Under the pieces are notes generated by a model that did not search any database, had not been told where the DNA came from, and worked only from the letters and a program-made list of their open reading frames with translations. Shown in pieces: positions 1 to 64,000 of a stretch of 64,000 bases of DNA. The stretch's first letter is position 1. Every line of letters begins with the position of its first letter. Made by a program: the position numbers and the translations under genes. The DNA comes from a virus: positions 19,428-83,427 of the IMG/VR virus record IMGVR_UViG_3300043420_001819. One strand, given 5' to 3'.

Positions 1-11
1 TAAATATCCAC

Positions 12-584
12 TTAATCCTCGATAATAGTACTAATCCCGAAAAAAGATTTTAAGTGTTCAAGACATGAAGTCAAAATCTTTTTTATTTTTACCCGGGATA
101 TTTTATATCGTTCTGAAACTTTAACAATGGAAAATTGTAATATGAAATAATCATATAAAATTCTTTGCTCAAGAGAGTTAAGAGTTTCAAGGTATTTTTT
201 AAATTCTAAGTTAGCTTCCATTACAATAAGTTGCTCTTCAACGGGAGATAAAGAGTTATCATATAACTCATCAAGCTCAATACCAGCTTCACTAAAAGTA
301 TATACTTCTCTAGTAGATTTTACAGAATTTGGGCGTACTGTTGCTCCCCCTTTAGGGCTATTTTTTCCTATATAATCTTTTATAGCACCAGAAACTCTCA
401 GGTATGCGTATCCCATAAAAAAATTATTCTTATTTACATCATATTTTTTTCTTGCCTTAAGGTATGCAATTACACCCTCTTGGATTAAATCATCTAGTTC
501 CACATAGTAACTACTTCGTAAAAAATACTTATAAGCTAACTTTTCAATAAACTCATAATCGCTAGGAGGTATCATTGAGTTCAT
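12..584 (-). CDS. Phage RNA polymerase sigma factor (sigma-70 family, late type)
   Basis: A 190-residue protein with a sigma region 2 signature near residues 27-50 (DDLIQEGVIAYLKARKKYD) and a region-4-like helix-turn-helix at about 135-185. This would direct host RNA polymerase to phage promoters. The size is close to that of T4 gp55, and the gene lies next to the Rad50/Mre11-like pair as T4 gene 55 lies near 46/47. It is the last gene of the leftward operon and its ATG overlaps the stop of the Rad50-like gene by 4 nt. The recurring ACGATWAT motif in front of late genes resembles the CGAT core of sigma-28 -10 elements and is a candidate target. The family call is firm; the late role is inferred. 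Confidence 0.85.
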   Translation of the reverse strand: MNSMIPPSDYEFIEKLAYKYFLRSSYYVELDDLIQEGVIAYLKARKKYDVNKNNFFMGYAYLRVSGAIKDYIGKNSPKGGATVRPNSVKSTREVYTFSEAGIELDELYDNSLSPVEEQLIVMEANLEFKKYLETLNSLEQRILYDYFILQFSIVKVSERYKISRVKIKKILTSCLEHLKSFFGISTIIED

Positions 585-2260
585 AGTTTCTGTATCCCTT
601 CTAGTTTAGTTATATTTTTATCTTTTACAAACGTAATCATAGTATCAAACATCTCAATAGGAATTTCTTCATGGTGCGTAATAATATACACTGCCTTAGT
701 TTCCCTAACTATTTCTAAGAATTGCTTAACCATTTCAATACCCTCTTCATCTAGGACACCAAACATCTCATCAATAACTAAAAAATTTCCAGAAAAACCA
801 GTAACTATTTCTAGGGTTGAAATTGTTGCAATCAAGAGTACAAGGGATACTCTAGTACGTTCACCAGCAGATAAATCATTGAACCCCTTTTCTATTCCTC
901 TATCAAAAAATCTGTAAACTAATTTACCTGTTTTTACAGATACTCTAATGTTTATATTAAACTTTGTTTTTTCAGATAGGTCTTTTAGCACTGTAATAAA
1001 AACTTTAGCAAACTTATTTAAGTACTCATTTACTAGTGTACCGTTTTTAATAAGAGTTAAACACTCCTCAACAAACTGTAATTTAACATCAAGGCTATCC
1101 ATTTCTTTAAGAAGTTCGTCAATTTCTTTAGTAATTTCTTCTTTATGGCTAATAATTTGGTCATATTGACTATTTTGTTCTTTTACGACTAGTATTTTAG
1201 ACTTAACTTTATTAATCTTATCAGTTATAGCATCTCTTTCATCACTTAGCTCACCACTTATCTTTCTAATTGCTTCTTTAATAGACTTTAAAGAGTCTTT
1301 TTTCTCATTTATTACCTTCTCTAATGCAGTATACTCTTTTTTAAGTGCTGCTAGTTCCTCTTTATGGGGAGTTATATCATAACAATAATCTGACCCACAA
1401 GTAGGGCATTTTCCTTCAACGTACTCATCTACTACTTTTTTAGTAGCACTTCCTTTAATTTTAACCTCTGATAATTTATACTCTTCAGTTTTTAAAGACT
1501 CTTCACTTTTAATAACACTAGTTTCTAGTGCTTTTAGTTGTGTATACCTACTGTTTTTTTCATGCTCTAAAAGAGCTTCAGTATTTTGTTGTAGTAACTT
1601 TTCTAGTTCATCAACATCTATTTTTTGAAAAGAAGTAAGTACATCTAAACTTTTTTCAGCACTTCTTAGTTTTGTGATAAGGATTGTTCTGGTTGTTTTT
1701 AGTTCTTTCTTCTCTTCTTTCAAAAGATTATTTGCTTTATGAATTGTTTCTACATTAAAGAACTGATAAAGTATATTGTCTTTGTTGGTAGTATCTAAAA
1801 TTGCTTGAAGGGTACTTTGACTAATATAAGTTAATGCAGAAAACGTATCAAAATCTGCACCAATTATTTCTTTAACTTGTTTAAGTTGAGCAGGGATACC
1901 CTTATGCTGTATCTCTTCCCCATTATTTTCAATAATAATTTTGTTGTTACTTCTATTATTAATAATTTTATAAGAACCTGAGCCTATTTTATCAAACTCT
2001 AACTCTATTGAATAAGGTTTTCCTGTAATAGAATTATTGACATCATCAATTGTACTTTTAGGGTTTTTTACGTTCTTGTTAAACAAGCCTTGATAAATAG
2101 CTGCGAATGTTGCTGTTTTCCCAGAGCCATTAGAACTCTTATGAGGGGTATCATTGTCGTTATTCTTACCTACAATGTAGTGTAGACCCTTTTCTATTGG
2201 TAAACTTATTTCCCCAATTGAGTAGAAATTTGAAACCTTTATAGATTTAATTTTTAACAT
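581..2260 (-). CDS. Rad50/SbcC/gp46-like recombination ATPase
   Basis: ATPase subunit of a Mre11-Rad50-type nuclease complex that processes DNA ends for recombination-dependent replication. The P-loop runs over residues 31-49 and has an insertion before NGSGKT, as in T4 gp46. A zinc-hook CPTCG sits at 285-289 inside the coiled coil (about 170-430). The ABC signature LSAGE is at 463-467, Walker B (LVIDE) near 494-498, and a histidine switch (ITHHEE) lies near the C-terminus. At 559 residues it is the short phage form. It overlaps the Mre11-like gene by 14 nt, so the two are very likely translationally coupled. Confidence 0.95.
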   Translation of the reverse strand: MLKIKSIKVSNFYSIGEISLPIEKGLHYIVGKNNDNDTPHKSSNGSGKTATFAAIYQGLFNKNVKNPKSTIDDVNNSITGKPYSIELEFDKIGSGSYKIINNRSNNKIIIENNGEEIQHKGIPAQLKQVKEIIGADFDTFSALTYISQSTLQAILDTTNKDNILYQFFNVETIHKANNLLKEEKKELKTTRTILITKLRSAEKSLDVLTSFQKIDVDELEKLLQQNTEALLEHEKNSRYTQLKALETSVIKSEESLKTEEYKLSEVKIKGSATKKVVDEYVEGKCPTCGSDYCYDITPHKEELAALKKEYTALEKVINEKKDSLKSIKEAIRKISGELSDERDAITDKINKVKSKILVVKEQNSQYDQIISHKEEITKEIDELLKEMDSLDVKLQFVEECLTLIKNGTLVNEYLNKFAKVFITVLKDLSEKTKFNINIRVSVKTGKLVYRFFDRGIEKGFNDLSAGERTRVSLVLLIATISTLEIVTGFSGNFLVIDEMFGVLDEEGIEMVKQFLEIVRETKAVYIITHHEEIPIEMFDTMITFVKDKNITKLEGIQKL

Positions 2261-3236
2261 CTATTAATATCCCCTGTAAATACTCTTCTAACTCTTTTGT
2301 TACATTAAACTCATTTGCTTTTAGTAACATTAGGAGTGTTTGGCTAATCTCTTCTTGTTTGTGGGAAGATAACTCATCTATTAATTCTTCAAACTCTTCT
2401 GTGTTTTCTTCTTGTTCTGTTTTATAATCAAATTGTGCTACATTATTCATCTTCATCAAAATGGATGAAGTCTTGGTGTCAGGAATCCCTTTTACTACTA
2501 CTTTATACAAATGGTCAGGGTCAAGTATTAAAGTAGATTCTAGACCCCTTGTAGTAGTCTCTATCAAGACCTTTGAAGGAAGATTTAATCTTACCCAATC
2601 AAAACTAGTTTTTCCATCCTCTAGTTTGATTGAGTAATACCCATAATCCCTTAAGAGTTCAAAGTGTATACCGTAAGGGCTAGAAGGGTAAAAAGTATTA
2701 CTATAAGGAGAGTACTTGTGATGAATATCACCAACAAAGCATTTAGTAAAAATATCAGAAACCTCTTTAACGTCAATTTCGCCTTTAATGAAAGTACCAT
2801 AATTAGCCCTAAAATGAGAGAATAGTATACTCTCTCTATCGTCTCTAATCATTGCTTTTGTACTTTTATAAATTTCTTTACATCTAATGTGTGATACAAA
2901 GTAACAATCAACACCCCCAATAGTACGTAATTCTTGTTCTATATAAGTAAAACCTACTTTAGGGATATAGTCAAATACTGTTTTATGCTCTGAAAGATTT
3001 TCGTGGTTTCCAGATATTACTATAACCTGTTTTTCTTTTAGTTTTTCTATACCTTCATAGAATGTGGATAGTTCTTCAAGAGTTGGTTTAGGAACATCAA
3101 AAATATCACCTCCTAAAACTACTAGGCTAGAGTCGTCTTGTGCTAATATATCAAATAGTTTTAGGAAGCGTGATTTTTCCCATTCAGAATTTTTGCGTAG
3201 ATTTAAATGAATATCAGTTACGAAGGAGAGGGTCAT
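2247..3236 (-). CDS. Mre11/SbcD/gp47-like nuclease
   Basis: Calcineurin-type metallophosphoesterase nuclease, partner of the Rad50-like ATPase encoded just downstream. All metal-binding motifs are visible: DIHL (8-11), GGDIFD (about 42-47), SGNHE (about 75-79), SHFRAN and GDIHHK. The acidic C-terminal third (about 270-329) should be the Rad50-binding part. Length 329 residues, close to T4 gp47. The start overlaps the stop of the acyl carrier protein gene by 4 nt. Function is firm from the motifs. Confidence 0.95.
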   Translation of the reverse strand: MTLSFVTDIHLNLRKNSEWEKSRFLKLFDILAQDDSSLVVLGGDIFDVPKPTLEELSTFYEGIEKLKEKQVIVISGNHENLSEHKTVFDYIPKVGFTYIEQELRTIGGVDCYFVSHIRCKEIYKSTKAMIRDDRESILFSHFRANYGTFIKGEIDVKEVSDIFTKCFVGDIHHKYSPYSNTFYPSSPYGIHFELLRDYGYYSIKLEDGKTSFDWVRLNLPSKVLIETTTRGLESTLILDPDHLYKVVVKGIPDTKTSSILMKMNNVAQFDYKTEQEENTEEFEELIDELSSHKQEEISQTLLMLLKANEFNVTKELEEYLQGILIDVKN

Positions 3237-3466
3237 AGAACACCCTCTAAATATTTAATTACGTCATTACCACTTTTAATATCTGCTAAAACTGAGTCTT
3301 CAATCTTAATATTAAAAGCAATTTCTATGGACTGAACAATAGATAATAAGTCTAAACTATCCACCCCGTAACTTTTAAACGGGATGTGAATAGAAAAATC
3401 GACAGGATTAGAGTAGGTAGCTTGTGCCATTAAAGCTATAGCAGTACTTCTTTGTTCATGTGTCAT
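3233..3466 (-). CDS. acpP: Acyl carrier protein
   Basis: A 77-residue protein with the carrier-protein phosphopantetheine site GVDSLDLL; Ser37 is the expected attachment residue. The flanking helices also fit the family: a hydrophobic helix II after the serine (SIVQSIEIAFNIKI), then an acidic loop and a final helix NDVIKYLE. ACPs carry acyl groups for fatty acid and lipid synthesis, and are modified by the host phosphopantetheinyl transferase. It lies between the ssDNA-binding protein and the Mre11-like gene, co-transcribed with replication genes, which is an odd place for a lipid gene. The family assignment is confident; its role in infection is unknown. Confidence 0.88.
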   Translation of the reverse strand: MTHEQRSTAIALMAQATYSNPVDFSIHIPFKSYGVDSLDLLSIVQSIEIAFNIKIEDSVLADIKSGNDVIKYLEGVL

Positions 3467-3475
3467 AACTTATTC

Positions 3476-4276
3476 CTAAAACGGAATTTCGTCTTCGTCA
3501 ACTTCTACGTCAGATTCAACTGGAGCAGAACTAGTAGAAGAAGTAGTTGAGTTTGAACCAGATGAATTATAATCCTCTACCCACTTATTAAACTTTTTAA
3601 TTGCTGGAGCAACATATTCAGTTAATCCGGCTAAGTCAGTAGGTTTCATCTCTACCATTTCCTCAATGTCAAAACACCAAGCTGGTTGGAAGTCAGTAGA
3701 CACTTTTTTACTCTTAACTTTAAACTTAAAACCAAGATTAGGAGATTTAATTCCTCTAGCATCTAATTGTACACCCCACTGGTGTAGATTTGTTCCATGC
3801 AAATAATGAGTATATGGTGTCCATTCGTTACCCTCATTAACTAACATTAGTAAAATGTTATTGAAAGTAGCTCTTCGTCCACCTGCTTTCCACTCAGAAA
3901 CAGACATACCACTTTTTTTATCAACTTGTTGTTTAGTTTCATACGGGTCGAAGAAAAAAGGTGTTTGGAACACAGTGCTTTTAGTGTTAATATCATAGTG
4001 AGATACTTGATAAACATTTCCAATAATAATAAACTCTATTGTATTTCCAAAGTCAGTACCAGTTTCTTTAACAATTAGGTTTGCTTTATCTTCTTTGTAC
4101 CCAGCTACAAAGTTACCTTTTTTAACACCACCATCATCTTGTAAAATATCACTATAGTTCATACTGATTTTTCTGAAAGGTGCACCTGCTGATGCCTCTT
4201 TATTAACTTTTGAAAGACTTTTTGCAGTCTCTGAATCGTAACCCATTGATAAATATTCTTCATATGAATATGCCAT
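3476..4276 (-). CDS. ssb: Single-stranded DNA-binding protein
   Basis: A 266-residue protein whose C-terminus is a Ser/Thr-rich linker followed by an acidic tail ending DEDEIPF, the partner-binding tip typical of bacterial and phage SSBs. The core (about 35-215) is rich in aromatic residues and is probably the OB-fold; I do not see a strong match to the E. coli SSB core, so it is closer to phage-type SSBs. It is the first gene after the perfect promoter at 4352-4380 and heads an operon with the ACP, Mre11, Rad50 and sigma genes. The leader carries a hairpin (see 4323-4342). Confidence 0.85.
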   Translation of the reverse strand: MAYSYEEYLSMGYDSETAKSLSKVNKEASAGAPFRKISMNYSDILQDDGGVKKGNFVAGYKEDKANLIVKETGTDFGNTIEFIIIGNVYQVSHYDINTKSTVFQTPFFFDPYETKQQVDKKSGMSVSEWKAGGRRATFNNILLMLVNEGNEWTPYTHYLHGTNLHQWGVQLDARGIKSPNLGFKFKVKSKKVSTDFQPAWCFDIEEMVEMKPTDLAGLTEYVAPAIKKFNKWVEDYNSSGSNSTTSSTSSAPVESDVEVDEDEIPF

Positions 4277-4322
4277 TTTGTTTCCTTTATTTCCGATTTT
4301 AGTTTCGGTTATTTCTAATTTA

Positions 4323-4342
4323 CAGACAGGTTATCCTATCTG
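4323..4342 (-). promoter_or_regulatory. Hairpin in the ssb mRNA leader
   Basis: On the leftward transcript CAGATAGG and CCTGTCTG pair over 8 bp with an AUAA loop. The single wobble (U-G) works only in the leftward RNA, since the other strand would have a C-A mismatch, which supports a role in this transcript. A weaker CCGA/TCGG hairpin follows before the ribosome site AAAGGA. Several phages autoregulate SSB translation through leader structures; that function is only suggested here. Confidence 0.45.
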
Positions 4343-4351
4343 CATGTGAAA

Positions 4352-4380
4352 ATTATATTACAAAAAATTTTATTTGTCAA
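4352..4380 (-). promoter_or_regulatory. Sigma-70 promoter of the ssb operon
   Basis: On the minus strand TTGACA (4375-4380) and TATAAT (4352-4357) are separated by exactly 17 nt, a perfect consensus promoter directed at the ssb gene. It would be active with host RNA polymerase at the start of infection. Confidence 0.88.
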
Positions 4381-4409
4381 GTAAAATACGTAAAATAATT
4401 AAAATTTTT

Positions 4410-4979
4410 TTATTCTGCAACGATAATTGCGTCATCTTCAGTAATTTCTACTACAGGGAATTTTTCATCAATTATGACAGCAAGTTCTTTAACTTTTTGG
4501 AGTAAAGTTGTTACATCTCCATCATTTATTAAAGTATAATCAAAGCCCTCAAACGTATCTAGTTCTATCTCTGATGCATGTGAGTCCCAAGATTCTGGAA
4601 CAGAGGGTCTATGTATTCTTACTTTTAAACTATCCTCAATTGCTTCTACCTTAAATCTCCAATCTGGTATAATCAAAACACAATTCACACACAATGTTTC
4701 GCAGTATTTTTGTGCAAGTTTTAACCAAACATCATCACCAAAAATTGGTTTTAGTCCCTCAGTTCCTAATCTTTGGAGCATACTTCTATACTGTGGGAGT
4801 AAATTTTTATTTGCTTCAAGCTCTTCAACACTAATATTTAGAGTTGCTGCAAGAATTTGTTTAAGAGGGTCTGCAAAATTATAAATTTTTGCTCTTTCTC
4901 CTAACTCAATCTTTAGTAATTCTGCAACAGTAGATTTACCATGCCCTTTTTTCCCAGAAATTTGTACAATATGTGCCAT
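4410..4979 (-). CDS. Deoxynucleoside monophosphate kinase
   Basis: P-loop kinase of the phage dNMP kinase family, which phosphorylates dNMPs for DNA synthesis. The Walker A motif GKKGHGKST lies at residues 9-17, followed by the family segment FADPLKQILA and the stretch PQYRSMLQRLGTEG, then DVWLKLA and the DWRF lid segment. Length 189 residues. It follows the 5'-3' exonuclease gene by 13 nt and precedes the ssb promoter, so it is probably transcribed with the exonuclease. Confidence 0.88.
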   Translation of the reverse strand: MAHIVQISGKKGHGKSTVAELLKIELGERAKIYNFADPLKQILAATLNISVEELEANKNLLPQYRSMLQRLGTEGLKPIFGDDVWLKLAQKYCETLCVNCVLIIPDWRFKVEAIEDSLKVRIHRPSVPESWDSHASEIELDTFEGFDYTLINDGDVTTLLQKVKELAVIIDEKFPVVEITEDDAIIVAE

Positions 4980-4992
4980 AGGTATCCTTTTA

Positions 4993-5892
4993 TTATAATT
5001 TATACACAGCTCTTTGGTCAGGAGACAATAAAAGAGTTGTGCTATAGTTTAGTGATAAGTCATTTAGCATATCATCATAAGTACTTTGACTTGTTAAAAA
5101 CTTATCAGAAAAAATTACTTGTTCTTCTTCGTCTATATCATTAATTGAGATAGGGTTAAAAAGAGCGTAATTCATATCTAGTATTTCCATAAAGGAAGTA
5201 TTTTCAGGAAGTTTCATACCGTTTTGTCCATTTTCTACTGCCGTAGCAATATTTTGGGCTAATCGGTTGAACTCTTTTTCTTCCTCATAAAATTTTTTAA
5301 ATGTTTTTTCCCCTAATCTATAAATACCTTTTACATTTTCTTTATCAGAACCTGCAAATACTTGTAGATATAAAATTCCAGTAGGGTCTAAACCATATTC
5401 TTGCTCACACGAACTTCTTGTAATTAATTTTTCTCTTTTAACATGTAATAATTTAATATTATCAGAGAATAAAAATGATGCCCAGTCTTTGTCAGAAGAA
5501 ACTAATATTACATTGTACTTATCAGAATCTTTAAATCTATTTGCTACAATAGAACCAACATCATCAGCCTCTAGCCCATTAATATCAATAACAGCGCCAA
5601 AGTGGTGCAACCATTTAAGACTATTTTTATAGTCAACCTCAAAACTTTTACGTCTATCTTGTTCTGCTTTAGATTCTTGTTTATGCTTTTTTGCTCTATG
5701 AGTTTTGTACTCAGGATATATTTCTCTCCTTTTAGGAGTTCCTATATCAACAGCAAATACAATCTTCGAAGGCTTAACTCCAACTTTATTGAGGAGTTTA
5801 GCAATACCAAAGAAAGTATGCTCAAATGGCTTTTTAGCATGAAAAGAATAGGTAAAGGCACATAGACGGTAATCAATTACTACTATATTCAT
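4993..5892 (-). CDS. 5'-3' exonuclease / flap endonuclease (RNase H-like, FEN family)
   Basis: Structure-specific nuclease that removes RNA primers and 5' flaps. Metal-binding acids typical of the FEN/T4 RNase H family are visible: D7, D49, EADD (108-111), SSDKDW (132-137) and a degenerate helix-hairpin-helix segment GSDKENVKGI (181-190). The arginine/lysine arch region follows YPEYKTHR (59-66). Length 299 residues, as in the T4/T5 proteins. First gene of the leftward early operon, facing the primase gene across a 224-nt divergent region. Confidence 0.92.
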   Translation of the reverse strand: MNIVVIDYRLCAFTYSFHAKKPFEHTFFGIAKLLNKVGVKPSKIVFAVDIGTPKRREIYPEYKTHRAKKHKQESKAEQDRRKSFEVDYKNSLKWLHHFGAVIDINGLEADDVGSIVANRFKDSDKYNVILVSSDKDWASFLFSDNIKLLHVKREKLITRSSCEQEYGLDPTGILYLQVFAGSDKENVKGIYRLGEKTFKKFYEEEKEFNRLAQNIATAVENGQNGMKLPENTSFMEILDMNYALFNPISINDIDEEEQVIFSDKFLTSQSTYDDMLNDLSLNYSTTLLLSPDQRAVYKL

Positions 5893-5960
5893 TTACAAAC
5901 CTTTTAATTGAAATACAAAGAATTATAAAACACAATTCCTTAAATTTAGCTTAAAATATG

Positions 5961-5989
5961 GGGGTGTCCTAAGACCTATCAGTGTTTAC
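5961..5989 (+). repeat. 29-bp repeated element, copy 1
   Basis: Begins GGGGTGTCCTAAGACC and ends ATCAGTGTTTAC. It differs from the two copies at 48598 and 48656 by a single base. It lies 24 nt upstream of the leftward TATAAT at 5932-5937. It is a candidate binding site for a phage or host regulator; the sequence alone does not show which. Confidence 0.8.
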
Positions 5990-6084
5990 CGTTTAGAGTT
6001 CTAAAATACTTTTAAATTTAAGAAATTAATAAGAATATATCGAGTATAATGCTAGTAATTTAAGCTAAGTTTTATAATTATATA

Positions 6085-6092
6085 ACGATTAT
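6085..6092 (+). promoter_or_regulatory. ACGATWAT motif, primase gene
   Basis: ACGATTAT followed by TATAG, 25 nt before the primase start codon, in the orientation of that gene. One of the recurring motif copies described for late units. Confidence 0.4.
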
Positions 6093-6116
6093 TATAGTAC
6101 AGCAAAAGAGGGATAT

Positions 6117-7220
6117 ATGAACCAAAGAGAATTTTTAATAAATAAGCTAGATACTGTTTTTAAAGTACAATGTTCTGATTCTAAGACAGGAGATTATACT
6201 TATAAAAAAATTGATGAAGCACTAGAGCATAACTTTTTAAGATTTGGTAACTCATACTTTATTCCTGCAGTCAGTATTGATATTGATAACTCTCAAGATA
6301 TTTTAATCAATGACATTATTAAAACAAATAAATTACCAGACCCCACTTTTGTTGTTGAAACTTCTAGAGGATACCACATTCACTGGTTTCTATCAAATCC
6401 AATTAAAACATCAAACGTAAAACAACTTAGAAAACTAAGAGAAACTTTACTATACCTCCAAAAACTTTTTGGTGCCGATAAATTTGCTACAACAACATCT
6501 TCAGGTCGTGTTTGGAGAAATCCAATTAAGCACTCAAATGCTTTTACTGATACTACAGTTGAATTAAATGATTTATTCACTACTCCTGAACTACCTAAAA
6601 ATACTCGTGAATTCACTAAGAGTATTAATAGATACAAAAAATTTCTTAATACTGACTTCTCAAAAGTATTAGAGGGAGAAAGAAATACAACTCTTTTTGA
6701 TTATGGTAGAGCTTATGCTTATACTACTGGAGTTATTAACGTATTTGATGAATTATGTACCAAAAATGATACACTTTTAAATCCTTTACCCATTAGTGAA
6801 GTAACTAATATAGCTTCTTCAATCGAAATATTTATGTCAACTAAGTATAAGAAAGGTGCTCATACAACTTCTGAAGCTACGATAGCTTTTAATAGAAGAG
6901 TAGCAGCACAACAAGCAGATAAGAAAGTATTAGTAATCTTCGAAAAATCTTTGAAGTTACTTACAATACCTATTATAGCTGTACAAAGATTATCTGCAAG
7001 AAAAGGTGCAGAAGTATTTAAAATTTCTAAAGATACATTCTTAAAACATAAAAAAATAGTACTTAAAAAACTTGTAAGTTATTTCAAAAGTTTAGTTAAA
7101 ACGATAAATAAATGGGTAGAACTACAAACTACTAACTTTAAAGTATTGTTTGAGGATATAAATGTATTACATTGGGATAGACACTTCATCAACGAGCACA
7201 GGACTTGTGGTTCTGGATAA
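6117..7220 (+). CDS. Replication initiator/primase (replicase family with PriCT-1-like domain)
   Basis: A 367-residue protein. The N-terminal half resembles plasmid and phage replicases of the ColE2/archaeo-eukaryotic primase type: an acidic pair in SIDIDN (D55, D57), then PDPTFVVETSRGYHIHWFL (residues 75-91), the usual pairing of a basic segment with a tryptophan. Residues about 188-250 fit the PriCT-1 primase C-terminal domain (GERNTTLFDYGRAYAYTTG, then PLPISEVTNIASSI). It would prime or initiate phage DNA synthesis. The last 19 codons overlap the start of the RuvC-like gene in another frame. Ribosome site GAGGG lies just before the ATG. Confidence 0.75.
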   Translation: MNQREFLINKLDTVFKVQCSDSKTGDYTYKKIDEALEHNFLRFGNSYFIPAVSIDIDNSQDILINDIIKTNKLPDPTFVVETSRGYHIHWFLSNPIKTSNVKQLRKLRETLLYLQKLFGADKFATTTSSGRVWRNPIKHSNAFTDTTVELNDLFTTPELPKNTREFTKSINRYKKFLNTDFSKVLEGERNTTLFDYGRAYAYTTGVINVFDELCTKNDTLLNPLPISEVTNIASSIEIFMSTKYKKGAHTTSEATIAFNRRVAAQQADKKVLVIFEKSLKLLTIPIIAVQRLSARKGAEVFKISKDTFLKHKKIVLKKLVSYFKSLVKTINKWVELQTTNFKVLFEDINVLHWDRHFINEHRTCGSG

Positions 7221-7629
7221 AAATAAAAAATTAATTTCATATACTTTATTAACACCGAAACACTCTGATTTAAAAGAGAGGTGTACACTAATAGTTGAAG
7301 GTACTCTACAATTTGTATCTAAGTATAAAAACAAAGAAACTTTAATAATTATTGAAACACCAGCATTTATGGCAAAAGGAAGAGTTATTGACTTAGCTAT
7401 GTTAGTTGGTGGTGTTTTTTATTCACTAAGAAGTAGAGGGTATAACTGTTTATTAGTTCCCCCAACAACACATAAAAAAACATTTACTGGTTCTGGAAAA
7501 GCTTCTAAAGAAGAAACAATAGCCTCACTCCCAGAGGGAGTTAAAGAACTATTTTTAAATGAGAGTAAGAAGATTGATGATTTAGCAGATGCGTATAGTT
7601 TAGCGTTCTATGGAATTACTTCCAATTAA
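7162..7629 (+). CDS. RuvC-like Holliday junction resolvase
   Basis: A 155-residue RNase H-fold nuclease. The first catalytic acid is in GIDTSSTSTG (D7), the second in IIETPAF (E65), and the last acids are in KKIDDLADAYSLA (D139, D140, D143), the standard RuvC arrangement. The segment PTTHKKTFTGSGKASKEE matches the DNA-binding part of RuvC proteins. It would resolve branched DNA before packaging. It starts 59 nt inside the primase gene and its end overlaps the convergent gene at 7616 by 14 nt. Confidence 0.9.
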   Translation: MYYIGIDTSSTSTGLVVLDKNKKLISYTLLTPKHSDLKERCTLIVEGTLQFVSKYKNKETLIIIETPAFMAKGRVIDLAMLVGGVFYSLRSRGYNCLLVPPTTHKKTFTGSGKASKEETIASLPEGVKELFLNESKKIDDLADAYSLAFYGITSN

Positions 7630-7915
7630 TTTTTACCTCATAAATTACGTCTACAAAACCAGTTGCAGTATCGCTTACTTTAATAATTAAATTATGGGCA
7701 AAACCTGCATATTCTGTAGTTGTAGAACCATCCACTCTTAGCTCAAATTGACTTCTAAGTTCATTTACACCAAGATTATATTGAGCTACAAGTCCATTTG
7801 CTCTATTTTTAAGCATAGCAACACAAGTCATTGTCTCAGGGATTTCCCCATCATCAAAAGTAAAATCATAAAACAACGCAGAACCTGCATATTTAAAAAT
7901 TGGATCGTCTTTCAT
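7616..7915 (-). CDS. Hypothetical protein at the end of the late operon
   Basis: A 99-residue protein of unknown function, with no signal peptide and no cysteine cluster. It is predicted to be rich in beta strands (LIIKVSDTATGFVDVIYEVKINWK at the end, given as a general observation on its strand pattern). It is the last leftward late gene, one base after the 28-residue gene, and overlaps the convergent resolvase gene by 14 nt. Location suggests a virion-associated or fibre-related role, but this is a guess. Confidence 0.65.
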   Translation of the reverse strand: MKDDPIFKYAGSALFYDFTFDDGEIPETMTCVAMLKNRANGLVAQYNLGVNELRSQFELRVDGSTTTEYAGFAHNLIIKVSDTATGFVDVIYEVKINWK

Positions 7916-7916
7916 T

Positions 7917-8003
7917 TTAACCTACTCTAAATCTTATTTTAATTGGTTCAGCAGTAAACCTAATAGAAATAGGAGCAGTGCTAAATCTAAATTTTTCAGT
8001 CAT
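7917..8003 (-). CDS. Small coupled protein (28 residues)
   Basis: An ATG at 8003 shares its A with the TAA of the upstream gene (TAATG), and the frame ends at 7917, one base before the ATG of the next gene. The product is basic and partly repetitive (FRFSTAPISIRF, then IKIRFRVG). The tight coupling on both sides argues that it is translated. No function can be given. Confidence 0.55.
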   Translation of the reverse strand: MTEKFRFSTAPISIRFTAEPIKIRFRVG

Positions 8004-8422
8004 TAAGAAATCCTAATGAGTCCACTTGATGCATTTGCTGCTGGAAACTCTATTACAAAATCTCCACCACTAGCAGTAAGGCTTGAACCAAAATCTAGTA
8101 CAGCTACTGCTTTATTACTTTTAGTAGCATTATAAATTAATGCACCTCTTGCTGTAATTTCACAGTTATTCCAAGTTGGGTCAGAAGTAAAATCTAAGAT
8201 TGATACCCCACCATCAATAGATGTATTAAACCCTGATAATGTTAAACCACCTGCCGTATAACCTGTACCTGTTGCTTCACCGTCAATAGTATATCCAGTT
8301 GTAGTAGCACCAAGTGTAGCTGATTCTACATAAAGAGCTATCATATACGTATCAGTATCCGTATGTACTCCTGAGTATATTTCTTGTAAGTATGAATCAC
8401 AAATTGCTGAAGTAATTGCCAT
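8003..8422 (-). CDS. Conserved phage virion-type protein
   Basis: A 139-residue protein that matches a pattern I recognise from many tailed phages: MAITSAICDSYLQEIYSGVH, then IALYVESATLG, GEATGTGYTAGG, and W(N)NCEITARGALIYNATKS ending in a strand-rich region. Such proteins are usually annotated as hypothetical structural proteins. It sits between the lysis genes and the 28-residue gene. Function unknown. Confidence 0.7.
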   Translation of the reverse strand: MAITSAICDSYLQEIYSGVHTDTDTYMIALYVESATLGATTTGYTIDGEATGTGYTAGGLTLSGFNTSIDGGVSILDFTSDPTWNNCEITARGALIYNATKSNKAVAVLDFGSSLTASGGDFVIEFPAANASSGLIRIS

Positions 8423-8434
8423 TTTTAAAATCCT

Positions 8435-8836
8435 TTAATATGCCATTTGAAAGTGTCTTACATTTGGACTATTTTTCCAAAATCCACCCCATAAATTTTT
8501 TAAATCAAGACTTTCCCAATAACCACCTAAAGCAGCTAAAAGTTCGTAGTCATAAGTAATAACATACTCATTATCGTTTTCAATAAAAAAGTTAAAGTCA
8601 ACTGCTAATCTCTTATTATGTTTAGATGCTCTACTAGATTCTTTTTTATTACCTTTTACTATACTTAAATCACCATACTCATTCTCAGTTATTGTTAATC
8701 CTTTATAGTATAATAGCTGTAGTTCATAAGGTCTATATGTTTCTCCAAAACTAAGTTTTATTCCTAACTCTGAAGCTTTAGTTATTAATTTTGCAACATT
8801 CTCTGTGAATGCCCACTGACTTTTCTGTAACATCAT
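8435..8836 (-). CDS. M15 family endolysin peptidase (second copy)
   Basis: A 133-residue zinc peptidase of the D-Ala-D-Ala carboxypeptidase/L-Ala-D-Glu endopeptidase type. The ligand motif SKHNKRLAVDF gives H73 and D80, and WGGFW followed by VRHFQM supplies H128. It would cleave peptidoglycan stem peptides at lysis. Its start overlaps the stop of another M15 gene by 4 nt. The two are clearly different in sequence, so this is not a recent duplication. Confidence 0.9.
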   Translation of the reverse strand: MMLQKSQWAFTENVAKLITKASELGIKLSFGETYRPYELQLLYYKGLTITENEYGDLSIVKGNKKESSRASKHNKRLAVDFNFFIENDNEYVITYDYELLAALGGYWESLDLKNLWGGFWKNSPNVRHFQMAY

Positions 8837-9303
8837 GGCATCATCTCAAAATGTGGTGTGTCAATAAAAGGTCTTTTACCTTCTTTTCTGCGTATATCTA
8901 TATATGCGTTCTGTGCTTCGAGCATTGTACCATCCCATTTAGAGATGTCATTTGTAGTCCAAGCACCACCCCACCTAACAGATACTCCAAGCTCTTTAGC
9001 GGCCTGTTTAAAAGCATCCGCAATGTCATCGTAGAGATTTACTTCCCATGAAACTCTTGAACCTATATATGCTACAACATCAACTGCATGTGAATACCCA
9101 TCACTTTGGATGATGTGTTTTGAATTCATGGTTTGAGAAGCACCCTTTGCTACAAGTTGTTTCTGCTCTTCCATAGTTCTTACACTTGGTAGAACACCAA
9201 AATCTATCTTTGTTATTTCAATCGCACGTTTGACCACTTTTACTAAATCTGGATGAACTCCCTCCAGTCTTTCAAGTGACCTTTTTGATAAGCTAAAACT
9301 CAT
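8833..9303 (-). CDS. M15 family endolysin peptidase (first copy)
   Basis: A 156-residue peptidase of the M15 family. SKH (61-63) and SHAVD (71-75) provide zinc ligands with a short insertion between them compared with the usual SxHxxGxAxD, and DTPHFEM (148-154) provides the last histidine. RWGGAW (110-115) is the standard core motif. It lies 9 nt after the holin gene and overlaps the second M15 gene. Together they form the enzymatic part of the lysis cassette. No signal peptide is present, so release would depend on the holin. Confidence 0.92.
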   Translation of the reverse strand: MSFSLSKRSLERLEGVHPDLVKVVKRAIEITKIDFGVLPSVRTMEEQKQLVAKGASQTMNSKHIIQSDGYSHAVDVVAYIGSRVSWEVNLYDDIADAFKQAAKELGVSVRWGGAWTTNDISKWDGTMLEAQNAYIDIRRKEGKRPFIDTPHFEMMP

Positions 9304-9312
9304 AATGTTCCT

Positions 9313-9828
9313 TTACACTGGTTTGCTATTAGCCAGTGCTACTGTCTTTTCTTTTGAACCAGCACTTGAACCAAAAAAGAAATTCATAATTTGTAGTACA
9401 CCAGCAGATAACATTCCTAGTAGATACATAGCAGGTTGCATCATAGTTTCTAGAACTGTTCCACCACTAAACACTTTAAATAAGATAACTGAAAATGCTG
9501 TTATAAATATGCTAGATAGTATTACCTGTGGGAGTAAAGTAGTTTTTATGGCTAGGTTTCTTGCAGAATCTCTGTCTGCTACGTGAATTTTTTCCAAATC
9601 AACTTCAGCAGATTTCATAGCTTTTTTAAATTCTAGGTCTGCTTCTTTAATTTTTAGAAGTATAGACGGGTCATTAGAAGCAATTACATTACTAACGGCA
9701 TCTTCTGTTGATTCAACTCCAAGAGCTTTTGCAAGTGTTGTTACTGCCATACCAGCTAATGGCCCACCAAGTGCTGTAGCAATTCCTGGTGCTACAGTTC
9801 CTACCACACTTTTCCAATCAAAACTCAT
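9313..9828 (-). CDS. Holin (3-TM type)
   Basis: A 171-residue membrane protein matching the family of three-transmembrane holins related to gene-transfer-agent release. The N-terminus DWKSVVGTVAPGIATALGG forms a hydrophobic glycine-rich segment, residues 40-85 are a charged amphipathic region, and two clear membrane segments follow at about 95-117 and 125-148. It would permeabilise the inner membrane so that the M15 peptidases reach the wall. A second gene at 10247-10525 repeats its N-terminal 50 residues. Confidence 0.85.
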   Translation of the reverse strand: MSFDWKSVVGTVAPGIATALGGPLAGMAVTTLAKALGVESTEDAVSNVIASNDPSILLKIKEADLEFKKAMKSAEVDLEKIHVADRDSARNLAIKTTLLPQVILSSIFITAFSVILFKVFSGGTVLETMMQPAMYLLGMLSAGVLQIMNFFFGSSAGSKEKTVALANSKPV

Positions 9829-9858
9829 ATTAATTCTCCTAACACTTTTTAGTACTTA

Positions 9859-10182
9859 CTAGTTTTTTGTTTTGTAAACCTGCTCTATGAAGTTTAAAAT
9901 CTTTCCCTGACCCACTTCCAAACTATCAAATCTTCCATCGATATGTTTTTCAAATTGTCTGAATAATTCTTTAGATACATACTTTTCATCAACATCTTTA
10001 GATGTCATTGCTAATTCTGATTTAGTGTTTAGTTTAACAATGTCATCACCATGTGAATCAAGTCTTTTAAAAATTACTTCTTGATTTCTTTTTAGTTCAC
10101 CAACCATATACTTCATTAACGCAAATGAAGCTACAACCCCTGATGATGCTGTAAATACTGTTAATAACCACGATTCAACCAT
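9859..10182 (-). CDS. Single-span membrane protein with coiled coil (lysis cassette)
   Basis: A 107-residue protein with an N-terminal membrane segment (about 5-26) and a long charged helical remainder that looks like a coiled coil. This shape is shared by i-spanins and by some antiholins. It is transcribed just before the holin and follows the ACGATTATAAG motif at 10211-10221. A lysis function is likely from context; the exact role is not shown. Confidence 0.6.
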   Translation of the reverse strand: MVESWLLTVFTASSGVVASFALMKYMVGELKRNQEVIFKRLDSHGDDIVKLNTKSELAMTSKDVDEKYVSKELFRQFEKHIDGRFDSLEVGQGKILNFIEQVYKTKN

Positions 10183-10210
10183 TATACTTTCCTAAGTTTT
10201 ATTTTCTAAA

Positions 10211-10221
10211 CTTATAATCGT
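10211..10221 (-). promoter_or_regulatory. ACGATWAT motif, lysis cassette
   Basis: On the minus strand ACGATTATAAG lies about 30 nt before the start of the first membrane protein of the lysis cassette. It sits in a true intergenic gap and points in the direction of transcription. Confidence 0.55.
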
Positions 10222-10246
10222 ATGTTGTTAGTTGATATGAGCGTTG

Positions 10247-10525
10247 CTAAGTGACCAGCTCACTTTTTACAAACTCGTCTACAGGTGGAATCTTTCCTGC
10301 GTGTGTAATATTCCCCCAAAAAAACGGATTAGTACTTTCTCCTATCCCTACAATTGGTATTTTTGGGTCATTCGTTGCTACTACATTCGCAACTGCTTCT
10401 TCCGTTGCTTCAACACCAAGTGCTTTTGCTAATGTTGAAACTGCCATACCTGCTAAAGGACCGCCTAATGCGGTCGCAATACCAGGTGCTACTGTACCTA
10501 CTACACTTTTCCAATCAAATAACAT
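10247..10525 (-). CDS. Truncated holin paralogue
   Basis: A 92-residue protein whose first about 54 residues are nearly the same as the holin at 9313-9828 (DWKSVVGTVAPGIATALGG, GPLAGMAVSTLAKALGVEA). The charged helix and both C-terminal membrane segments are absent and replaced by an unrelated 38-residue tail. The DNA of the shared part differs at many third codon positions while the protein is kept, so the copy is old and under selection. It could be a regulator such as an antiholin, or a relic. Confidence 0.7.
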   Translation of the reverse strand: MLFDWKSVVGTVAPGIATALGGPLAGMAVSTLAKALGVEATEEAVANVVATNDPKIPIVGIGESTNPFFWGNITHAGKIPPVDEFVKSELVT

Positions 10526-10584
10526 CTATTTTCCTTTACATTTATTATTTATTACATTGCTTCGGGTAATGGTACTTTTCTATT

Positions 10585-11733
10585 TTATACTTCTAAATCT
10601 AAAATATGATTTTGTTCAGGTGTTTCATAGATATACGCTGCACCCGCATAAGCACCATTACTAGCGTCACCATCATTATCTTCTTCAGGTGAACCAATAA
10701 CAATTCTTCCTGAACCTATTGATATTGATGCACCATATATTAATGCACCATATCCAGACACTGAATTTAATGTTGTTAATAGATTTCCATCTAGGTCATA
10801 TACATAAACAGATGAAATTCCATCACCTAATAATAATCTACCATCACCAACAGCAACACTACCTGTGGATAGACTGGTGCTTGGTTTTTTTAGATTTCCA
10901 TTTAAATCAAATATTGTAAACGTATTAAAACCACAAACTACAATTCTTCCTTGTCCAACTACCACTTGGTTACCGAAGTTATTATTATTTTGAAGAATAT
11001 TATTATATTTTTTAGTGATTAAATTTCCATTTAAGTCATAAATATATATTGCTCCACAATTTGTATAACCTTCTGAAATATTGTCAGATTGATATGCACC
11101 AATAACAATCCTTCCTGAACCTACTGCCACTGAATTACCATAATAACTATTATATGCTCCATCATAAGCAGTTAATTTAGTGATTAGATTACCGTCTAAA
11201 TCATATACATAAGCAGAACCTGAATCAGTACCTTTATCATTATCATTCTGTGCCCCAATGACAATTCTACCGTTACCCACTGAAACTGAATAACCATAGT
11301 AATCAAAAACATCCCTATCATAAGCAGTTAATTTGGTTAATAAATTTCCATCTAGGTCATATACATAAACAGAACCTGCAGAATCATCATCTTGATATGA
11401 TCCAACAACTATTCTACCTGAACCAACTGCTACTGAAGCACCATAAAAATCATAATATGCTCCATCATACGGTATTAATTTAGCAATTAAATTTCCATCT
11501 AGGTCATATACATAAGCAGAACCTGACCAAAGTCCATCAGAATAGTCAAAGAATGCTCCAACCACAATTCTACCTGAACCAACTGCTATGGAAGAACCAT
11601 AAAAAAAATCACCTCCAGCATCATACGCTACAATTCTATTTTCATTACTCGGTAAAGTAGTCGCATCATAAGCAGTTTGACCTATAAATTGTTTATCACC
11701 TTCTATATAAGATTTCGGTGTTATTAATGCCAT
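10585..11733 (-). CDS. FG-GAP beta-propeller tail protein, copy 3
   Basis: A 382-residue protein made of seven repeats of about 40-55 residues, each with the pattern YGxSVAVGSGRIVIGA then GSAYVYDLDGNL. Repeats 5 and 6 are degenerate and short. Seven FG-GAP repeats correspond to one closed seven-bladed propeller. It is a paralogue of the proteins at 12352 and 13551, less regular than either. The acidic loops (DDD, DLDGN) may bind calcium. Position among fibre genes suggests host-surface binding, which is an inference. Confidence 0.82.
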   Translation of the reverse strand: MALITPKSYIEGDKQFIGQTAYDATTLPSNENRIVAYDAGGDFFYGSSIAVGSGRIVVGAFFDYSDGLWSGSAYVYDLDGNLIAKLIPYDGAYYDFYGASVAVGSGRIVVGSYQDDDSAGSVYVYDLDGNLLTKLTAYDRDVFDYYGYSVSVGNGRIVIGAQNDNDKGTDSGSAYVYDLDGNLITKLTAYDGAYNSYYGNSVAVGSGRIVIGAYQSDNISEGYTNCGAIYIYDLNGNLITKKYNNILQNNNNFGNQVVVGQGRIVVCGFNTFTIFDLNGNLKKPSTSLSTGSVAVGDGRLLLGDGISSVYVYDLDGNLLTTLNSVSGYGALIYGASISIGSGRIVIGSPEEDNDGDASNGAYAGAAYIYETPEQNHILDLEV

Positions 11734-11734
11734 A

Positions 11735-12331
11735 TTAAACTCCTACAGAATCAATTAAATCCCAAGTGGTATTATCCTCAAAATCAATTCCATTTAAAGC
11801 ACTTCTACTCTTCTGATACTGTCCAAGTAAAACACCATAAGCATCATCATAAGATGCTACATTTTCCATTACTTTTGTTACTAATTCTTCTATTGTAATA
11901 CCACGACCTTCTGCAATTTTAGTTAATAAAGGTGTATCAATTGTATTATCATTTGTAAAATCAATTGCTTCTTTTCTTTGTATTGCCCAAGATTTAACTT
12001 CGTCTTCCAAATAATCACTTTGAAGTTGTTTAACAGAACCTTCAAATTTATCTTTGATTTGTCTTGTTTTTACCTTCACCATATCTTTAAGAACTTTTAA
12101 AGCATCTTCATCAGAAGTAAATCTTTCTTTCACTTCAAAATTAGCAATGTAAGAACCATCAATATTATCTACCGTAGTAAAAGTCGCAATTTGTCTCCAA
12201 GTTACTGTCGGTCTATTCGATATTGTATCAACCTCAACCGCATCTTCAGGAATTTCTTGGTTTAGTCTATCATCAAATCTATAAGGAAAATTTAAAACAT
12301 TTCCCTCTGTATCTATTTGTGCATATGTCAT
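11735..12331 (-). CDS. Tail fibre assembly-like protein
   Basis: A 198-residue protein. The N-terminal 50 residues resemble tail-fibre-associated proteins (MTYAQIDTEGNVLNFPYRF), and the helical C-terminal part (about 85-185) looks like the DUF4376-type segment found in fibre assembly proteins. It lies between two FG-GAP propeller genes, which supports a chaperone or connector role for them. Medium certainty. Confidence 0.55.
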   Translation of the reverse strand: MTYAQIDTEGNVLNFPYRFDDRLNQEIPEDAVEVDTISNRPTVTWRQIATFTTVDNIDGSYIANFEVKERFTSDEDALKVLKDMVKVKTRQIKDKFEGSVKQLQSDYLEDEVKSWAIQRKEAIDFTNDNTIDTPLLTKIAEGRGITIEELVTKVMENVASYDDAYGVLLGQYQKSRSALNGIDFEDNTTWDLIDSVGV

Positions 12332-12351
12332 ATATTATCCTTTTTTATTAT

Positions 12352-13566
12352 TTATTTACAAATAATTCTTTCAAAATGTGTATCGTAAGTTTCAGGTAAT
12401 TCGTAGATGTATGCTGACCCTGAATTAGAACCTAAATCATCATCACTATATACCCCAATAACAATTCTACCTGAACCAACTGAAGCTGAACCACCATAAT
12501 AATCATTAAGTGCTCCATCATAAGCAGTTAGTTTAGTTATTAGATTTCCATCTAGGTCATAAACATATGTTGACCCTGAATTAGAACCTAAATCATCATC
12601 TTGATATGCTCCAATAACAATTCTGCCTGAACCTACTGATACTAAAAACCCATACCGATCATCATCTGCTCCATCAAAAGCAGTTAGTTTAGTGATTAAA
12701 TTACCATCTAAATCATAAACATAAGCAGAACCTGAATCTGTACCTTTATCATCATCACGCCATGCTCCAATAACAATTCTACCTGAACCAACTGCTACTG
12801 AAGCACCATAATAATCATCAACTGCTCCATCATAAGCAGTTAATTTGGTAATTAGATTGCCATCAAGGTCATATACATATGCTGACCCTGAATTAGAACC
12901 TAAATCATCATCTAGATATGACCCAATAACAATTCTACCTGACCCTACTGCTACTGAATAACCATAATAATCAGCAGATGCTCCATCAAAAGCAGTTAAT
13001 TTAGTTATTAGATTACCATCTAAGTCATAAACGTATGCTGAACCTGAATCAAAACCTTTATCGTCATCATAATATGATCCAATAACAATTCTACCTGAAC
13101 CCACTGCTACTGAACGACCATAATAATCAGAAGCTGCCCTATCATAAGCAGTTAATTTAGTTATTAGATTACCATCAAGGTCATAAACATATGCTGAACC
13201 TAAATAATTATCATCACGATATGCTCCAATTACAATTCTATTTGAACCCACTGCTACTGAACGACCATGATAATCATAACCAGCTCCATCATAAGCAGTT
13301 AGTTTAGTGATTAAATTACCATCAAGGTCATATACATATACTGAACCTTTAAAACCATCATCTCCGTATGCTCCAATAACAATTCTACCTGACCCTACTG
13401 CTACTGAATAACCATAATAATCAGAAGCAGCTCCATCATAAGCAGTTAATTTAGTCACACTTCCAAGAATATCCGTAACTTCATCAAAACTACTATGTAA
13501 CAACCCACCATCATTGATTATTTTAAAACCACTTGAATCTATAAATGCCATTAATGTCTCTCCCAA
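12352..13566 (-). CDS. FG-GAP beta-propeller tail protein, copy 2
   Basis: A 404-residue protein of exactly seven near-identical repeats (about 50 residues each: KLTAYDGA, YYGYSVAVGSGRIVIGA, DDD, GSAYVYDLDGNLIT) after a 35-residue N-terminal segment. The DNA repeats are about 150-160 bp and highly similar, so recombination between blades or between the three paralogues is possible. The protein overlaps copy 1 by 16 nt. Likely a virion adhesin; no enzyme motif is seen. Confidence 0.85.
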   Translation of the reverse strand: MGETLMAFIDSSGFKIINDGGLLHSSFDEVTDILGSVTKLTAYDGAASDYYGYSVAVGSGRIVIGAYGDDGFKGSVYVYDLDGNLITKLTAYDGAGYDYHGRSVAVGSNRIVIGAYRDDNYLGSAYVYDLDGNLITKLTAYDRAASDYYGRSVAVGSGRIVIGSYYDDDKGFDSGSAYVYDLDGNLITKLTAFDGASADYYGYSVAVGSGRIVIGSYLDDDLGSNSGSAYVYDLDGNLITKLTAYDGAVDDYYGASVAVGSGRIVIGAWRDDDKGTDSGSAYVYDLDGNLITKLTAFDGADDDRYGFLVSVGSGRIVIGAYQDDDLGSNSGSTYVYDLDGNLITKLTAYDGALNDYYGGSASVGSGRIVIGVYSDDDLGSNSGSAYIYELPETYDTHFERIICK

Positions 13567-14753
13567 TCTTGTAAATCATACGGTGTTATACATGCTGAAG
13601 GTGTTTCGTAGACGTATGCCGAACCTCTATTATTATCTTGATATGCTCCAATAACAATTCTACCTGAACCAACTGAAACTGAACGACCATATTGGTCATT
13701 AGCTGCTCCATCTGTACCAGCAGTTAATTTGGTTATTAAATTACCATCAAGGTCATAAACATATACTGAACCTGAATTATCACCATCATCATCATCTTGA
13801 ATTGCTCCAATAACTATTCTACCTGAACCCACTGAAACTGAATAACCATAATTATCACTAGCTGCCCCATCTGTACCAGCAGTTAGTTTAGTTATTAGAT
13901 TTCCATCTAGGTCATAAACATAAGCAGAACCTGAATCAGTATTACCATTGTCATCATCTCCATATGCTCCAATAACAATTCTACCTGAACCTACTGATAC
14001 TGAAGTACCATAAAAATCATAAGCTCCTCCATCATAGGCAGTTAGTTTAGTGATTAGATTTCCATCTAAGTCATAAACATAAGCAGAACCTGAAGCATCA
14101 CCATTATCACCATCATAAGATGACCCAATAACAATTCTACCTGAACCTACTGATACTGAAGTACCATAAGCATCATTTTCTGCTCCATCATAAGCAGTTA
14201 GTTTGGTTATTAAATTACCATCTAAATCATAAACATATGCTGAACCTTTAGCAATTTCATCACTATATGCTCCAATTATAATTCTACCTGACCCCACAGA
14301 AACTGAATTACCATAAGTATCATATTCTGCTGCATCAAAAGCAGTTAGTTTAGTTATTAGATTACCATCTAAATCATAAACATAAGCAGAACCTTGATAA
14401 GGAATTCCATCATCATCATAATATGCTCCAATAACTATTCTACCTGAACCAACTGATACTGAATTGCCATACCTATCAAGAGTGTCCCTATCATAAGCAG
14501 TTAGTTTAGTGATTAAATTACCATCCAAGTCATATACATATGCTGAACCTCTACTAATATCATCTGTATATGACCCAATAACAATTCTACCTGAACCCAC
14601 TGAACCTGAATTACCATATCTATCAGCATTTGCTCCATCATAAGCAGTTAGTTTATTCACATTACTAGGTAAAGTAGTTATCTCTCCACTTCCATACAAA
14701 TAAGGAATACCATCAATAGTAGTTACTGCTTTGCCTTTACTCATAAACGACAT
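13551..14753 (-). CDS. FG-GAP beta-propeller tail protein, copy 1
   Basis: A 400-residue protein with seven FG-GAP repeats after a 30-residue N-terminal segment, the most regular of the three paralogues in its VSVGSGRIVIGA strand. Two blades have an added GT in the connecting loop (KLTAGTDGAA). The end carries a unique tail after SAYVYETPSACIT. Expected fold is a seven-bladed propeller, as in integrin alpha heads. Role in host recognition is inferred from its place among tail fibre genes. Confidence 0.85.
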   Translation of the reverse strand: MSFMSKGKAVTTIDGIPYLYGSGEITTLPSNVNKLTAYDGANADRYGNSGSVGSGRIVIGSYTDDISRGSAYVYDLDGNLITKLTAYDRDTLDRYGNSVSVGSGRIVIGAYYDDDGIPYQGSAYVYDLDGNLITKLTAFDAAEYDTYGNSVSVGSGRIIIGAYSDEIAKGSAYVYDLDGNLITKLTAYDGAENDAYGTSVSVGSGRIVIGSSYDGDNGDASGSAYVYDLDGNLITKLTAYDGGAYDFYGTSVSVGSGRIVIGAYGDDDNGNTDSGSAYVYDLDGNLITKLTAGTDGAASDNYGYSVSVGSGRIVIGAIQDDDDGDNSGSVYVYDLDGNLITKLTAGTDGAANDQYGRSVSVGSGRIVIGAYQDNNRGSAYVYETPSACITPYDLQDWERH

Positions 14754-14762
14754 AATAACTCC

Positions 14763-15146
14763 TTATTGAATTTCTTCTAAAGAAAATTTGAACTTTTTCC
14801 CATTTTTATTGTTAATGATGTAAAGATTTTCTTCACCCTCTTGAATAGTCCAATCACCTTTAGTACCGTCAATATCATTGCCTTGTTCTTTATAATCGTT
14901 ACTAAGATGTAAGTCTCCAGTATAGATGTTTTGCCAAACATAAGTTGGAGACCCAATATCGTATGTATCAGTAGTAGAAGGAATAATATCTTGAGCAACA
15001 GCAGATAAATCCACACCACCAGCACCGCCTGAAGACACTACCCAAGATGACCCATTCCAAGCATATGTTATATTGTTAGCGGTATATGTATATGAACCAT
15101 CTATAGGTGTATTTTCATCTGTTGGTAGGAAATTTAAAGCTGCCAT
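14763..15146 (-). CDS. Tail fibre-type structural protein
   Basis: A 127-residue protein with a fibre-like segment YDIGSPTYVWQNIYTGDLHL (residues 60-79) and GDWTIQEGEENLYI, patterns common in tail fibre tips of marine phages, where a short strand-rich head ends a fibre. It lies directly upstream of the FG-GAP genes (9-nt gap). No catalytic motif. Confidence 0.65.
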   Translation of the reverse strand: MAALNFLPTDENTPIDGSYTYTANNITYAWNGSSWVVSSGGAGGVDLSAVAQDIIPSTTDTYDIGSPTYVWQNIYTGDLHLSNDYKEQGNDIDGTKGDWTIQEGEENLYIINNKNGKKFKFSLEEIQ

Positions 15147-15147
15147 T

Positions 15148-15591
15148 TTATATTACCTCTTCTTCTATTATTTGATTTGGATTTACTGGAAATACTACAT
15201 TATAAGGAAATCCTTCTTGTTGTGGAACATCCCTTAATGCTTGTCTATAAGCTCTTAAAGCACTTGCATCTTGTCTATTATCTTCTGCTCTATTTATAAG
15301 TATATCAGCTTCATCGATGAGATAATCTCTTTCTGTCCGTACTTTATTTGCTTCTTTGTATTCCATTTGTCTATTATAGTTTTCTGTATCATCTATAATA
15401 TTCCATTGTCCATCTTGCCAAGTTATATACTCATATACTTCACAAGTTGGTTTATCTTCTACTTCTACATAACCAGCATCTAAGATTTCTTCAGCAGTAA
15501 ATGTAGTTTTATCTGTTCTTGTTGTACCATCAGAAAGTCTAATTCTATTTGGTAATTCTTTTGGGTATCTACCTTTATAACTATATAACAT
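15148..15591 (-). CDS. Tail fibre assembly chaperone-like protein
   Basis: A 147-residue protein. The helical segment VRTERDYLIDEADILINRA and the following RAYRQALRDVPQQEGFP match the phage tail assembly chaperone-like domain that normally follows fibre genes (pattern R-R-x-LL-x-x-TD, then A-x-R-Q-x-LRD-x-P). It lies one base from the preceding fibre gene. The role would be folding or attachment of the nearby fibres. Confidence 0.7.
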   Translation of the reverse strand: MLYSYKGRYPKELPNRIRLSDGTTRTDKTTFTAEEILDAGYVEVEDKPTCEVYEYITWQDGQWNIIDDTENYNRQMEYKEANKVRTERDYLIDEADILINRAEDNRQDASALRAYRQALRDVPQQEGFPYNVVFPVNPNQIIEEEVI

Positions 15592-15600
15592 TTTTATTCC

Positions 15601-16197
15601 TTATTCATAATTTAACGTTAGTATATACCTAACTGCATAATCTCCAGATACTCCACTACCATTTGGTCTTATTTGCAAATTAGCAGATGTATCAGATGAA
15701 GTCATATATTGAAGTACATTACCATTAAAAACCTGAGTAAAAGTACCAAACGAGCTCGTACCAGTTTGATTATTAAATAAAACATTACCGTTAAATTTAA
15801 CCTCTATGTGCTCATACCTCATAAATAGAAATGTCGAATCCTTTAGTGCTCCTGCTGCTGATGCTACCAACGTAGCAGAGACAATCGTAGCACCAGTTGG
15901 TATATTAAAATCTAAAGTATATGATGCAGTTGTTGTTCCTGTTGTGTTTACTGTATAGTCCAACACTACACTTCCTGGCTGGATACTATTAACCCATTCA
16001 CCCTTTTTATGAAATTCAGTTGTGCTTCTCAGATTCCAAATTCCAGGTGATGTTGTATAATCAAAGTCTTTTACAGTTGGTTCTTCAGTTTCATATTCTG
16101 GAAATCTTTCATACACTTTATCGGCTATTTCTGTTCTACGAAGTTCTTCTTTAACCCGTTCAAAGTTTATTTTTCTATATGAACCATATCTACTCAT
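15601..16197 (-). CDS. Tail-associated structural protein
   Basis: A 198-residue protein with a basic helical N-terminus (about 1-45) and a strand-rich remainder with alternating Thr/Val segments typical of beta-sandwich virion proteins (VVLDYTVNTTGTTTASYTLDF region). No known motif. It lies in the fibre cluster between the glycine-rich protein and the chaperone-like gene. Confidence 0.6.
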   Translation of the reverse strand: MSRYGSYRKINFERVKEELRRTEIADKVYERFPEYETEEPTVKDFDYTTSPGIWNLRSTTEFHKKGEWVNSIQPGSVVLDYTVNTTGTTTASYTLDFNIPTGATIVSATLVASAAGALKDSTFLFMRYEHIEVKFNGNVLFNNQTGTSSFGTFTQVFNGNVLQYMTSSDTSANLQIRPNGSGVSGDYAVRYILTLNYE

Positions 16198-16206
16198 TGT
16201 TTATCC

Positions 16207-17838
16207 TTATGATACTTCAATAATAACACCAAATATCGGCTCGTCAGCAATACCTGTCCAAGTGAATGTATTAGTATTTAAAGGAGTGCTTGTAGTTGTA
16301 GCATAAGATAATGTACCACCTCCAGAACCAGGAGTTGTGCCAAAAGCTAATGTATTCTGGTTATCATTAAAATCTGTTGGATAACTACTTATACTAACAA
16401 AATCATCATCAACATAAGCAACAGCAATAAATATTTTATTACCACTTGAAGGTGTTACAGACGGAAGTGTAATACTACTTGCTAACAAAGTTAAATCTGT
16501 TGTAGCATATCCTGTTGCTTGTGTTGCATTTCTGATTATAGTGTTTAAAAATATTCCATTTGTTGTATCACTAGGGTTTACACTTATGGTGCCAGATGAT
16601 ATATCAGATTCTGTTAATATTTTATAGTAAGCAACATTCGTCCAATTACCGTCACCAATATAAGATGTTCCATAAACATCTGTAAATCCAGTTGGTGCAG
16701 GAAAGGTACTTGTATTACCGTCTGCAGAATGTTGTATTATAAGTAAATCCCCAGCGACAGCATTAGCATTTATATTAATACTTGTTGAAGAAGCTACTGA
16801 TTCAATAGATACAATGGTAGGTTTAACTATTTCAATACTATCAATAACACTTGATAATTTCCAAATGCCTGAGTTTTTATAGTTTCCGTATATTGTTGTT
16901 TCAGCTGTTGTGTCACCTAAACCATCAGCAGTGTTTGTGGATGGGAATGCTCTATTACCACCGTAGATAATACGAACAGCACCACCAGCACCAGGACCAT
17001 TTTCATTTGTGTTTTCAGCACCACCACCTCCACCACCGTAGTTACCACCGGTGGAAGGGTTTGAAGTTGAACCAGTGGATGCTGAACCAGCAGACCCCCC
17101 TGAACCTCCTCCACCAGGGCCACCGTTTGCTCCGTTATAAGAACCACCTGAACCTGATGAACCTTCACCTTGAAGACCTACACCACCACCAGCACCAGCG
17201 GCATCAGCACTTCCACCGGCACCACCACCTCCACCACCACCACCGGAACCCGATGAGCCTGATGTATTGATTGGAGCACCATTACCACCATTACCTGAAT
17301 AACCACCAGCACCACCACCACCAGTAGCATCAGTTGTACTGTTACTGTTTAATGCGTTTCCACCATTACCACCACCGTCACCTACATATGAACCTCCTGC
17401 TCTTGTAGATGTAGATCTAGTGACACCACCAGTTCCACCAAAACCAGCAACTGTAGACGTATCTATGAAATATGAATTTCCTCCATTAGGTGCGGAGAGA
17501 CCAGTAGTTGTTGAGTTTAGAACAGCACCACCTGAACCTACAACAACTGTATAAGAGTTTCCCGGTACAACTGGAATATTATTTTTCCATCCGAGACCAC
17601 CCCCGGCACCACCGTTACCACCGGAACCATTTGATGATGTACTACCACCACCTCCACCAACTGCAACAACGCATACTGAATAACAATTGGCAGGTGCGGT
17701 CCATGAGTAAGTGCCAGGTGTAGTATATTGTACTTCACCTCTTGCTACTGTACCTATACCAATATAAGAATACTGCTCTGTACTGGCAAAATCCATTGTT
17801 TGACCAATAATACCGCCATTATCAAAAACTGATTGCAT
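16207..17838 (-). CDS. Glycine-rich receptor-binding tail protein
   Basis: A 543-residue protein that starts with MQSVFDNGGIIGQTMDF, a segment seen in other phage structural proteins. Residues about 60-300 are dominated by glycine (runs of 5-6 Gly, GGGG spaced by Ser/Asn/Thr), a composition known from polyglycine-sandwich receptor-binding tips and from glycine-rich adhesins. The C-terminal half (320-543) is a beta-rich domain. Likely a host-recognition protein or part of the fibre. The opposite strand of the glycine region has long His-rich open frames, which are artefacts. Confidence 0.75.
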   Translation of the reverse strand: MQSVFDNGGIIGQTMDFASTEQYSYIGIGTVARGEVQYTTPGTYSWTAPANCYSVCVVAVGGGGGSTSSNGSGGNGGAGGGLGWKNNIPVVPGNSYTVVVGSGGAVLNSTTTGLSAPNGGNSYFIDTSTVAGFGGTGGVTRSTSTRAGGSYVGDGGGNGGNALNSNSTTDATGGGGAGGYSGNGGNGAPINTSGSSGSGGGGGGGGAGGSADAAGAGGGVGLQGEGSSGSGGSYNGANGGPGGGGSGGSAGSASTGSTSNPSTGGNYGGGGGGAENTNENGPGAGGAVRIIYGGNRAFPSTNTADGLGDTTAETTIYGNYKNSGIWKLSSVIDSIEIVKPTIVSIESVASSTSININANAVAGDLLIIQHSADGNTSTFPAPTGFTDVYGTSYIGDGNWTNVAYYKILTESDISSGTISVNPSDTTNGIFLNTIIRNATQATGYATTDLTLLASSITLPSVTPSSGNKIFIAVAYVDDDFVSISSYPTDFNDNQNTLAFGTTPGSGGGTLSYATTTSTPLNTNTFTWTGIADEPIFGVIIEVS

Positions 17839-17846
17839 AAATTACC

Positions 17847-18209
17847 TTATGAAATTTCTTCGTATGATACAACTGCTTCTAAGTCACCATTTGCACTTGC
17901 AAGAACTCTAATACTATCATTCTCTTCAAGATATACAGAAGTATCTTTACTAATAACAACCAATGAAGCATCTGCTGGAACAGTAACTGTACTTGCAAGT
18001 CTTAATTGTGTTGATTGGTTTTTGTAAATTTCTACAGATACATCACACGTACTTGTACCATCAACATTTGCTATAATTAATGAATTAACTTTAATAATTT
18101 TTCCTGAACCTGAAGTATTTGTTAGTAATGCTGTATTTGTAGTAGTAACAGCTTGTCCTGTTACTTTACCTAAAATGTTAGTTACATTTACTATATTTGG
18201 ATTTGCCAT
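17847..18209 (-). CDS. Small virion structural protein
   Basis: A 120-residue beta-rich protein (KIIKVNSLIIANVDGTSTC, then VSVEIYKNQSTQLRLAST, ending in SYEEIS). The pattern of a short sandwich protein with DISVEIYKN-type strands is familiar from T4-like marine phage structural genes. It sits just before the glycine-rich protein gene. Function unknown; structural by context. Confidence 0.65.
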   Translation of the reverse strand: MANPNIVNVTNILGKVTGQAVTTTNTALLTNTSGSGKIIKVNSLIIANVDGTSTCDVSVEIYKNQSTQLRLASTVTVPADASLVVISKDTSVYLEENDSIRVLASANGDLEAVVSYEEIS

Positions 18210-18325
18210 TTATTATCCTTACCAGTCTTTTGTTTTATTTATATATTTATCTACTACTGTCATTATACCATTTTCATCCTGAACTTCTTCTGTTTTTTTG
18301 GTAATAATGTTGCCATTTATTCTTC

Positions 18326-18730
18326 TTATCCGAATACCATAGCCATTGCAATAGCTTTCCCTGTAGTTACAGGTGTAGCCCACTCTGTATCATAATCTGT
18401 TTCACTTGCTTTTGCAAGAACTTGACCTGTTGTTCCCCCAGCAGGTACACCAACACCATCAATTCCATCAATTCCATCTGCACCGTCTATACCGTCTGTA
18501 CCATCAACCCCATTAATAGCAACAAAAGCATCAACCCACTGAGAAGTATCACCATCATTATAATAAACTTTTAATTTACCTTCTTCACTATTCCACCATA
18601 AATCTCCTGCGGATGCAGAAGTTGGAGGGGTTGTATCAATTGTTACGGAAGCGCCGCCTGTAGCAGCAGTAGTTTGTATTGTGTTATCGGGAAATTTTAT
18701 CCCGTGCTTTACCTTAAATTCGTTTGCCAT
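18326..18730 (-). CDS. Short tail fibre protein with collagen-like segment
   Basis: A 134-residue protein. The N-terminus EFKVKHGIKFPDNTIQTTA is a common fibre head, DLWWNSEEGKLKVYYNDGD is a typical fibre module, and residues about 76-95 consist of Gly-X-Asp triplets (GVDGTDGIDGADGIDGIDGV), which form collagen-like triple helices. The end GQVLAKASETDYDTEWATP then KAIAMAMVFG is a standard fibre terminus. Expected to be a trimer. Confidence 0.78.
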   Translation of the reverse strand: MANEFKVKHGIKFPDNTIQTTAATGGASVTIDTTPPTSASAGDLWWNSEEGKLKVYYNDGDTSQWVDAFVAINGVDGTDGIDGADGIDGIDGVGVPAGGTTGQVLAKASETDYDTEWATPVTTGKAIAMAMVFG

Positions 18731-18758
18731 GTCGTTTCACTCTCCACGATTAAAATGT

Positions 18759-18775
18759 GAGGGAAGAAGTCCCTC
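18759..18775 (-). terminator. Intrinsic terminator after the 577-residue fibre gene
   Basis: On the minus strand GAGGGA and TCCCTC form a 6-bp stem with a 5-nt loop, followed by ACATTTTAATC. It lies between the fibre gene ending at 18786 and the next gene starting at 18730. The U-tract is short, so partial read-through is likely. Confidence 0.6.
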
Positions 18776-18785
18776 GCTGTATTAT

Positions 18786-20519
18786 TTACACAGTAATAAG
18801 TGTTCTTTGTACCTTAATTATTGCTGAAGTGCTTGATCCCATAGTGACTACAAGCTCGGCATTGGCACCATTGATTTGAGATGTAAAATTACAAAGAGTG
18901 CCATTTGTTTCAAGAACAGCATATTCAGTCATATAAGTCGATGTTCCATTATGAATAACCATGATTTCCGATACTTGATAATTTGTACCTTGTGTTACTT
19001 GAATGACATATTTACAAGATCTATAACTTGCAATAGCAAATGTATCTATCGCCGTTTGTGATGTAGATGCAATAGTTGCATTAAGACCATCGATTCTTGC
19101 ATCAACCGCGGTAGTATCACTGAATGTAATACCAGCATCATTTTGCATATTGATTGTAGTTGAGGTTACATTACCTCTTGCAGTAACAGTTGCTAGTGTA
19201 TCAGATTCTGTAGTTGATGAACTAATTGTAATATTACCACTTGCATCTGAAGTTACAGTTGTTCCACCAGCACCGATAATTTTATGAGCACTTGTGACAG
19301 TAGAATCTTCAAGGTGATTTAAATACACATTGCCGTTTGTTGCAATCGCATTGGTAGTAGCTGTATTACTAGCACCTACAATATTTTTAGATGTTTTTTC
19401 CGTAGGTAATTGAGGAAGTGTTACTGTCTTTACATTAATCCCAGTTACGTGACCTGTTGTATTTGTCGTCACAGAATCAACCGCGGTAAATGTTCCGCCG
19501 TGTGTCGGAGATGCACTACTTGTTGCATCACTTCTTGTTGTATTATTATGAGAAATAGTTAGTATATCATCTGCGGTAAAGTTAGATGTAATATATGTAC
19601 CACTTGCAATTTGAAGTGTGTCGTGAGATGTTATTGTGTAAGAAGTCGTATCACCATCTTGAATCGTCCAATAGTCATAATTATCATATTCTGTAGGTAA
19701 AGGAATATTATAAAAATTTGTACCATTGTTTGTAAATGTCCATCTTGCAGCACTTTCATCCCATAATAAAGATACATTAGAAAGCGTTCCTCTTTCAATT
19801 TCAATACCACCATCTTCTGTTGGTGTTGAACCTGTATAATTACTGTTCAATGTGATAAGATTATCAGCAAGATTAATTGTTTCAGTATTAACTGTTGTTG
19901 ATGTCCCAGAAATAACAAGGTTTGTTACTTTAAGTGTTTCTGTCGAAGGGTTATATTTAAGATTTGAATGTGAATAACCAGTTTGTGCACCTGAAGCACT
20001 AGCAACGGTTGTGATGAATCTGTCATTGTTTGTTGCATCAGCAGATATAGATTGAAGTGTATCGGTGTTATTATCAGCTGGAAGGGTTATTGTTTTAGTA
20101 TTTACAGCCGTGATGTGACCTGTTGTACTTGTTGTAATACTATCAATCGCTGTAAAAGTTCCGCCATGCGCTGGGGCAGCAGTACTTGTATTATTTGTTC
20201 TTGTTACGTTATCGTGATTGAGTGTAATTGATACATTGTCAGAATCATTTGCTGTAAATGTTCCACTTCCAGAAATCATTGTCCCACCAGCAACTGATAA
20301 TATACCATCATTAACTATCGGTAAATCTGAAGTTAATGCAACTGTACCGTTTGCATTTGGAAATGTAATTGTTCTGTCAGCTGTAAGTGTTGTTAGTGGT
20401 AGAGATAATTTGAAATTTGAACCGTTATCATCAATTTCAAGTGTTTCAACAATTTGACCGTTATTATTGAAAATGTCTTTAGTCCCGATACGCAATCCGT
20501 CTTTAATTTTGAATGCCAT
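18786..20519 (-). CDS. Tail fibre protein
   Basis: A 577-residue beta-rich fibre protein. The segment TLTADRTITFPNANGTVAL (about 43-61) is a hallmark of phage fibres. Two copies of a module GGTFTAxDSxTTxTTGHxTxxNxKTxTLP are present, and a module TVNTETINL ... GGIEIERGT is shared with the protein at 22218. The C-terminal 60 residues are a compact domain without repeats. Likely a trimeric side or central fibre. Confidence 0.78.
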   Translation of the reverse strand: MAFKIKDGLRIGTKDIFNNNGQIVETLEIDDNGSNFKLSLPLTTLTADRTITFPNANGTVALTSDLPIVNDGILSVAGGTMISGSGTFTANDSDNVSITLNHDNVTRTNNTSTAAPAHGGTFTAIDSITTSTTGHITAVNTKTITLPADNNTDTLQSISADATNNDRFITTVASASGAQTGYSHSNLKYNPSTETLKVTNLVISGTSTTVNTETINLADNLITLNSNYTGSTPTEDGGIEIERGTLSNVSLLWDESAARWTFTNNGTNFYNIPLPTEYDNYDYWTIQDGDTTSYTITSHDTLQIASGTYITSNFTADDILTISHNNTTRSDATSSASPTHGGTFTAVDSVTTNTTGHVTGINVKTVTLPQLPTEKTSKNIVGASNTATTNAIATNGNVYLNHLEDSTVTSAHKIIGAGGTTVTSDASGNITISSSTTESDTLATVTARGNVTSTTINMQNDAGITFSDTTAVDARIDGLNATIASTSQTAIDTFAIASYRSCKYVIQVTQGTNYQVSEIMVIHNGTSTYMTEYAVLETNGTLCNFTSQINGANAELVVTMGSSTSAIIKVQRTLITV

Positions 20520-20551
20520 TTGTTATTCCTTTATATTATTTATATTTTTAT

Positions 20552-22111
20552 TTATATGAATTTTCTAAATTTAAAAACATAATTTGAAGCTGAAGCATTG
20601 CTATAGTTCGAATATATTTGTAGTTTTAGATTATCACCATCAAGATCTGCTGTTCTATATGTTCTTAGATATAGACCAGCATCACTTGAACCTCCTGCCC
20701 TATGAAGTTGAATTTCATCAGATGGAAGTTCCTGAGAAGTGTTCGTGTCACCCGCATACCAACTCATTATTCCAGAATAGTATTCATTCATATTTGATCC
20801 TCCTGCTGAAGTATCATTTGCATATAATTGAAGGATATATGTTCCTGTTCCAAGGTCAGTATATTTTATACCAGTATCTTGCCAATCTGTTGTTAAAGTT
20901 ATTGATTTTGTAAAAGTTGTAACCGGGTCAAAATTATCAACATACTGTTTTGTTGCTGCTTGTAAATCTTCAGTTGGATCGGCTGCTAAGGTTAATGCAC
21001 CAGTCATAGTATCACCAGTGACATTTACATAATCAGCATCATGGTTATGATCATCAATAGTTTCTAAAGCATGTTGAACATTTGTATCAGCACCAGATAA
21101 AATTCCATTAAAATTTGTTGTATCTATTAAAATATCTTCTGCTAAATCTGAAGGTATCACACTAACTGGAACAGGAAGTTGTGTTCTTACCGGTGATGCT
21201 CCACCAAATTGGAAATTATATTCTGAACCCGTATTTCCAAGCATATTAGCATAATATTTTATAACAACCCTATCTGTGGATACCCAATCACCATCATTAA
21301 GTTGAGTAGATGCAGAGAATTGATAATAATTACTATCAACTGGATTTACAGCACCAGTTGTAGAACTTGTGGCAAGAAGTGTTTCAGTGCCTGTACTTTC
21401 TCTTCTATAAATTTCAAAATAAAATTCAGCATATTGTTGACTGTTACCTGCAGTTTTTGCAATATTACCAATAGTAGTAATATTAACAATTCCTGGATTT
21501 CCGGTAAATTGATTTGCATCAGAAATAAGACTTGCTATTAACTGTGCAGATGAACTAATAGTTCCAGTCCCAACATCTACAGCAGTACTATTATAATCAC
21601 TATCACCTGTACTAGAAACTTGTCTAAAATAACCTGTAACATCTGATTCTACTGTAGTTGGATATAATACAATGTTAGAAGATAGTAATGAAACATCTGC
21701 CTTGCTTAAAGATAATTCATCCAAAGCACCTTTAACATTTACAGACATTAAATCTGCATCGTTATTATCATAATTAATATTTGAAGAAGTTAGATAATAG
21801 CTAGGAAGTTCACCACCTAATTTTTGAGAATCTTCAGAATCATCTACAACCCCACTAAGATTTGTATCATAAGTGGTTTTAAGCATATCACCACCAGCAA
21901 GTGATTGTATATCAGATTCTGTAACTAGTTTATTTGATGAGGTAACAGCTGTTAGAACATTATTCTGTGTTATTACTTCTTTAACTGTATCAAAAGCTAC
22001 CCAAAGCTTTTCATCAGTTGAGTTCATACACATCTCACCTGATACTAACCCAGCATCAGCATAGCTTCTACCGGCTACTGCCGTTCTCTTTAATTTAATT
22101 GTTTGTGACAT
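20552..22111 (-). CDS. Tail fibre protein with tropism-determinant-like N-terminus
   Basis: A 519-residue protein starting MSQTIKLKRTAVAGRSYAD, the N-terminal fibre module that also begins the neighbouring protein at 22218. Later segments are fibre repeats (DNGILSGADTNVQHALETIDDH, DYVNVTGDTMTGALTLAADP) and a C-terminal sandwich domain. Function in attachment is inferred from the modules. A perfect 14-bp palindrome lies upstream at 22122-22135. Confidence 0.78.
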   Translation of the reverse strand: MSQTIKLKRTAVAGRSYADAGLVSGEMCMNSTDEKLWVAFDTVKEVITQNNVLTAVTSSNKLVTESDIQSLAGGDMLKTTYDTNLSGVVDDSEDSQKLGGELPSYYLTSSNINYDNNDADLMSVNVKGALDELSLSKADVSLLSSNIVLYPTTVESDVTGYFRQVSSTGDSDYNSTAVDVGTGTISSSAQLIASLISDANQFTGNPGIVNITTIGNIAKTAGNSQQYAEFYFEIYRRESTGTETLLATSSTTGAVNPVDSNYYQFSASTQLNDGDWVSTDRVVIKYYANMLGNTGSEYNFQFGGASPVRTQLPVPVSVIPSDLAEDILIDTTNFNGILSGADTNVQHALETIDDHNHDADYVNVTGDTMTGALTLAADPTEDLQAATKQYVDNFDPVTTFTKSITLTTDWQDTGIKYTDLGTGTYILQLYANDTSAGGSNMNEYYSGIMSWYAGDTNTSQELPSDEIQLHRAGGSSDAGLYLRTYRTADLDGDNLKLQIYSNYSNASASNYVFKFRKFI

Positions 22112-22121
22112 TACTTACCCT

Positions 22122-22135
22122 TGTGTATATACACA
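22122..22135. promoter_or_regulatory. 14-bp palindrome upstream of a fibre gene
   Basis: TGTGTATATACACA is a perfect palindrome 11 nt upstream of the fibre gene start at 22111, between the terminator at 22186-22210 and the gene. It may be a protein site or a hairpin-forming leader. There is no recognised match. Confidence 0.3.
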
Positions 22136-22185
22136 GATAACTTTGTAATTCTATTAAGTAATAAAATTACAAAATTTTTTTATAT

Positions 22186-22210
22186 AAAAATTCCCCCTAT
22201 ATAGGGGGAA
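22186..22210 (-). terminator. Intrinsic terminator after the 361-residue fibre gene
   Basis: A perfect 20-nt palindrome (TTCCCCCTAT and its mirror, 22191-22210) is followed on the minus strand by TTTTTATATAAAAAAATTTT. It ends the fibre transcript of 22218-23303. Confidence 0.85.
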
Positions 22211-22217
22211 AATAATC

Positions 22218-23303
22218 TTAGAACTCACCACCGTCAACTATGTTAACAGAAAGAGTATCTGAAGAAATAATAATACTTGTTCCATCAACATTAACATCAA
22301 GAATAGGAGCAGTAGCAGTTCCACTATTAGAAAGACCAGCACCAGCACCAACTGAAGTTACAACTCCACTATTAAGTTTAGTGTAAAGTGTTGGAGAAAG
22401 TAAACCAGCATTTGTACCATTTGCTAATGGAATAGTTGCATCTGTACCTGTACTAGAAGTTACAATACCATTAGTAGGAGATGCTGTATAACCTAAATCA
22501 GTAATACCATCAGTTGTACAAGTAACAGTAATAGTATCTGCATCTGTTCTTGTAATTGCCATACCTGCACCAGCAACAAAATTAACATTATCAGTACTTG
22601 CATCAGAACCAGTTAATCTAACAGCTGCACCACCGGTAGCAGTTTCAGCAGATACAGAATATGTAGTATCTGTGTTATCACTATCAGGGAGTGTTACTGT
22701 TTTTGTATTAACAGCAGTAATATGACCTTCTGCACTTGTTGTGATACTAGAAACTACATCGAAAGACCCACCAATTGCAGGATTTGATGCAGTATCAGTT
22801 CCATCATTTCTTGTTACAGAATCATGGTTAACTTGGCCTCCAGAAATAGTAATAACATTACCGCTTGAAAGAACGTCAGCAGTATCAAGAATACGTCTTG
22901 AGCTAACACCGTCATTAACTACCCAATAATCATTAGTTTCATCCCATACAAGTGAAACATTAGCTGAAGTACCTCTTTCAATTTCGATACCACCGTTTTG
23001 TGAAGGGGCTCCAGCTTCATCAGCGTTAAGTAGGATAACTGCATCACCAATATTTACTTCATTTGAATTAACAGTAGTAGTTGTACCAGAAACTGTTAAG
23101 TTACCACTAATTACAACGTTTTGTGTAGGATTGCCAGAACCGTCAACTTCATAGTGTACATAAGCAAGTTCTTGCCCACCAGCAGTGCCGTTACCAACAA
23201 ATAATCTTAAGTTATCTTTAGTATAAAAGATAACGCCTTCCGCTGGGCTTATCCCTGAACGGTCTGTTTCTAAACCTCTTAAGAGTTTAATAGTTTGTGA
23301 CAT
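22218..23303 (-). CDS. Tail fibre protein (shares modules with two neighbours)
   Basis: A 361-residue fibre protein. MSQTIKLLRGLETDRSGIS at the start is the same N-terminal module as in the protein at 20552. Residues about 75-130 (NLTVSGTTTTVNSNEVNIGD, GGIEIERGTSANVSLVWDE) and GGSFDVVSSITTSAEGHIT are shared with the protein at 18786. The rest consists of fibre repeats. It ends DTLSVNIVDGGEF. The module sharing indicates domain shuffling among the fibres. Confidence 0.78.
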   Translation of the reverse strand: MSQTIKLLRGLETDRSGISPAEGVIFYTKDNLRLFVGNGTAGGQELAYVHYEVDGSGNPTQNVVISGNLTVSGTTTTVNSNEVNIGDAVILLNADEAGAPSQNGGIEIERGTSANVSLVWDETNDYWVVNDGVSSRRILDTADVLSSGNVITISGGQVNHDSVTRNDGTDTASNPAIGGSFDVVSSITTSAEGHITAVNTKTVTLPDSDNTDTTYSVSAETATGGAAVRLTGSDASTDNVNFVAGAGMAITRTDADTITVTCTTDGITDLGYTASPTNGIVTSSTGTDATIPLANGTNAGLLSPTLYTKLNSGVVTSVGAGAGLSNSGTATAPILDVNVDGTSIIISSDTLSVNIVDGGEF

Positions 23304-23324
23304 AATTTACCTTTATTTTAAAAT

Positions 23325-24281
23325 TTAATAGACCCCACAGTCAATTATGAGGTTATCAATATAATTTTTTGTCACTAAAGAATGACTACTAACAATTTTG
23401 TCGTTTGATAATGCTGGAGCTAGGATAGTACCATCATAATAAACTTCAATTGCATTATACCTGTTGCTTGTATCCGAACCAATACCTACCTCAAATATTG
23501 TTCCTGTTTTATTATCGTTGTATAAACCTAAAGTAGTTTGATAATTATTGTCTGCTCTTGTTCCTAAACCTACTGAGAATGAATAATCTCCAGTAGCACC
23601 ATTAGTATTATCGTTATCAAGTGAATAACTTAAATCAATAGACTGATTTCCTATATTCCCATAATACTCAGGATTTCTTCCTCTTAGTCTCCATCCAATG
23701 TTTAAACCTTCAAGGAGTCTTTCAAGTTCTGAAGGAGATGAACCATTAGCCGCTGTAAGTCTTACGTAAATACTACCAACAGTATCATCTATTAAAAGTG
23801 CTAAACCAGCCTGTAAAAATAACCCTGAAGTTGGCTCAACATTAGTTAAAGTACCATTTGTAGTGTCAATGTATAGTTTATCCTTACTACTAAACCCAGA
23901 AGTATCTAGGTCAGTTACTTTTCCTAAAGATGCTACTTTTCCTACACCATCTGGTTCAATTTCAGTGGTAGTAAGCCCTAAAATATATGAAGGGTCAGTT
24001 GTAGTAGCTGGAGCAACTTTTATAAGTCCAGTATCTTCATCAACACCTGTTATCATTACAACGATACCATTTATAATTGTTGAAGAAGTATCATTTATAA
24101 CAGTGTGTAAAACTTCGTGCCCAAGTTGTAAGGACTCTCCTGATACTGCTAAGTTAATAGTATCTTCAATCTCGTTATATGTTAATGTTCCTTGGTCTTC
24201 AGGGCCGCCAACTATTTGTAATGAACGTACTTTGATAGGTATTATTTCTTCGCTTGCCCATGTTACTTCATTAATTACCAA
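23325..24281 (-). CDS. Tail fibre or tail-tip structural protein
   Basis: A 318-residue protein. I take the TTG at 24281 as start because AAAGGAGG lies 7 nt upstream. It has a capsid-decoration-like beta region at about 50-180 and a C-terminal part with YSFSVGLGTRADNNYQTTLG (about 230-250), a repeat seen in trimeric fibres and autotransporter-like heads. It is the first gene after the terminator/promoter pair at 24311-24354, so it starts a transcription unit. Confidence 0.7.
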   Translation of the reverse strand: MVINEVTWASEEIIPIKVRSLQIVGGPEDQGTLTYNEIEDTINLAVSGESLQLGHEVLHTVINDTSSTIINGIVVMITGVDEDTGLIKVAPATTTDPSYILGLTTTEIEPDGVGKVASLGKVTDLDTSGFSSKDKLYIDTTNGTLTNVEPTSGLFLQAGLALLIDDTVGSIYVRLTAANGSSPSELERLLEGLNIGWRLRGRNPEYYGNIGNQSIDLSYSLDNDNTNGATGDYSFSVGLGTRADNNYQTTLGLYNDNKTGTIFEVGIGSDTSNRYNAIEVYYDGTILAPALSNDKIVSSHSLVTKNYIDNLIIDCGVY

Positions 24282-24310
24282 TGTCGGCCTCCTTTCATAT
24301 ATTAATTACT

Positions 24311-24320
24311 TTATTATCGT
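24311..24320 (-). promoter_or_regulatory. ACGATWAT motif, fibre unit
   Basis: On the minus strand ACGATAATAA, 30 nt before the TTG start at 24281 and directly downstream of a terminator, i.e. at a transcription-unit boundary. This is the clearest context for the motif being a promoter element. Confidence 0.6.
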
Positions 24321-24333
24321 ATAGCCTCTCTTT

Positions 24334-24354
24334 TAAAAACACATCCCAATGTGT
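24334..24354 (-). terminator. Intrinsic terminator before the fibre unit
   Basis: On the minus strand ACACAT-TGGG-ATGTGT followed by TTTTTAAAAG. It lies 1 nt after the stop of the gene at 24356 and 14 nt before the ACGATAATAA motif. Confidence 0.75.
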
Positions 24355-24355
24355 A

Positions 24356-24808
24356 TTATGATAAGGCTTCAGTACATTTTAAATATACATTAGTTCCATC
24401 ACAGAAATACTCAATCCAATATGTTCCTGCTGTATTTATTGTTGTTAAAAAATTTGAGTCTACTAAAATAGATGCACCTAATGTAATAGTACGAGGGGTT
24501 GTATTAACTAATATAACTGTACCAATTTGTCCAGATGCACTAGCAATATTTGTGAATGTTAATGCACCATTTGCTGTTGGAGTACACTTAAAATTATTTT
24601 TACTGTTTAAGTCAAAACTTAAATCATTATCTGTTAGTAATGTTCCTCTTTGGGGAGCTGAGAAAGTGTGTGCTGTAGCGATAAAATTAGTAAATAATGT
24701 ATTTATTTGAGTTTGTGTATAAACTTTACCCCAATTTGTATTAAGAATTTGTCTCCAAGCAGTAGCCCCTATTTCTAAAGTTTCTATCCCATTTGCTAAG
24801 ATTGCCAT
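24356..24808 (-). CDS. Tail structural protein
   Basis: A 150-residue protein with an N-terminal segment EIGATAWRQILNTNWGKVYTQ, common at the start of small phage tail proteins, and a beta-rich remainder ending in a Cys-containing strand (WIEYFCDGTNVYLKC). It lies between the tail-tip protein and the fibre genes, and its transcript ends at the terminator 24334-24354. Confidence 0.65.
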   Translation of the reverse strand: MAILANGIETLEIGATAWRQILNTNWGKVYTQTQINTLFTNFIATAHTFSAPQRGTLLTDNDLSFDLNSKNNFKCTPTANGALTFTNIASASGQIGTVILVNTTPRTITLGASILVDSNFLTTINTAGTYWIEYFCDGTNVYLKCTEALS

Positions 24809-24829
24809 TTTATTTCCTTTTAATTAATA

Positions 24830-27523
24830 TTATAATGTAACTGGGTAAGGGCCAGTCCAAGTAAGATTTGCTGTTGTAGCCGCTGCATTAGAAACAGTAT
24901 GAAGCAATGTCCAATTTACACCATCGTTAGAACCATATAAATTCCAGTCATCAGGGTTTCTACTAGTATTAGTTGCAGTATCGTTACCAGTTGCCCAGTT
25001 ATAACCATTAAAACTAACAGGTACTGACATATCCATTACTACAGACACCGTTGGAAGTTGATTAAAGTTTACTTTTGTAGTTAAACTTCCATCAACTAAT
25101 TTATCAGGAGATTCTCCTGCTATGTAAGTATTTGTTGAAGTTGCTATTGAACCTGTCATTAAAATATCATTATTATCTAATAATAATTTAAACTCTGATA
25201 TTTGACAATATACTGTTGAGTTACTTACCTTACCAGTAATTTCCCACTTTATATATCTATAAGATACAGTTACTTTTTCTTGTAAATCAGCTGGGGTAAC
25301 CACTACAGAAGTTCCTTGACTTTCATAAGAACCTAATTTAGTTTTTATTAAGTAAGTTCCTACAGAAGTAATTGGGTATGTTATAAATGTTTCATAATTA
25401 CTAGGAGTTACTGTTCCAAGCAATGTACTATTTTTATAAACATTAAATATACCCTCAACATTGCCTTCATCTTGTCCTGATAAAATAGTATCACAGTTTC
25501 TATAGTTAGCACCACTTAATCTTACACAAGGACTCCAAATCAATTCACCTGCAACACATCGTAATGAATTTACAGTATATGGTGTATCAATTTCACCATT
25601 GTATGTATAGTTTACTGTAGTTTCTTCAGATTGTGTAAATTGGTTTTCTGCATAAACATGGAAAGTAGGGGTTAATGAATAAAAAGATACTACTGGTAAC
25701 TCATTAGGTGCTATAGGACATAACCAAAATGCTTCACCAACAGTATGAGTAGTTCTATCATTCTGTATTCCTCGTACTATACCAGTTATCTCAAAAGTAT
25801 TATCGGAAACTTCAGTCATTGTTTGAAAACCTATTGCTTCATCACCCCAATAAGCTGCATATACAAGCCTTTGAAGGTCAGAGTCAGTTCCTGCAATATT
25901 ATAAAAGTCACCATCAGTATTTTCTACTGTTAGAACTACACTTCTATCTACTTCTCCATTATCAAGTGTTTCTATGTTTGTAACTGTAGCATATTTCCAC
26001 TCTTCAAATTGCATTGTGTCCTCGGTTACTTCATACCCTACCATGTTACGAACAGCAGAACTAACCCCAGGGTATGTAGCAGCTAGATGAACACCTTTAG
26101 TAGTAGTATTTTCTGGAGTACATGGAAATGCTTTTACCCTGTTAGGGACTGAATTTAACTCATATTGAGTAGACATTGTAAGTGTAACATTCGGTGTCCA
26201 TTCAATTGCTTGTGAGAATGAAAATATATCTTCAATAGCTTCAATAGTTAAGGAACTATCTCTTACAGCATCCCCAGTTATTTTAGTAACCCTAAAAACA
26301 ATCTCACTATCCCCAGTTAAATAAGTATCATTAAATAAAAACGTAGAACCGAGAGTATAATCTGGTAAATCAATAGGACTAATCTTAAAAGATATTTCTG
26401 CAAGTGGATTAGACATTTTAGTAAAATAAAGATTTGCTACTTGAGAAAAAGCCTCTTCAGTATTTATCATAGATAAATCTATCTCTTGACTTTTTATAAA
26501 CCCAGATACATCTAAAGCTGCAGGGTTTGATAAAGTAAGTGTATCAGACTTTGGTACTGATGTTGATGTAATATTTGAGTACTTAAATACAAAAGTATTA
26601 GGTAAGTCAGCTCTTGTTCCTCTAGAGAATTTAATATTAGAAGTCATATCAACAGTTACTAATGGAAGGTCATCGATAGTATAATCTGCTCTAAACAGCT
26701 TAAATACATATTTATCTGTTGTATAGTTATAGTATAAAACACCAGTAACATATCTTAAAATTTCTTGAATCCAATCTTTAATAGGCTTTGCTGAAGTTAT
26801 AAGAATATTTAACCCTAGTTTCTCATTATATAAAACTTCTGCTGCATAAGTGAAAGAGTCTTCGTCAATTTTACTTTTATTTACTCTTAATAAAGTTACT
26901 AAAATATCGTATAATATATACGCTGGATTGGCATTATGTATTTCAAGTACTTTAACATCATAATTTTCTTGAGCTTGTTCTGAAAATAAATTAATTACTG
27001 TTTGTAATAATGAAGATACAACGGCAGTGCCTGAATTATTATATGTATAGTTTATTTCTTCCCCATCCTCATTTACTGAAGTAATAACATGCTTAGTCCC
27101 AACAATGTCATAATATGAGCTATAATTAGGTAAAGATGAAGCTGACTCGATATTTATTCTTTTTACTAAAAATCCATACTGAGGGATACTTCTTACATTA
27201 TCTCCTATAAAAACCTGTGGAAATACTGTATATGCTACATTTTTATAAATTAAGTCTAACCCTGTTTTACTCTCCATATAACTATCTGGTGAAGTTTGGT
27301 CTCCAAAATAATTAATAAAAGTGGATGGCCCATTTCCAGAACCACCAACCTCAGAAGTAAGACCAGTTTGTGCTCTAATTGTTGCTCCGTTTGATGAAAC
27401 AGTCCCTGACCACATTTTAGTTTCATTTAAGTAAAAACCAATTATCTCATCTAACTCCTCACACAAAGCATAAGAAAAATCTAAAAAGTAGGCATAACCA
27501 ATTGTTTGTTTTTTACTACCCAT
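24830..27523 (-). CDS. Tail tip/host-specificity protein (J-like) with C-terminal discoidin domain
   Basis: An 897-residue protein. The N-terminus KKQTIGYAYFLDFSYALCE continues the J/GTA tail-hub pattern that the 74-residue upstream protein begins. The middle (about 200-560) has the hub and fibronectin-like sections of J-type proteins (VTVENTDGDFYNIAGTD, VRGIQNDRTTHTVGEAFWL). Residues about 750-897 form an F5/8 type C (discoidin) carbohydrate-binding domain (KLVDGSLTTKVNF, then DPDDWNLYGSNDG-like segment). It would form the tail tip and contact the host. Coupled to the upstream gene by TAATG. Confidence 0.82.
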   Translation of the reverse strand: MGSKKQTIGYAYFLDFSYALCEELDEIIGFYLNETKMWSGTVSSNGATIRAQTGLTSEVGGSGNGPSTFINYFGDQTSPDSYMESKTGLDLIYKNVAYTVFPQVFIGDNVRSIPQYGFLVKRINIESASSLPNYSSYYDIVGTKHVITSVNEDGEEINYTYNNSGTAVVSSLLQTVINLFSEQAQENYDVKVLEIHNANPAYILYDILVTLLRVNKSKIDEDSFTYAAEVLYNEKLGLNILITSAKPIKDWIQEILRYVTGVLYYNYTTDKYVFKLFRADYTIDDLPLVTVDMTSNIKFSRGTRADLPNTFVFKYSNITSTSVPKSDTLTLSNPAALDVSGFIKSQEIDLSMINTEEAFSQVANLYFTKMSNPLAEISFKISPIDLPDYTLGSTFLFNDTYLTGDSEIVFRVTKITGDAVRDSSLTIEAIEDIFSFSQAIEWTPNVTLTMSTQYELNSVPNRVKAFPCTPENTTTKGVHLAATYPGVSSAVRNMVGYEVTEDTMQFEEWKYATVTNIETLDNGEVDRSVVLTVENTDGDFYNIAGTDSDLQRLVYAAYWGDEAIGFQTMTEVSDNTFEITGIVRGIQNDRTTHTVGEAFWLCPIAPNELPVVSFYSLTPTFHVYAENQFTQSEETTVNYTYNGEIDTPYTVNSLRCVAGELIWSPCVRLSGANYRNCDTILSGQDEGNVEGIFNVYKNSTLLGTVTPSNYETFITYPITSVGTYLIKTKLGSYESQGTSVVVTPADLQEKVTVSYRYIKWEITGKVSNSTVYCQISEFKLLLDNNDILMTGSIATSTNTYIAGESPDKLVDGSLTTKVNFNQLPTVSVVMDMSVPVSFNGYNWATGNDTATNTSRNPDDWNLYGSNDGVNWTLLHTVSNAAATTANLTWTGPYPVTL

Positions 27524-27747
27524 TACTTACCACCAGATTTAATTGCTTTTGATTTTAAATTATCATACCAAATACAATTTCCCTTTATGTAAGTTGTTCC
27601 ATATACTTTTGGAACTACTTTTGAGTTAGTGTTATCTGGTATTTGAAAATCTTCAAGAGTAGCAGGAGACATTGCCAAGTCATTAGGTACTGGCATAAAA
27701 ATATAAGCTACAATTAATAATGCAGCAGTAATATAAAATAAAGGCAT
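27523..27747 (-). CDS. Separate N-terminal piece of the J-like tail hub
   Basis: A 74-residue protein with a hydrophobic N-terminus (FYITAALLIVAYIF) and then LEDFQIPDNTNSKVVPKVYG and TYIKGNCIWY, which is the segment that normally precedes KxxY-Y in single-chain tail hub proteins. Its TAA overlaps the ATG of the 897-residue gene (TAATG). The hub therefore appears to be split into two coupled genes. The hydrophobic start may anchor it in the tail channel or be a membrane segment. Confidence 0.7.
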   Translation of the reverse strand: MPLFYITAALLIVAYIFMPVPNDLAMSPATLEDFQIPDNTNSKVVPKVYGTTYIKGNCIWYDNLKSKAIKSGGK

Positions 27748-28484
27748 TATATTGACTCCAAAGAAGGATTTTTAGGCGGAACTAATGGAAATCCACCGAA
27801 ATTAGTTTTATTATTAAATTTTACTGAGCAAGTACTATATGATTTATCACAACCTTGCTTTAAAGAAATTACTGATGGTGTTTGGGTTATTCTAGTGTCA
27901 AGGTATAATACACCCCCAGAATCATGCTTTAGTATATATGCTGTTTCTGTATTATTAGTTGTAAGTACTCCTCCAGTATATAAACCAGTACTTCCCGCTA
28001 TTGATGGTACAGTTACAGCATTTTGACTTCCTGCAACAGTAAACTCAGTTATATTAGTGGTATAGGCAGAGGAGCTTAATCCGCAATTACCATCATATAA
28101 GATAAAAGGACAACTTGTACTATAAGTACGATAAGGAACTTCACTATCAAAAAACACCTCTTTCTTTTTAAATTTTAAATCAACTTCAAATCTTTCCCTA
28201 TCAAAGTCCAATTTAACTAATATTCCACTAAATATTTCTAAACCACTCGCATAATCATAAATATTTAAGAATAACTCTGCACTAGGGGCGTATAATACAA
28301 ATTTAGTAAAAGGGTCAGTATCTAGCTTAGTTGTAACTCTAACTTCAGAATCAGTTAACTCCATAGTCAACTCAGTTCTTGCAAATGATGAGGCTGAGTA
28401 AATATACCCATTATACTCTATATCATCAGCAGATGCAGCATATCTATATGTTAGTCCTTGGTAAGTTACTTTATACAATTCCAC
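27747..28484 (-). CDS. Baseplate hub protein (BR0599/GTA family)
   Basis: A 245-residue protein of the tail hub family found next to J-like proteins. The diagnostic motifs are CPFILYDGNCGL (about 123-134) and a C-terminal cluster GCDKSYSTCSVKFNNKTNFGGFP, where two cysteines and the NFGGFP loop are conserved. The start codon is GTG at 28484. The gene stop and the next start overlap by one base. An ACGATTATAG motif lies 29 nt upstream inside the preceding gene. Confidence 0.85.
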   Translation of the reverse strand: MELYKVTYQGLTYRYAASADDIEYNGYIYSASSFARTELTMELTDSEVRVTTKLDTDPFTKFVLYAPSAELFLNIYDYASGLEIFSGILVKLDFDRERFEVDLKFKKKEVFFDSEVPYRTYSTSCPFILYDGNCGLSSSAYTTNITEFTVAGSQNAVTVPSIAGSTGLYTGGVLTTNNTETAYILKHDSGGVLYLDTRITQTPSVISLKQGCDKSYSTCSVKFNNKTNFGGFPLVPPKNPSLESI

Positions 28485-28496
28485 TTTATATCCCTG

Positions 28497-29555
28497 TTAT
28501 AGCTGTATCAAACTATAATCGTTGTATAGCTCTATTATATTTAATTTAACCGATGATTTATTAATATCATCTAAGTCAAAACTAATAGTATCTGTATCTA
28601 ATCTACAAAAGTATAAAAACTGTGCATTAAGACATGAGCTAGTACTTAACCCATCTGGTAACGGAGTATCAAGTACGATAACATCACAAGTACCGTATGT
28701 TTCATTTACTTTACTTTCACAAGAAGTAATTACCCCAAAGTAGTTATAATCAGGTAAGTATAAAATCTTTGTAACCTGATTTAATGCCATTGCTGCGAAT
28801 GAATTTTTTATTACTAAAAAATTTTCTCCACCTATAGGTTGTTCAGCTATTGATAGTTCAGGAATAAAAGAAGGAAATAAAAATGATTTGTATTTACCTT
28901 TTAAGGTACTAAACCATGACTTTAAAGCTAACCTATCGTAAACGTCGTCTTGTTTTAAAGTTACTGAAAATTTCTTATAAGGGTTCTTATCAGATATTCT
29001 GTACTGCTTTTGAAATTCTTCACCAGCTACTACATACTTATGGTCTAAAACTTCACTAACACTATCAAAAATTTCAAAAGGAAACATTGTTTTTGAAAGA
29101 ATAGGCAGAACTTCAATAGGTAAATCTACATAAGCTGTGTCTGATGGAGACATCCATGTTGTATTAAGAGTTGCAGTAGTTGTAGGTCCAACCATTCTTA
29201 CTCTTATGGTATTAATGCCAATAGGAAGCGTTATTGCCCCAACTCCACTATTAAGAGAAGAAAATGCTACATATTCTCCATTTACAAAAATATCTGCCCT
29301 TACATTAGCTCCAACTATTACTTTAAAGTAATATTCCCCATGCTCTACAATATTTATGTCAGACTCTAAAACTGCAAATACTGATGAGGGTGTATTAAGA
29401 TAATCTGTTGTAACAATATTCAAAGAATCTACATAAAAATTACTTGCTAATAAACTATTACGTTGATAAGTAGTCTGTATTTCATCCATTCCGTAATAAG
29501 TATTAGGTAAGGTATATCCCGATGCATCATAGTATTTAATAAAAAATCTTTTCAT
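28497..29555 (-). CDS. Distal tail-type protein with small PA14-like insert
   Basis: A 352-residue protein. Residues about 65-130 read like a shortened PA14-type sandwich (GEYYFKVIVGANVRADIFVN, then PIGINTIRVRMVG). The C-terminal half contains LALKSWFSTLKGKYKSFLFPS, the pattern of distal tail proteins that connect tube and tip. It lies between the PA14 protein and the hub. Confidence in a tail role is good, in the exact position moderate. Confidence 0.7.
   Translation of the reverse strand: MKRFFIKYYDASGYTLPNTYYGMDEIQTTYQRNSLLASNFYVDSLNIVTTDYLNTPSSVFAVLESDINIVEHGEYYFKVIVGANVRADIFVNGEYVAFSSLNSGVGAITLPIGINTIRVRMVGPTTTATLNTTWMSPSDTAYVDLPIEVLPILSKTMFPFEIFDSVSEVLDHKYVVAGEEFQKQYRISDKNPYKKFSVTLKQDDVYDRLALKSWFSTLKGKYKSFLFPSFIPELSIAEQPIGGENFLVIKNSFAAMALNQVTKILYLPDYNYFGVITSCESKVNETYGTCDVIVLDTPLPDGLSTSSCLNAQFLYFCRLDTDTISFDLDDINKSSVKLNIIELYNDYSLIQL
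28513..28522 (-). promoter_or_regulatory. ACGATWAT motif before the hub gene
   Basis: On the minus strand ACGATTATAG, 29 nt before the GTG start at 28484 but inside the 3' end of the preceding gene. Same form as at 40576-40585. Because it is inside a coding region it could be a chance match. Confidence 0.35.
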
Positions 29556-31498
29556 TATAATTCTTTCAAGTTCATACTAATATTTTGACCAGCACCGGTA
29601 ATATATGCTCTTGACATAGAGGTATTTGGTGTTCCTAATATAAGAGGAAGGATAAAACTATTATTATCAACTGTAACGTTTTTATTTATTACGAGGTAAT
29701 TATCTAATACATTTACAATTTTTGCTAAAATTGCTGTATACTCATCTAGATAAATACCTATAAAATCATCAACATTAAATACTCCATAATAAGTATCACA
29801 AGGTATTAGTGAGCTATTTACAACTGAGTCTGTTGTTTTTGTAGCAAATGCCCATAGTGGTTGGTACATTGCTTCATACATACCAAAATATACTGTATTT
29901 TGTACAAACATACTATCCCTAATAGACCCTGAAGTAATTGAGTATTTAACTTCTCTTTTTGGTTTATTAGAAACAAATGTTCTTTTTTCTTTACCAGTAG
30001 TAGTAGTAAATATATTAGTTTTAAAAGAGTAAGATTCTGAGTAAGTATTTTTATTTGGTTGATACGTATATATAATCGTAGGTGAACGCTCTACTTCTAC
30101 CCACCAATAAATACTTGCTACATCAAAGTTAAAATAAATATTTCCACTTACAGACTCATCTCCATCCATTAGTGATGCTGTAATATAAACAGTTACTGAC
30201 GTATTTGCTGGTATTTCATATCCTGGTGTTAGCCCAGAAACTTCTAACCCATAGGTAGAAGGAATATCAAATGAATCAAAATAAATTGACTCTAATCTTT
30301 TATTTATAATAGTTACTTCAATAACTTTGTCAGCTGTTATACTCCCGTATAATAAGTTTCTATTCCCAGGAACAGTAAAAATTTCATTTGCAGATAGATT
30401 AGTTAGAGTATCACCATTAAAAATATAACTAGTATATTCTTCTTGAGTAGACGTTGTAAATTCAAGTCCAGCTATAACTCCAGTATAATACGTTGGAGAG
30501 ATGGTTGTACCAGTACTACTAGTTATAGTACCTGCTACGCCAGCATAATAATCAATAGTAGTATTAAATACTGAAGGAGTTTCCTCCATTACATAATTAG
30601 TATTACTATCTTCTAAAATTTCTCCAGGAGTAGTAATATAAGCATTAACACCCCCAGGTTCAGATACAGAGTAAACAGAAGGATGAGTATTAACCCCAAG
30701 CGTAAACAATAGTGAGTCATTAACTTCTGAAGTTCTTACTAGCTCCCAATTATCAACTGCTATTTTAGAGGTATCTACTCCACCAGTAAGTGAAGTATAG
30801 AACTCAGTTGAAGGAATAACAGATAAAGACCCTTGGCTAGGTTTTTTCCAACCAACAGCAATACCATCTCCACCTCCTACTTCTTCCATCCTACAGCTAA
30901 TTGAGTAGTAGTTTCCAGCTTCTAAATAAATAGTACCAGTAGCAGATGCAGGCCTACTACTATTAAATCCATGGCCACCGTAGTAATAAGCTACTGCAAC
31001 CCCATTAACAATAATATCACATGCATCATCACCATCTACAGCAAAAGTATATAATCCAGTTTCATCTGCATAAATATAGCCATCTACTTTCCAAGAATAG
31101 CTCTCAGCAGGGAGGTATACTGGTTTATTTCCTGTTATACCAAGTATACTTGATTGATTAGTACTTCCCCAAAATACATTATCAGTATGTGTTCCTGTAC
31201 CACCAAACGTAACCCAAGAGTTATTATCATCATAAAAAGCATCTAACTCTGCTGTAGTAGTTGGATGAGTAGTTGATGTATGGGCATACCAAGTATATGT
31301 TAGTTGTCCATTTATAAATTTAGTATATTTACTAACTTGTACATTAGTAGATATTATTGATAAATTATCAGAAGTAGAGGATAGCTCTGAAAGTCCGTCT
31401 ACTTCAATACCTAAGGATAATGCTAGTAAACTAACTCCAGAGGAGGGTAATGAAGAAGACTCTATCCCTTCCGGAAATGCAATTACCGAGTAGGCCAT
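29555..31498 (-). CDS. Tail protein with PA14 carbohydrate-binding domain
   Basis: A 647-residue protein. A PA14 domain occupies about 85-245 (VDGYIYADETGLYTFAVDGDD near 138, YYGGHGFNSS, then YLEAGNYYSISCRMEEVGGGD), a fold that binds glycans. The middle is beta-rich, and the last 170 residues (REVKYSITSGSIRDSMFVQN region) look like a phage tail attachment part. It would add a sugar-binding module to the tail tip. Located between distal tail and LamG proteins. Confidence 0.8.
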   Translation of the reverse strand: MAYSVIAFPEGIESSSLPSSGVSLLALSLGIEVDGLSELSSTSDNLSIISTNVQVSKYTKFINGQLTYTWYAHTSTTHPTTTAELDAFYDDNNSWVTFGGTGTHTDNVFWGSTNQSSILGITGNKPVYLPAESYSWKVDGYIYADETGLYTFAVDGDDACDIIVNGVAVAYYYGGHGFNSSRPASATGTIYLEAGNYYSISCRMEEVGGGDGIAVGWKKPSQGSLSVIPSTEFYTSLTGGVDTSKIAVDNWELVRTSEVNDSLLFTLGVNTHPSVYSVSEPGGVNAYITTPGEILEDSNTNYVMEETPSVFNTTIDYYAGVAGTITSSTGTTISPTYYTGVIAGLEFTTSTQEEYTSYIFNGDTLTNLSANEIFTVPGNRNLLYGSITADKVIEVTIINKRLESIYFDSFDIPSTYGLEVSGLTPGYEIPANTSVTVYITASLMDGDESVSGNIYFNFDVASIYWWVEVERSPTIIYTYQPNKNTYSESYSFKTNIFTTTTGKEKRTFVSNKPKREVKYSITSGSIRDSMFVQNTVYFGMYEAMYQPLWAFATKTTDSVVNSSLIPCDTYYGVFNVDDFIGIYLDEYTAILAKIVNVLDNYLVINKNVTVDNNSFILPLILGTPNTSMSRAYITGAGQNISMNLKEL

Positions 31499-31501
31499 TT
31501 A

Positions 31502-32869
31502 TTACTCCACTGCTAAAGCGATTCTATTACTTGTATCCAAAGGAAAACTAAAATATGTTTTTGAGTTTACTGAAAGAGTTGTTGCAACTGCAGGAGTTAC
31601 TCCGTAGTGTTTGAATAAATTGTGTACTGCTCCAATAGGTTTATACTCTGAATTATCTGTAACAGTTTCATTTATACCTACAACATATTGAGTTAAGTAT
31701 AGTTCACCAGTATAATGATTATAACCAGCTGTGGTGTAATTACTAGGAGTAACTAAATCATTATACCCCTGAAGAGCATCTACAGAAGTTGTAGTATAAT
31801 TACCATACCAACTACCGTTATATTTTAAGTAGAATGGGTTTGTCCCAGTTTCCTCTGTTGCTGTAGAATCATTATACCTTCTATACTCGGACCCAGTAGC
31901 ATAAATTCCATCAGTATAGTTAAAGAACTTATCTACAACACCACTATAGAAATATCTATAAGCTTTTCCTCTATCAGTTAAGTGATTTGTATATAAACTA
32001 AAATAAAAATGATTATCATCTATAATAAATGTTAGGTATGATGGTTCTTTTTGGTGATAAAAATCTGGTACTCTCATTGTCCAAAAGTCATAAATAATAT
32101 TATCATTACTTTGAATAGTCCCAGGTTGTCTATCTACTGCTAAATTTGTATCAAATCCACCATTTACATAAAATTCTAATCTACTTTTATCAATATTCCA
32201 CTTAATTGAATAATATACAACAGTACCGTCTGACGTTGTTTTATGGACATATAACTCAGTTTTTCTATTACCACACGAAATATAATCTGCTGGGTTAGTG
32301 ATATATATTCTAACACCTGTACAAGATACATAAGTTCCCGCACCTGATAATGCAATAATTGGGTAATTAGACGGTTTTGTAAATCCAACTCCGTATGTAT
32401 ATGCATAGTTAGTTCCAGCACATGTCATTGTTGGGCTACTTGCAGATACCATATTAACATAATTCCCCTCCCAATCATAGCCCCTTACTGTAGTACTCCC
32501 AGACACAGTACCAGCACTACAACCTTCTACCCAAGAAAAATCAGCTGAAAGACTTAATCCATCGAGTGCTGGGGAAGCAACGTAAGAGTAATAAAGAGCA
32601 TAAAGGGAAGAGTTAATAGATGCATTACATCGTCTAAATCCGAAGTTTTTATCATCACTATCCCCCCCATTAAATGACCCAGTAGTATACTGTAGGTTAT
32701 AATGATAAAGTCTATAAAGTAAACCTATACCATTATCAAATACTTCTTCAGTACTTGACTTATCTATTGTCCAACCAGCGTTTGTAAATTCTGTTTCTAA
32801 AAAATCTAAAATATTTGTTGTTGATACTTTAGCAAATAAGTAAGAATCAGTTTGATGATTAACGTACAT
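31502..32869 (-). CDS. Tail tip-associated protein
   Basis: A 455-residue, tyrosine-rich protein (repeated YTT, YNH, YYS) with the start MYVNHQTDSYLFAKVSTTNI and a predominance of strands. The segment ILDFLETEFTNAGWT in the first 35 residues parallels NFNEMFADLDTLLAGEGW in the next protein, suggesting a shared small N-terminal module that docks both to the tail. I do not recognise the rest. Structural by context. Confidence 0.6.
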   Translation of the reverse strand: MYVNHQTDSYLFAKVSTTNILDFLETEFTNAGWTIDKSSTEEVFDNGIGLLYRLYHYNLQYTTGSFNGGDSDDKNFGFRRCNASINSSLYALYYSYVASPALDGLSLSADFSWVEGCSAGTVSGSTTVRGYDWEGNYVNMVSASSPTMTCAGTNYAYTYGVGFTKPSNYPIIALSGAGTYVSCTGVRIYITNPADYISCGNRKTELYVHKTTSDGTVVYYSIKWNIDKSRLEFYVNGGFDTNLAVDRQPGTIQSNDNIIYDFWTMRVPDFYHQKEPSYLTFIIDDNHFYFSLYTNHLTDRGKAYRYFYSGVVDKFFNYTDGIYATGSEYRRYNDSTATEETGTNPFYLKYNGSWYGNYTTTSVDALQGYNDLVTPSNYTTAGYNHYTGELYLTQYVVGINETVTDNSEYKPIGAVHNLFKHYGVTPAVATTLSVNSKTYFSFPLDTSNRIALAVE

Positions 32870-32878
32870 GTATTTTCC

Positions 32879-34381
32879 TTAACTTAATTTAATTGCAAAA
32901 TAGTGATTTCCAACAGAAACATCTCCATCAGCTAATACTACATAATCATTAGCCCCAATAGTGATAATATCTTCTACTGATGCCTGTGATGATGCTACTA
33001 CATAAACACCCGTAGCAATCCCAATAGCATGAGAATTATAAGATATATTTACTGCCGCCATATATGTTGTATTTGAAATAGAAGTGAGACCACTTAATTG
33101 AGTATTAATACTACCAACCGTTGAATTAACATACCCACTATAACCTAATCTATAACTATTATTACTACTATACATTAAGCCACTTCTAAAAGACGTATTA
33201 ATACTAGTCCAAAGGTATGTTGATGTTGTTGTAGTACCTGCAGTAAATACAGCATTACCATCATTCCCTAACGCAGTTATTTTTCCAATATACCCAGTTT
33301 GGTAAAGGGGTGTGCTCCTAATAGCAGTTTCATCATGAAGTTTATATGAAATACATACTCTATCTTGAGATACGACTAACCAATATTTTTTTAATGTAGT
33401 AGATATTGGGCTTACTCCTGCTAAATATTTTTTAGTGCTCTCTAGCCCAGCGGTAGTTGTAACATTTTCTGTCGTACCAAATACAGTAGTATCCATAGTA
33501 TAAAGTGGACTTTTAAGTTCAATATTATTACTACTATTCATACCTATGTATATAGTTATTTTAGAACCATTTGTAGTAGTATTTGAATAGTATCCACCAG
33601 GATACGCTCCAACATTATAAGTATAATGCTCAAATACATTAGCATCTGAGGGTAAAACTTTTGTAGTTTTAAGAGATAAAGCTGTAATCTCTGTTTCAGT
33701 TAGAACTTTATCCCAAACAATTATTTCGTCATATGATGTAGTTGTAGTAGACCCATGAATTTGATAAAGGATACCATAATGCGTATAAGTACTCTCTATA
33801 GAATGTGAATTTATATACGTACCATTAATATAAAACTTAACCTCAGAGTCCGTAGTAGAATATGTAAATGTTAATAATTCCCAATCCCTACCTGTTTTAT
33901 CAGCAAAATAATCATCCATACAGCGAGTAAATGTCTCAAGCCAACGTTCATTAACGGTGATAGCTGCATCTTTTCCAAAACCTAGTCTTGGCCCCATCCG
34001 TAAGGCTGCTGTATTATAAGGTCCATCAATTACTTTTGTAGGATAATATGTTGATGCTGTATCAAGCAAACAATCATCCATTTTTATCCACATAGATATT
34101 GAGAACTCAGTAGGGTATTGAGTAAAATATGCAGCGTCTAGTTCAGCTTTTGTATAATTAGTACTAGTAAAATAATTATCAGGGTTTAAACGTAACCCTA
34201 TTGTATCAGAGTATTTTCCGGGTCGTGTGCTACATGAACCAGTTAAAACAATACCTCTTGATGTAGTTAAAGACCCACATGTTCCTTCTTCAAGTTTTTC
34301 CCAACCCTCTCCGGCTAGGAGAGTGTCTAAATCTGCAAACATTTCATTGAAGTTTTTTTCAACACCTACTATATATGCCAC
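32879..34381 (-). CDS. Tail tip protein with LamG/concanavalin-like domain
   Basis: A 500-residue protein. Residues about 90-240 fit a laminin-G-like jelly roll (TEFSISMWIKM, WELLTFTYS, SEVKFYINGTYI, YDEIIVWDKVLTETEITAL), a fold that binds sugars or proteins. The first 30 residues share a module with the 455-residue neighbour. The C-terminal half is strand-rich and unrecognised. It follows the tape measure gene by 10 nt. Confidence 0.78.
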   Translation of the reverse strand: MAYIVGVEKNFNEMFADLDTLLAGEGWEKLEEGTCGSLTTSRGIVLTGSCSTRPGKYSDTIGLRLNPDNYFTSTNYTKAELDAAYFTQYPTEFSISMWIKMDDCLLDTASTYYPTKVIDGPYNTAALRMGPRLGFGKDAAITVNERWLETFTRCMDDYFADKTGRDWELLTFTYSTTDSEVKFYINGTYINSHSIESTYTHYGILYQIHGSTTTTSYDEIIVWDKVLTETEITALSLKTTKVLPSDANVFEHYTYNVGAYPGGYYSNTTTNGSKITIYIGMNSSNNIELKSPLYTMDTTVFGTTENVTTTAGLESTKKYLAGVSPISTTLKKYWLVVSQDRVCISYKLHDETAIRSTPLYQTGYIGKITALGNDGNAVFTAGTTTTSTYLWTSINTSFRSGLMYSSNNSYRLGYSGYVNSTVGSINTQLSGLTSISNTTYMAAVNISYNSHAIGIATGVYVVASSQASVEDIITIGANDYVVLADGDVSVGNHYFAIKLS

Positions 34382-34391
34382 ATTTTATCCT

Positions 34392-37300
34392 TTAACGTCT
34401 GATAGCGTTGTTAATTATTTGTCTTCCAGCTCTTGAGCTAAGGTATTGCTCAATTACTGACTCATCCATTGAGTTAACGATAACAACTTCTGATGATTGA
34501 GCTGCAGGAGCTGCAGGCTGTTTTGAAGCTTGATTAATAGCTTTTAAGTCATTTCGAGAAAGTACATACTCTCCTGTTTGAAGAATAGCTGGAACTTCAT
34601 CTCTTTTCAATCCTGTTTTATTATCGTTAGTTACGTAACCCCCTGTGTGGTAAGTTTGTGCTTTAATCTGTGCAACTTGTGCCATACCTGCAGCTATTTG
34701 CCCTGCTGCAAGTACTGGACCAAGGAATGGGCCACCTTCAGCGAGTGCTTTAGTCGCACCTACATAGGTATTAACAATTGCTTGTGCAACTTGTGCTGCT
34801 TTATATACTGCAAAGGCTGCCTTACTTTTTTTGCCAGATAATAAGTAAAATGCTTCAGCTATTTGTCCCATAGCTCCGAAACCTTTTCCATATAAATCAA
34901 CAGTTCTATTAAACTCTGCTTCTTTTAGTTTATTATCTTTTTCTCTAATAGCCGCTAACTCTGCGGTATGAGCTTCTTGCATTTGTAACTCAAGAGCATT
35001 AATTTCTTTTTGCATTTCAAGTTTTTTCTGCCCTTCAGCCATAGTATCAAACTGTGCTTCATACTCTGCTTTCTGTGCTGCAAGAGTATTATAATGAATT
35101 TGGTATAATCCAATTTGTTCATTAAGTTGCTTATTTAGCTCCATAGTATATAGTGTATAATCAGTATCAGACCCAGCACCAAATCCTACAACTTCTTTTT
35201 CCATTTTAGCTTTAAAAGTTAAAGCAGATATAAGTGTTTGTTTAGCTGAAACAAGACTCATCTGTGCGAGAGCATCTGTTTTTGTATATCCTGCATCTAA
35301 TAATTTTTGAAGCTCATCTAATCTGTTAATTTCAGCAGTATTAACATTTGTATCATTTAAATAATCAAGTGCAGTTGCCTTCAATAATAACCTAGCATGA
35401 TACTGCTCATACGTTGCTGCAGTAATTTGGTTTTGAGTAGATAAAATTTGCTTATCAATATTTGCGACATCAGTATCAACTTTTTTAATTTCAGTTTGAA
35501 GGAATTGAGATTTTTCAAGTAGCTTATTCTTTTCTAGAAGGTCTTGTTTATTAGAAGAATTATGCTTAACGATATCTTTTTCTAATTGATTTTGATCAGA
35601 TAGTAACTTATTAAGGTATTGAGTAGTCTCTGCTTTACTCTTCATTAAATCATTCTGTATCCCACCTAGCTCATTTATTTTTGTAAAAGTTGTTGCATCT
35701 CCATTTTGTAGTGCAGAAAACCTAGATGCTGTTAAAAAACCTTTATTTCTTTCAACATTGTAATCTTTTTGTTGTTTTAAATGCTCCTGAGTTAAATCAA
35801 TTGCCTTTTGCTCATCAATATTTCCTAAATTACTCAACTTATTTTGTGCCGCATCTATATCAAGAATATCTTGTTTAATTTTTGCATAAGTTTTAAACGC
35901 TGCAACTAATCCTTCTAGTTGTGTTCTTTCTTTATCTGTGCTTGCTACAGTATTCTTAATAGCATCTTCTAATTCATTAAATAGTCTAGGTAAATCTTCA
36001 ATTTTTGCTTCTTTTAATTTATTAGAGAACTCAGCTGCTAAATCACCGGCTACTTTACCACCATCAATATTAAACTGCTCACTAACCCAATTAGTTAATT
36101 GTTTTTCTAAGTTAGAGTTCATTTGTATTGCTGTTTGTTTAAAATTTTCTACAGCAACATTACTTCTTTCTGTAACATTAATATTATTTTGATACAAAGT
36201 TTGTATATCAGTTGCAATCTGTTTTAAATTTTTAATATATTCATCAGATACAACCTTTATTACTTCAGTTTGTTTATCAGACAGTTGTATTGCACTAGGT
36301 TGGCTTGCTAAAGGTACTGTACTATTTGTTGATGTAAGTTCTTTAAGATTTTCAACATTTAAATCACCATTTGTATTAATAAGAACTTTTTTAAAGTCAG
36401 GTAACTTTCCTTTTCCCTCCCCTATTCTTATAACAGCTTGTTTCGTTTGCTCATTAACTTCTAAAACTACATCACCTAAACCTGCTATTTCATTTTTATA
36501 CCGTTGTAGTTCATCAACTAACCTAGTAGCTTCTTGTATAGAAGATGTGCCTATTTCAATACCAGGCCCAGATAGGGCTGTTGATGTTTTAGTAGACCCA
36601 ACAACAGTAGACTGGGAAACATTTGCAAGAGTACCACCAGTAATATTTAATGGCATACTAAGTTTTTTCTCAATGTTATCTACTAGGGTTGAAAGTTCTT
36701 TAATACTCCCTGGCTTAAGCCCTGATTTAATAGTCTCTTCGAGTACTGGAATTAGTCTTTGAGTTGCATTAGCAGCTTTTTGACTAGTAACGGCACTATT
36801 TGTGAGAGCATTTGCAGCTTCTACAGTTCTATCTGAAAGCTCTGTAGTAACAGTTGACTGCTCATTTAACCATTTTATTAAGTCAGTCATAGCAGCTTTA
36901 TTTTTTCCACTTGAAAAATCAGCATTTTTAACAATTTCTTGTTGTTTTTTAAGGATAGCAACTTCGTCAGTAATTGCATTTACTAGTAGTTTATTCTTAG
37001 GGTCTGCACCTTTTAAAGCACTATCAAGAGTATTTAACATACTTGTTATAACTTTATCAATCTCTTGTTGTGCTTTTGTTCCTGTTATTGCTGTTAATTC
37101 AGGAGTTTGTCTTACATAAGCTTGAGCATAAGCAGTAGCTGAACCTAAATTTTCTCTAGTATCTAACAAAGAATTTGTAATCTGCAAAGTAGCATTTAAC
37201 TTAGATATTTCAGATTGATTCTTATCAATCTCAAGTGCTATCTTAATTTTATTATTCCCTGTTGCAGTTCTGTATTGGCGTTGTAAATCACGAATTTTAT

Positions 37301-40300
37301 CAGATATTGCTTGAATATTTTCTTCAATACCTAAAGTTTCTATTTCATTTTTAGTCCCTCTAATTGCATCGGCTGCGTAATAAGCAGCAGTACCTATTGC
37401 TGCAATTGCAAGAATTACTGGATGGCGTAATATAGTATTAAGTGCAGCTTTTAGAAGACCAACTGCACCACTAAGTATTCCTACTCCACCTGCTGCTGAT
37501 GCAGCTGCACCACCAAATACACCTAAAGCTCCTACTCCATGTATAAGGAAAGGTGTAATTCCAATTAATACCATATTTTTTAAGGCATTAACCAAACCAA
37601 TTACTGTAGTTGTTGCTGCCCCTGCTTTTGTGATAAGTAACCCTAAACCAACAGTTCCAGCTATAATACTTATATTATTGATAAAATTATCTTTAAACTC
37701 ATCCCAGTTATCACTTACTTTTTTAATTACTAAAGATATTTCTGACATTTTTTGGGTAAGAGATTCAACACCTTTAAATACTATTGGTAAAATATTTGTA
37801 GCTAATTCATTAAATGCTATCCCTAAAGAGTTACCTAATTTTTCCCATGTAATAGCATAACTTTCTGTTACATATGCTGCTTTGTCTACTTCTCCCTTAA
37901 CTCCTGCGTTAAGTTTAGATAAATGTCTAAAAAACTCATCAGCATTGTTTCTTAATAACGTTAAAGACTGTCTTGCTAGAATATCCATTCCAGAAGTTAA
38001 CTGTGAAAAGTCAGCATCACTTAAATTCTTTAATTTATTAATTAGCTCAGTCATTGCTTTATTGGATTCCTTAGTATCCAAATTTAGTCTTGTCATAAAT
38101 GACTTTTGGTTAATACCTAATGAGCTATAGAAATAATCCATATCTGAGGAAGATTCAGATAATGTTGTTGCAAAACGTCTAATTTGAGTACCAATAGTAG
38201 ATGCATTAACCCCTGCATTAGAGAAAGCAGTAGCCATTGCTAGTACAGCATTTGCAGTTATCCCTGATGACTTAGCTGCTGCAAGAGCATAGTTAGATAA
38301 TGTTCCCAAATCTTGAGTAGATAAACGAGATTGATTAGCTGCATAAGCTAATTTATCGGCAAAATCAGTAATAGTATCTGTTGTACCTGTTACTGCGTCT
38401 TTTACATCACCAAATACCTCATTAAAAGTAATAAGAGCACTAGCAGAAGTTGCAAAAGTATCCCCAGTTAATCTTGCCATTTTAATAACGTTTTCTGTTG
38501 CTTCTGCTACGTTATTAGATGCAATACCAGCACGTCCAAGTGCTAGTGCTGCCTCATTAATATCTTTTAAGTTACCACCATAAGTAACAGATAGTTTTGA
38601 CAAATTACGCTCTAACCTATTAGCAGAATTAGCAGACATATCTAAAACAGCTGATAAGGTATGTTGCGCTTGGTCAAACTCAACGGAGTATTCAATACCT
38701 TTTTTCATAGTATTAATAACTTGATAAATACCTGCATATAAACCAGCATAAGCTAAAGCTCTATTTGCAATATTTCCTAACCATTTAACTTTAGACATTT
38801 TAGATAACTCAGCACTAACTTCTTTAGTTCTTCTTTTAGTAGCATCTAATTCTTTTTCTAATTTAATTGTTTCAGAGGTAGCGTCTTGAATAGCGTCTAT
38901 AGGTGCTGATTTAAAACTAGTATCAAATTGTTTTTTTGATTTTTCTGCTTTATCAATAGAAATTTTTAATTCATCTAATTGAGAAATTGCTTCATTAAGT
39001 GTAGAACGAGGAGCCCATTTAAGTTTAGTATTAATTAATCTTTCTAGAGCTGCCTTTTGGTCTCTGTAAGAAGCAAGAATTTTATCATAGTTTTTATCAA
39101 ATTCTATTTTTTTATTAAAAGTGCTCTTAAGAGTATTCATTTTATCTTGAAGATACCCTACTGCCTTAGAATCATTTAATATTTCTGTACCAAAAGCCCT
39201 TAAAGATTGTGTAGTTTGATTATACTCTTCAGGTTTAATAGTACCTGCTTTTAAGTTTGCGGCAGCTTCCTTCTCAAGGGCATTAGCTTGTTTTAATACT
39301 TCTATCTTTTTATAAATTGTAGCTAATTCAGCTTTAGCAAGAGCAGGGTCAGCTGTACCTTGTTGTAATTCTTTAGAAACTTCTCTTACTTTTACTTTTA
39401 ACTGTGATAAAACAGAAAGAGAATCAGGTGTAAACCCTTGTTTTATCCCGGCAATCTCTTTGTTTAATGTCTTTGCTGCCTCCCTAGCATTTACAAAACT
39501 TTTAGAAAGGTCTAATCTTGAAGATGCTTGTTGTACTTCTGTAATAACACTATTTACATTTTTTAAACCGTTTTGTAATGAAGTTACATAAGCATTAACT
39601 CCACCAGTAGATAATTTTGTTGGAGCTTTCGATAGTAGTCCCTCTACCTTTAATATTTCTGCTTGTAAAAGTTGTTTTGCAGCATTTGCTTTGTTAAGGT
39701 CCTCTGTAGCCGCTGAAGGTCCTTTTTTAACTAGTATATTGTCTAAAGATTCTTTTTGCTTTTTTAGGGCACTCAAGGTATCTTCAACTTCTTTTTTAGC
39801 TTCCTTACGAATTGATAATAGATTTTTTTCTTTAGTTGAAAGGCTAGTATATAAATTAGAAGATGATTTTAGAGCAGCTTCTACTTCTTGTACAGATATT
39901 GCATTAGCTGCTAAAGCATCTTTCATAAGGCTAAGTTTATTAACAGTAGAGTCTATTTTTTTGGAATCAATTTGTAGAGAACCAAACTTTGCAATTGCAT
40001 CATCAATTTTTAGTGTTTTATTATATGTATTAGTTAAATGTTTTTGTAAAGTAAATAAACCGCTTGTATCACCTGTTTTATCAATATTTTTACTTAGCTC
40101 AGTAAAATTACCTTTTAAACTACGGATTACTCCACTAGATATACCTAAATTTTTTAAAGAATTAATAAGATTATTAACATTATCCTTAGTACCTTCTACA
40201 GTATAGTTTAGTGCTTGACCTAAACCCTTAAATTGTAAAGTACTAGAACCTACTTGACTTGCTAAAAGTTTAAATCTATTTTCTAACTGTGGTGTTAACT

Positions 40301-40547
40301 CTCCATCTGCTTCACTAATCGCATCTTGAAAATCTTTTACTTTTGAAACAATCTTTTGTATTTGTTGGCCTAATTTATTATATTGTGCAGACATTTTATC
40401 TAATTGGGCTGGATTTGCAGAGAGTATTCTATTAGCTTTCTCTCTTTCCTGCTCTAATGCTGTACCTAACTTAGTAATTGTTCTAAATAGGTCTGGAGCA
40501 CCCTTCTGTACAAAGTCAATATTTAATTCAATAGTATTTTTAGCCAT
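34392..40547 (-). CDS. Tape measure protein
   Basis: A 2,051-residue protein that sets tail length and spans the tube. Long coiled-coil regions occupy about 1-620 and 1080-1900. A TP901-type core lies at about 640-830 (DTFATSASALITFNEVFGD, then FSNAGVNASTIGTQIRRF), and a hydrophobic stretch at about 950-1060 has several membrane-compatible segments that could insert into the host membrane. The C-terminus (about 1910-2051) is Ala/Gly-rich and then conserved-looking (GGYVTNDNKTGLKRDEVPA). It starts after an ACGATTATAGG motif at 40576-40585. Confidence 0.95.
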   Translation of the reverse strand: MAKNTIELNIDFVQKGAPDLFRTITKLGTALEQEREKANRILSANPAQLDKMSAQYNKLGQQIQKIVSKVKDFQDAISEADGELTPQLENRFKLLASQVGSSTLQFKGLGQALNYTVEGTKDNVNNLINSLKNLGISSGVIRSLKGNFTELSKNIDKTGDTSGLFTLQKHLTNTYNKTLKIDDAIAKFGSLQIDSKKIDSTVNKLSLMKDALAANAISVQEVEAALKSSSNLYTSLSTKEKNLLSIRKEAKKEVEDTLSALKKQKESLDNILVKKGPSAATEDLNKANAAKQLLQAEILKVEGLLSKAPTKLSTGGVNAYVTSLQNGLKNVNSVITEVQQASSRLDLSKSFVNAREAAKTLNKEIAGIKQGFTPDSLSVLSQLKVKVREVSKELQQGTADPALAKAELATIYKKIEVLKQANALEKEAAANLKAGTIKPEEYNQTTQSLRAFGTEILNDSKAVGYLQDKMNTLKSTFNKKIEFDKNYDKILASYRDQKAALERLINTKLKWAPRSTLNEAISQLDELKISIDKAEKSKKQFDTSFKSAPIDAIQDATSETIKLEKELDATKRRTKEVSAELSKMSKVKWLGNIANRALAYAGLYAGIYQVINTMKKGIEYSVEFDQAQHTLSAVLDMSANSANRLERNLSKLSVTYGGNLKDINEAALALGRAGIASNNVAEATENVIKMARLTGDTFATSASALITFNEVFGDVKDAVTGTTDTITDFADKLAYAANQSRLSTQDLGTLSNYALAAAKSSGITANAVLAMATAFSNAGVNASTIGTQIRRFATTLSESSSDMDYFYSSLGINQKSFMTRLNLDTKESNKAMTELINKLKNLSDADFSQLTSGMDILARQSLTLLRNNADEFFRHLSKLNAGVKGEVDKAAYVTESYAITWEKLGNSLGIAFNELATNILPIVFKGVESLTQKMSEISLVIKKVSDNWDEFKDNFINNISIIAGTVGLGLLITKAGAATTTVIGLVNALKNMVLIGITPFLIHGVGALGVFGGAAASAAGGVGILSGAVGLLKAALNTILRHPVILAIAAIGTAAYYAADAIRGTKNEIETLGIEENIQAISDKIRDLQRQYRTATGNNKIKIALEIDKNQSEISKLNATLQITNSLLDTRENLGSATAYAQAYVRQTPELTAITGTKAQQEIDKVITSMLNTLDSALKGADPKNKLLVNAITDEVAILKKQQEIVKNADFSSGKNKAAMTDLIKWLNEQSTVTTELSDRTVEAANALTNSAVTSQKAANATQRLIPVLEETIKSGLKPGSIKELSTLVDNIEKKLSMPLNITGGTLANVSQSTVVGSTKTSTALSGPGIEIGTSSIQEATRLVDELQRYKNEIAGLGDVVLEVNEQTKQAVIRIGEGKGKLPDFKKVLINTNGDLNVENLKELTSTNSTVPLASQPSAIQLSDKQTEVIKVVSDEYIKNLKQIATDIQTLYQNNINVTERSNVAVENFKQTAIQMNSNLEKQLTNWVSEQFNIDGGKVAGDLAAEFSNKLKEAKIEDLPRLFNELEDAIKNTVASTDKERTQLEGLVAAFKTYAKIKQDILDIDAAQNKLSNLGNIDEQKAIDLTQEHLKQQKDYNVERNKGFLTASRFSALQNGDATTFTKINELGGIQNDLMKSKAETTQYLNKLLSDQNQLEKDIVKHNSSNKQDLLEKNKLLEKSQFLQTEIKKVDTDVANIDKQILSTQNQITAATYEQYHARLLLKATALDYLNDTNVNTAEINRLDELQKLLDAGYTKTDALAQMSLVSAKQTLISALTFKAKMEKEVVGFGAGSDTDYTLYTMELNKQLNEQIGLYQIHYNTLAAQKAEYEAQFDTMAEGQKKLEMQKEINALELQMQEAHTAELAAIREKDNKLKEAEFNRTVDLYGKGFGAMGQIAEAFYLLSGKKSKAAFAVYKAAQVAQAIVNTYVGATKALAEGGPFLGPVLAAGQIAAGMAQVAQIKAQTYHTGGYVTNDNKTGLKRDEVPAILQTGEYVLSRNDLKAINQASKQPAAPAAQSSEVVIVNSMDESVIEQYLSSRAGRQIINNAIRR

Positions 40548-40575
40548 AAATAACCCTTAGTGAGTAATAATTATC

Positions 40576-40585
40576 CTATAATCGT
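40576..40585 (-). promoter_or_regulatory. ACGATWAT motif, tape measure gene
   Basis: On the minus strand ACGATTATAG, 29 nt before the tape measure ATG and inside the short gap after the chaperone gene. Confidence 0.55.
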
Positions 40586-40588
40586 ATT

Positions 40589-41275
40589 TTAATGCTTCCG
40601 TCTTGATTCCTGAATTGTTTTATCCATTTGTGCTTTTTTCTGTGCTTCAACCTGGTTGTGTACTAAAGTAGAAGCAATTGTGAAAAAAGGAGTTTGGTCA
40701 TACCAACCACCTGCATCAGGTAAGAATTTAGCATTATATATATTGTAGGCATCTACTGCTGGATTTAAAACATCTATATTAATGTCATAAATTGGGCAGT
40801 GTGTGTATAGAGTATTATTTACCATAAGTTTAAAATCAGGGTTTTTATCTTTTTCCCCAATAAAACCACAATTCCTTACCCCTTGAAGTCTTTTCTGTTT
40901 ACAAATATCACACTTCCAACTATCACCTGAAAGTATTTCTGCAAAGTATAGTTCAACAGTTTCTTTTAGTGATACATACTCTTCTTCGCTAATAGAAGAT
41001 TTTTTCATAATTTCTTCAGAAATTTCTACTATTATTTCTGAAGGAAGTTCAGATAATTCTAATGTTTTATTATTAATAGTTTCAATAGTAATGATTGCTA
41101 TTTCACAAATACGGTAAGCGTATTGTTTAGTTCTATGACCGGAGTATAATTGGTCTAATGAGTTAATTTGTCCAATGGAGAGGTTTTTGTATACTACAGT
41201 GACCTCGGGAAAGGACATTTCAGAATAAACCCGAGGTGTGTAGTAATGAGTTATCTTACTATTTAGATTTCCCAT
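40589..41275 (-). CDS. Tail assembly chaperone, second part (T-like)
   Basis: A 228-residue protein immediately before the tape measure gene, the standard position of the second tail assembly chaperone. It has CDICKQKR, and later cysteines in NCGF and HCPIYD that could form a zinc site. The start codon overlaps the G-like gene by 17 nt in a different frame, where a TGGGAAAT run is present. A frameshift fusion with the upstream protein, as in lambda G-T, is possible but not shown. Confidence 0.7.
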   Translation of the reverse strand: MGNLNSKITHYYTPRVYSEMSFPEVTVVYKNLSIGQINSLDQLYSGHRTKQYAYRICEIAIITIETINNKTLELSELPSEIIVEISEEIMKKSSISEEEYVSLKETVELYFAEILSGDSWKCDICKQKRLQGVRNCGFIGEKDKNPDFKLMVNNTLYTHCPIYDINIDVLNPAVDAYNIYNAKFLPDAGGWYDQTPFFTIASTLVHNQVEAQKKAQMDKTIQESRRKH

Positions 41276-41678
41276 CTACGGTGATTCCAAGTAGAATCTC
41301 AGTGTGTTCTGGATTTCTAGTAATAGCAGCAATGGCTGTTGCTACTTCACTTAAAACTTCTAAAGGCAATAATTCAATACATGAATCTTCCATAAGGCCA
41401 TTTGTATCTCTGATGAATTTAACAGGTTTACCTTTTTCATCATCGATATTAGACCAACCAACAACTCCTCTTTTAACAATGTTCCAGTTAAAAGAACCAG
41501 TTGCAAACATTATTGTTGAATCATCTTGATTAATTTTTGTCAGTCCATCTTCTAATTTAGCAAAAGACTTTGAATCAATTTTTTTAAGCTGGATTGTAAA
41601 AGGATTTTCATCACCCCTAAATAAAACGGGGATAAAATCATAAATTTCGTCTTTTTTTGTAGAGACTACTAGAGGCAT
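41259..41678 (-). CDS. Tail assembly chaperone, first part (G-like)
   Basis: A 139-residue acidic protein between the major tail protein and the second chaperone gene, where lambda-like phages encode G. The middle segment reads FTIQLKKIDSKSFAKLEDG, and the end VDGKSK overlaps the T-like gene. It would coat the tape measure during tail assembly. The call rests on synteny and size more than on motifs. Confidence 0.7.
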   Translation of the reverse strand: MPLVVSTKKDEIYDFIPVLFRGDENPFTIQLKKIDSKSFAKLEDGLTKINQDDSTIMFATGSFNWNIVKRGVVGWSNIDDEKGKPVKFIRDTNGLMEDSCIELLPLEVLSEVATAIAAITRNPEHTEILLGITVDGKSK

Positions 41679-41705
41679 ATATTTCTCCTAAAATTTAAAA
41701 CTAAA

Positions 41706-41725
41706 TAGTGAGGGCAAAAGCCCTC
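41706..41725 (-). terminator. Terminator-like hairpin after the major tail protein gene
   Basis: On the minus strand GAGGGC-TTTT-GCCCTC, followed by ACTATTTAGTTTT. The stem is perfect but the U-tract is interrupted, so partial read-through into the chaperone genes is expected; this would give more tube protein than chaperone. Confidence 0.65.
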
Positions 41726-41730
41726 TGGTA

Positions 41731-42759
41731 TTAATAGTGAGCTACTAAGATTGCTTCACCAATTGTTGCATCTTCATACGCCTCGAACTCAATTTTGTTT
41801 TCAAGGATACCATCAGCATCTTCAATAGAAACTGAAGTATATCTTACACGTGGGAAGTAGATAGCAAATTTGTGAGTACCTGATGTCATTTCAAGATAAA
41901 CAGCACCATCAGTGTTGTTTTTAAACTTGTTAAGTTCAGTGTAATCTTCAAAAGTAACTGACATTGACCCTGATACAACTTTAGCAGTTACTGCTTTATC
42001 AGAGATACCTTCTGTAGTGATAGCTTCTCTATCTGATACAGTGTTTTCAATTGTGAAAGAAAGGTCTTTCGCTTCATAAGATACACCGTCAACAGTAAAT
42101 GTAGCATTTTTACCTACATATGGGTTTTCAGTAATTGCAGTACCCACAAGAATTGTTTCACCAGAAGCAGTTGTATACCCAGCAGCACCCATATCAAAAG
42201 AGATAGTTGCAAGGTCAGCAACAGGGAAATCAAATGTTACACTTCCTGGAACAATACCAGTATATGTGATAGTTTGACTATCTGATGCATCACATCCAAG
42301 CATTTGCTTAACTGCCAATGATGGTTGGTCACCACATGGTTTAGCAAGTTTATAAAGTACAGCTGTACCTGTTTCACCACTCTGTGCTTCATAGATTTCA
42401 TAAGCAGGTGTAACACCATCATCAGAGAATCCAATAAATGCACCAGTACCAAGACCAGCATCTTCACGTACTCCAAGAGCAACTTCAAGAAGAGCAGAAC
42501 CATTAAGGTCGTCTGATGAATTTCCTAGAGGAATAAGTTCTACACCAAGAGTTCCACTTCCATAGATTTTTCCAGCAAGTTTAGGCGCACCAATGAAAGA
42601 GTTTTTAATTGCTTTTCTTTCAATAGAATCACCTTCTGGACGGAGTGCAGTGTCATTAGTTACCTCAACAACTTCGCTGTTTGTAAATGTACCGCCTGAA
42701 TTAAATGAACTCTCTTTGAGAATTGCATATACGGCACTATTTGAACGATAAATAGCCAT
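41731..42759 (-). CDS. Major tail tube protein
   Basis: A 342-residue protein of the tail tube type, with the start MAIYRSNSAVYAILKESSFN and TNDTALRPEGDSIERKAIKN, followed by strand-rich tube domains and a C-terminal region (SVTFEDYTELNKFKNNTDGA) typical of these proteins. It lies between the tail terminator and the chaperones, with its own upstream ACGATAATAA motif and a hairpin terminator behind it, consistent with high expression. Confidence 0.9.
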   Translation of the reverse strand: MAIYRSNSAVYAILKESSFNSGGTFTNSEVVEVTNDTALRPEGDSIERKAIKNSFIGAPKLAGKIYGSGTLGVELIPLGNSSDDLNGSALLEVALGVREDAGLGTGAFIGFSDDGVTPAYEIYEAQSGETGTAVLYKLAKPCGDQPSLAVKQMLGCDASDSQTITYTGIVPGSVTFDFPVADLATISFDMGAAGYTTASGETILVGTAITENPYVGKNATFTVDGVSYEAKDLSFTIENTVSDREAITTEGISDKAVTAKVVSGSMSVTFEDYTELNKFKNNTDGAVYLEMTSGTHKFAIYFPRVRYTSVSIEDADGILENKIEFEAYEDATIGEAILVAHY

Positions 42760-42789
42760 TATAATGTCCTTTTGTAAGTTTTGTCACAA

Positions 42790-42799
42790 TTATTATCGT
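42790..42799 (-). promoter_or_regulatory. ACGATWAT motif, major tail gene
   Basis: On the minus strand ACGATAATAA, about 31 nt before the tail tube start, in a gap between genes. Confidence 0.58.
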
Positions 42800-42810
42800 T
42801 ACTACTACAA

Positions 42811-43227
42811 TTATGTGTTCGATAACTTTTTAATGTACGTAACCTTTAATACTAATTGTGCTACAGAGTATGGCATAATCAAACCACCATCTCTTTTGAA
42901 ATCAGTTATAATTGACTCAATTGTATTACAACGCAAGAACTCATTATTCTCTACTACGCTCTCCACAATCTCAACTAGTTCTGATAAAGTATCTTTTGAT
43001 TCTAAATTTTTTTGTCTGTTGTAAATATAGATTGGAATTGTTGCATCCACTTTTACTTTACCATTAGACATATTCTCTCGTGACTTATTATCTTTCTCGT
43101 ATAAAACAGCAACTGCAGGAAATTGATTTACATCAGACCAAGCAGGAATAATATTATTATATAGTTTTTTAAACTGTCTAGTCTGCTGTAAATCATCAAT
43201 AAGTTTAGTAATCATCTCTATTCTCAT
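42811..43227 (-). CDS. Tail terminator (U-like) protein
   Basis: A 138-residue protein at the position of the tail terminator, between the head-tail joining gene and the tail tube. It has the alternating helix/strand pattern of this family: ITKLIDDLQQTRQFKKLYN, then FPAVAVLYEKD, and KVDATIPIYIYNRQ. The start overlaps the preceding gene by 4 nt (ATGA). Assignment is mainly from synteny. Confidence 0.65.
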   Translation of the reverse strand: MRIEMITKLIDDLQQTRQFKKLYNNIIPAWSDVNQFPAVAVLYEKDNKSRENMSNGKVKVDATIPIYIYNRQKNLESKDTLSELVEIVESVVENNEFLRCNTIESIITDFKRDGGLIMPYSVAQLVLKVTYIKKLSNT

Positions 43228-43814
43228 TTAAATCCTCCATATTTTGCTATGTCCATACGCATATTAATAAAGTCATCTATAATATCGTACATTGATACCA
43301 TTTGAAACTCTCCGATATTTGTTCCTTTTATTGTAGTTGAAATATCAAAAGGGTCTGCTATCTTAAACTCATTTTTACCTTTTATTAATGGTTGCATAAT
43401 ATTATCCATCCAACCATACCACGAAGGTATTGTACCATCTTTTCTTGGTTTATACCCAGCATTAGTTCCGTAGGCAGATTTTAGGATAGAACCATTAACT
43501 TCACCAATAGATGCGTACATAGAAACTGAAAAATTATTTTTTGCTGTTGTATTAGCGTGTACATAATAATCTAAAGAAGAGCGAAGGGTTCCTGTATTGT
43601 AGTGAGGAAGTGGGTTATCATCTGGTCTTCTTCTTTTACTTTTAATAATAGAAGCTGAAACTTTTTTACTAAGAAGCTTATAGACAGTTCGTCCCCAAAT
43701 GTTAACATTTTTTTTAGCTTGGCGTGCAAAATCTTCTGCAACACCTTTAGCTATTTTATCTAAGTTAAGCCTAAATGATTTAGTTAACTTTGTATCTTCA
43801 TAAGGGGAAAACAT
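43224..43814 (-). CDS. Head-tail joining/tail completion protein (gp10-like)
   Basis: A 196-residue basic protein with the pattern of HK97 gp10-like and Z-like completion proteins: an N-terminal helix (LDKIAKGVAEDFARQAKKN), TGTLRSSLDYYVHA, and YSASIG-type strand (YASIGEVNGSI). It lies between the connector and the tail terminator. Good by synteny, moderate by sequence. Confidence 0.65.
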   Translation of the reverse strand: MFSPYEDTKLTKSFRLNLDKIAKGVAEDFARQAKKNVNIWGRTVYKLLSKKVSASIIKSKRRRPDDNPLPHYNTGTLRSSLDYYVHANTTAKNNFSVSMYASIGEVNGSILKSAYGTNAGYKPRKDGTIPSWYGWMDNIMQPLIKGKNEFKIADPFDISTTIKGTNIGEFQMVSMYDIIDDFINMRMDIAKYGGFK

Positions 43815-43816
43815 AA

Positions 43817-44362
43817 TTAGAGTCTATAGATTTTATAGGCCTCTAATACAGTTACGGCCATTTGAGGAATAACATCTAAAGGTTTTATAGATTGTTTAAT
43901 ATCCGTACTTAATAATGAATAGTTATCATAATTTTTAGCAGCATCATTAAACATTTTTCTTCCGATAATAAAAAGTGCATTAACAAGTGCTGAAGGAATA
44001 ACTTCAGGGGTAGTATACCCTATTGTATATTCTACATAAACATTATCAGTGCCTGAAGTAAAAGTACTATCAGAATAATATATAAGGTTTTTATTGAACG
44101 TTAGTGTTGAAACATCAACATCTACTCCGCCTATTGTTACTACCTCAATAGTTTTTATGTTTCCTCTAGATACATAAATTCTCCCATTACCAGTACCATT
44201 TAGTACTTCAGTAATAGAACGCTCTAATATTGATACACCATAGATTTCATATATGTAGCTTTCTGCCCAACCAAGTATATCTCCAACTAAATCACGTTTT
44301 GATACATCATCCCCATCTACATCAACATAGTCAATAAATCTGGTGGTTAGTTCTGAAAACAT
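43817..44362 (-). CDS. Head-tail connector (gp6-like adaptor)
   Basis: A 181-residue protein with helices around a beta-rich core containing ITEVLNGTGNGRIYVSRGNI and VYVEYTIGYTTPEVIPSALV, typical of head-tail adaptor proteins of the HK97 gp6/SPP1 gp15 class. Two bases separate it from the joining protein. It would bind under the portal. Confidence 0.78.
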   Translation of the reverse strand: MFSELTTRFIDYVDVDGDDVSKRDLVGDILGWAESYIYEIYGVSILERSITEVLNGTGNGRIYVSRGNIKTIEVVTIGGVDVDVSTLTFNKNLIYYSDSTFTSGTDNVYVEYTIGYTTPEVIPSALVNALFIIGRKMFNDAAKNYDNYSLLSTDIKQSIKPLDVIPQMAVTVLEAYKIYRL

Positions 44363-44365
44363 TTA

Positions 44366-44599
44366 TTAACCTTTTTTATTAGGGCGTTTAGCTTTAGGAG
44401 CCTCTTCCTTTACTTCCTCTGTAACTACTTCTTCTACTTTTTTCGGTTCTTCTTTTTTAGCACCAATTGAAGTAAAGTGTTTTCCAAAAGTGTCAAGAAC
44501 ATATTTAGCTTGGTCATCTGTTAGTTCATAGTCTCTACCAGAAACAAATTCAATACCAACAGAAACAAGGCCAGGGCCTGAATATTTAACTTTAGTCAT
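44366..44599 (-). CDS. Small head-associated protein
   Basis: A 77-residue protein with a folded part (about 1-47, SVGIEFVSGRDYELTDDQAKYV) and a highly charged tail of Lys/Glu (EEPKKVEEVVTEEVKEE, then KAKRPNKKG). It lies between the capsid gene and the connector. Small proteins of this type with a KxEL-like head are often head fibre or completion proteins. Function not known. Confidence 0.6.
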   Translation of the reverse strand: MTKVKYSGPGLVSVGIEFVSGRDYELTDDQAKYVLDTFGKHFTSIGAKKEEPKKVEEVVTEEVKEEAPKAKRPNKKG

Positions 44600-44644
44600 A
44601 GTTTTTCCTATTTTCTTAACTCAGCTGTTCAGTAACAACTCGGA

Positions 44645-44672
44645 TAAAAAAGTAGGGGCCGAAGCCCTTACT
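44645..44672 (-). terminator. Intrinsic terminator after the capsid gene
   Basis: On the minus strand AGTAAGGGC-TTCG-GCCCCTACT (one mismatch) followed by TTTTTTATCC. The loop is a C(UUCG)G tetraloop, which gives a very stable hairpin. It lies 8 nt after the capsid gene stop and explains how capsid mRNA can be produced in excess. Confidence 0.9.
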
Positions 44673-44679
44673 ACCTCTA

Positions 44680-45879
44680 TTAGAGGTTAACGATTGCAAC
44701 TACTGGAGTAGCAACAATTGAAAGTTTTTTGAAGTCAACATCACGGTAACCAACATAAAGAGTTGAGCTAGATACAGCTTTTCTCTCTTCTTCAATTCCG
44801 ATTGAACCACGGTCAGCAACACCGAAGAATCTTTTGTTAACAACAAGGACAGCAGTCTTAGTACCTGGAGTTACTGTATCAACAGCACCTGTTGCATCCA
44901 AGTTTTCTGGAACGTAAGCAGAAGCTACGATTGGCATACCATAAAGTTTACCGATTTCACCAGTAAGGATTGTTGCAGCAGTACCATACTTATCAACAGT
45001 AACAACTTCGTCAAGTCCTAGCATATCGTATGCAACTTTTACAGGAGCAATAATTGCCAAGTCAGCAAGGTTAAGACCATAAACACCAAGAGCTTTTCTA
45101 GCAGCAAGAACGTTAGCAGCAGAGATAGCACCAGTTCCATCAACAGTGTTACCAGCAGCAACAGCAGTTTTAAGAAGACCATCAAACGCTTTTCTTACAT
45201 CGTTAGCATCAGAAAGAGCAGTATCACCAGCGATAATACCTTTTTCAGAAGCACGTGCAAGTGAACTTACCAATTCTTGTTTTACAAGGTCGATAACTGC
45301 AACTACAGCTTCTTGATCAGCTTGGTCAGTTACGCTTACAAGAGTTTTAATTCTGCTTGTTGCAAAAGTAATTTTACCAGCAGTAATTGTAGACTCGATA
45401 GCATCTGCACCTGGAGCGATTAAGTAAGCCAATGCATCTGTTGCTCTACCTGGGATAGAAAATTGATTTCTATTTTGTGGCATAGTCAATTTAGCGAAAA
45501 GTGGCTCAATCATCAACTCAGCTTCAAGCTTAGTCAACATTTGGTTACTGAACTCTTCAGCCATCCAGCTAGAGATATCAGTTGGAACGATTGCTTTTTC
45601 AATGATTGCTGAAGTTTCTTTAAAACCTTCAAATGAAGCCATTGGTTTACCAGTAAGGATTGACTTAAGGTAAAGGTCAGCACCATCTTTTTTAGCTTTC
45701 GCTACTACAGAACTATCAACATCTTTCTCATTGAAAGAAGTTTTTCTTGACTCTAGTTTAGAATCAAATTCTTTTTGAAGTTCCTCAAATTGTTTTTCTT
45801 GTTCAGTTTTTTGAGACTCGAGTTGACCTTTAAGTGTTTCAACTTCTTGTTTCATTTTTTCAATTGCTTCGATAGCCAT
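44680..45879 (-). CDS. Major capsid protein (HK97 fold)
   Basis: A 399-residue protein with an N-terminal coiled coil (about 1-45, IEKMKQEVETLKGQL), the delta domain that acts as internal scaffold and is normally removed by the prohead protease, followed by an HK97-type capsid body (LEAELMIEPLFAKLTMPQNR, then RASEKGIIAGD, and KLYGMPIVAS). It follows the protease gene and precedes a strong terminator. Codon use is richer in GC than in the neighbours, typical of a highly expressed gene. Confidence 0.95.
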   Translation of the reverse strand: MAIEAIEKMKQEVETLKGQLESQKTEQEKQFEELQKEFDSKLESRKTSFNEKDVDSSVVAKAKKDGADLYLKSILTGKPMASFEGFKETSAIIEKAIVPTDISSWMAEEFSNQMLTKLEAELMIEPLFAKLTMPQNRNQFSIPGRATDALAYLIAPGADAIESTITAGKITFATSRIKTLVSVTDQADQEAVVAVIDLVKQELVSSLARASEKGIIAGDTALSDANDVRKAFDGLLKTAVAAGNTVDGTGAISAANVLAARKALGVYGLNLADLAIIAPVKVAYDMLGLDEVVTVDKYGTAATILTGEIGKLYGMPIVASAYVPENLDATGAVDTVTPGTKTAVLVVNKRFFGVADRGSIGIEEERKAVSSSTLYVGYRDVDFKKLSIVATPVVAIVNL

Positions 45880-45892
45880 ATGAATGTCCTTT

Positions 45893-47110
45893 TTATATTT
45901 TTATTAAAGTATTTGCACGATTTTCAATTACGCTATGTAAACGTAATAGGCTCGTAACATCCTCATCAGTGCCTTCTAATGATTCGATGAAAGCAGTGAT
46001 ATCTTCAAATGTAACTGTGGCAGGTACAACTTCTTTCCCCTCAGCCTCTTCAGCATTTTGGTTACCAGATTCTTCACCATTTTCACGTGCATTATCAGAA
46101 TTATCAGAATTATTATCGTCAGTACTAGAATTAGCTGAATTATCATTATTTTCAGGAGCAACAGCAGATTCTTCTTCTTTTAATATATCAATAAAAGAGA
46201 ATAACCATTCAGGTGTTTCATCCATCATACCAAGTTCAACTATTTCTTCACAGTGTTTTAATAAATGCTCTGCTGCATCTAGTTGTTCTTCTTTTGAATA
46301 TTTTTCATACCCTTGGATTGACTTTAATGCTGAAAGAGCAGATATAACACCCTCTTTACTAACTACAAGTTTCCCTTCTTTAAGCTCATGGTGCGGGAAT
46401 TTCCACGTTGATTTATTTTCCATATCTCCTATAATAAGATAGGCTTCTGAAATAGCCTCTGGAATATCTTTAAAATTTTCACTAAGGTCTTTTTGTAATG
46501 TGTCCTTATCAACATCTACCCACTTCATATCAGAAACTTCTTTGTTTTTAATAGTTGAAGCACATTTATAGGTATGTTCGTTTGTAGCTTTATTAGCTAG
46601 TAAACATGTTCCTGTAGCACATGGAGACTGGGTTAATACCGTAAATATAGACTCTTGATTATCAGGAACAGCAACAATTGACACCTCCAATAGTTCAACT
46701 TTTTTGTAATAATAAATATCTGATTCTGGGTCGTAATGGGAATCAAGTGCTTTGAACCCAATAGAGAATGTTTTTAATATTCCTTGTTGTACTGCATAAA
46801 AGACTTTAGAGTTAAGTACTTCATGTACTTCTGCTGTTATTTCTAAACCATTAATTCCAACTGATAAATCAACGATTTTACCGACTGGTTCATATCTATC
46901 ATGATAAGAAAGAAGAATAGGGTTTTTCATAAAGTTAGTGAGCTCATACCCTGAAGGTAATACAGAATCACCACTCCTGTCAACAACTAAGTTGCCATTA
47001 TTGTCAAGATACCTATTAGCATATCCTTTTATATGAATGACACCGGGGGTCTCAGTGCCAAAATTTTTCTCAACCGTTAGGTCTTTCATGACCAAAACTA
47101 AATTATCCAT
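45893..47110 (-). CDS. Prohead protease (S78-like) with C-terminal extension
   Basis: A 405-residue protein. The N-terminal 160 residues are the HK97-type prohead protease, with catalytic His70 in LLSYHDR and Ser116 in KTFSIGF, and the strand LLEVSIVAVP after it. The remaining 240 residues contain a helical domain (MKWVDVDKDTLQKDLSENF, SKEEQLDAAEHLLKH) and an Asn/Ser/Asp-rich acidic linker (about 320-360), which may act as scaffold and be removed. Situated between portal and capsid, as in HK97-like phages. Confidence 0.92.
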   Translation of the reverse strand: MDNLVLVMKDLTVEKNFGTETPGVIHIKGYANRYLDNNGNLVVDRSGDSVLPSGYELTNFMKNPILLSYHDRYEPVGKIVDLSVGINGLEITAEVHEVLNSKVFYAVQQGILKTFSIGFKALDSHYDPESDIYYYKKVELLEVSIVAVPDNQESIFTVLTQSPCATGTCLLANKATNEHTYKCASTIKNKEVSDMKWVDVDKDTLQKDLSENFKDIPEAISEAYLIIGDMENKSTWKFPHHELKEGKLVVSKEGVISALSALKSIQGYEKYSKEEQLDAAEHLLKHCEEIVELGMMDETPEWLFSFIDILKEEESAVAPENNDNSANSSTDDNNSDNSDNARENGEESGNQNAEEAEGKEVVPATVTFEDITAFIESLEGTDEDVTSLLRLHSVIENRANTLIKI

Positions 47111-47150
47111 TGAATTTCCTCATCATTAATATTGATAGACTTTCTAAACA

Positions 47151-47159
47151 CATTATCGT
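47151..47159 (-). promoter_or_regulatory. ACGATWAT motif, protease-capsid unit
   Basis: On the minus strand ACGATAATG, about 40 nt before the protease start and just after the portal gene. Confidence 0.5.
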
Positions 47160-47171
47160 CCTTTTTAAAAT

Positions 47172-48536
47172 TTACTGTCCTGCAGTAGGTGTATCAGGAG
47201 TACCACCTTGTGGGTCAGTACTACCTGCACCACCAGTTGAAGTACTATTTCCACTAGAGCTTGTAGGAGTAGTATTAGTATCCCCTGGAACAAGAGGAGT
47301 TCCATCTTGGATATATTGAGCACCTGTACCAAACAAGTATGCAGCAAGGATATTCTTATTAGCATTTTCTGCATCTATTTGTGGTAATCCTATCATATCT
47401 CTAGCCTCATTAAGAGTACTTAGCCCAGTAGAATAACTTGTTTTAGCTGCATCTGCTTTAGAGTTAAGACTTGTTTCAAGTTCTACAATTCTATCAAGGT
47501 CAAACTCAAATCTTAAACTAGTATTTTTAAATTTATTTTGAAGGAATAAAGATATTGAATCTTCTAGCCTGTACAAGTAAGGACGAACAGCTGTATTAAA
47601 TACAGATTTCATTAAGTCTTGTGGTTTAGATGTAGAAGTATTTTCCCCACCTAGTGCAAGAGCATTAATTTTAAATACTCTTAGTACTCTTTTATCACTA
47701 ATAGCTAAGGAATCTAGTATTTTAGAGTCACTAGGGCTTGATTGTATAGGTTTATAGTTTAAACCACCAGGGAGAATAGCTGTACCACCTCTGTTACTAC
47801 CATTTGTACCATATAATGAAGCAAATTGGTCTTGTAATGCTTTTACTTGGTCAGGAGCAAGGGCATACTCAGACTCTAGTATACCTGTAAGCATTGAAGA
47901 ATTTTCATAAAACGATTTTAAGTCTGCAACTGCGTATGACTCAAGGTTTAATGTGTCTAGTAGTGGTCTTACTGCTGGAACACCATAATATAGATTATTA
48001 ATAGTAGGATTTCTAGTTATACATACTTCATCATTTTTGTACGCAATAGTATCTTTCCAGATAACACCTTCAATATAGTTAGTAGCATGAGGAACAATCT
48101 TTACACTTGAAGGTGCACCTAAAAACCAACTTTCATATTTACCTTTATTCTGCTCTAATGTCATAAATGAAGTACCTGAAAGAAGAAGTGCTTGAACTTG
48201 TAGTTCTATCATTTCTCCCCAAGTAAAGAAAGGGTTAGGGTTTTTAACCCACTCATTTAATTTATCATTAGGTTTTAAAGGAGTTAACTTGCCGTTTTTA
48301 TCGACTATTCCTATTCTTGGAACTGCTTGTGATGCTGCTTTAGCAATATAGTCAACACAACTAAAAACAAGTTCACTAGTATGAAGTGAGCCCTCTTCTG
48401 CAGAGTTGGCTAAACTACCATTACCGTCTGTATAATTTTTCATCGCCTCTTCATTATTTTTAGAAGCTTTTGTAGTTACAATTACAGCACTTCCATGAGA
48501 AGGAGGAGATTTTTTAAAAAAGTTAAATAGGCCCAT
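47172..48536 (-). CDS. Portal protein (HK97 family)
   Basis: A 454-residue portal protein. The family core is visible: NPNPFFTWGEMIELQVQALL (about 93-112), GVPAVRPLLDTLNLESYA (about 177-194), and ALAPDQVKALQDQFASLYG with GGLNYKPIQSSPSDSKILDS. The C-terminal 40 residues are a Gly/Ser/Thr-rich tail. It is the first leftward late gene, 11 kb-scale distance from no other head gene, and faces the rightward terminase genes across a 210-nt divergent region. Confidence 0.95.
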   Translation of the reverse strand: MGLFNFFKKSPPSHGSAVIVTTKASKNNEEAMKNYTDGNGSLANSAEEGSLHTSELVFSCVDYIAKAASQAVPRIGIVDKNGKLTPLKPNDKLNEWVKNPNPFFTWGEMIELQVQALLLSGTSFMTLEQNKGKYESWFLGAPSSVKIVPHATNYIEGVIWKDTIAYKNDEVCITRNPTINNLYYGVPAVRPLLDTLNLESYAVADLKSFYENSSMLTGILESEYALAPDQVKALQDQFASLYGTNGSNRGGTAILPGGLNYKPIQSSPSDSKILDSLAISDKRVLRVFKINALALGGENTSTSKPQDLMKSVFNTAVRPYLYRLEDSISLFLQNKFKNTSLRFEFDLDRIVELETSLNSKADAAKTSYSTGLSTLNEARDMIGLPQIDAENANKNILAAYLFGTGAQYIQDGTPLVPGDTNTTPTSSSGNSTSTGGAGSTDPQGGTPDTPTAGQ

Positions 48537-48563
48537 CTGTGCTCCATAAATTATTCGTTATTT

Positions 48564-48573
48564 TTATAATCGT
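48564..48573 (-). promoter_or_regulatory. ACGATWAT motif, portal gene
   Basis: On the minus strand ACGATTATAA, 27 nt before the portal start and 25 nt downstream (in the leftward direction) of the nearest 29-bp element. Confidence 0.6.
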
Positions 48574-48597
48574 TTTCAAGAGGAAAAACGTAATTTA

Positions 48598-48626
48598 GGG
48601 GTGTCCTAAGACCAATCAGTGTTTAC
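48598..48626 (+). repeat. 29-bp repeated element, copy 2
   Basis: Identical to copy 3 and one base different from copy 1. The identity with copy 3 extends on both sides (GTAATTTA before, TCTCTTTT after), giving 45 identical bases with a 58-bp period. It lies in the portal/terminase divergent gap. Confidence 0.85.
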
Positions 48627-48655
48627 TCTCTTTTAGTGTTGATTAAAGTAATTTA

Positions 48656-48684
48656 GGGGTGTCCTAAGACCAATCAGTGTTTAC
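48656..48684 (+). repeat. 29-bp repeated element, copy 3
   Basis: Exact tandem partner of copy 2, 58 bp away, same orientation. It lies 27 nt before the rightward ACGATTATTT motif. Confidence 0.85.
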
Positions 48685-48710
48685 TCTCTTTTTCAGTTTT
48701 TTGAGATAAC

Positions 48711-48720
48711 ACGATTATTT
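48711..48720 (+). promoter_or_regulatory. ACGATWAT motif, terminase unit
   Basis: ACGATTATTT, 26 nt before the ATG at 48747, in the orientation of the terminase genes. It is the rightward counterpart of the portal motif. Confidence 0.5.
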
Positions 48721-48746
48721 AAATAAGATTACTTTAAAGTTAAGAG

Positions 48747-48998
48747 ATGCAAATACAAATCAAGAATACTCCTTTATCTTTAGAATCAGTTGATGATTCA
48801 CTTTTAACCTTCACTTGTACCTGTGGTAGAGCTTTTACTGTTACTACCTCTACATTAACACTAGATGTAAGATGCGAAGTTTGTACAGAAATATCTAGTA
48901 GTATTCCTGAACTATCTGAAAGAGAAGTAATAGACTTAAGTCAATATATTTATGATACAGTACTAACTAGTTATCAAACAAAATTTAATAGGGGATAA
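48747..48998 (+). CDS. Small zinc-ribbon-like protein upstream of terminase
   Basis: An 83-residue protein with CTCGRAF (C-x-C, about 28-34) and CEVC (about 48-51), spaced like a small zinc ribbon. It is one base before the small terminase gene and co-transcribed with it. It might bind DNA or act in packaging regulation; this is inferred from position only. Confidence 0.6.
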   Translation: MQIQIKNTPLSLESVDDSLLTFTCTCGRAFTVTTSTLTLDVRCEVCTEISSSIPELSEREVIDLSQYIYDTVLTSYQTKFNRG

Positions 48999-48999
48999 A

Positions 49000-49497
49000 A
49001 TGGAAGATGAAATATTTGAATTAGTTTCAATTCCTGGTGAGCTAAGTGATATCACAAAAGAGAAACTATCTAAAGAAATAACATTTACTGAGGGCGTTAA
49101 TGCTGTTGAACCACTTACGTTACTTGAAAGAACTGTATGTGAACTTACAGCTGAGCGAAAAGGAAGACAAGAAATTGCTAATTACCTAGGAGTTCCTTTA
49201 AGTACTGTTAGGTGTATCTTAGCTAAACCACACATTAAATCATTTATTCAAGATATAGTGATTGCTCAGTATGAGTTAACTAAAGAATACAGATTATCAT
49301 TATTGAACAAGGTAATTGAGGCTAAAATTGGTAATATTGAGGATGAATTAGATGGTGATTTTAGTAAAGCTACCAAAAAAGATATTATTGACTTATTGAT
49401 TATTCAAGATAATATGCTAAAAGAAAGAGAGAAGAAAGAGTTAGGTACTTCTGATGATACGTATATAACACTACTCCAACAGGTTATTAAACAATGA
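49000..49497 (+). CDS. terS: Terminase small subunit
   Basis: A 165-residue protein with a helix-turn-helix (about 50-75: RKGRQEIANYLGVPLSTVRC) and a helical C-terminal part, directly upstream of and overlapping (4 nt) the large terminase gene. This arrangement and size fit the DNA-recognition subunit of the packaging motor. Confidence 0.8.
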   Translation: MEDEIFELVSIPGELSDITKEKLSKEITFTEGVNAVEPLTLLERTVCELTAERKGRQEIANYLGVPLSTVRCILAKPHIKSFIQDIVIAQYELTKEYRLSLLNKVIEAKIGNIEDELDGDFSKATKKDIIDLLIIQDNMLKEREKKELGTSDDTYITLLQQVIKQ

Positions 49498-50873
49498 GTG
49501 AACTAGTTTCAGCTGATATAAAAGTATATAGGTCTATTGTTAATAAAATAGATTATAAAGCAGCAGCACAGGCTTTTAAATTTACGCCTCATGAAGCTCA
49601 AGATATTGTAATGAAAACAGTTTCTACAAGAGAGTTTGAGGTTATTACTCTAGCTTGTGGTAGACGATTTGGTAAGTCAGAGTTAATGTCTACTATTGCT
49701 TCCACTGAATTATTAATCCCTGAGGCAAGGGTGCTACTAATTACACCTACTTTTGCTAATGCTAAAGCTATTTATGATAAAGTTGAACTAGCAATCATTA
49801 AAAAAGGGTTAAAGATTGTTAGTAAAGATAGTAAGTTGCTAACATTTACCTTAGAGTATAATCAAACTATTATTTGTGCTACCCCTAAGTCTATTGCAAA
49901 CGTACTAGGGTTTAAATACTCACTAGTAATCTTTGATGAATCTCAAGATGTTTCAGGATTAATGGATATTTGGGAAAATAAAATTCTTCCAGCACAAGCT
50001 GACTACGGTCTTCAAGATAATGGATACATGTATTCTAAAACTATGTTCATTGGAACTGTAAGGGATTTTGATAATGACTTTTATATTCCATTTGAAAGAG
50101 GATTAAATGGGTTACATGGTTATATATCATTTAACTTCCCTACCTCAGCAAATCCTTATATATCTTCAGAGTTTTTAGAGAAGAAAAAGTTAACATTACC
50201 TAAAAAGACTTTTGATATGGAGTATGGAGGAATATGGCAGAGCTTACAAGATGCTATTGTATACTATTCTTTTGACCCGGAGGTAAATGTAATACCAGCA
50301 ACAGAATATCAAAATATTTTTCAAAGAGCTGGTATGTCTTTAGTAGCTATTGACTTTGGTTTTTCAGATAATACAGGACTATTATTAGCTGTAGTAGAAA
50401 AACTATCTGGAACTATAACTATTATTGGTGAGTATGTAGAAGAACAGCTATCGCTTGAAGAACATGTAAAGAACTTTAAAGAAAAAGAGTCAATTTTATT
50501 ACCAGGAATGACTCCATTACGGTATGCTGACCCATCAGCTGCACAAACAATTCATGATATGGCTTCAACCTATCAGTATTATACTTCGCCAGCACAAAAT
50601 AAGATTTATGAGGGTATTGACAAAGTTAATGCATTATTCTATAATAAAAAATTATTTATTTTAGATAGTTGTACAGAACTAATAGGAGAGATTAAGAATC
50701 TTTCTTGGCAAAATGCAAAAACAAAAACAGTAAAACGCTCAAAAAGGTATAAACACTTTGACCTTGCCCTTTCAACACTAAGGTATTTAGTATATACTTG
50801 GGAAATGCAGAAAAACCTATCAATACTTCATATAGATAGAGAACAACCTTATAAGGACAAATATGGATTTTAA
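49494..50873 (+). CDS. terL: Terminase large subunit
   Basis: A 459-residue ATPase-nuclease that cuts and pumps DNA. Walker A is CGRRFGKSE (55-63), Walker B VIFDE (145-149, catalytic E149), and the RNase H-like nuclease has AIDFGFSDNTG (D287) and RYADPSA (D346), with a further acid in HFDLALSTLRY. It is transcribed away from the portal, so the packaging genes are separated from the head genes by a divergent promoter region. Confidence 0.95.
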   Translation: MSELVSADIKVYRSIVNKIDYKAAAQAFKFTPHEAQDIVMKTVSTREFEVITLACGRRFGKSELMSTIASTELLIPEARVLLITPTFANAKAIYDKVELAIIKKGLKIVSKDSKLLTFTLEYNQTIICATPKSIANVLGFKYSLVIFDESQDVSGLMDIWENKILPAQADYGLQDNGYMYSKTMFIGTVRDFDNDFYIPFERGLNGLHGYISFNFPTSANPYISSEFLEKKKLTLPKKTFDMEYGGIWQSLQDAIVYYSFDPEVNVIPATEYQNIFQRAGMSLVAIDFGFSDNTGLLLAVVEKLSGTITIIGEYVEEQLSLEEHVKNFKEKESILLPGMTPLRYADPSAAQTIHDMASTYQYYTSPAQNKIYEGIDKVNALFYNKKLFILDSCTELIGEIKNLSWQNAKTKTVKRSKRYKHFDLALSTLRYLVYTWEMQKNLSILHIDREQPYKDKYGF

Positions 50874-51315
50874 AGATTGGTATGAGATTAATCCATTTAA
50901 AGAAAAATTAGATGAATTAAACTTAACAGAAAAAGAAAAGAAGATATTAACACCAGTAATTATTAACAGTAGTTTTTTTATTACCTTTAAACCATACTAC
51001 GATGAGCATGTAATGAAAACAAAAAGACATTTTGTTCCTGAATATGCTCAGAGACAGTTTTCATTATTTTTTAAGAAACGATATTTAACTGCAATAACTT
51101 TTTATCATTTAGAAAAAGAGTTAAATTACCTTAAAGAATCTGTGCCTGCTTGTGCATCTGTACTTAATACAATTAAAGTTTATCCTGAATATATTGAACT
51201 ACTTAACCAAGAAATGAAGTTTTTTGAAAAAGACTGTAGTATTGCCTATGATGAGAAAGTTAAAATATTAAATAATGGGAAGTTAATCGGATGGAAGTTC
51301 AAAGAACAAAGGTAA
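50863..51315 (+). CDS. Hypothetical protein after terminase
   Basis: A 150-residue protein, mostly helical, rich in Lys and Glu (LDELNLTEKEKKILTPVI). The start overlaps the terminase stop by 11 nt. No known domain. Its place in the packaging operon suggests a virion morphogenesis or regulatory role, without evidence for either. Confidence 0.6.
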   Translation: MDFKDWYEINPFKEKLDELNLTEKEKKILTPVIINSSFFITFKPYYDEHVMKTKRHFVPEYAQRQFSLFFKKRYLTAITFYHLEKELNYLKESVPACASVLNTIKVYPEYIELLNQEMKFFEKDCSIAYDEKVKILNNGKLIGWKFKEQR

Positions 51316-51560
51316 ACTTAACGGATACTCAAAAGGCTTTTATTAGAGAAAATTACTTATACTTATCAGATAAAGCTCTTGCTGAGATACTAAACGTAAC
51401 TAATGAATCAGCTATGCGTAAAATCCGGTCTAGGATGGGTTTAAAAAGAAATAAACAAAGCGTAAAAGAGTTTATTAAAGAGGTTCCTCTTGTTATCTGG
51501 GTTCAAAGAGAGCTATACGATAAAGAAGAGTTCAATAATTTAGTAAAAATTGGAATATAA
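51291..51560 (+). CDS. Small helix-turn-helix protein
   Basis: An 89-residue basic protein. Residues about 9-45 (TDTQKAFIRENYLYLSDKAL, AEILNVTNESAMRKIRSRMG) read as a helix-turn-helix with a GcrA/MarR-like spacing, and the rest is a short helical tail. It overlaps the preceding gene by 25 nt. Probably a DNA-binding regulator; target unknown. Confidence 0.6.
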   Translation: MEVQRTKVNLTDTQKAFIRENYLYLSDKALAEILNVTNESAMRKIRSRMGLKRNKQSVKEFIKEVPLVIWVQRELYDKEEFNNLVKIGI

Positions 51561-51562
51561 GC

Positions 51563-51591
51563 TTGACTTTTAGCTCTAATTTTAATATAAT
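51563..51591 (+). promoter_or_regulatory. Sigma-70 promoter of the mazG-like gene
   Basis: TTGACT (51563-51568), 17 nt, TATAAT (51586-51591), followed by the gene at 51618 with ribosome site AAAGGAG. Confidence 0.75.
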
Positions 51592-51617
51592 ATTAAATTA
51601 AACTTAAAGGAGAAATA

Positions 51618-52139
51618 ATGTTACTAAACATTTTAATGGATAATCAGCTTCTAGATGTTATTGTTCTAGAAAAATTTGTAGAAATTAGAGATTGGAATAA
51701 GCAAAGAGGTACACTAGATAAGCTAGACTGGGGTCTAGAAGCTAGAATGTTAGACGAAGAATATAAAGAATTTTTTGATTCAGACGAATTAGTAGCTAAA
51801 TTTGATGCATTGTGTGATTTTGGTTTTGTACTTGGTGGTACTTTTGCTAAATGGGTACAACATCCAGATGATTCTGATGATGCTAATACTTTTATGCGAA
51901 AACAAGCAGGTCGTTTTGTTGACTTGTATATACTTTTTTCAAAAGAACTAGGATTTGCTACTGGAAATAGAGATTATAGTCAACTTCCTGAGTATGTTAG
52001 TATGGGCTTAGATGCCGTAATTGAGGCAAATAATAAAAAAGGGTTTGAGAAAGATGCACACGGTAAAGTTATCAAACCTGATAACTTTGTTGGCCCTGAA
52101 CCTAGACTACAAGAAATTATAGAAGAGTATCGAGGTTAA
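51618..52139 (+). CDS. MazG-like NTP pyrophosphohydrolase
   Basis: A 173-residue all-alpha NTP-PPase-type protein. It has the acidic helix EARMLDEEYKEFFDS (about 41-55), then AKFDALCDFGFVLGG, where the paired Glu/Asp residues bind magnesium, and a C-terminal segment ANNKKGFEKDAHGKVIKPDN common to phage MazG-like proteins. It would hydrolyse nucleoside triphosphates or lower alarmone levels. It is driven by its own promoter. Confidence 0.78.
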   Translation: MLLNILMDNQLLDVIVLEKFVEIRDWNKQRGTLDKLDWGLEARMLDEEYKEFFDSDELVAKFDALCDFGFVLGGTFAKWVQHPDDSDDANTFMRKQAGRFVDLYILFSKELGFATGNRDYSQLPEYVSMGLDAVIEANNKKGFEKDAHGKVIKPDNFVGPEPRLQEIIEEYRG

Positions 52140-52140
52140 C

Positions 52141-52383
52141 ATGCAAAGAGAGCTAGAGTGTACAGAAGTAATAAGTATAATTAGAAGATACTTTGATGGA
52201 GAATCACAACTGTCTCTAGCCTCTGAATATGGTGTTAGTGAGAAAGCTATTTATAATGTTATTAGACTAGTAACGTATAAAGAATGCTCACTTTCCTTTA
52301 TTAAATCTATGTACGGCTCTACTGTTAATTATGATATTGCTATATCTGTAAGAAAAACACAAGGTAGAGGACGTAAAATATGA
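52141..52383 (+). CDS. Small helix-turn-helix protein
   Basis: An 80-residue basic protein. The segment DGESQLSLASEYGVSEKAIY (about 20-39) is a helix-turn-helix, and the C-terminus ends TQGRGRKI. It lies one base after the MazG-like gene and overlaps the next gene by 4 nt. Likely a DNA-binding protein of the recombinase-resolvase HTH type. Confidence 0.6.
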   Translation: MQRELECTEVISIIRRYFDGESQLSLASEYGVSEKAIYNVIRLVTYKECSLSFIKSMYGSTVNYDIAISVRKTQGRGRKI

Positions 52384-52676
52384 GAAGAATGCCTAATAAA
52401 GGACAACTCGCTGACTATGTTAGTGCATTATTAAGTGATAAAACACTTTTTGCTGATTTAATTGAAAAGTATGGTAAAAAAGTAGCGTATATTTCCATTG
52501 TTGATGGAAAAGGAAATCAACTTTGTATTATTTCTAAATCTTTTAAAAGCATTGAAGATGCTGTACAGTATCTTATAGACTTAAAAGACCAAAAAGTAGA
52601 TACAACAGGTGTTGATTACGGTAGGGGAGATGCCACACTAAATTATTTCAATAAAGTATTTTATAAAAATAATTAA
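52380..52676 (+). CDS. Hypothetical protein
   Basis: A 98-residue protein with an alpha/beta pattern (VAYISIVDGKGNQLCIISKS) and a C-terminal helix with YFNKVFYKNN. ATGA overlap with the upstream gene, 15 nt before nrdB. No recognised domain. Confidence 0.55.
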   Translation: MRRMPNKGQLADYVSALLSDKTLFADLIEKYGKKVAYISIVDGKGNQLCIISKSFKSIEDAVQYLIDLKDQKVDTTGVDYGRGDATLNYFNKVFYKNN

Positions 52677-52690
52677 TTTAAGGAAAAATA

Positions 52691-53812
52691 ATGGAAGAAA
52701 TTCTATCCCCTAAAAAACTATGGAATCCAAACGGAGATTCTGCTCTTGATGAATCACTAATTGGTGGTAATCCAACTGGAATGCTTAATTTTAATGATAG
52801 TCGTTATAAGTGGGCAGATGGTATCTTTAAACAAATGTTAGAAAATACCTGGTTTCCTGAAGAAGTTGATACTTCAAATGAAAAAAAGTCTTATGATTCT
52901 TTATTGACTGACCAAGAAAAAAGAATGTATGATAGAGTATTCTCACAACTATCTTTTAATGATAGTTTACAGGCTGAAAACCTTGTTGATAATATCAATC
53001 AATATATTACGAATAAAGTTGTTAATGCTTGTTTAACTAGACAAGCTTTCGAGGAAGTTTTACATAGTAAATCATATGCAGTACTCTTGTCTGATGCTGT
53101 AGAAGATAATACACATATTTTTAACTTATTTAAAGAAGATTTAACTCTAAGAGCAAAAAACGAAATTATTGCTTCTAACTACAGTAAGTTTTCAAGTGGT
53201 GAAATTACTAAAGAAAAACTATTTTATGCAATGGTTGCTAACCAAATACTTGAAGGAGTTTATTTCTTATCTGGGTTCTCTGCTATTTATCACTTATCTG
53301 ATAAAATGAGAGGTAGTGCTGATATGATTGCTTTCATTCATAGAGATGAGGAAACACATTTAGCTTTATTTCAAAATATGATTAAAACATTTATTAAAGA
53401 AAACCCGGATGAGCCATACTTTATATACAGAAATACAGTTAATAAAATGTTTGATGAGGCATATCATCTAGAGGTATCTTGGATGAAGTATATTTTTGAA
53501 GATGTTTTACCAGACCATATTCTTGAAGCTACAGTAGCTTACTTTATTAAAAAAAGAGCTAGAGCTATTGGTATGTATGATGAGGAAGAAGATAGATATT
53601 CTCATGGAGTTAAGACAACTCTTGTTAAAAAACTAGAGTCTTTCGGTAATTTTAATGATACTAGAACTAACTTCTTTGAAGGAAATGTTAAAAACTATTC
53701 TAAAGGAAGCCTAGTATTTGATGAAGACTGGGCAGACTATGATTTAAATACAGCCTTTGAAAGAACATACACTAAAAAAGAGCCTAAAGGTCAACTTGAA
53801 TTTGATTTTTAA
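52691..53812 (+). CDS. nrdB: Ribonucleotide reductase class Ia, beta subunit
   Basis: A 373-residue R2 subunit. Iron ligands are visible: D91 in NDSLQ, E122 and H125 in EEVLHSKSY, an acid in NQILEGVYF, and E and H in RDEETHLALF; Y129 is at the place of the radical tyrosine. The enzyme makes deoxynucleotides from ribonucleotides. The large subunit NrdA is not in this window, so the phage either encodes it elsewhere or pairs its R2 with the host enzyme. It is followed by a hairpin terminator. Confidence 0.95.
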   Translation: MEEILSPKKLWNPNGDSALDESLIGGNPTGMLNFNDSRYKWADGIFKQMLENTWFPEEVDTSNEKKSYDSLLTDQEKRMYDRVFSQLSFNDSLQAENLVDNINQYITNKVVNACLTRQAFEEVLHSKSYAVLLSDAVEDNTHIFNLFKEDLTLRAKNEIIASNYSKFSSGEITKEKLFYAMVANQILEGVYFLSGFSAIYHLSDKMRGSADMIAFIHRDEETHLALFQNMIKTFIKENPDEPYFIYRNTVNKMFDEAYHLEVSWMKYIFEDVLPDHILEATVAYFIKKRARAIGMYDEEEDRYSHGVKTTLVKKLESFGNFNDTRTNFFEGNVKNYSKGSLVFDEDWADYDLNTAFERTYTKKEPKGQLEFDF

Positions 53813-53835
53813 GCTACACAAAATAAAAAACTACA

Positions 53836-53863
53836 ACAGCACTCTCGTGCTGTAGTTATTTTT
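53836..53863 (+). terminator. Intrinsic terminator after nrdB
   Basis: ACAGCAC-TCTC-GTGCTGT (7-bp perfect stem) followed by AGTTATTTTT. It ends the transcript of the terminase-nrdB genes. Confidence 0.8.
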
Positions 53864-53894
53864 AAGTTTTATTTAAGCTATCTCATATTATAAT
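53861..53894 (+). promoter_or_regulatory. Promoter with paired TTTAAG half-sites, copy 1
   Basis: TTTAAG at 53861-53866 and again at 53872-53877 (11 bp apart), then TATAAT at 53889-53894, 11 nt after the second half-site. The same arrangement with the same spacing is at 62699-62732. Good candidate for a regulated phage promoter in front of the gene at 53924. Confidence 0.6.
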
Positions 53895-53923
53895 CTTCTT
53901 TATATAACAAGAAAGGAAATAAT

Positions 53924-54247
53924 ATGTTAAAATTCGACCAATTCGGAATAGAAAAAATAGACTCAAGGAACTTTGGAGTTTTCACAATAAGTGACAAACT
54001 AGACGTTAATGGAAACCCAATAAAGAAAAATATATACTACTATAGTACTTTAGAAAAAGCTTTAAATAAAGTAAGAAATCTATATGCTAATAGTAAATAC
54101 TCTAATCGTGTACAATCAGTAGACTCTGCAATAACAAAAATTAAGGAGGCTGATAACGAGTTTATTACATTCTTATCAAAACTAAATGTAAAAACATTAC
54201 AAAAAGCATTTCCTGAAAAGGAAATTATTAGTAAAGATGTAGCTTGA
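53924..54247 (+). CDS. Hypothetical protein
   Basis: A 107-residue protein with an N-terminal strand-rich part (FGIEKIDSRNFGVFTISDKL) and a helical second half with many Lys and Ser. First gene after the paired-TTTAAG promoter, with ribosome site GAAAGG. No known domain; an early or middle gene by context. Confidence 0.6.
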   Translation: MLKFDQFGIEKIDSRNFGVFTISDKLDVNGNPIKKNIYYYSTLEKALNKVRNLYANSKYSNRVQSVDSAITKIKEADNEFITFLSKLNVKTLQKAFPEKEIISKDVA

Positions 54248-54495
54248 TTTCAAAATTAGGTGTTATTTGTAATAATTGTTTCTCAATTGCCTTAAATGGA
54301 GCATGTGAGTGTGGTAAGGTTGCCTCAAAAGAGGACACCCTATACAATGCCCTTCGTGTCTACTCAAATAGCCCTAAAGACTGCGTACTAACTAAAGTTT
54401 GGTTAAATGATGCAGGTGTTATTTATTTTATAACAAAGTATAAAGATTTAACTATTGCAAGATTTTTACCAGTTAATATTATAAATGAGGAATAA
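54244..54495 (+). CDS. Small zinc-ribbon protein
   Basis: An 83-residue protein with CNNC and CECG (about 9-25), a plausible zinc ribbon, followed by a small alpha/beta part. The start is TTG at 54244, whose TTGA overlaps the upstream TGA. No function recognised. Confidence 0.55.
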   Translation: MISKLGVICNNCFSIALNGACECGKVASKEDTLYNALRVYSNSPKDCVLTKVWLNDAGVIYFITKYKDLTIARFLPVNIINEE

Positions 54496-54497
54496 CT

Positions 54498-54767
54498 ATG
54501 GATTTTACTCCAATGAATAAATTTTTTCTGATAAAACCAGAAAAAGAAGAAAAAACTACAAGTTCAGGTATTATACTTACTGAGAATAAAAATGAGCTAC
54601 CTTCAACAGGTATTGTTATTAAATGTCCTAAAAATACTAATGAACCATCTCCTAGTGAAGGGGACTTAGTATTCTTTGGTAAGTATTCTGGTTCAATACT
54701 AGAGTATGAGGGAATTACATACAATATTATTGAAGAAAAGGACCTTTATGGATTTTCTAAAAAGTAG
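54498..54767 (+). CDS. GroES-like co-chaperonin
   Basis: An 89-residue protein with the GroES pattern: a short lead MDFTPMNKFFLIKPE, the mobile-loop region TTSSGIILTENKNELPSTGIV where the hydrophobic GIIL tripeptide contacts GroEL, then GDLVFFGKYSGSILEYEGITY and a terminal strand. It would form the lid of the host chaperonin for phage protein folding, as T4 gp31 does. It overlaps the dCMP deaminase gene by 20 nt. Confidence 0.85.
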   Translation: MDFTPMNKFFLIKPEKEEKTTSSGIILTENKNELPSTGIVIKCPKNTNEPSPSEGDLVFFGKYSGSILEYEGITYNIIEEKDLYGFSKK

Positions 54768-55191
54768 AGCAAATAAATTTCATAGTACCCATATGGAAGT
54801 AGCACACACTTATGGAAAACTTTCACGTTGTAATAGACGACAAGTAGGAGCTCTTTTAGTTTCTGCTGATAATAGACCATTATTATCTGGGTATAATGGA
54901 ACATCCCCCAATAGACCTAATGCTTGTGAGGATAAAGAAGGTAAAACTGTCCAACTAGTACACCATGCAGAGGCTAATTTAATTGGAAATGCTGCTAAAA
55001 AAGGCATTAGTACTGATAAATGTATAATGTATGTAACGACTTCTCCTTGTATAGACTGTGCAAAACTAATAGAAATTTCAGGTATATCAAAAGTTTTTTA
55101 TGAAGAAGACTATCACAATGAGGATGGTATAGCTTATTTAAAGCAAGCAGGTATTTATATAGCACAAATAAAAAGGGAAAATAATGAGTAA
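54748..55191 (+). CDS. dCMP deaminase
   Basis: A 147-residue deaminase that converts dCMP to dUMP for dTTP synthesis. Zinc motif: HAE (H73-E75) and PCIDC (C101, C104), with the conserved CNRRQVGALLV near residue 28. I chose ATG 54748 because AAAAGGA lies before it and because MDFLKS begins the alignable part; an open frame extends 14 codons further upstream without a ribosome site. It overlaps the GroES-like gene by 20 nt. Confidence 0.92.
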   Translation: MDFLKSRANKFHSTHMEVAHTYGKLSRCNRRQVGALLVSADNRPLLSGYNGTSPNRPNACEDKEGKTVQLVHHAEANLIGNAAKKGISTDKCIMYVTTSPCIDCAKLIEISGISKVFYEEDYHNEDGIAYLKQAGIYIAQIKRENNE

Positions 55192-56485
55192 TGCTGTAGA
55201 AGTTCTATTTAAAATTAAAAATCAGGAAGGAAATATTGAAAAAGCTAATATTTTAGCTAAGCATAAAGACGATGTAACAGTTAAGATGCTTTTAAATTTA
55301 GCTTATAACCCTTATTTTACCTATGGAATTAAAAAATTAATACGACCTCTAGTAAAATTTGCTCCTGCTGGGTCTGACCCAAAAATTATTGAGTTTATGC
55401 GTGTCTGTAATACTCTTAATACAGAAAGTACTACTAATGAGCACCTTGAGTTAGTACAAAACTTCCTTGAAAGTGTAGATTTAGTAACTCAACAGATATA
55501 TCAAGGCATTATTACTAAATCTTTGTCTATTGGAATGGCTGCAAAGAGTATTAATAAGGTTATTCCAAACTTAATACCTATATTTGAATGTATGTTAGCA
55601 GATGCTGTTGACCTTGAAACACTAGAATACCCTGTATTATTACAAGAAAAAATGGATGGTGTTAGGTGTATAATCATTAAAAAAGACGGTAATACAACTC
55701 TTTTTACTAGACAAGGTAACGAAATACCGTCTAAACGCATAAAAGAAGCAATAGATGCTCTAACATACACTGATTTTGTACTAGATGGTGAGCTTTTACT
55801 AAAAGGAAAACTTAGAAAATCAACTTCTGGAAAGATTAATAGCCTTATGAAGTCAGGATATAACAAAGAAATAGATGATAATCTAGAATATTATATTTTT
55901 GATTATCTTACCTTAGAAGAGTGGGTAGCAAATAATAGTCTTATCTCCTGTTTTAACCGTACAACAGAAGTACTTGGCTTTATAGAAGTTCTTGGAGAAC
56001 CATTTAATGCCCCTAAAACTACTTATGCTTATGCTGAGGAAGATTTATATAAATTCTATAAAGAAATTAGAGAACAAAATGGTGAGGGAATTATTATAAA
56101 AACAGACTCACCTTATGTATGGAAACGTACTAAAGCGTGGGGAAAACTAAAAGCAATATGTTCTGCTACCCTAGAAATAGTTGGTACTACTGACGGTGTT
56201 GGAAAAAACCTAGGAAAAGTAGGTTCTGTTACTTGTAAAAGTAGTGATGGACTATTAGTAGTAAATGTTAATCCAAGAAGCGATGATGACCGTAACTGGT
56301 TTACAGAAAATAGGAACAGAGTTGCTGGATTAAAGGCAGAGGTTCTCTTTAATGAGATAATTACAAATGATACTGATGATAAATTCAGTCTATTCCTACC
56401 TAGGTTTGCAGAATCATGGAGTAGATTTGATAAATCATCAGCAGACTCATTAGAAAAAATTAAAAAGGAATCAAACAATGGCTAG
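55184..56485 (+). CDS. ATP-dependent DNA ligase
   Basis: A 433-residue ligase. The adenylated lysine is K156 in LLQEKMDGVR (KxDG motif), followed by FTRQGNEIPS, LDGELLL and a second nucleotidyl motif GEGIIIKTDSPY with VWKRTKAWGKLK (motifs IIIa-V). The last 80 residues form the OB domain. It would seal nicks in phage DNA. The length is near that of T4 ligase. ATG overlaps the previous stop by 8 nt. Confidence 0.95.
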   Translation: MSNAVEVLFKIKNQEGNIEKANILAKHKDDVTVKMLLNLAYNPYFTYGIKKLIRPLVKFAPAGSDPKIIEFMRVCNTLNTESTTNEHLELVQNFLESVDLVTQQIYQGIITKSLSIGMAAKSINKVIPNLIPIFECMLADAVDLETLEYPVLLQEKMDGVRCIIIKKDGNTTLFTRQGNEIPSKRIKEAIDALTYTDFVLDGELLLKGKLRKSTSGKINSLMKSGYNKEIDDNLEYYIFDYLTLEEWVANNSLISCFNRTTEVLGFIEVLGEPFNAPKTTYAYAEEDLYKFYKEIREQNGEGIIIKTDSPYVWKRTKAWGKLKAICSATLEIVGTTDGVGKNLGKVGSVTCKSSDGLLVVNVNPRSDDDRNWFTENRNRVAGLKAEVLFNEIITNDTDDKFSLFLPRFAESWSRFDKSSADSLEKIKKESNNG

Positions 56486-56837
56486 ACCAGTAAAAATAGA
56501 CCCAGAGTTAAAACAAAAATTAGAGCCTTTCTACGTACAACACGGAGAAAATAAAATAGAAATTAAAGAGGTAGTTCTTGAAAAATCTGAAGTACATCCT
56601 GCAATTGTATTTGCCGCTGAGTTTCTAAGAAAAAACTTAACAGCTGACGTTGTTAATTTAATTGCAGAGCGTGCAGTAACTGAAGGAGATGACAAAAAAG
56701 TATATAAATTAGCTTTAAGTACTATTACTCGTATGCAAAAACAAATGCAGGTATCTGATAAATATATTATGGGTCTTGCCCTAACTATTTATGACGTACT
56801 TTACAAACTTCAAGAAGAATTACCTAAAAATGATTGA
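56478..56837 (+). CDS. Hypothetical protein
   Basis: A 119-residue mostly helical protein (VHPAIVFAAEFLRKNLTADVV, DKYIMGLALTIYDVLYKL) that overlaps the ligase gene by 8 nt. It has the dimensions of a small structural or regulatory protein. No known domain recognised. The small RNA promoter begins within its last codons (the TTGACA at 56834). Confidence 0.55.
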   Translation: MARPVKIDPELKQKLEPFYVQHGENKIEIKEVVLEKSEVHPAIVFAAEFLRKNLTADVVNLIAERAVTEGDDKKVYKLALSTITRMQKQMQVSDKYIMGLALTIYDVLYKLQEELPKND

Positions 56838-56862
56838 CATTTAAGGTAAAATATTGTATAAT
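56834..56862 (+). promoter_or_regulatory. Sigma-70 promoter of a small RNA gene
   Basis: TTGACA (56834-56839), 17 nt, TATAAT (56857-56862): both hexamers and the spacing are perfect. No start codon with a ribosome site follows before the terminator. Confidence 0.9.
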
Positions 56863-56868
56863 ATCTTG

Positions 56869-57019
56869 TGTAAGTAATTACACCGTCTAGAGAAGCGTTA
56901 TTTTCTCTCATAATTCTTTGTTTTCACTCTTTGAAAACTTTCCTTTCTATTGTTTTGTAGGGTTTTTATTTTTGCCTTACGTCTTGTCAAGAGGTTTGTT
57001 CGTCCCTCTTGACTTTTTT
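56869..57019 (+). ncRNA. Candidate small non-coding RNA, about 150 nt
   Basis: The interval between the perfect promoter and the perfect terminator has no ATG and contains three hairpins: AGAGAA/TTCTCT (56889-56908), TTTTCA/TGAAAA (56921-56937) and the terminator stem (56986-57013). A start about 7 nt after TATAAT gives a transcript of roughly 150 nt. The type is unknown; it could be a regulatory RNA acting on host or phage transcripts, or an RNA decoy. It is a structural prediction from the sequence, not a known family that I recognise. Confidence 0.65.
56986..57019 (+). terminator. Intrinsic terminator of the small RNA
   Basis: GTCAAGAGG (56986-56994) and CCTCTTGAC (57005-57013) pair over 9 bp, followed by TTTTTTAAT. 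Its right arm contains the TTGACT of the next promoter. Confidence 0.88.
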
Positions 57020-57037
57020 AATCATTTATGTTATTAT
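57009..57037 (+). promoter_or_regulatory. Promoter overlapping the terminator arm
   Basis: TTGACT (57009-57014), 17 nt, TATTAT (57032-57037), ahead of the gene at 57066. The -35 is part of the terminator stem of the upstream RNA. Confidence 0.5.
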
Positions 57038-57065
57038 TGTTTTTTTGTATTATAAAGGAAGAGTA

Positions 57066-57257
57066 ATGATAAGTTATAAAGATAAAATATGGTGTTCTGA
57101 CGCTGTTTACTGTAAAAACAATGATTGTGAACTAAGATTAACAGATGAAGAGCACAATTTAGCAGTAAAATGGTGGAAAAACCAGAATTATCCTGCAATA
57201 TTCTCTTCTTTTAGGGATACTTGTGAACAATTTATAGAAATAAAGGATAAAAAATGA
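57066..57257 (+). CDS. Small cysteine-containing protein
   Basis: A 63-residue protein. I chose ATG 57066 (ribosome site AAAGGAAGAG) over an in-frame ATG 57 nt upstream. KIWCSD and YCKNNDCEL give three cysteines, and the rest is charged and helical with W-rich KWWKNQNYP. Similar small proteins occur in many phages. It overlaps the next gene by 4 nt. Function unknown. Confidence 0.6.
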   Translation: MISYKDKIWCSDAVYCKNNDCELRLTDEEHNLAVKWWKNQNYPAIFSSFRDTCEQFIEIKDKK

Positions 57258-57439
57258 GTTTAACTTACAAAATTATAGTACTTTTTTTAGTATTTTTACT
57301 GGCTATTTCAATTTCATTTGGGCTTACTAGTGTATTAGTTTGGCTTTTATGTTGGGCTTTTGGGTATGAATTTTCTTTTAAATTAGCAGTAGGAGCTTGG
57401 ATTATTTTTCTTTTGTTAAAATACTTATTAAAAAAGTAG
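57254..57439 (+). CDS. Small membrane protein (two spans)
   Basis: A 61-residue very hydrophobic protein with membrane segments at about 8-30 and 40-57 and a Lys-rich end (KYLLKK). Possible roles include membrane-associated takeover or holin-like function, but nothing specific is seen. Confidence 0.55.
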   Translation: MSLTYKIIVLFLVFLLAISISFGLTSVLVWLLCWAFGYEFSFKLAVGAWIIFLLLKYLLKK

Positions 57440-57498
57440 TTTTTATTTTATATAAAAGATAAAATATTTTATATAATGTATTAAATAAAGGATTAACA

Positions 57499-57714
57499 AT
57501 GAAATTTAAACTTGAAGATGAAGAATCAGTGTATGAGAAGGATATTAGTGACCTTGACGCAACTGATTTCATTCTAGATATTATTAGAATTATGAGATTA
57601 ACTGGGTATCATGACGTATCAATATGGAGAGCATTGAAAAACAACACTGAACATATAGAAGAATACTTAGATTCAATAACTCAAAGTAAAGATGAATGGA
57701 GTAAAGATGAATGA
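57499..57714 (+). CDS. Small acidic protein
   Basis: A 71-residue acidic protein, mostly helical (DATDFILDIIRIMRL, SIWRALKNNTEHIEEYLDSI). It has its own AT-rich leader with TATAAT-like sequence and the ribosome site AAAGGA. The downstream gene overlaps its end. No domain recognised. Confidence 0.55.
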   Translation: MKFKLEDEESVYEKDISDLDATDFILDIIRIMRLTGYHDVSIWRALKNNTEHIEEYLDSITQSKDEWSKDE

Positions 57715-58027
57715 GCATGTACCTGATAGATGGGTTGTACTAAAGATAGTAAATGAGTTTGATACTTTCTATAAAGTATTTGCCACTTGGTTTGGTGGAT
57801 ACCTTGATGGTGATAGCTGGAGAGCTAACTCTGGTATCACTAAAATAGAAGAAGACGGGGATTACTGGTTATTTTATGGTAACTCTGGTAGTGTTTATAG
57901 ATGTCATAAAGAAGGTTTTGGCACAAGCGGGTATACCTATAGAATATTAACTAGTTTTATGAAACAAGCAGCAGACTCTGGCCAAAGTATCGATATAGTT
58001 GAGAATATTAGTGGAACTTTACTGTAA
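57707..58027 (+). CDS. Conserved phage hypothetical protein
   Basis: A 106-residue protein. I chose ATG 57707 because GGAG lies 6 nt before it; an in-frame ATG lies 15 nt upstream. The part from VFATWFGGYLDGDSWRANSG through GNSGSVYRCHKEGFGTSGY is a pattern I recall from uncharacterised proteins in several phages. It is beta-rich and compact. Function unknown. Confidence 0.65.
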   Translation: MNEHVPDRWVVLKIVNEFDTFYKVFATWFGGYLDGDSWRANSGITKIEEDGDYWLFYGNSGSVYRCHKEGFGTSGYTYRILTSFMKQAADSGQSIDIVENISGTLL

Positions 58028-58053
58028 GGTTATTTTATAATAAAGGAAGTAGA

Positions 58054-58950
58054 ATGAAAGTTGATTATATATCTGACTTACACTTAGATTTTTGGATTAA
58101 GGAGTTAAACCCTACTAACCAAAAACACCATGCCAGAGTAGAAACTTTTGTCAAAGAACTCTACAATCCTTTTCATGAAGTAGGTGATGTATTAATAATT
58201 GCTGGGGATTTAGGACACTATTTTCCTATGGACTCTGAATTTTTACTAGAAATTAAAAAATTGTATAAACATATAATTTTAGTAACTGGAAATCATGATT
58301 TATATTTGATTAGTTCTAAGCAACAAAATAAATATATGTTTAATTCTAACAATAGAATTCTAGAAATGAAAAAGTTTTGTAGAGAAAACGAAGGATTCCA
58401 CTACCTTGATGGCCATATCATTAATATTGATGGGCATAATTTTGCAGGAACTGGTATGTCTTGGGATACTTCTTACTTAAATTTCTTAGAAAAAAATAAT
58501 GAAGTAAAAAGTACTAAAGATTCAGTACTACAAATGTTTAATAATACCATGAATGATTCAAGGTTAATATTTGGTGGGTATGATAATGGGTATGTTAGTA
58601 TTGGGTATAGGAGAGAATATCGTCAATCTTGGTGTCCTTTTAAATATTTTGATGAACAATACGCTAAATTACAGAATTTTGGGGAGTATGACATGATTGA
58701 TGTTATGGTAACTCATTATTCTCCAGTAGTACCCCCGAATATAGACCCTAGATGGGAAAAAGAACAAACTAGTACCTTTTATTACTTTGATGGAATAGAG
58801 GATATTAAAAGAATTAATCCAAAATACTGGATATTTGGGCATACCCATACAGAATATGAGTTTGAAGTACTTAATACTAAGTTTCTTTGTAATCCATTAG
58901 GGTATCCCGGTGAATTTAATAATATTGCCATAAAAAGTTTTATATTATAA
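58054..58950 (+). CDS. Calcineurin-like metallophosphoesterase
   Basis: A 298-residue phosphoesterase with every metal motif of the family: SDLHLDFW (7-14), GDLGH (about 51-55), TGNHD (about 80-84), THYSP (about 230-234) and FGHTHTEY (about 266-273). It is distinct from the Mre11-like nuclease and has no obvious ATPase partner. The substrate could be a nucleotide or a phosphodiester; not determined from sequence. Confidence 0.88.
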   Translation: MKVDYISDLHLDFWIKELNPTNQKHHARVETFVKELYNPFHEVGDVLIIAGDLGHYFPMDSEFLLEIKKLYKHIILVTGNHDLYLISSKQQNKYMFNSNNRILEMKKFCRENEGFHYLDGHIINIDGHNFAGTGMSWDTSYLNFLEKNNEVKSTKDSVLQMFNNTMNDSRLIFGGYDNGYVSIGYRREYRQSWCPFKYFDEQYAKLQNFGEYDMIDVMVTHYSPVVPPNIDPRWEKEQTSTFYYFDGIEDIKRINPKYWIFGHTHTEYEFEVLNTKFLCNPLGYPGEFNNIAIKSFIL

Positions 58951-58959
58951 GGTAAGTAG

Positions 58960-59091
58960 ATGTATAAGTACATAATTATATGTTTTTTACTATTAAATGG
59001 ATGTGGTAGACCTATTTTTAGTGTAATAGACCCAGACTGGATAGGTGGTTGTACCTGTTTAGAGCCAGTAAACCACAAAAATAAGGATTGA
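58960..59091 (+). CDS. Small lipoprotein (Rz1-like candidate)
   Basis: A 43-residue protein. ATG at 58960, hydrophobic start YIIICFLLLNGC with a lipobox LLNGC, so Cys15 would be lipidated, then three further cysteines (GGCTCL). The length and form are those of o-spanin (Rz1) lipoproteins. It lies far from the lysis cassette, so this is uncertain. It is too short for usual gene calls. Confidence 0.6.
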   Translation: MYKYIIICFLLLNGCGRPIFSVIDPDWIGGCTCLEPVNHKNKD

Positions 59092-59092
59092 A

Positions 59093-59185
59093 ATGGATTA
59101 TTTTGATAAAATATTAGGTATTGTGTTCCTAATTGTAACATCATTTACACTTTTATCTGTTTTTATACACTACTACTATATATAA
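59093..59185 (+). CDS. Very small single-span membrane protein
   Basis: A 30-residue protein, MDYFDKILGIVFLIVTSFTL and HYYYI, a single membrane helix. It starts 2 nt after the lipoprotein stop. It may be a small membrane regulator. Evidence is only its coupling and hydrophobicity. Confidence 0.45.
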   Translation: MDYFDKILGIVFLIVTSFTLLSVFIHYYYI

Positions 59186-59226
59186 TATGTTATAATAAGA
59201 TTATCTATAACAAAAAAGGAATAAAA

Positions 59227-59400
59227 ATGAAAATAACTTTTGATGAAAAAGACCTATTTAGAGAGTTTGAGTTTTACAAGGACCAAGTTGCCCCATTAGA
59301 AACAGAAATTGTTAAAATTAATTTTTTAAATGAGGGAAAAATCGTTAAAGTTACTGAATTAGAAGTAATTTTTGGAAAGAAAAAGAAAGAAAAGCAGTAA
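59227..59400 (+). CDS. Small charged protein
   Basis: A 57-residue charged protein starting MKITFDEKDLFREF and ending GKKKKEKQ. Ribosome site AAAAGGA precedes ATG 59227. Its stop overlaps the ATG of the next gene by one base (TAATG), indicating coupling. Function unknown. Confidence 0.55.
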   Translation: MKITFDEKDLFREFEFYKDQVAPLETEIVKINFLNEGKIVKVTELEVIFGKKKKEKQ

Positions 59401-59573
59401 TGAGTGAAATTATTACTGCAAGTTGTGTTGATATTCCTGTAAATGAGGAATTTATTAGTAAATTACTGGAGTTTTATAGGGGAGAAGAGTCATCTTTTAC
59501 TTATTTAACTAATTCAAGATGTGATTCTATTTATATCGTTGTAAATTTCATATTGGAGGGTAAAAATGACTAA
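59400..59573 (+). CDS. Small protein, translationally coupled
   Basis: A 57-residue protein, MSEIITASCVDIPVN, with an alpha/beta pattern. It starts at the TAATG junction with the previous gene and its end overlaps the next start (59566). A GGAGG for the next gene is inside it. Function unknown. Confidence 0.5.
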   Translation: MSEIITASCVDIPVNEEFISKLLEFYRGEESSFTYLTNSRCDSIYIVVNFILEGKND

Positions 59574-59763
59574 ATTTTATGTTATTTTTGGTATAATTAT
59601 ACCAAGTTTATGCTTTTCATTAGAAGAGTCAAAGACCTGTGGTGCTAACTATGCTTACGATTTTGATACACATAAGTGTGAAAAGATAAAGTATAGTGTA
59701 GATTATAGTTTGAGTTGGGTATGGGAAGACTTAAATGCCTCAAAATCAACACAAAAAATCTAA
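59566..59763 (+). CDS. Small secreted/periplasmic protein
   Basis: A 65-residue protein with an N-terminal signal-like segment (about 1-18, KFYVIFGIIIPSLCFS) and cysteines CGANY and CEK that could form a disulfide. A strong GGAGGG ribosome site precedes it. Probably periplasmic. Confidence 0.55.
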   Translation: MTKFYVIFGIIIPSLCFSLEESKTCGANYAYDFDTHKCEKIKYSVDYSLSWVWEDLNASKSTQKI

Positions 59764-59768
59764 GCATT

Positions 59769-59778
59769 ACGATAATAT
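59769..59778 (+). promoter_or_regulatory. ACGATWAT motif before the 102-residue gene
   Basis: ACGATAATAT about 57 nt before the gene at 59835, in its orientation; it merges with a TATAAT-like sequence. Confidence 0.35.
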
Positions 59779-59834
59779 AATACATAGTTATTATACTTAT
59801 AACTAAATATTATATAACAAAAGGAAAAAACAAC

Positions 59835-60143
59835 ATGAAATTTATAATTAACAAAATTATAGTAGTATCAATGGTATTAATTGCATTTATATCAAATATG
59901 TTTGCAGATTTTAATTCAACTGAAGCAGAAACACATTTTACGCAAATGGCACATGCAATTTCACAAGCTGACCATGATATGGCAGAAAGAATGTGTGGTG
60001 TATGTTTTACTAAAATTGAAAAATATAAAATAGAGATAAATGCTGAGCCTATTCCAAATGAAATGGAGATTAAAACTCTTGAGACATATGAGGGTAGACT
60101 CCAAAAGTTTTGTAATATGAAAAATCAACCAGTAGAAAAATAA
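59835..60143 (+). CDS. Periplasmic protein with signal peptide and CxxC
   Basis: A 102-residue protein with a signal peptide (about 1-24, hydrophobic VVSMVLIAFISNMFA ending in AD) and CGVC (54-57 region) plus a later Cys in KFCNMK. The mature part is helical. Redox-active CxxC is possible. It would act in the host periplasm. Function unknown. Confidence 0.65.
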   Translation: MKFIINKIIVVSMVLIAFISNMFADFNSTEAETHFTQMAHAISQADHDMAERMCGVCFTKIEKYKIEINAEPIPNEMEIKTLETYEGRLQKFCNMKNQPVEK

Positions 60144-60153
60144 GGAAAATACT

Positions 60154-60258
60154 ATGGCTAGAAACCCTAGAAAACATAAAAGAGTAAAATCTGAACCTTT
60201 CCAAGGTAAGAAAAGACTTAAAAGGTTAAATGCTACTAACTTGTTAATTAATAATTAA
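60154..60258 (+). CDS. Very small basic protein
   Basis: A 34-residue protein, about one third Lys and Arg (MARNPRKHKRVKSEPF, then GKKRLKRLN). A TAAGGAAAA ribosome site precedes it. It lies just before the structured RNA region. A nucleic-acid-binding role is possible but not shown. Confidence 0.5.
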   Translation: MARNPRKHKRVKSEPFQGKKRLKRLNATNLLINN

Positions 60259-60263
60259 TTTAC

Positions 60264-60310
60264 TTGACATTTATTATTAATTAAGCATATATTGTTAACT
60301 ATGGTATAAT
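60264..60310 (+). promoter_or_regulatory. Overlapping promoters of the structured RNA/tRNA region
   Basis: TTGACA (60264-60269), 18 nt, TATATT (60288-60293), and a separate extended -10 TGGTATAAT (60302-60310). Either would start a transcript that covers the structured region from about 60316. Confidence 0.65.
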
Positions 60311-60315
60311 ATATC

Positions 60316-61245
60316 TACAAAAGCATCGGGGATTCTCGATGGACGGGGTGGCCACTCGTTTCTGTATCTGTATTAGGCAGTGTAAATCTGAACAAAATGA
60401 TATTATATTCCACCATTTGTCGCACCGTAGGGAAGAGGTCATCCCGTGAGGCTCATAACCTCAAGATCGTAGGTTCGAATCCTACCGGAGCAACCAAAAT
60501 AAGATTGATACATACCATTCCAGGGCTTAGTTGGTGCCCGTACTTCAATAGAGGTAAAAATGGACTAACTAGGGAATGGTATCTACCAGTCTTCATATAA
60601 GACTGACCGCTCTCAACTGAATAACTAACTAATGAAGGTTGAGCCTTGTTGGATGGGTAGTTACATCGTGAACAAGCGTGTAGGTGGAAATCCTATCAGA
60701 TACGGTACGAAGAAAGAGATTGAGTTCTCTATACAAGCTGTATCAAATCGGTTGAAATATTACCGTTACCCAAAGTTTATCTTTGGTGTCTCCGCCGAAA
60801 GGTGAGAGGATTGGATTTTTAGTGAGTTCTTCCGTACATTGAATGAAGTCTCTAGTTAGTTATAGTATTTGCCAATACATCGTCATATAACTTTAACGAA
60901 CACTATGCAACGGTTAGTAGATGCGAGACTTCATTTAGTGTATATAATGAAGGGATTGAATAATTTTATACAAAGTATAAAATTGAAATAAATAGTATAT
61001 CGCTCGTACGGCCTCTCAACGATGCACACTGCTTCGGGCTTGTTAGGTTCTGAACAAAAACATTTGGTAGGTTATACCAGTGAACAAAAACAGAAACCTT
61101 GCGAGTAACATTCGTTAATGATAATGTAAAGTTCCTAGCCTCGAAGGTGCACCTCGACTAGGTCATTAACCGTTGGGTTAAATCGTACTACGGTATATAA
61201 AAGAACACGATGGCGTTCACTGAGTATTCGGGGGACGAGTCTCTG
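60316..61245 (+). ncRNA. Large structured RNA (GOLLD/ROOL-like candidate) containing a tRNA
   Basis: About 930 nt without a credible protein frame, densely folded. Helices I can read: CATCG/CGATG (60324-60341), ACAAAATG/CATTTGT before the tRNA, ATACCATTCC/GGAATGGTAT (60512-60521 with 60573-60582), TACTTC/GAGGTA with a U-G pair (60541-60556), CAGTCTT/AAGACTG (60587-60605), CTCAAC/GTTGAG (60612-60643), CTTGTT/AACAAG (60645-60676), CAAAG/CTTTG (60771-60785), a GAAA-capped hairpin at 60789-60807, AATGAAGTCTC/GAGACTTCATT (60842-60852 with 60925-60935) enclosing AGTTATA/TATAACT and GTATT/AATAC, CCTAG/CTAGG (61134-61162) and TTAACC/GGTTAA (61166-61181). G-U pairs fit the + strand only. A tRNA is embedded at 60421. 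Family assignment is inference. Confidence 0.7.
60421..60496 (+). tRNA. tRNA-Met (CAU), initiator type
   Basis: A 76-nt cloverleaf that numbers exactly like a standard tRNA: D-stem GGGA/TCCC, anticodon stem TGAGG/CCTCA with loop CTCATAA (anticodon CAU at 60454-60456), T-stem GTAGG/CCTAC with TTCGAAT, and an encoded CCA end. It has initiator features: a C1-A72 mismatch, a purine-pyrimidine 11-24 pair (G-C) and GC pairs next to the anticodon loop. One internal acceptor mismatch, A4-A69, is unusual. It lies inside the structured RNA region. Confidence 0.92.
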
Positions 61246-61262
61246 TATAATAAAGGATTTTT

Positions 61263-61679
61263 GTGGACGCACAACAACTTATAGATATTCACAAACAACC
61301 AAGTATCAATGAAGAGTACGTTGAAACTTGTGTAGATAATTGGGATAATATTAAAGTTGAACATAGACTTATAAATTCTAGCTTTTTATACAGTATTATA
61401 CCTGCTATTGAAAAGTATGATATGGTACAAAGAGTATGGATTGCTATGAATGGATTAGTTAGAATTAATCTAAAAGGTTTTGATGGCTATGATAGAGTAT
61501 CAGATATATCATTACATCCTAACAAAGGTTATTTCTCAATCATAAGAAGTCTTGATGAAGAAGTCAGAATATGTGAAAACGCTATTATAAGCATTATACT
61601 AGATGAGATTACACGAATTCAAAGCTATTTTCCTAGAAAGAAGTTATTTGAAGATTTTTATGATGAAGAGGAAGAGTAA
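61263..61679 (+). CDS. Hypothetical protein between two structured RNA regions
   Basis: A 138-residue acidic protein, starting at GTG 61263 with AAAGGA 5-6 nt before it. It is mixed alpha/beta (IKVEHRLINSSFLYSIIPAI, DRVSDISLHPNKGYFSIIRS) and ends in Asp/Glu (FYDEEEE). It shows no homing endonuclease motif such as LAGLIDADG, GIY-YIG or HNH. Being flanked by structured RNA on both sides may indicate that it acts on or with the RNA; no direct evidence. Confidence 0.65.
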   Translation: MDAQQLIDIHKQPSINEEYVETCVDNWDNIKVEHRLINSSFLYSIIPAIEKYDMVQRVWIAMNGLVRINLKGFDGYDRVSDISLHPNKGYFSIIRSLDEEVRICENAIISIILDEITRIQSYFPRKKLFEDFYDEEEE

Positions 61680-61688
61680 ATCTTATAA

Positions 61689-62112
61689 ATAAATCCAATA
61701 CTGTGAAGCGGGGTTACGATGCTTAGCGTTTAGTAAGCCCTCGATGGTTGAATACCGTTATCGTCTCGCTTCCACTTTATTAATACATCTCATTACAGTT
61801 CCATTCAGCATCCGAACTTTGACAAGGATGTTGATAGAGTTGTAATGTTCCGAAAAGTCAAAGATGGACAGCCTGTTGATGTTAAATCCAATTCCGTGAA
61901 GCAGGTGGTGTTCTCATTGCAAAACTCGAAGGATGACACATAATAAATTAAGGAATTGGTACTTTATCACGTAAGACTATACCATCGAAAGATAGGCTAT
62001 AGCTGTGATTGGTTTTTATCATTGATGTTGATTGTAGAATGAACTAGTAGCTACTAGTCTGGACAATTCGCCTATTAAGGAGAATCAGGTTCGAATCCTG
62101 ACAGTCATCACA
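61689..62112 (+). ncRNA. Second structured RNA with pseudoknot and T-arm-like end
   Basis: About 420 nt without a gene. Readable elements: a three-way junction closed by GTGAAGCG/CGCTTC-CAC (61703-61710 with 61767-61775) holding a GGG-TTAC/GTAAGCCC hairpin and a CGATGGT/ACC-ATCG hairpin; CATTACA/TGTAATG (61791-61847) with inner CAGCATCC/GGATGTTG; the 12-nt loop pairs downstream, CTTTGAC (61817-61823) with GTCAAAG (61857-61863), a 7-bp pseudoknot; CCAATTCC/GGAATTGG (61888-61959); a GAAA hairpin near 61983; a 16-nt palindrome at 62043-62058; and a T-arm TCAGG-TTCGAAT-CCTGA (62085-62101). TGTGAT (62004) pairs with ATCACA (62107-62112). Not a canonical tRNA or tmRNA. Confidence 0.65.
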
Positions 62113-62146
62113 AAACACAACTTAAATAAATTCTAAAAGGAATTAA

Positions 62147-62662
62147 ATGAAAAAGTTTTTAACACTTTGTTTGGCACTTGCTACTTCAACCTTGTTTGCA
62201 GGGGGATACACAGAACAAGAACCAGAAATCACTGGTAAAACTGGATTCTACATTGGTGGTTTTGGTCAACAAAATCTATATGGTGGAACTGCTGACAACT
62301 CTCAAGGGCTTGGACTAGTAGTAGGGTATGAGTATGGGCTTTTAGGACCAATTAATGTTGGTGCAGAGGGACGTGTAAGTAAAACTAACACGTACAATGA
62401 TAACATTGTTAGTTACACAGGATTAGTAAAAGCAGGACTTGAGATTGGAAACATTGAACCTTATGCATTAGGGGGATACCAGCTTTCTGATACTTCGTTT
62501 GGCTCTGATAATAATGCTTTTGTATACGGTGGTGGTATTTCTGCTGATGTAAACTGTAGAACAAAAGTATTTGCTGATTACCTAGTGAACGCTGATTTGA
62601 AAGAAGGTGGAGATAAAATCTCTCATGATACTGTAACAATCGGTATTAAATACCTCTTCTAA
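62147..62662 (+). CDS. Outer-membrane beta-barrel protein
   Basis: A 171-residue protein with a signal peptide (MKKFLTLCLALATSTLFA, cut before GGYTEQ) and a set of alternating amphipathic strands (GFYIGGFGQQNLYG, LGLVVGYEYGL, NVGAEGRVSK, YALGGYQLSD, FVYGGGISADV, KVFADYLVN, VTIGIKYLF). It ends in Phe after IKYL, the outer-membrane assembly signal. This looks like an eight-stranded barrel of the OmpA/OmpX class. Phage-encoded barrels can block receptors or alter the surface; the function here is inferred. A terminator follows. Confidence 0.85.
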   Translation: MKKFLTLCLALATSTLFAGGYTEQEPEITGKTGFYIGGFGQQNLYGGTADNSQGLGLVVGYEYGLLGPINVGAEGRVSKTNTYNDNIVSYTGLVKAGLEIGNIEPYALGGYQLSDTSFGSDNNAFVYGGGISADVNCRTKVFADYLVNADLKEGGDKISHDTVTIGIKYLF

Positions 62663-62668
62663 AACTAG

Positions 62669-62701
62669 CAAGGTTCTTTTGAGAACCTTGTGCCTCCTTT
62701 T
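62669..62701 (+). terminator. Terminator after the outer-membrane protein gene
   Basis: CAAGGTTCT (62669-62677) and AGAACCTTG (62682-62690) form a perfect 9-bp stem, followed by TGCCTCCTTTT. The U-tract is delayed but the stem is strong. Confidence 0.7.
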
Positions 62702-62732
62702 AAGTTTCCTCTAAGCTACTTTCCTTTATAAT
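62699..62732 (+). promoter_or_regulatory. Promoter with paired TTTAAG half-sites, copy 2
   Basis: TTTAAG (62699-62704) and TCTAAG (62710-62715), 11 bp apart, then TATAAT (62727-62732), 11 nt after the second half-site, identical in layout to 53861-53894; the following ATCTNCTTT and AACAAG are also shared. Confidence 0.6.
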
Positions 62733-62758
62733 CTACTTTCAAAAAACAAGGAAAGCAC

Positions 62759-62980
62759 ATGAAAAAACACAAAAAATATTTTACAGACCTATTAGAAATG
62801 GCAGAAACTGCCGCACTCGGATTAGTAATCATCGCAACAATCTATTCTATGGTAATCGTTGCTGGTTATTACCTACTTGGAACTCCAGAATCTATACTCA
62901 TAGAAGCTAAAATACTCGCATTACTAGGGTGGTCTTTCATACTCATGAAGATTGCTGCTTGGTTTAAAGAATTACTATGA
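62759..62980 (+). CDS. Small membrane protein (two spans)
   Basis: A 73-residue protein with membrane segments at about 18-40 and 47-66 and basic start MKKHKKYF. It is driven by the paired-TTTAAG promoter. ATGA-type overlap with the next small gene. Role unknown; membrane-active early protein by context. Confidence 0.6.
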   Translation: MKKHKKYFTDLLEMAETAALGLVIIATIYSMVIVAGYYLLGTPESILIEAKILALLGWSFILMKIAAWFKELL

Positions 62981-63051
62981 AAAACATAGACTTCGACTAC
63001 CTCCTCGTAGTTATTATCATAGTAACATTCATTTACCTAAAAGGATTTTAA
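62977..63051 (+). CDS. Very small membrane protein
   Basis: A 24-residue protein, MKNIDFDYLLVVIIIVTFIY, a single membrane helix. ATG 62977 overlaps the preceding stop and its TAA overlaps the next ATG (TAATG). The couplings on both sides support translation. No function can be given. Confidence 0.5.
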   Translation: MKNIDFDYLLVVIIIVTFIYLKGF

Positions 63052-63278
63052 TGAAACTGGCCAAAAGGAAAATAAGTTTTGATAGACTATCATTAATCTT
63101 AACAACACTGAACAAAGACTTAGTAGATAACATACAAGTAACTTCATGGTGGGGAGAAGCAACTTTAAAAATAGGAATCAGTGAGTACTCTGTAGACTAC
63201 AGCGAAGATGGCTTAGGGAAACTACAAGAGCTACTAAGTGCCTGTTCAGTTCCTGTTACTTTCTCCTTCATATCTTAA
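63051..63278 (+). CDS. Small hypothetical protein
   Basis: A 75-residue protein. I chose ATG 63051, which overlaps the TAA of the upstream gene and has AAAAGGA before it; an in-frame ATG lies 33 codons upstream but would run through the two preceding genes. It is alpha/beta with WWGEATLKIGISEYSVDYSE. Last gene before the repeat region. No known domain. Confidence 0.6.
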   Translation: MKLAKRKISFDRLSLILTTLNKDLVDNIQVTSWWGEATLKIGISEYSVDYSEDGLGKLQELLSACSVPVTFSFIS

Positions 63279-63298
63279 CCTATCATAAAAGTCCCTTC

Positions 63299-63317
63299 TA
63301 AGTTCTTGTCGGGACTC
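63299..63317 (+). repeat. 19-bp direct repeat, copy 1
   Basis: CTAAGTTCTTGTCGGGACT; the same sequence recurs at 63431-63449 at the end of the 10-bp array. The pair flanks the array. Confidence 0.75.
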
Positions 63318-63349
63318 CTTCACTTTCTTTTCTAAATTTATTTTCGTTT

Positions 63350-63440
63350 TTAGTTCTTGTAAGTTTTTGTAAGCACCTGGTAAGTTTTTGTTAATGCCTG
63401 TAAGCACCTGTAAGCACCTGTAAGCACCTGCTAAGTTCTT
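63350..63440 (+). repeat. Array of about nine 10-bp units (iteron-like)
   Basis: Units follow TAAGCACCTG or TAAGTTTTTG/TTAGTTCTTG with a 10-bp period, sometimes 11. Three exact tandem copies of TAAGCACCTG lie at 63401-63430; another is at 63370-63379. One unit per helical turn suggests repeated protein binding. Candidate for a replication origin or operator array. Confidence 0.75.
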
Positions 63441-63449
63441 GTCGGGACT
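63431..63449 (+). repeat. 19-bp direct repeat, copy 2
   Basis: Same sequence as at 63299-63317. It closes the 10-bp array. Confidence 0.75.
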
Positions 63450-63494
63450 GATATACCCTTTGAGTTCGTAAAATACACACTACGACTTCCGGAA

Positions 63495-63622
63495 AACTTA
63501 AAGGAAACTTAAACCTCCCCTCTTGGTGTTACTTTTTGGTACAGGTGAGTAAGTGTGTTACCTTTTGATACAATTTTATTTTTTTAATTACATAGAAGTA
63601 ATCTTTAAGTTTCTTTTAAGTT
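63495..63622. repeat. Inverted repeat with CTTAAA/TTTAAG half-sites
   Basis: AACTTAAAGGAAACTTAAA (63495-63513) and its near mirror TTTAAGTTTCTTTTAAGTT (63604-63622, one mismatch) flank about 90 bp. Each arm is a pair of half-sites 11 bp apart, as in the promoters at 53861 and 62699. Between them are two copies of a GTTACxTTTTGxTACA repeat (about 63528 and 63557). Confidence 0.6.
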
Positions 63623-63672
63623 TTATTATGGTTATGCGTGTGCGTGTTCCTATAATCGCATGACAGAAAAAA

Positions 63673-63690
63673 AAGTTACATGTGTAACTT
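63673..63690. promoter_or_regulatory. Palindromic operator candidate
   Basis: AAGTTACA-TG-TGTAACTT is a perfect 8-bp inverted repeat, 22 nt upstream of the -35 at 63712. GTTAC also occurs in the direct repeats at 63528 and 63557, suggesting one binding protein. Confidence 0.55.
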
Positions 63691-63711
63691 GTTAAAAATT
63701 AAAAAAGAAAC

Positions 63712-63740
63712 TTGACAATTAAGCAAAATTCATATAAAAT
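63712..63740 (+). promoter_or_regulatory. Sigma-70 promoter of the last gene
   Basis: TTGACA (63712-63717), 17 nt, TAAAAT (63735-63740). It drives the partial gene at 63812 with a 5' UTR of about 65 nt. Confidence 0.8.
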
Positions 63741-63765
63741 GCGTATTACATAACAGGACATGAGG

Positions 63766-63781
63766 CGACGGGCAACCGTCC
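63766..63781 (+). promoter_or_regulatory. GCAA-capped hairpin in the 5' UTR
   Basis: GACGG-GCAA-CCGTC (63767-63780) is a stable GNRA hairpin in the leader of the last gene. A 10-codon frame starting ATGAGGCGACGG at 63760 overlaps it. Confidence 0.5.
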
Positions 63782-63811
63782 AACATAAATAATATAAAAG
63801 GAAAAAAGAAG

Positions 63812-64000
63812 ATGACAGCATTACAAATCAAAAAAGAGTTTATAAGCATAGCAAAGGCAGTAAACAAAACAGAAGGACAATTAGCGAAGGCAATCAGGGA
63901 CACTCTTGAAGCGACTTTGACAGATGAACAACTAAAAGAGATTAAGGACACTATAAACGAAAATTATAGCGCATCATTTTCTAAAAGGATATTAGGAACA
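63812..64000 (+). CDS. Partial gene at the window end, hypothetical
   Basis: ATG 63812 after AAAAGGAAAAAAG opens a frame that is still open at the window end (63 codons seen). The visible part is helical and charged (KKEFISIAKAVNKTEG, DEQLKEIKDTIN). It follows a strong promoter and a rich set of operator-like repeats, so an early regulated gene is likely. Function cannot be told from the fragment. Confidence 0.65.
   Translation, partial: MTALQIKKEFISIAKAVNKTEGQLAKAIRDTLEATLTDEQLKEIKDTINENYSASFSKRILGT

Follow-up and report, generated by a model that had tools for sequence, protein, structure and literature searches.

A tRNA-carrying structured phage RNA with an abiF-RNA-like element and a possible role in antitoxin mimicry

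Two groups of described RNAs bear on the locus analysed here. GOLLD and ROOL are large RNAs that have a homo-oligomeric cage as a characteristic feature; the abiF RNA (RF03085) is the RNA antitoxin of AbiF (Abi_2), a HEPN ribonuclease toxin from the lineage ancestral to Cas13. GOLLD is found close to tRNA islands and sometimes has tRNAs in its linker (PMC12286853). AbiF is toxic, and its own RNA neutralises it by binding it directly, whether supplied in cis or in trans; the hairpin stem is required for this binding and, in C. difficile, stability of the stem is required for neutralisation (PMC12373285). The AbiD/F proteins have been grouped with Cas13 (PMC12165695). Precedents for phage-borne RNA mimicry are provided by the ToxI mimic of phage PhiTE (PMC3475682) and the Racr RNAs (PMC10651486), in both of which a phage RNA copies a host defence RNA and binds the defence protein. 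We propose the same for a large phage RNA, termed RNA1, which differs from these precedents in its target (the HEPN protein AbiF) and in the RNA involved, and whose function is assigned by analogy.

The structured region and its genomic setting

The window, i.e. the whole 64-kb stretch of DNA that was analysed, spans positions 19428-83427 of a virus record 83,427 bases long. The phage encodes a T5-like terminase (with its closest phage matches only about 25% identical), a major capsid protein, a ribonucleotide reductase and a DNA ligase, for which a search for relatives found none. Three adjacent genes at window positions 10585-14753 code for long proteins made of the repeat VAVGSGRIVIGAYxDDDxGSAYVYDLDGNLITKLTAYDGA. 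RNA1 lies near the right end, flanked by a metallophosphoesterase region and the gene for a beta-barrel outer membrane protein; the ORF directly 3' to it has no match in Pfam or PHROG, and no relative of it was found (Table 1). The phage-borne outer membrane protein gene (62147-62662, PF13505) is immediately 3' of a second non-coding stretch, RNA2, and a porin gene likewise occurs 3' of the abiF-tRNA region in Synechococcus phage S-SRM01.

Table 1. Features in and around RNA1 (window coordinates)
Feature	Position	Strand	Basis
Promoter-like site, TTGACA-18-TATATT	60264..60293	+	11/12 matches, best within a 2.8-kb stretch
RNA1, putative large structured non-coding RNA, ~0.95 kb	60300..61245	+	ORF gap, folding
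5' hairpin CAUCGGG-GAUU-CUCGAUG	60324..60341	+	pair probability 0.99
Hairpin, 10-nt loop UGAACAAAAU	60379..60409	+	predicted fold
tRNA-Met(CAU), initiator-like, CCA encoded	60421..60496	+	61.8 bits
Long helix, perfect 10-bp core 60512-60521/60573-60582, nested hairpins	60501..60593	+	predicted fold, Watson-Crick helix count
8-bp helix around 5-bp hairpin	60699..60744	+	predicted fold
GNRA (GAAA) hairpin CUCCGCC-GAAA-GGUGAGAG	60790..60808	+	predicted fold
19-pair helix, perfect 11-bp Watson-Crick core, closing a 72-nt domain	60834..60943	+	p 0.99
A+U-rich hairpin, 10 bp Watson-Crick	60961..60985	+	predicted fold, Watson-Crick helix count
3' domain, long-range helices 60995-61002/61191-61198 and 61006-61011/61183-61188	60995..61198	+	MFE
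abiF-RNA-like element: core CUCUCAACGAUGCACA at 61013-61028, adjoining CGG/CUG, outer stem GCUCGUA/UUCGGGC	61000..61041	+	
14-pair helix; internal loop with two GAACAAAAACA copies around 8-pair hairpin	61038..61106	+	predicted fold
ORF, 138 aa, directly 3' of RNA1	61263..61679	+	
RNA2, second non-coding stretch	61690..62110	+	weaker folding signal, z -1.5
Degenerate tRNA-like 3' end of RNA2	62028..62109	+	predicted fold, sequence reading

The original prediction held that 60316-61245 has no credible protein frame, and indeed ORFs of at least 70 aa are absent for longer at 60144-61262 than anywhere else in the window; this stretch has a GC content of 37.6% versus 32.8% for the window. The long complementary segments that it described were likewise borne out: the MFE of 60316-61245 is -270 kcal/mol versus -237 +/- 8.7 for shuffled sequences (z -3.8; 0/20 as good), and with the tRNA removed (60497-61245) z is -5.1 on the + strand and -3.7 on the - strand. 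Across the 83-kb record, the run 60151-61200 (+) shows the lowest mean composition-corrected folding residual among 1-kb runs of the + strand. Helices of at least 9 bp with only Watson-Crick pairs (within 160 nt) number three, at 60512/60582 (10 bp), 60842/60935 (11 bp) and 60962/60984 (10 bp), versus an average of 0.32 in shuffles (maximum 3 of 60), and a GNRA-capped hairpin, also predicted, is present in the form of the GAAA-capped one at 60790-60808. The region is confirmed as a real structured RNA with structure beyond chance. Two further signals are of lesser import: the repeated words GAACA/UGAACAA are borderline after correction, with a 7-mer repeated four times in 21 of 500 shuffles, and an 11-bp helix with two G-U pairs that joins the leader to the tRNA's own D arm (60343-60353/60437-60447) does not count as evidence of structure, since roughly 0.16 such helices are expected by chance between such segments.

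The promoter expected just 5' of the region is represented by the near-consensus site at 60264-60293, from which RNA1 is expected to start near 60300; we infer that it is transcribed as one RNA. The + strand shows no terminator at 61245, and the transcript may extend into the ORF at 61263. Helices of this kind might be mimicked by the inverted repeats of a DNA-level element, such as an origin, packaging or recombination site, and the region is indeed about 4 kb or less from where the record ends, close to the terminal repeat expected for such phages. Yet the + strand folds better than the - strand (MFE of -218 versus -181 for 60497-61245), the promoter-like site is joined by a sense-strand tRNA and by the abiF core on that same strand, and in related phages the structured regions with tRNAs are at other genomic positions, all of which makes a DNA-level element most improbable.

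The tRNA inside the 5' part of RNA1 had been predicted to be an initiator, a claim that holds in part. It reads CAU and has both the C1-A72 mismatch and the purine11-pyrimidine24 feature of initiators, but the three G-C pairs of the anticodon stem are present only in part (AGG/CCU) and there is an A4-A69 mismatch. By these features it appears to be initiator-like, not a textbook initiator. ARAGORN finds no second tRNA within RNA1.

RNA2 contains two imperfect copies of AAATCCAATnCnGTGAAGC (window 61688-61705 and 61880-61900). Its tRNA-like 3' end combines a 7-bp acceptor, a canonical T arm and a 16-nt palindrome in the D loop with an anticodon arm cut to 3 bp and 4 nt, leaving no anticodon loop; neither ARAGORN nor the tRNA model at E<=10 calls it a tRNA. 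This degenerate tRNA would suit a decaying tRNA array, where one intact tRNA, pseudo-tRNAs and structured spacers are transcribed only for tRNA delivery; spacers are frequent in phage tRNA loci, and no close homologue is conserved. We nevertheless find such an array improbable: the folding excess of RNA1 persists without its tRNA (z -5.1), its long Watson-Crick helices exceed those of shuffles, it has no second tRNA, and the exact abiF core discussed below would be unexpected in a spacer.

Comparison with known RNA classes and related phages

The region 59700-62400 was scanned with cmscan for all 4227 Rfam families, using both the gathering scores and E<=10 as thresholds. The tRNA was the sole family recovered at gathering scores and the sole meaningful match at E<=10. 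GOLLD, ROOL, OLE and HEARO, the models named for an Infernal check in the original prediction, gave no match at either threshold, and neither group I or II introns nor known ribozymes were detected at E<=10. As the tRNA was the only meaningful match, RNA1 is set apart from all of these, and by this measure it falls outside the known ornate classes. The likeness to GOLLD and ROOL that had been noted is thus limited to a large, structured, phage-borne and tRNA-associated RNA; it does not extend to a covariance-model match or to any common sequence that we could find.

A blastn search for homologues of the whole of RNA1 in phage and plasmid records matched the tRNA only. No close relative was found; the only relatives, with terminase homologues 70-74% identical, have tRNA loci whose sequence is unrelated to RNA1, and the terminase search found no relatives in cellular genomes. 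Two related phages with long records, G002 and G007, possess structured non-coding regions that carry tRNAs at other genomic positions; these measure about 0.8 kb (z -4.2) and 0.75 kb (z -1.6), respectively, and show no sequence similarity to RNA1. Apparent matches in G001 and G003-G005 were rejected because they fall inside the terminase gene, and abiF is absent from the distant relatives G001-G008.

These regions of 0.7-0.8 kb, unrelated in sequence, would be in keeping with a new class of ornate phage RNA resembling GOLLD and ROOL, i.e. an RNA-only assembly, perhaps enclosing or presenting the tRNA, in which the abiF core would be a small borrowing or would have no function. So would the size of about 0.9 kb, the phage setting, the attached Met tRNA and the elaborate fold, as well as the ability of GOLLD to carry tRNAs in its linker (PMC12286853). 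We regard this as unlikely, given the want of any similarity to GOLLD, ROOL, OLE or HEARO at E<=10, the failure to find a whole-RNA homologue, whereas GOLLD and ROOL are widespread, and the known ligand of the one conserved piece in RNA1, the abiF core.

G002 and G007 have in common a hairpin with the 12-nt loop CCCUGCUUGCA(C/U), although the stem sequences differ, and a scan for the CCCUGCUUGCA loop yielded phage loci in which it is closed by yet other stems. This hairpin motif (L020:15430-15475 on the - strand, L022:14447-14472, L039, L041, L042, L043, L044, L049, L052 and L054) was not found in Rfam; it often comes just after a -10 box and precedes phage tRNAs, and several of the loci also hold abiF or abiF-like elements. 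It was rejected as a part of RNA1, being absent from the window; its stem-forming matches in genomes are few. The L043 locus has both this hairpin and an abiF RNA above the Rfam cut-off, and it was by comparison with L043 that the abiF core in the window was found.

The abiF-like element and its counterparts in phages

The positions 61011-61025 agree with the RF03085 consensus at 15/15 sites (conserved core GCCUCUCAACGAUGC), and no other site in the 83-kb record matches abiF better. Over 22 nt (61010-61031) the window agrees base for base with an RNA in L134 that precedes a genuine Abi_2 gene (E 3e-56) by 43 nt, and it shares 24 nt with L061, L149 and L178. At least 120 viral DNA stretches contain the 16-mer CTCTCAACGATGCACA, for which the calculated chance expectation is about 3e-5 in 64 kb. 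Around the core, the outer stem forms 6/7 pairs in the canonical register, which at a fixed register happens by chance in about 1% of cases. A covariance model built without the window gives 61000-61041 a score of 43.4 bits (next best 9.1), of which only the stem part is independent because the 16-mer used to collect the loci came from the window itself. Across the viral set, covariation is seen in the outer stem, with 79% paired versus 67.5% in shuffled sets and 43 cells altered on both sides versus 14 (0/500 as high).

Relative to described abiF RNAs, e.g. RCd22 of C. difficile, the window element has the core, 6 of the 7 outer-stem pairs and the identity to the L134 RNA, but it lies in a phage that has no toxin gene, inside a 0.9-kb RNA with a tRNA, scores below the family threshold and has a weak stem. 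The full RF03085 model gives 17.0 bits, as a local match only, versus a cut-off of 37 bits; L134, in which a genuine Abi_2 gene is preceded by this 22-nt core, also falls below the cut-off. The hairpin is predicted at -4.1 kcal/mol versus -12 to -19 for other members; it is absent from the MFE structure, where the 3' domain competes with it, and a full fold constrained to contain it is 13 kcal/mol less stable. The homology of the core to abiF RNA is well supported. No Abi_2 gene (PF07751) was matched in the 83-kb record, and the lack of such a gene beside the element is what would be expected of a mimic. Plasmid matches to the window element in Aeromonas and Caballeronia were set aside as probably due to chance; no Abi gene is annotated alongside, and the Aeromonas record has no annotation at the match site and no Abi_2.

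Orphan abiF RNAs are widespread in phages. Five isolated phages have abiF RNA and lack Abi_2; in isolates that infect Aeromonas (T7-like), Salicola, Mycobacterium and Synechococcus the RNA reaches the gathering score of the family, and their complete records are devoid of Abi_2. Abi_2 was found in only 1 of the 50 viral records tested, many of which are fragments. When the element of the Aeromonas phage was queried against plasmids, two of its three matches were immediately before an annotated Abi family gene (in pT75-VIM and pSWIT02), so that the motif occurs with its toxin on plasmids and alone in these phages. Among 94 distinct viral instances, 46 are followed by a tRNA starting 14-20 nt downstream, versus 2.8% for positions picked at random within the loci concerned, though many of these phages are related and the instances are not independent events; the tRNA is tRNA-Arg UCU in 37 of the 46. 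Another 20 viral instances are followed by a terminator-like T run.

One such phage RNA, the abiF sRNA of cyanophage S-CREM1, has been published, and a counter-defence role is not known to have been proposed for it. It and similar phage elements resemble the window element in being placed in the tRNA locus of a phage without Abi_2; they differ in that each is a 37-nt hairpin immediately 5' of the tRNA, while the window element is about 500 nt 3' of its tRNA in a larger RNA. Certain variants below the Rfam cut-off have the short loop swapped for an inserted hairpin (UAUGCUUAGCUCC ... GGAUGAUGCACAAA; L042:6030-6125 and L054:5087-5140), and the tRNA-like genes directly 3' of the abiF elements at L043:3801-3873, L054:5012-5085 and L128:3078-3149 are given two-base or otherwise odd anticodons by ARAGORN.

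A proposed counter-defence role

A role in counter-defence is suggested by the abiF antitoxin core found at 61000-61041. Since AbiF RNA works in trans and phages copy defence RNAs, the simplest reading would be that the phage brings its own AbiF antitoxin in a tRNA-supplying locus. We infer a course of processing, AbiF binding and counter-defence as follows. RNA1 would be made as a single, highly structured transcript of about 0.95 kb; ordinary tRNA processing would cut the initiator-like tRNA out of its 5' part, and the rest of the body would present protein-binding hairpins. At least one of these, at 61000-61041, would mimic abiF RNA, the antitoxin that binds and silences AbiF. During infection RNA1 would bind the AbiF of the host and hold it inactive, standing in for the host antitoxin once host transcription has been shut down, and the phage tRNA would replenish a tRNA pool exposed to HEPN-type cleavage. 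AbiF mimicry accounts for only one of the many hairpins of RNA1. We see the chances as evenly balanced that RNA1 is a tRNA-carrying, multi-hairpin phage RNA through which host AbiF is neutralised by antitoxin mimicry. More tentatively, and with the balance tilting slightly against it, phages of many hosts might carry orphan abiF RNAs, often 5' of tRNA genes, as a counter-defence against AbiF, RNA1 being a giant composite of a tRNA, an abiF mimic and further hairpins.

If these proposals are true, a part of a large phage RNA would gain a testable function, and abiF motifs in phages that have no abiF gene would be accounted for. Phages would then disarm HEPN RNA-toxin systems by means of RNA mimics placed in their tRNA loci.
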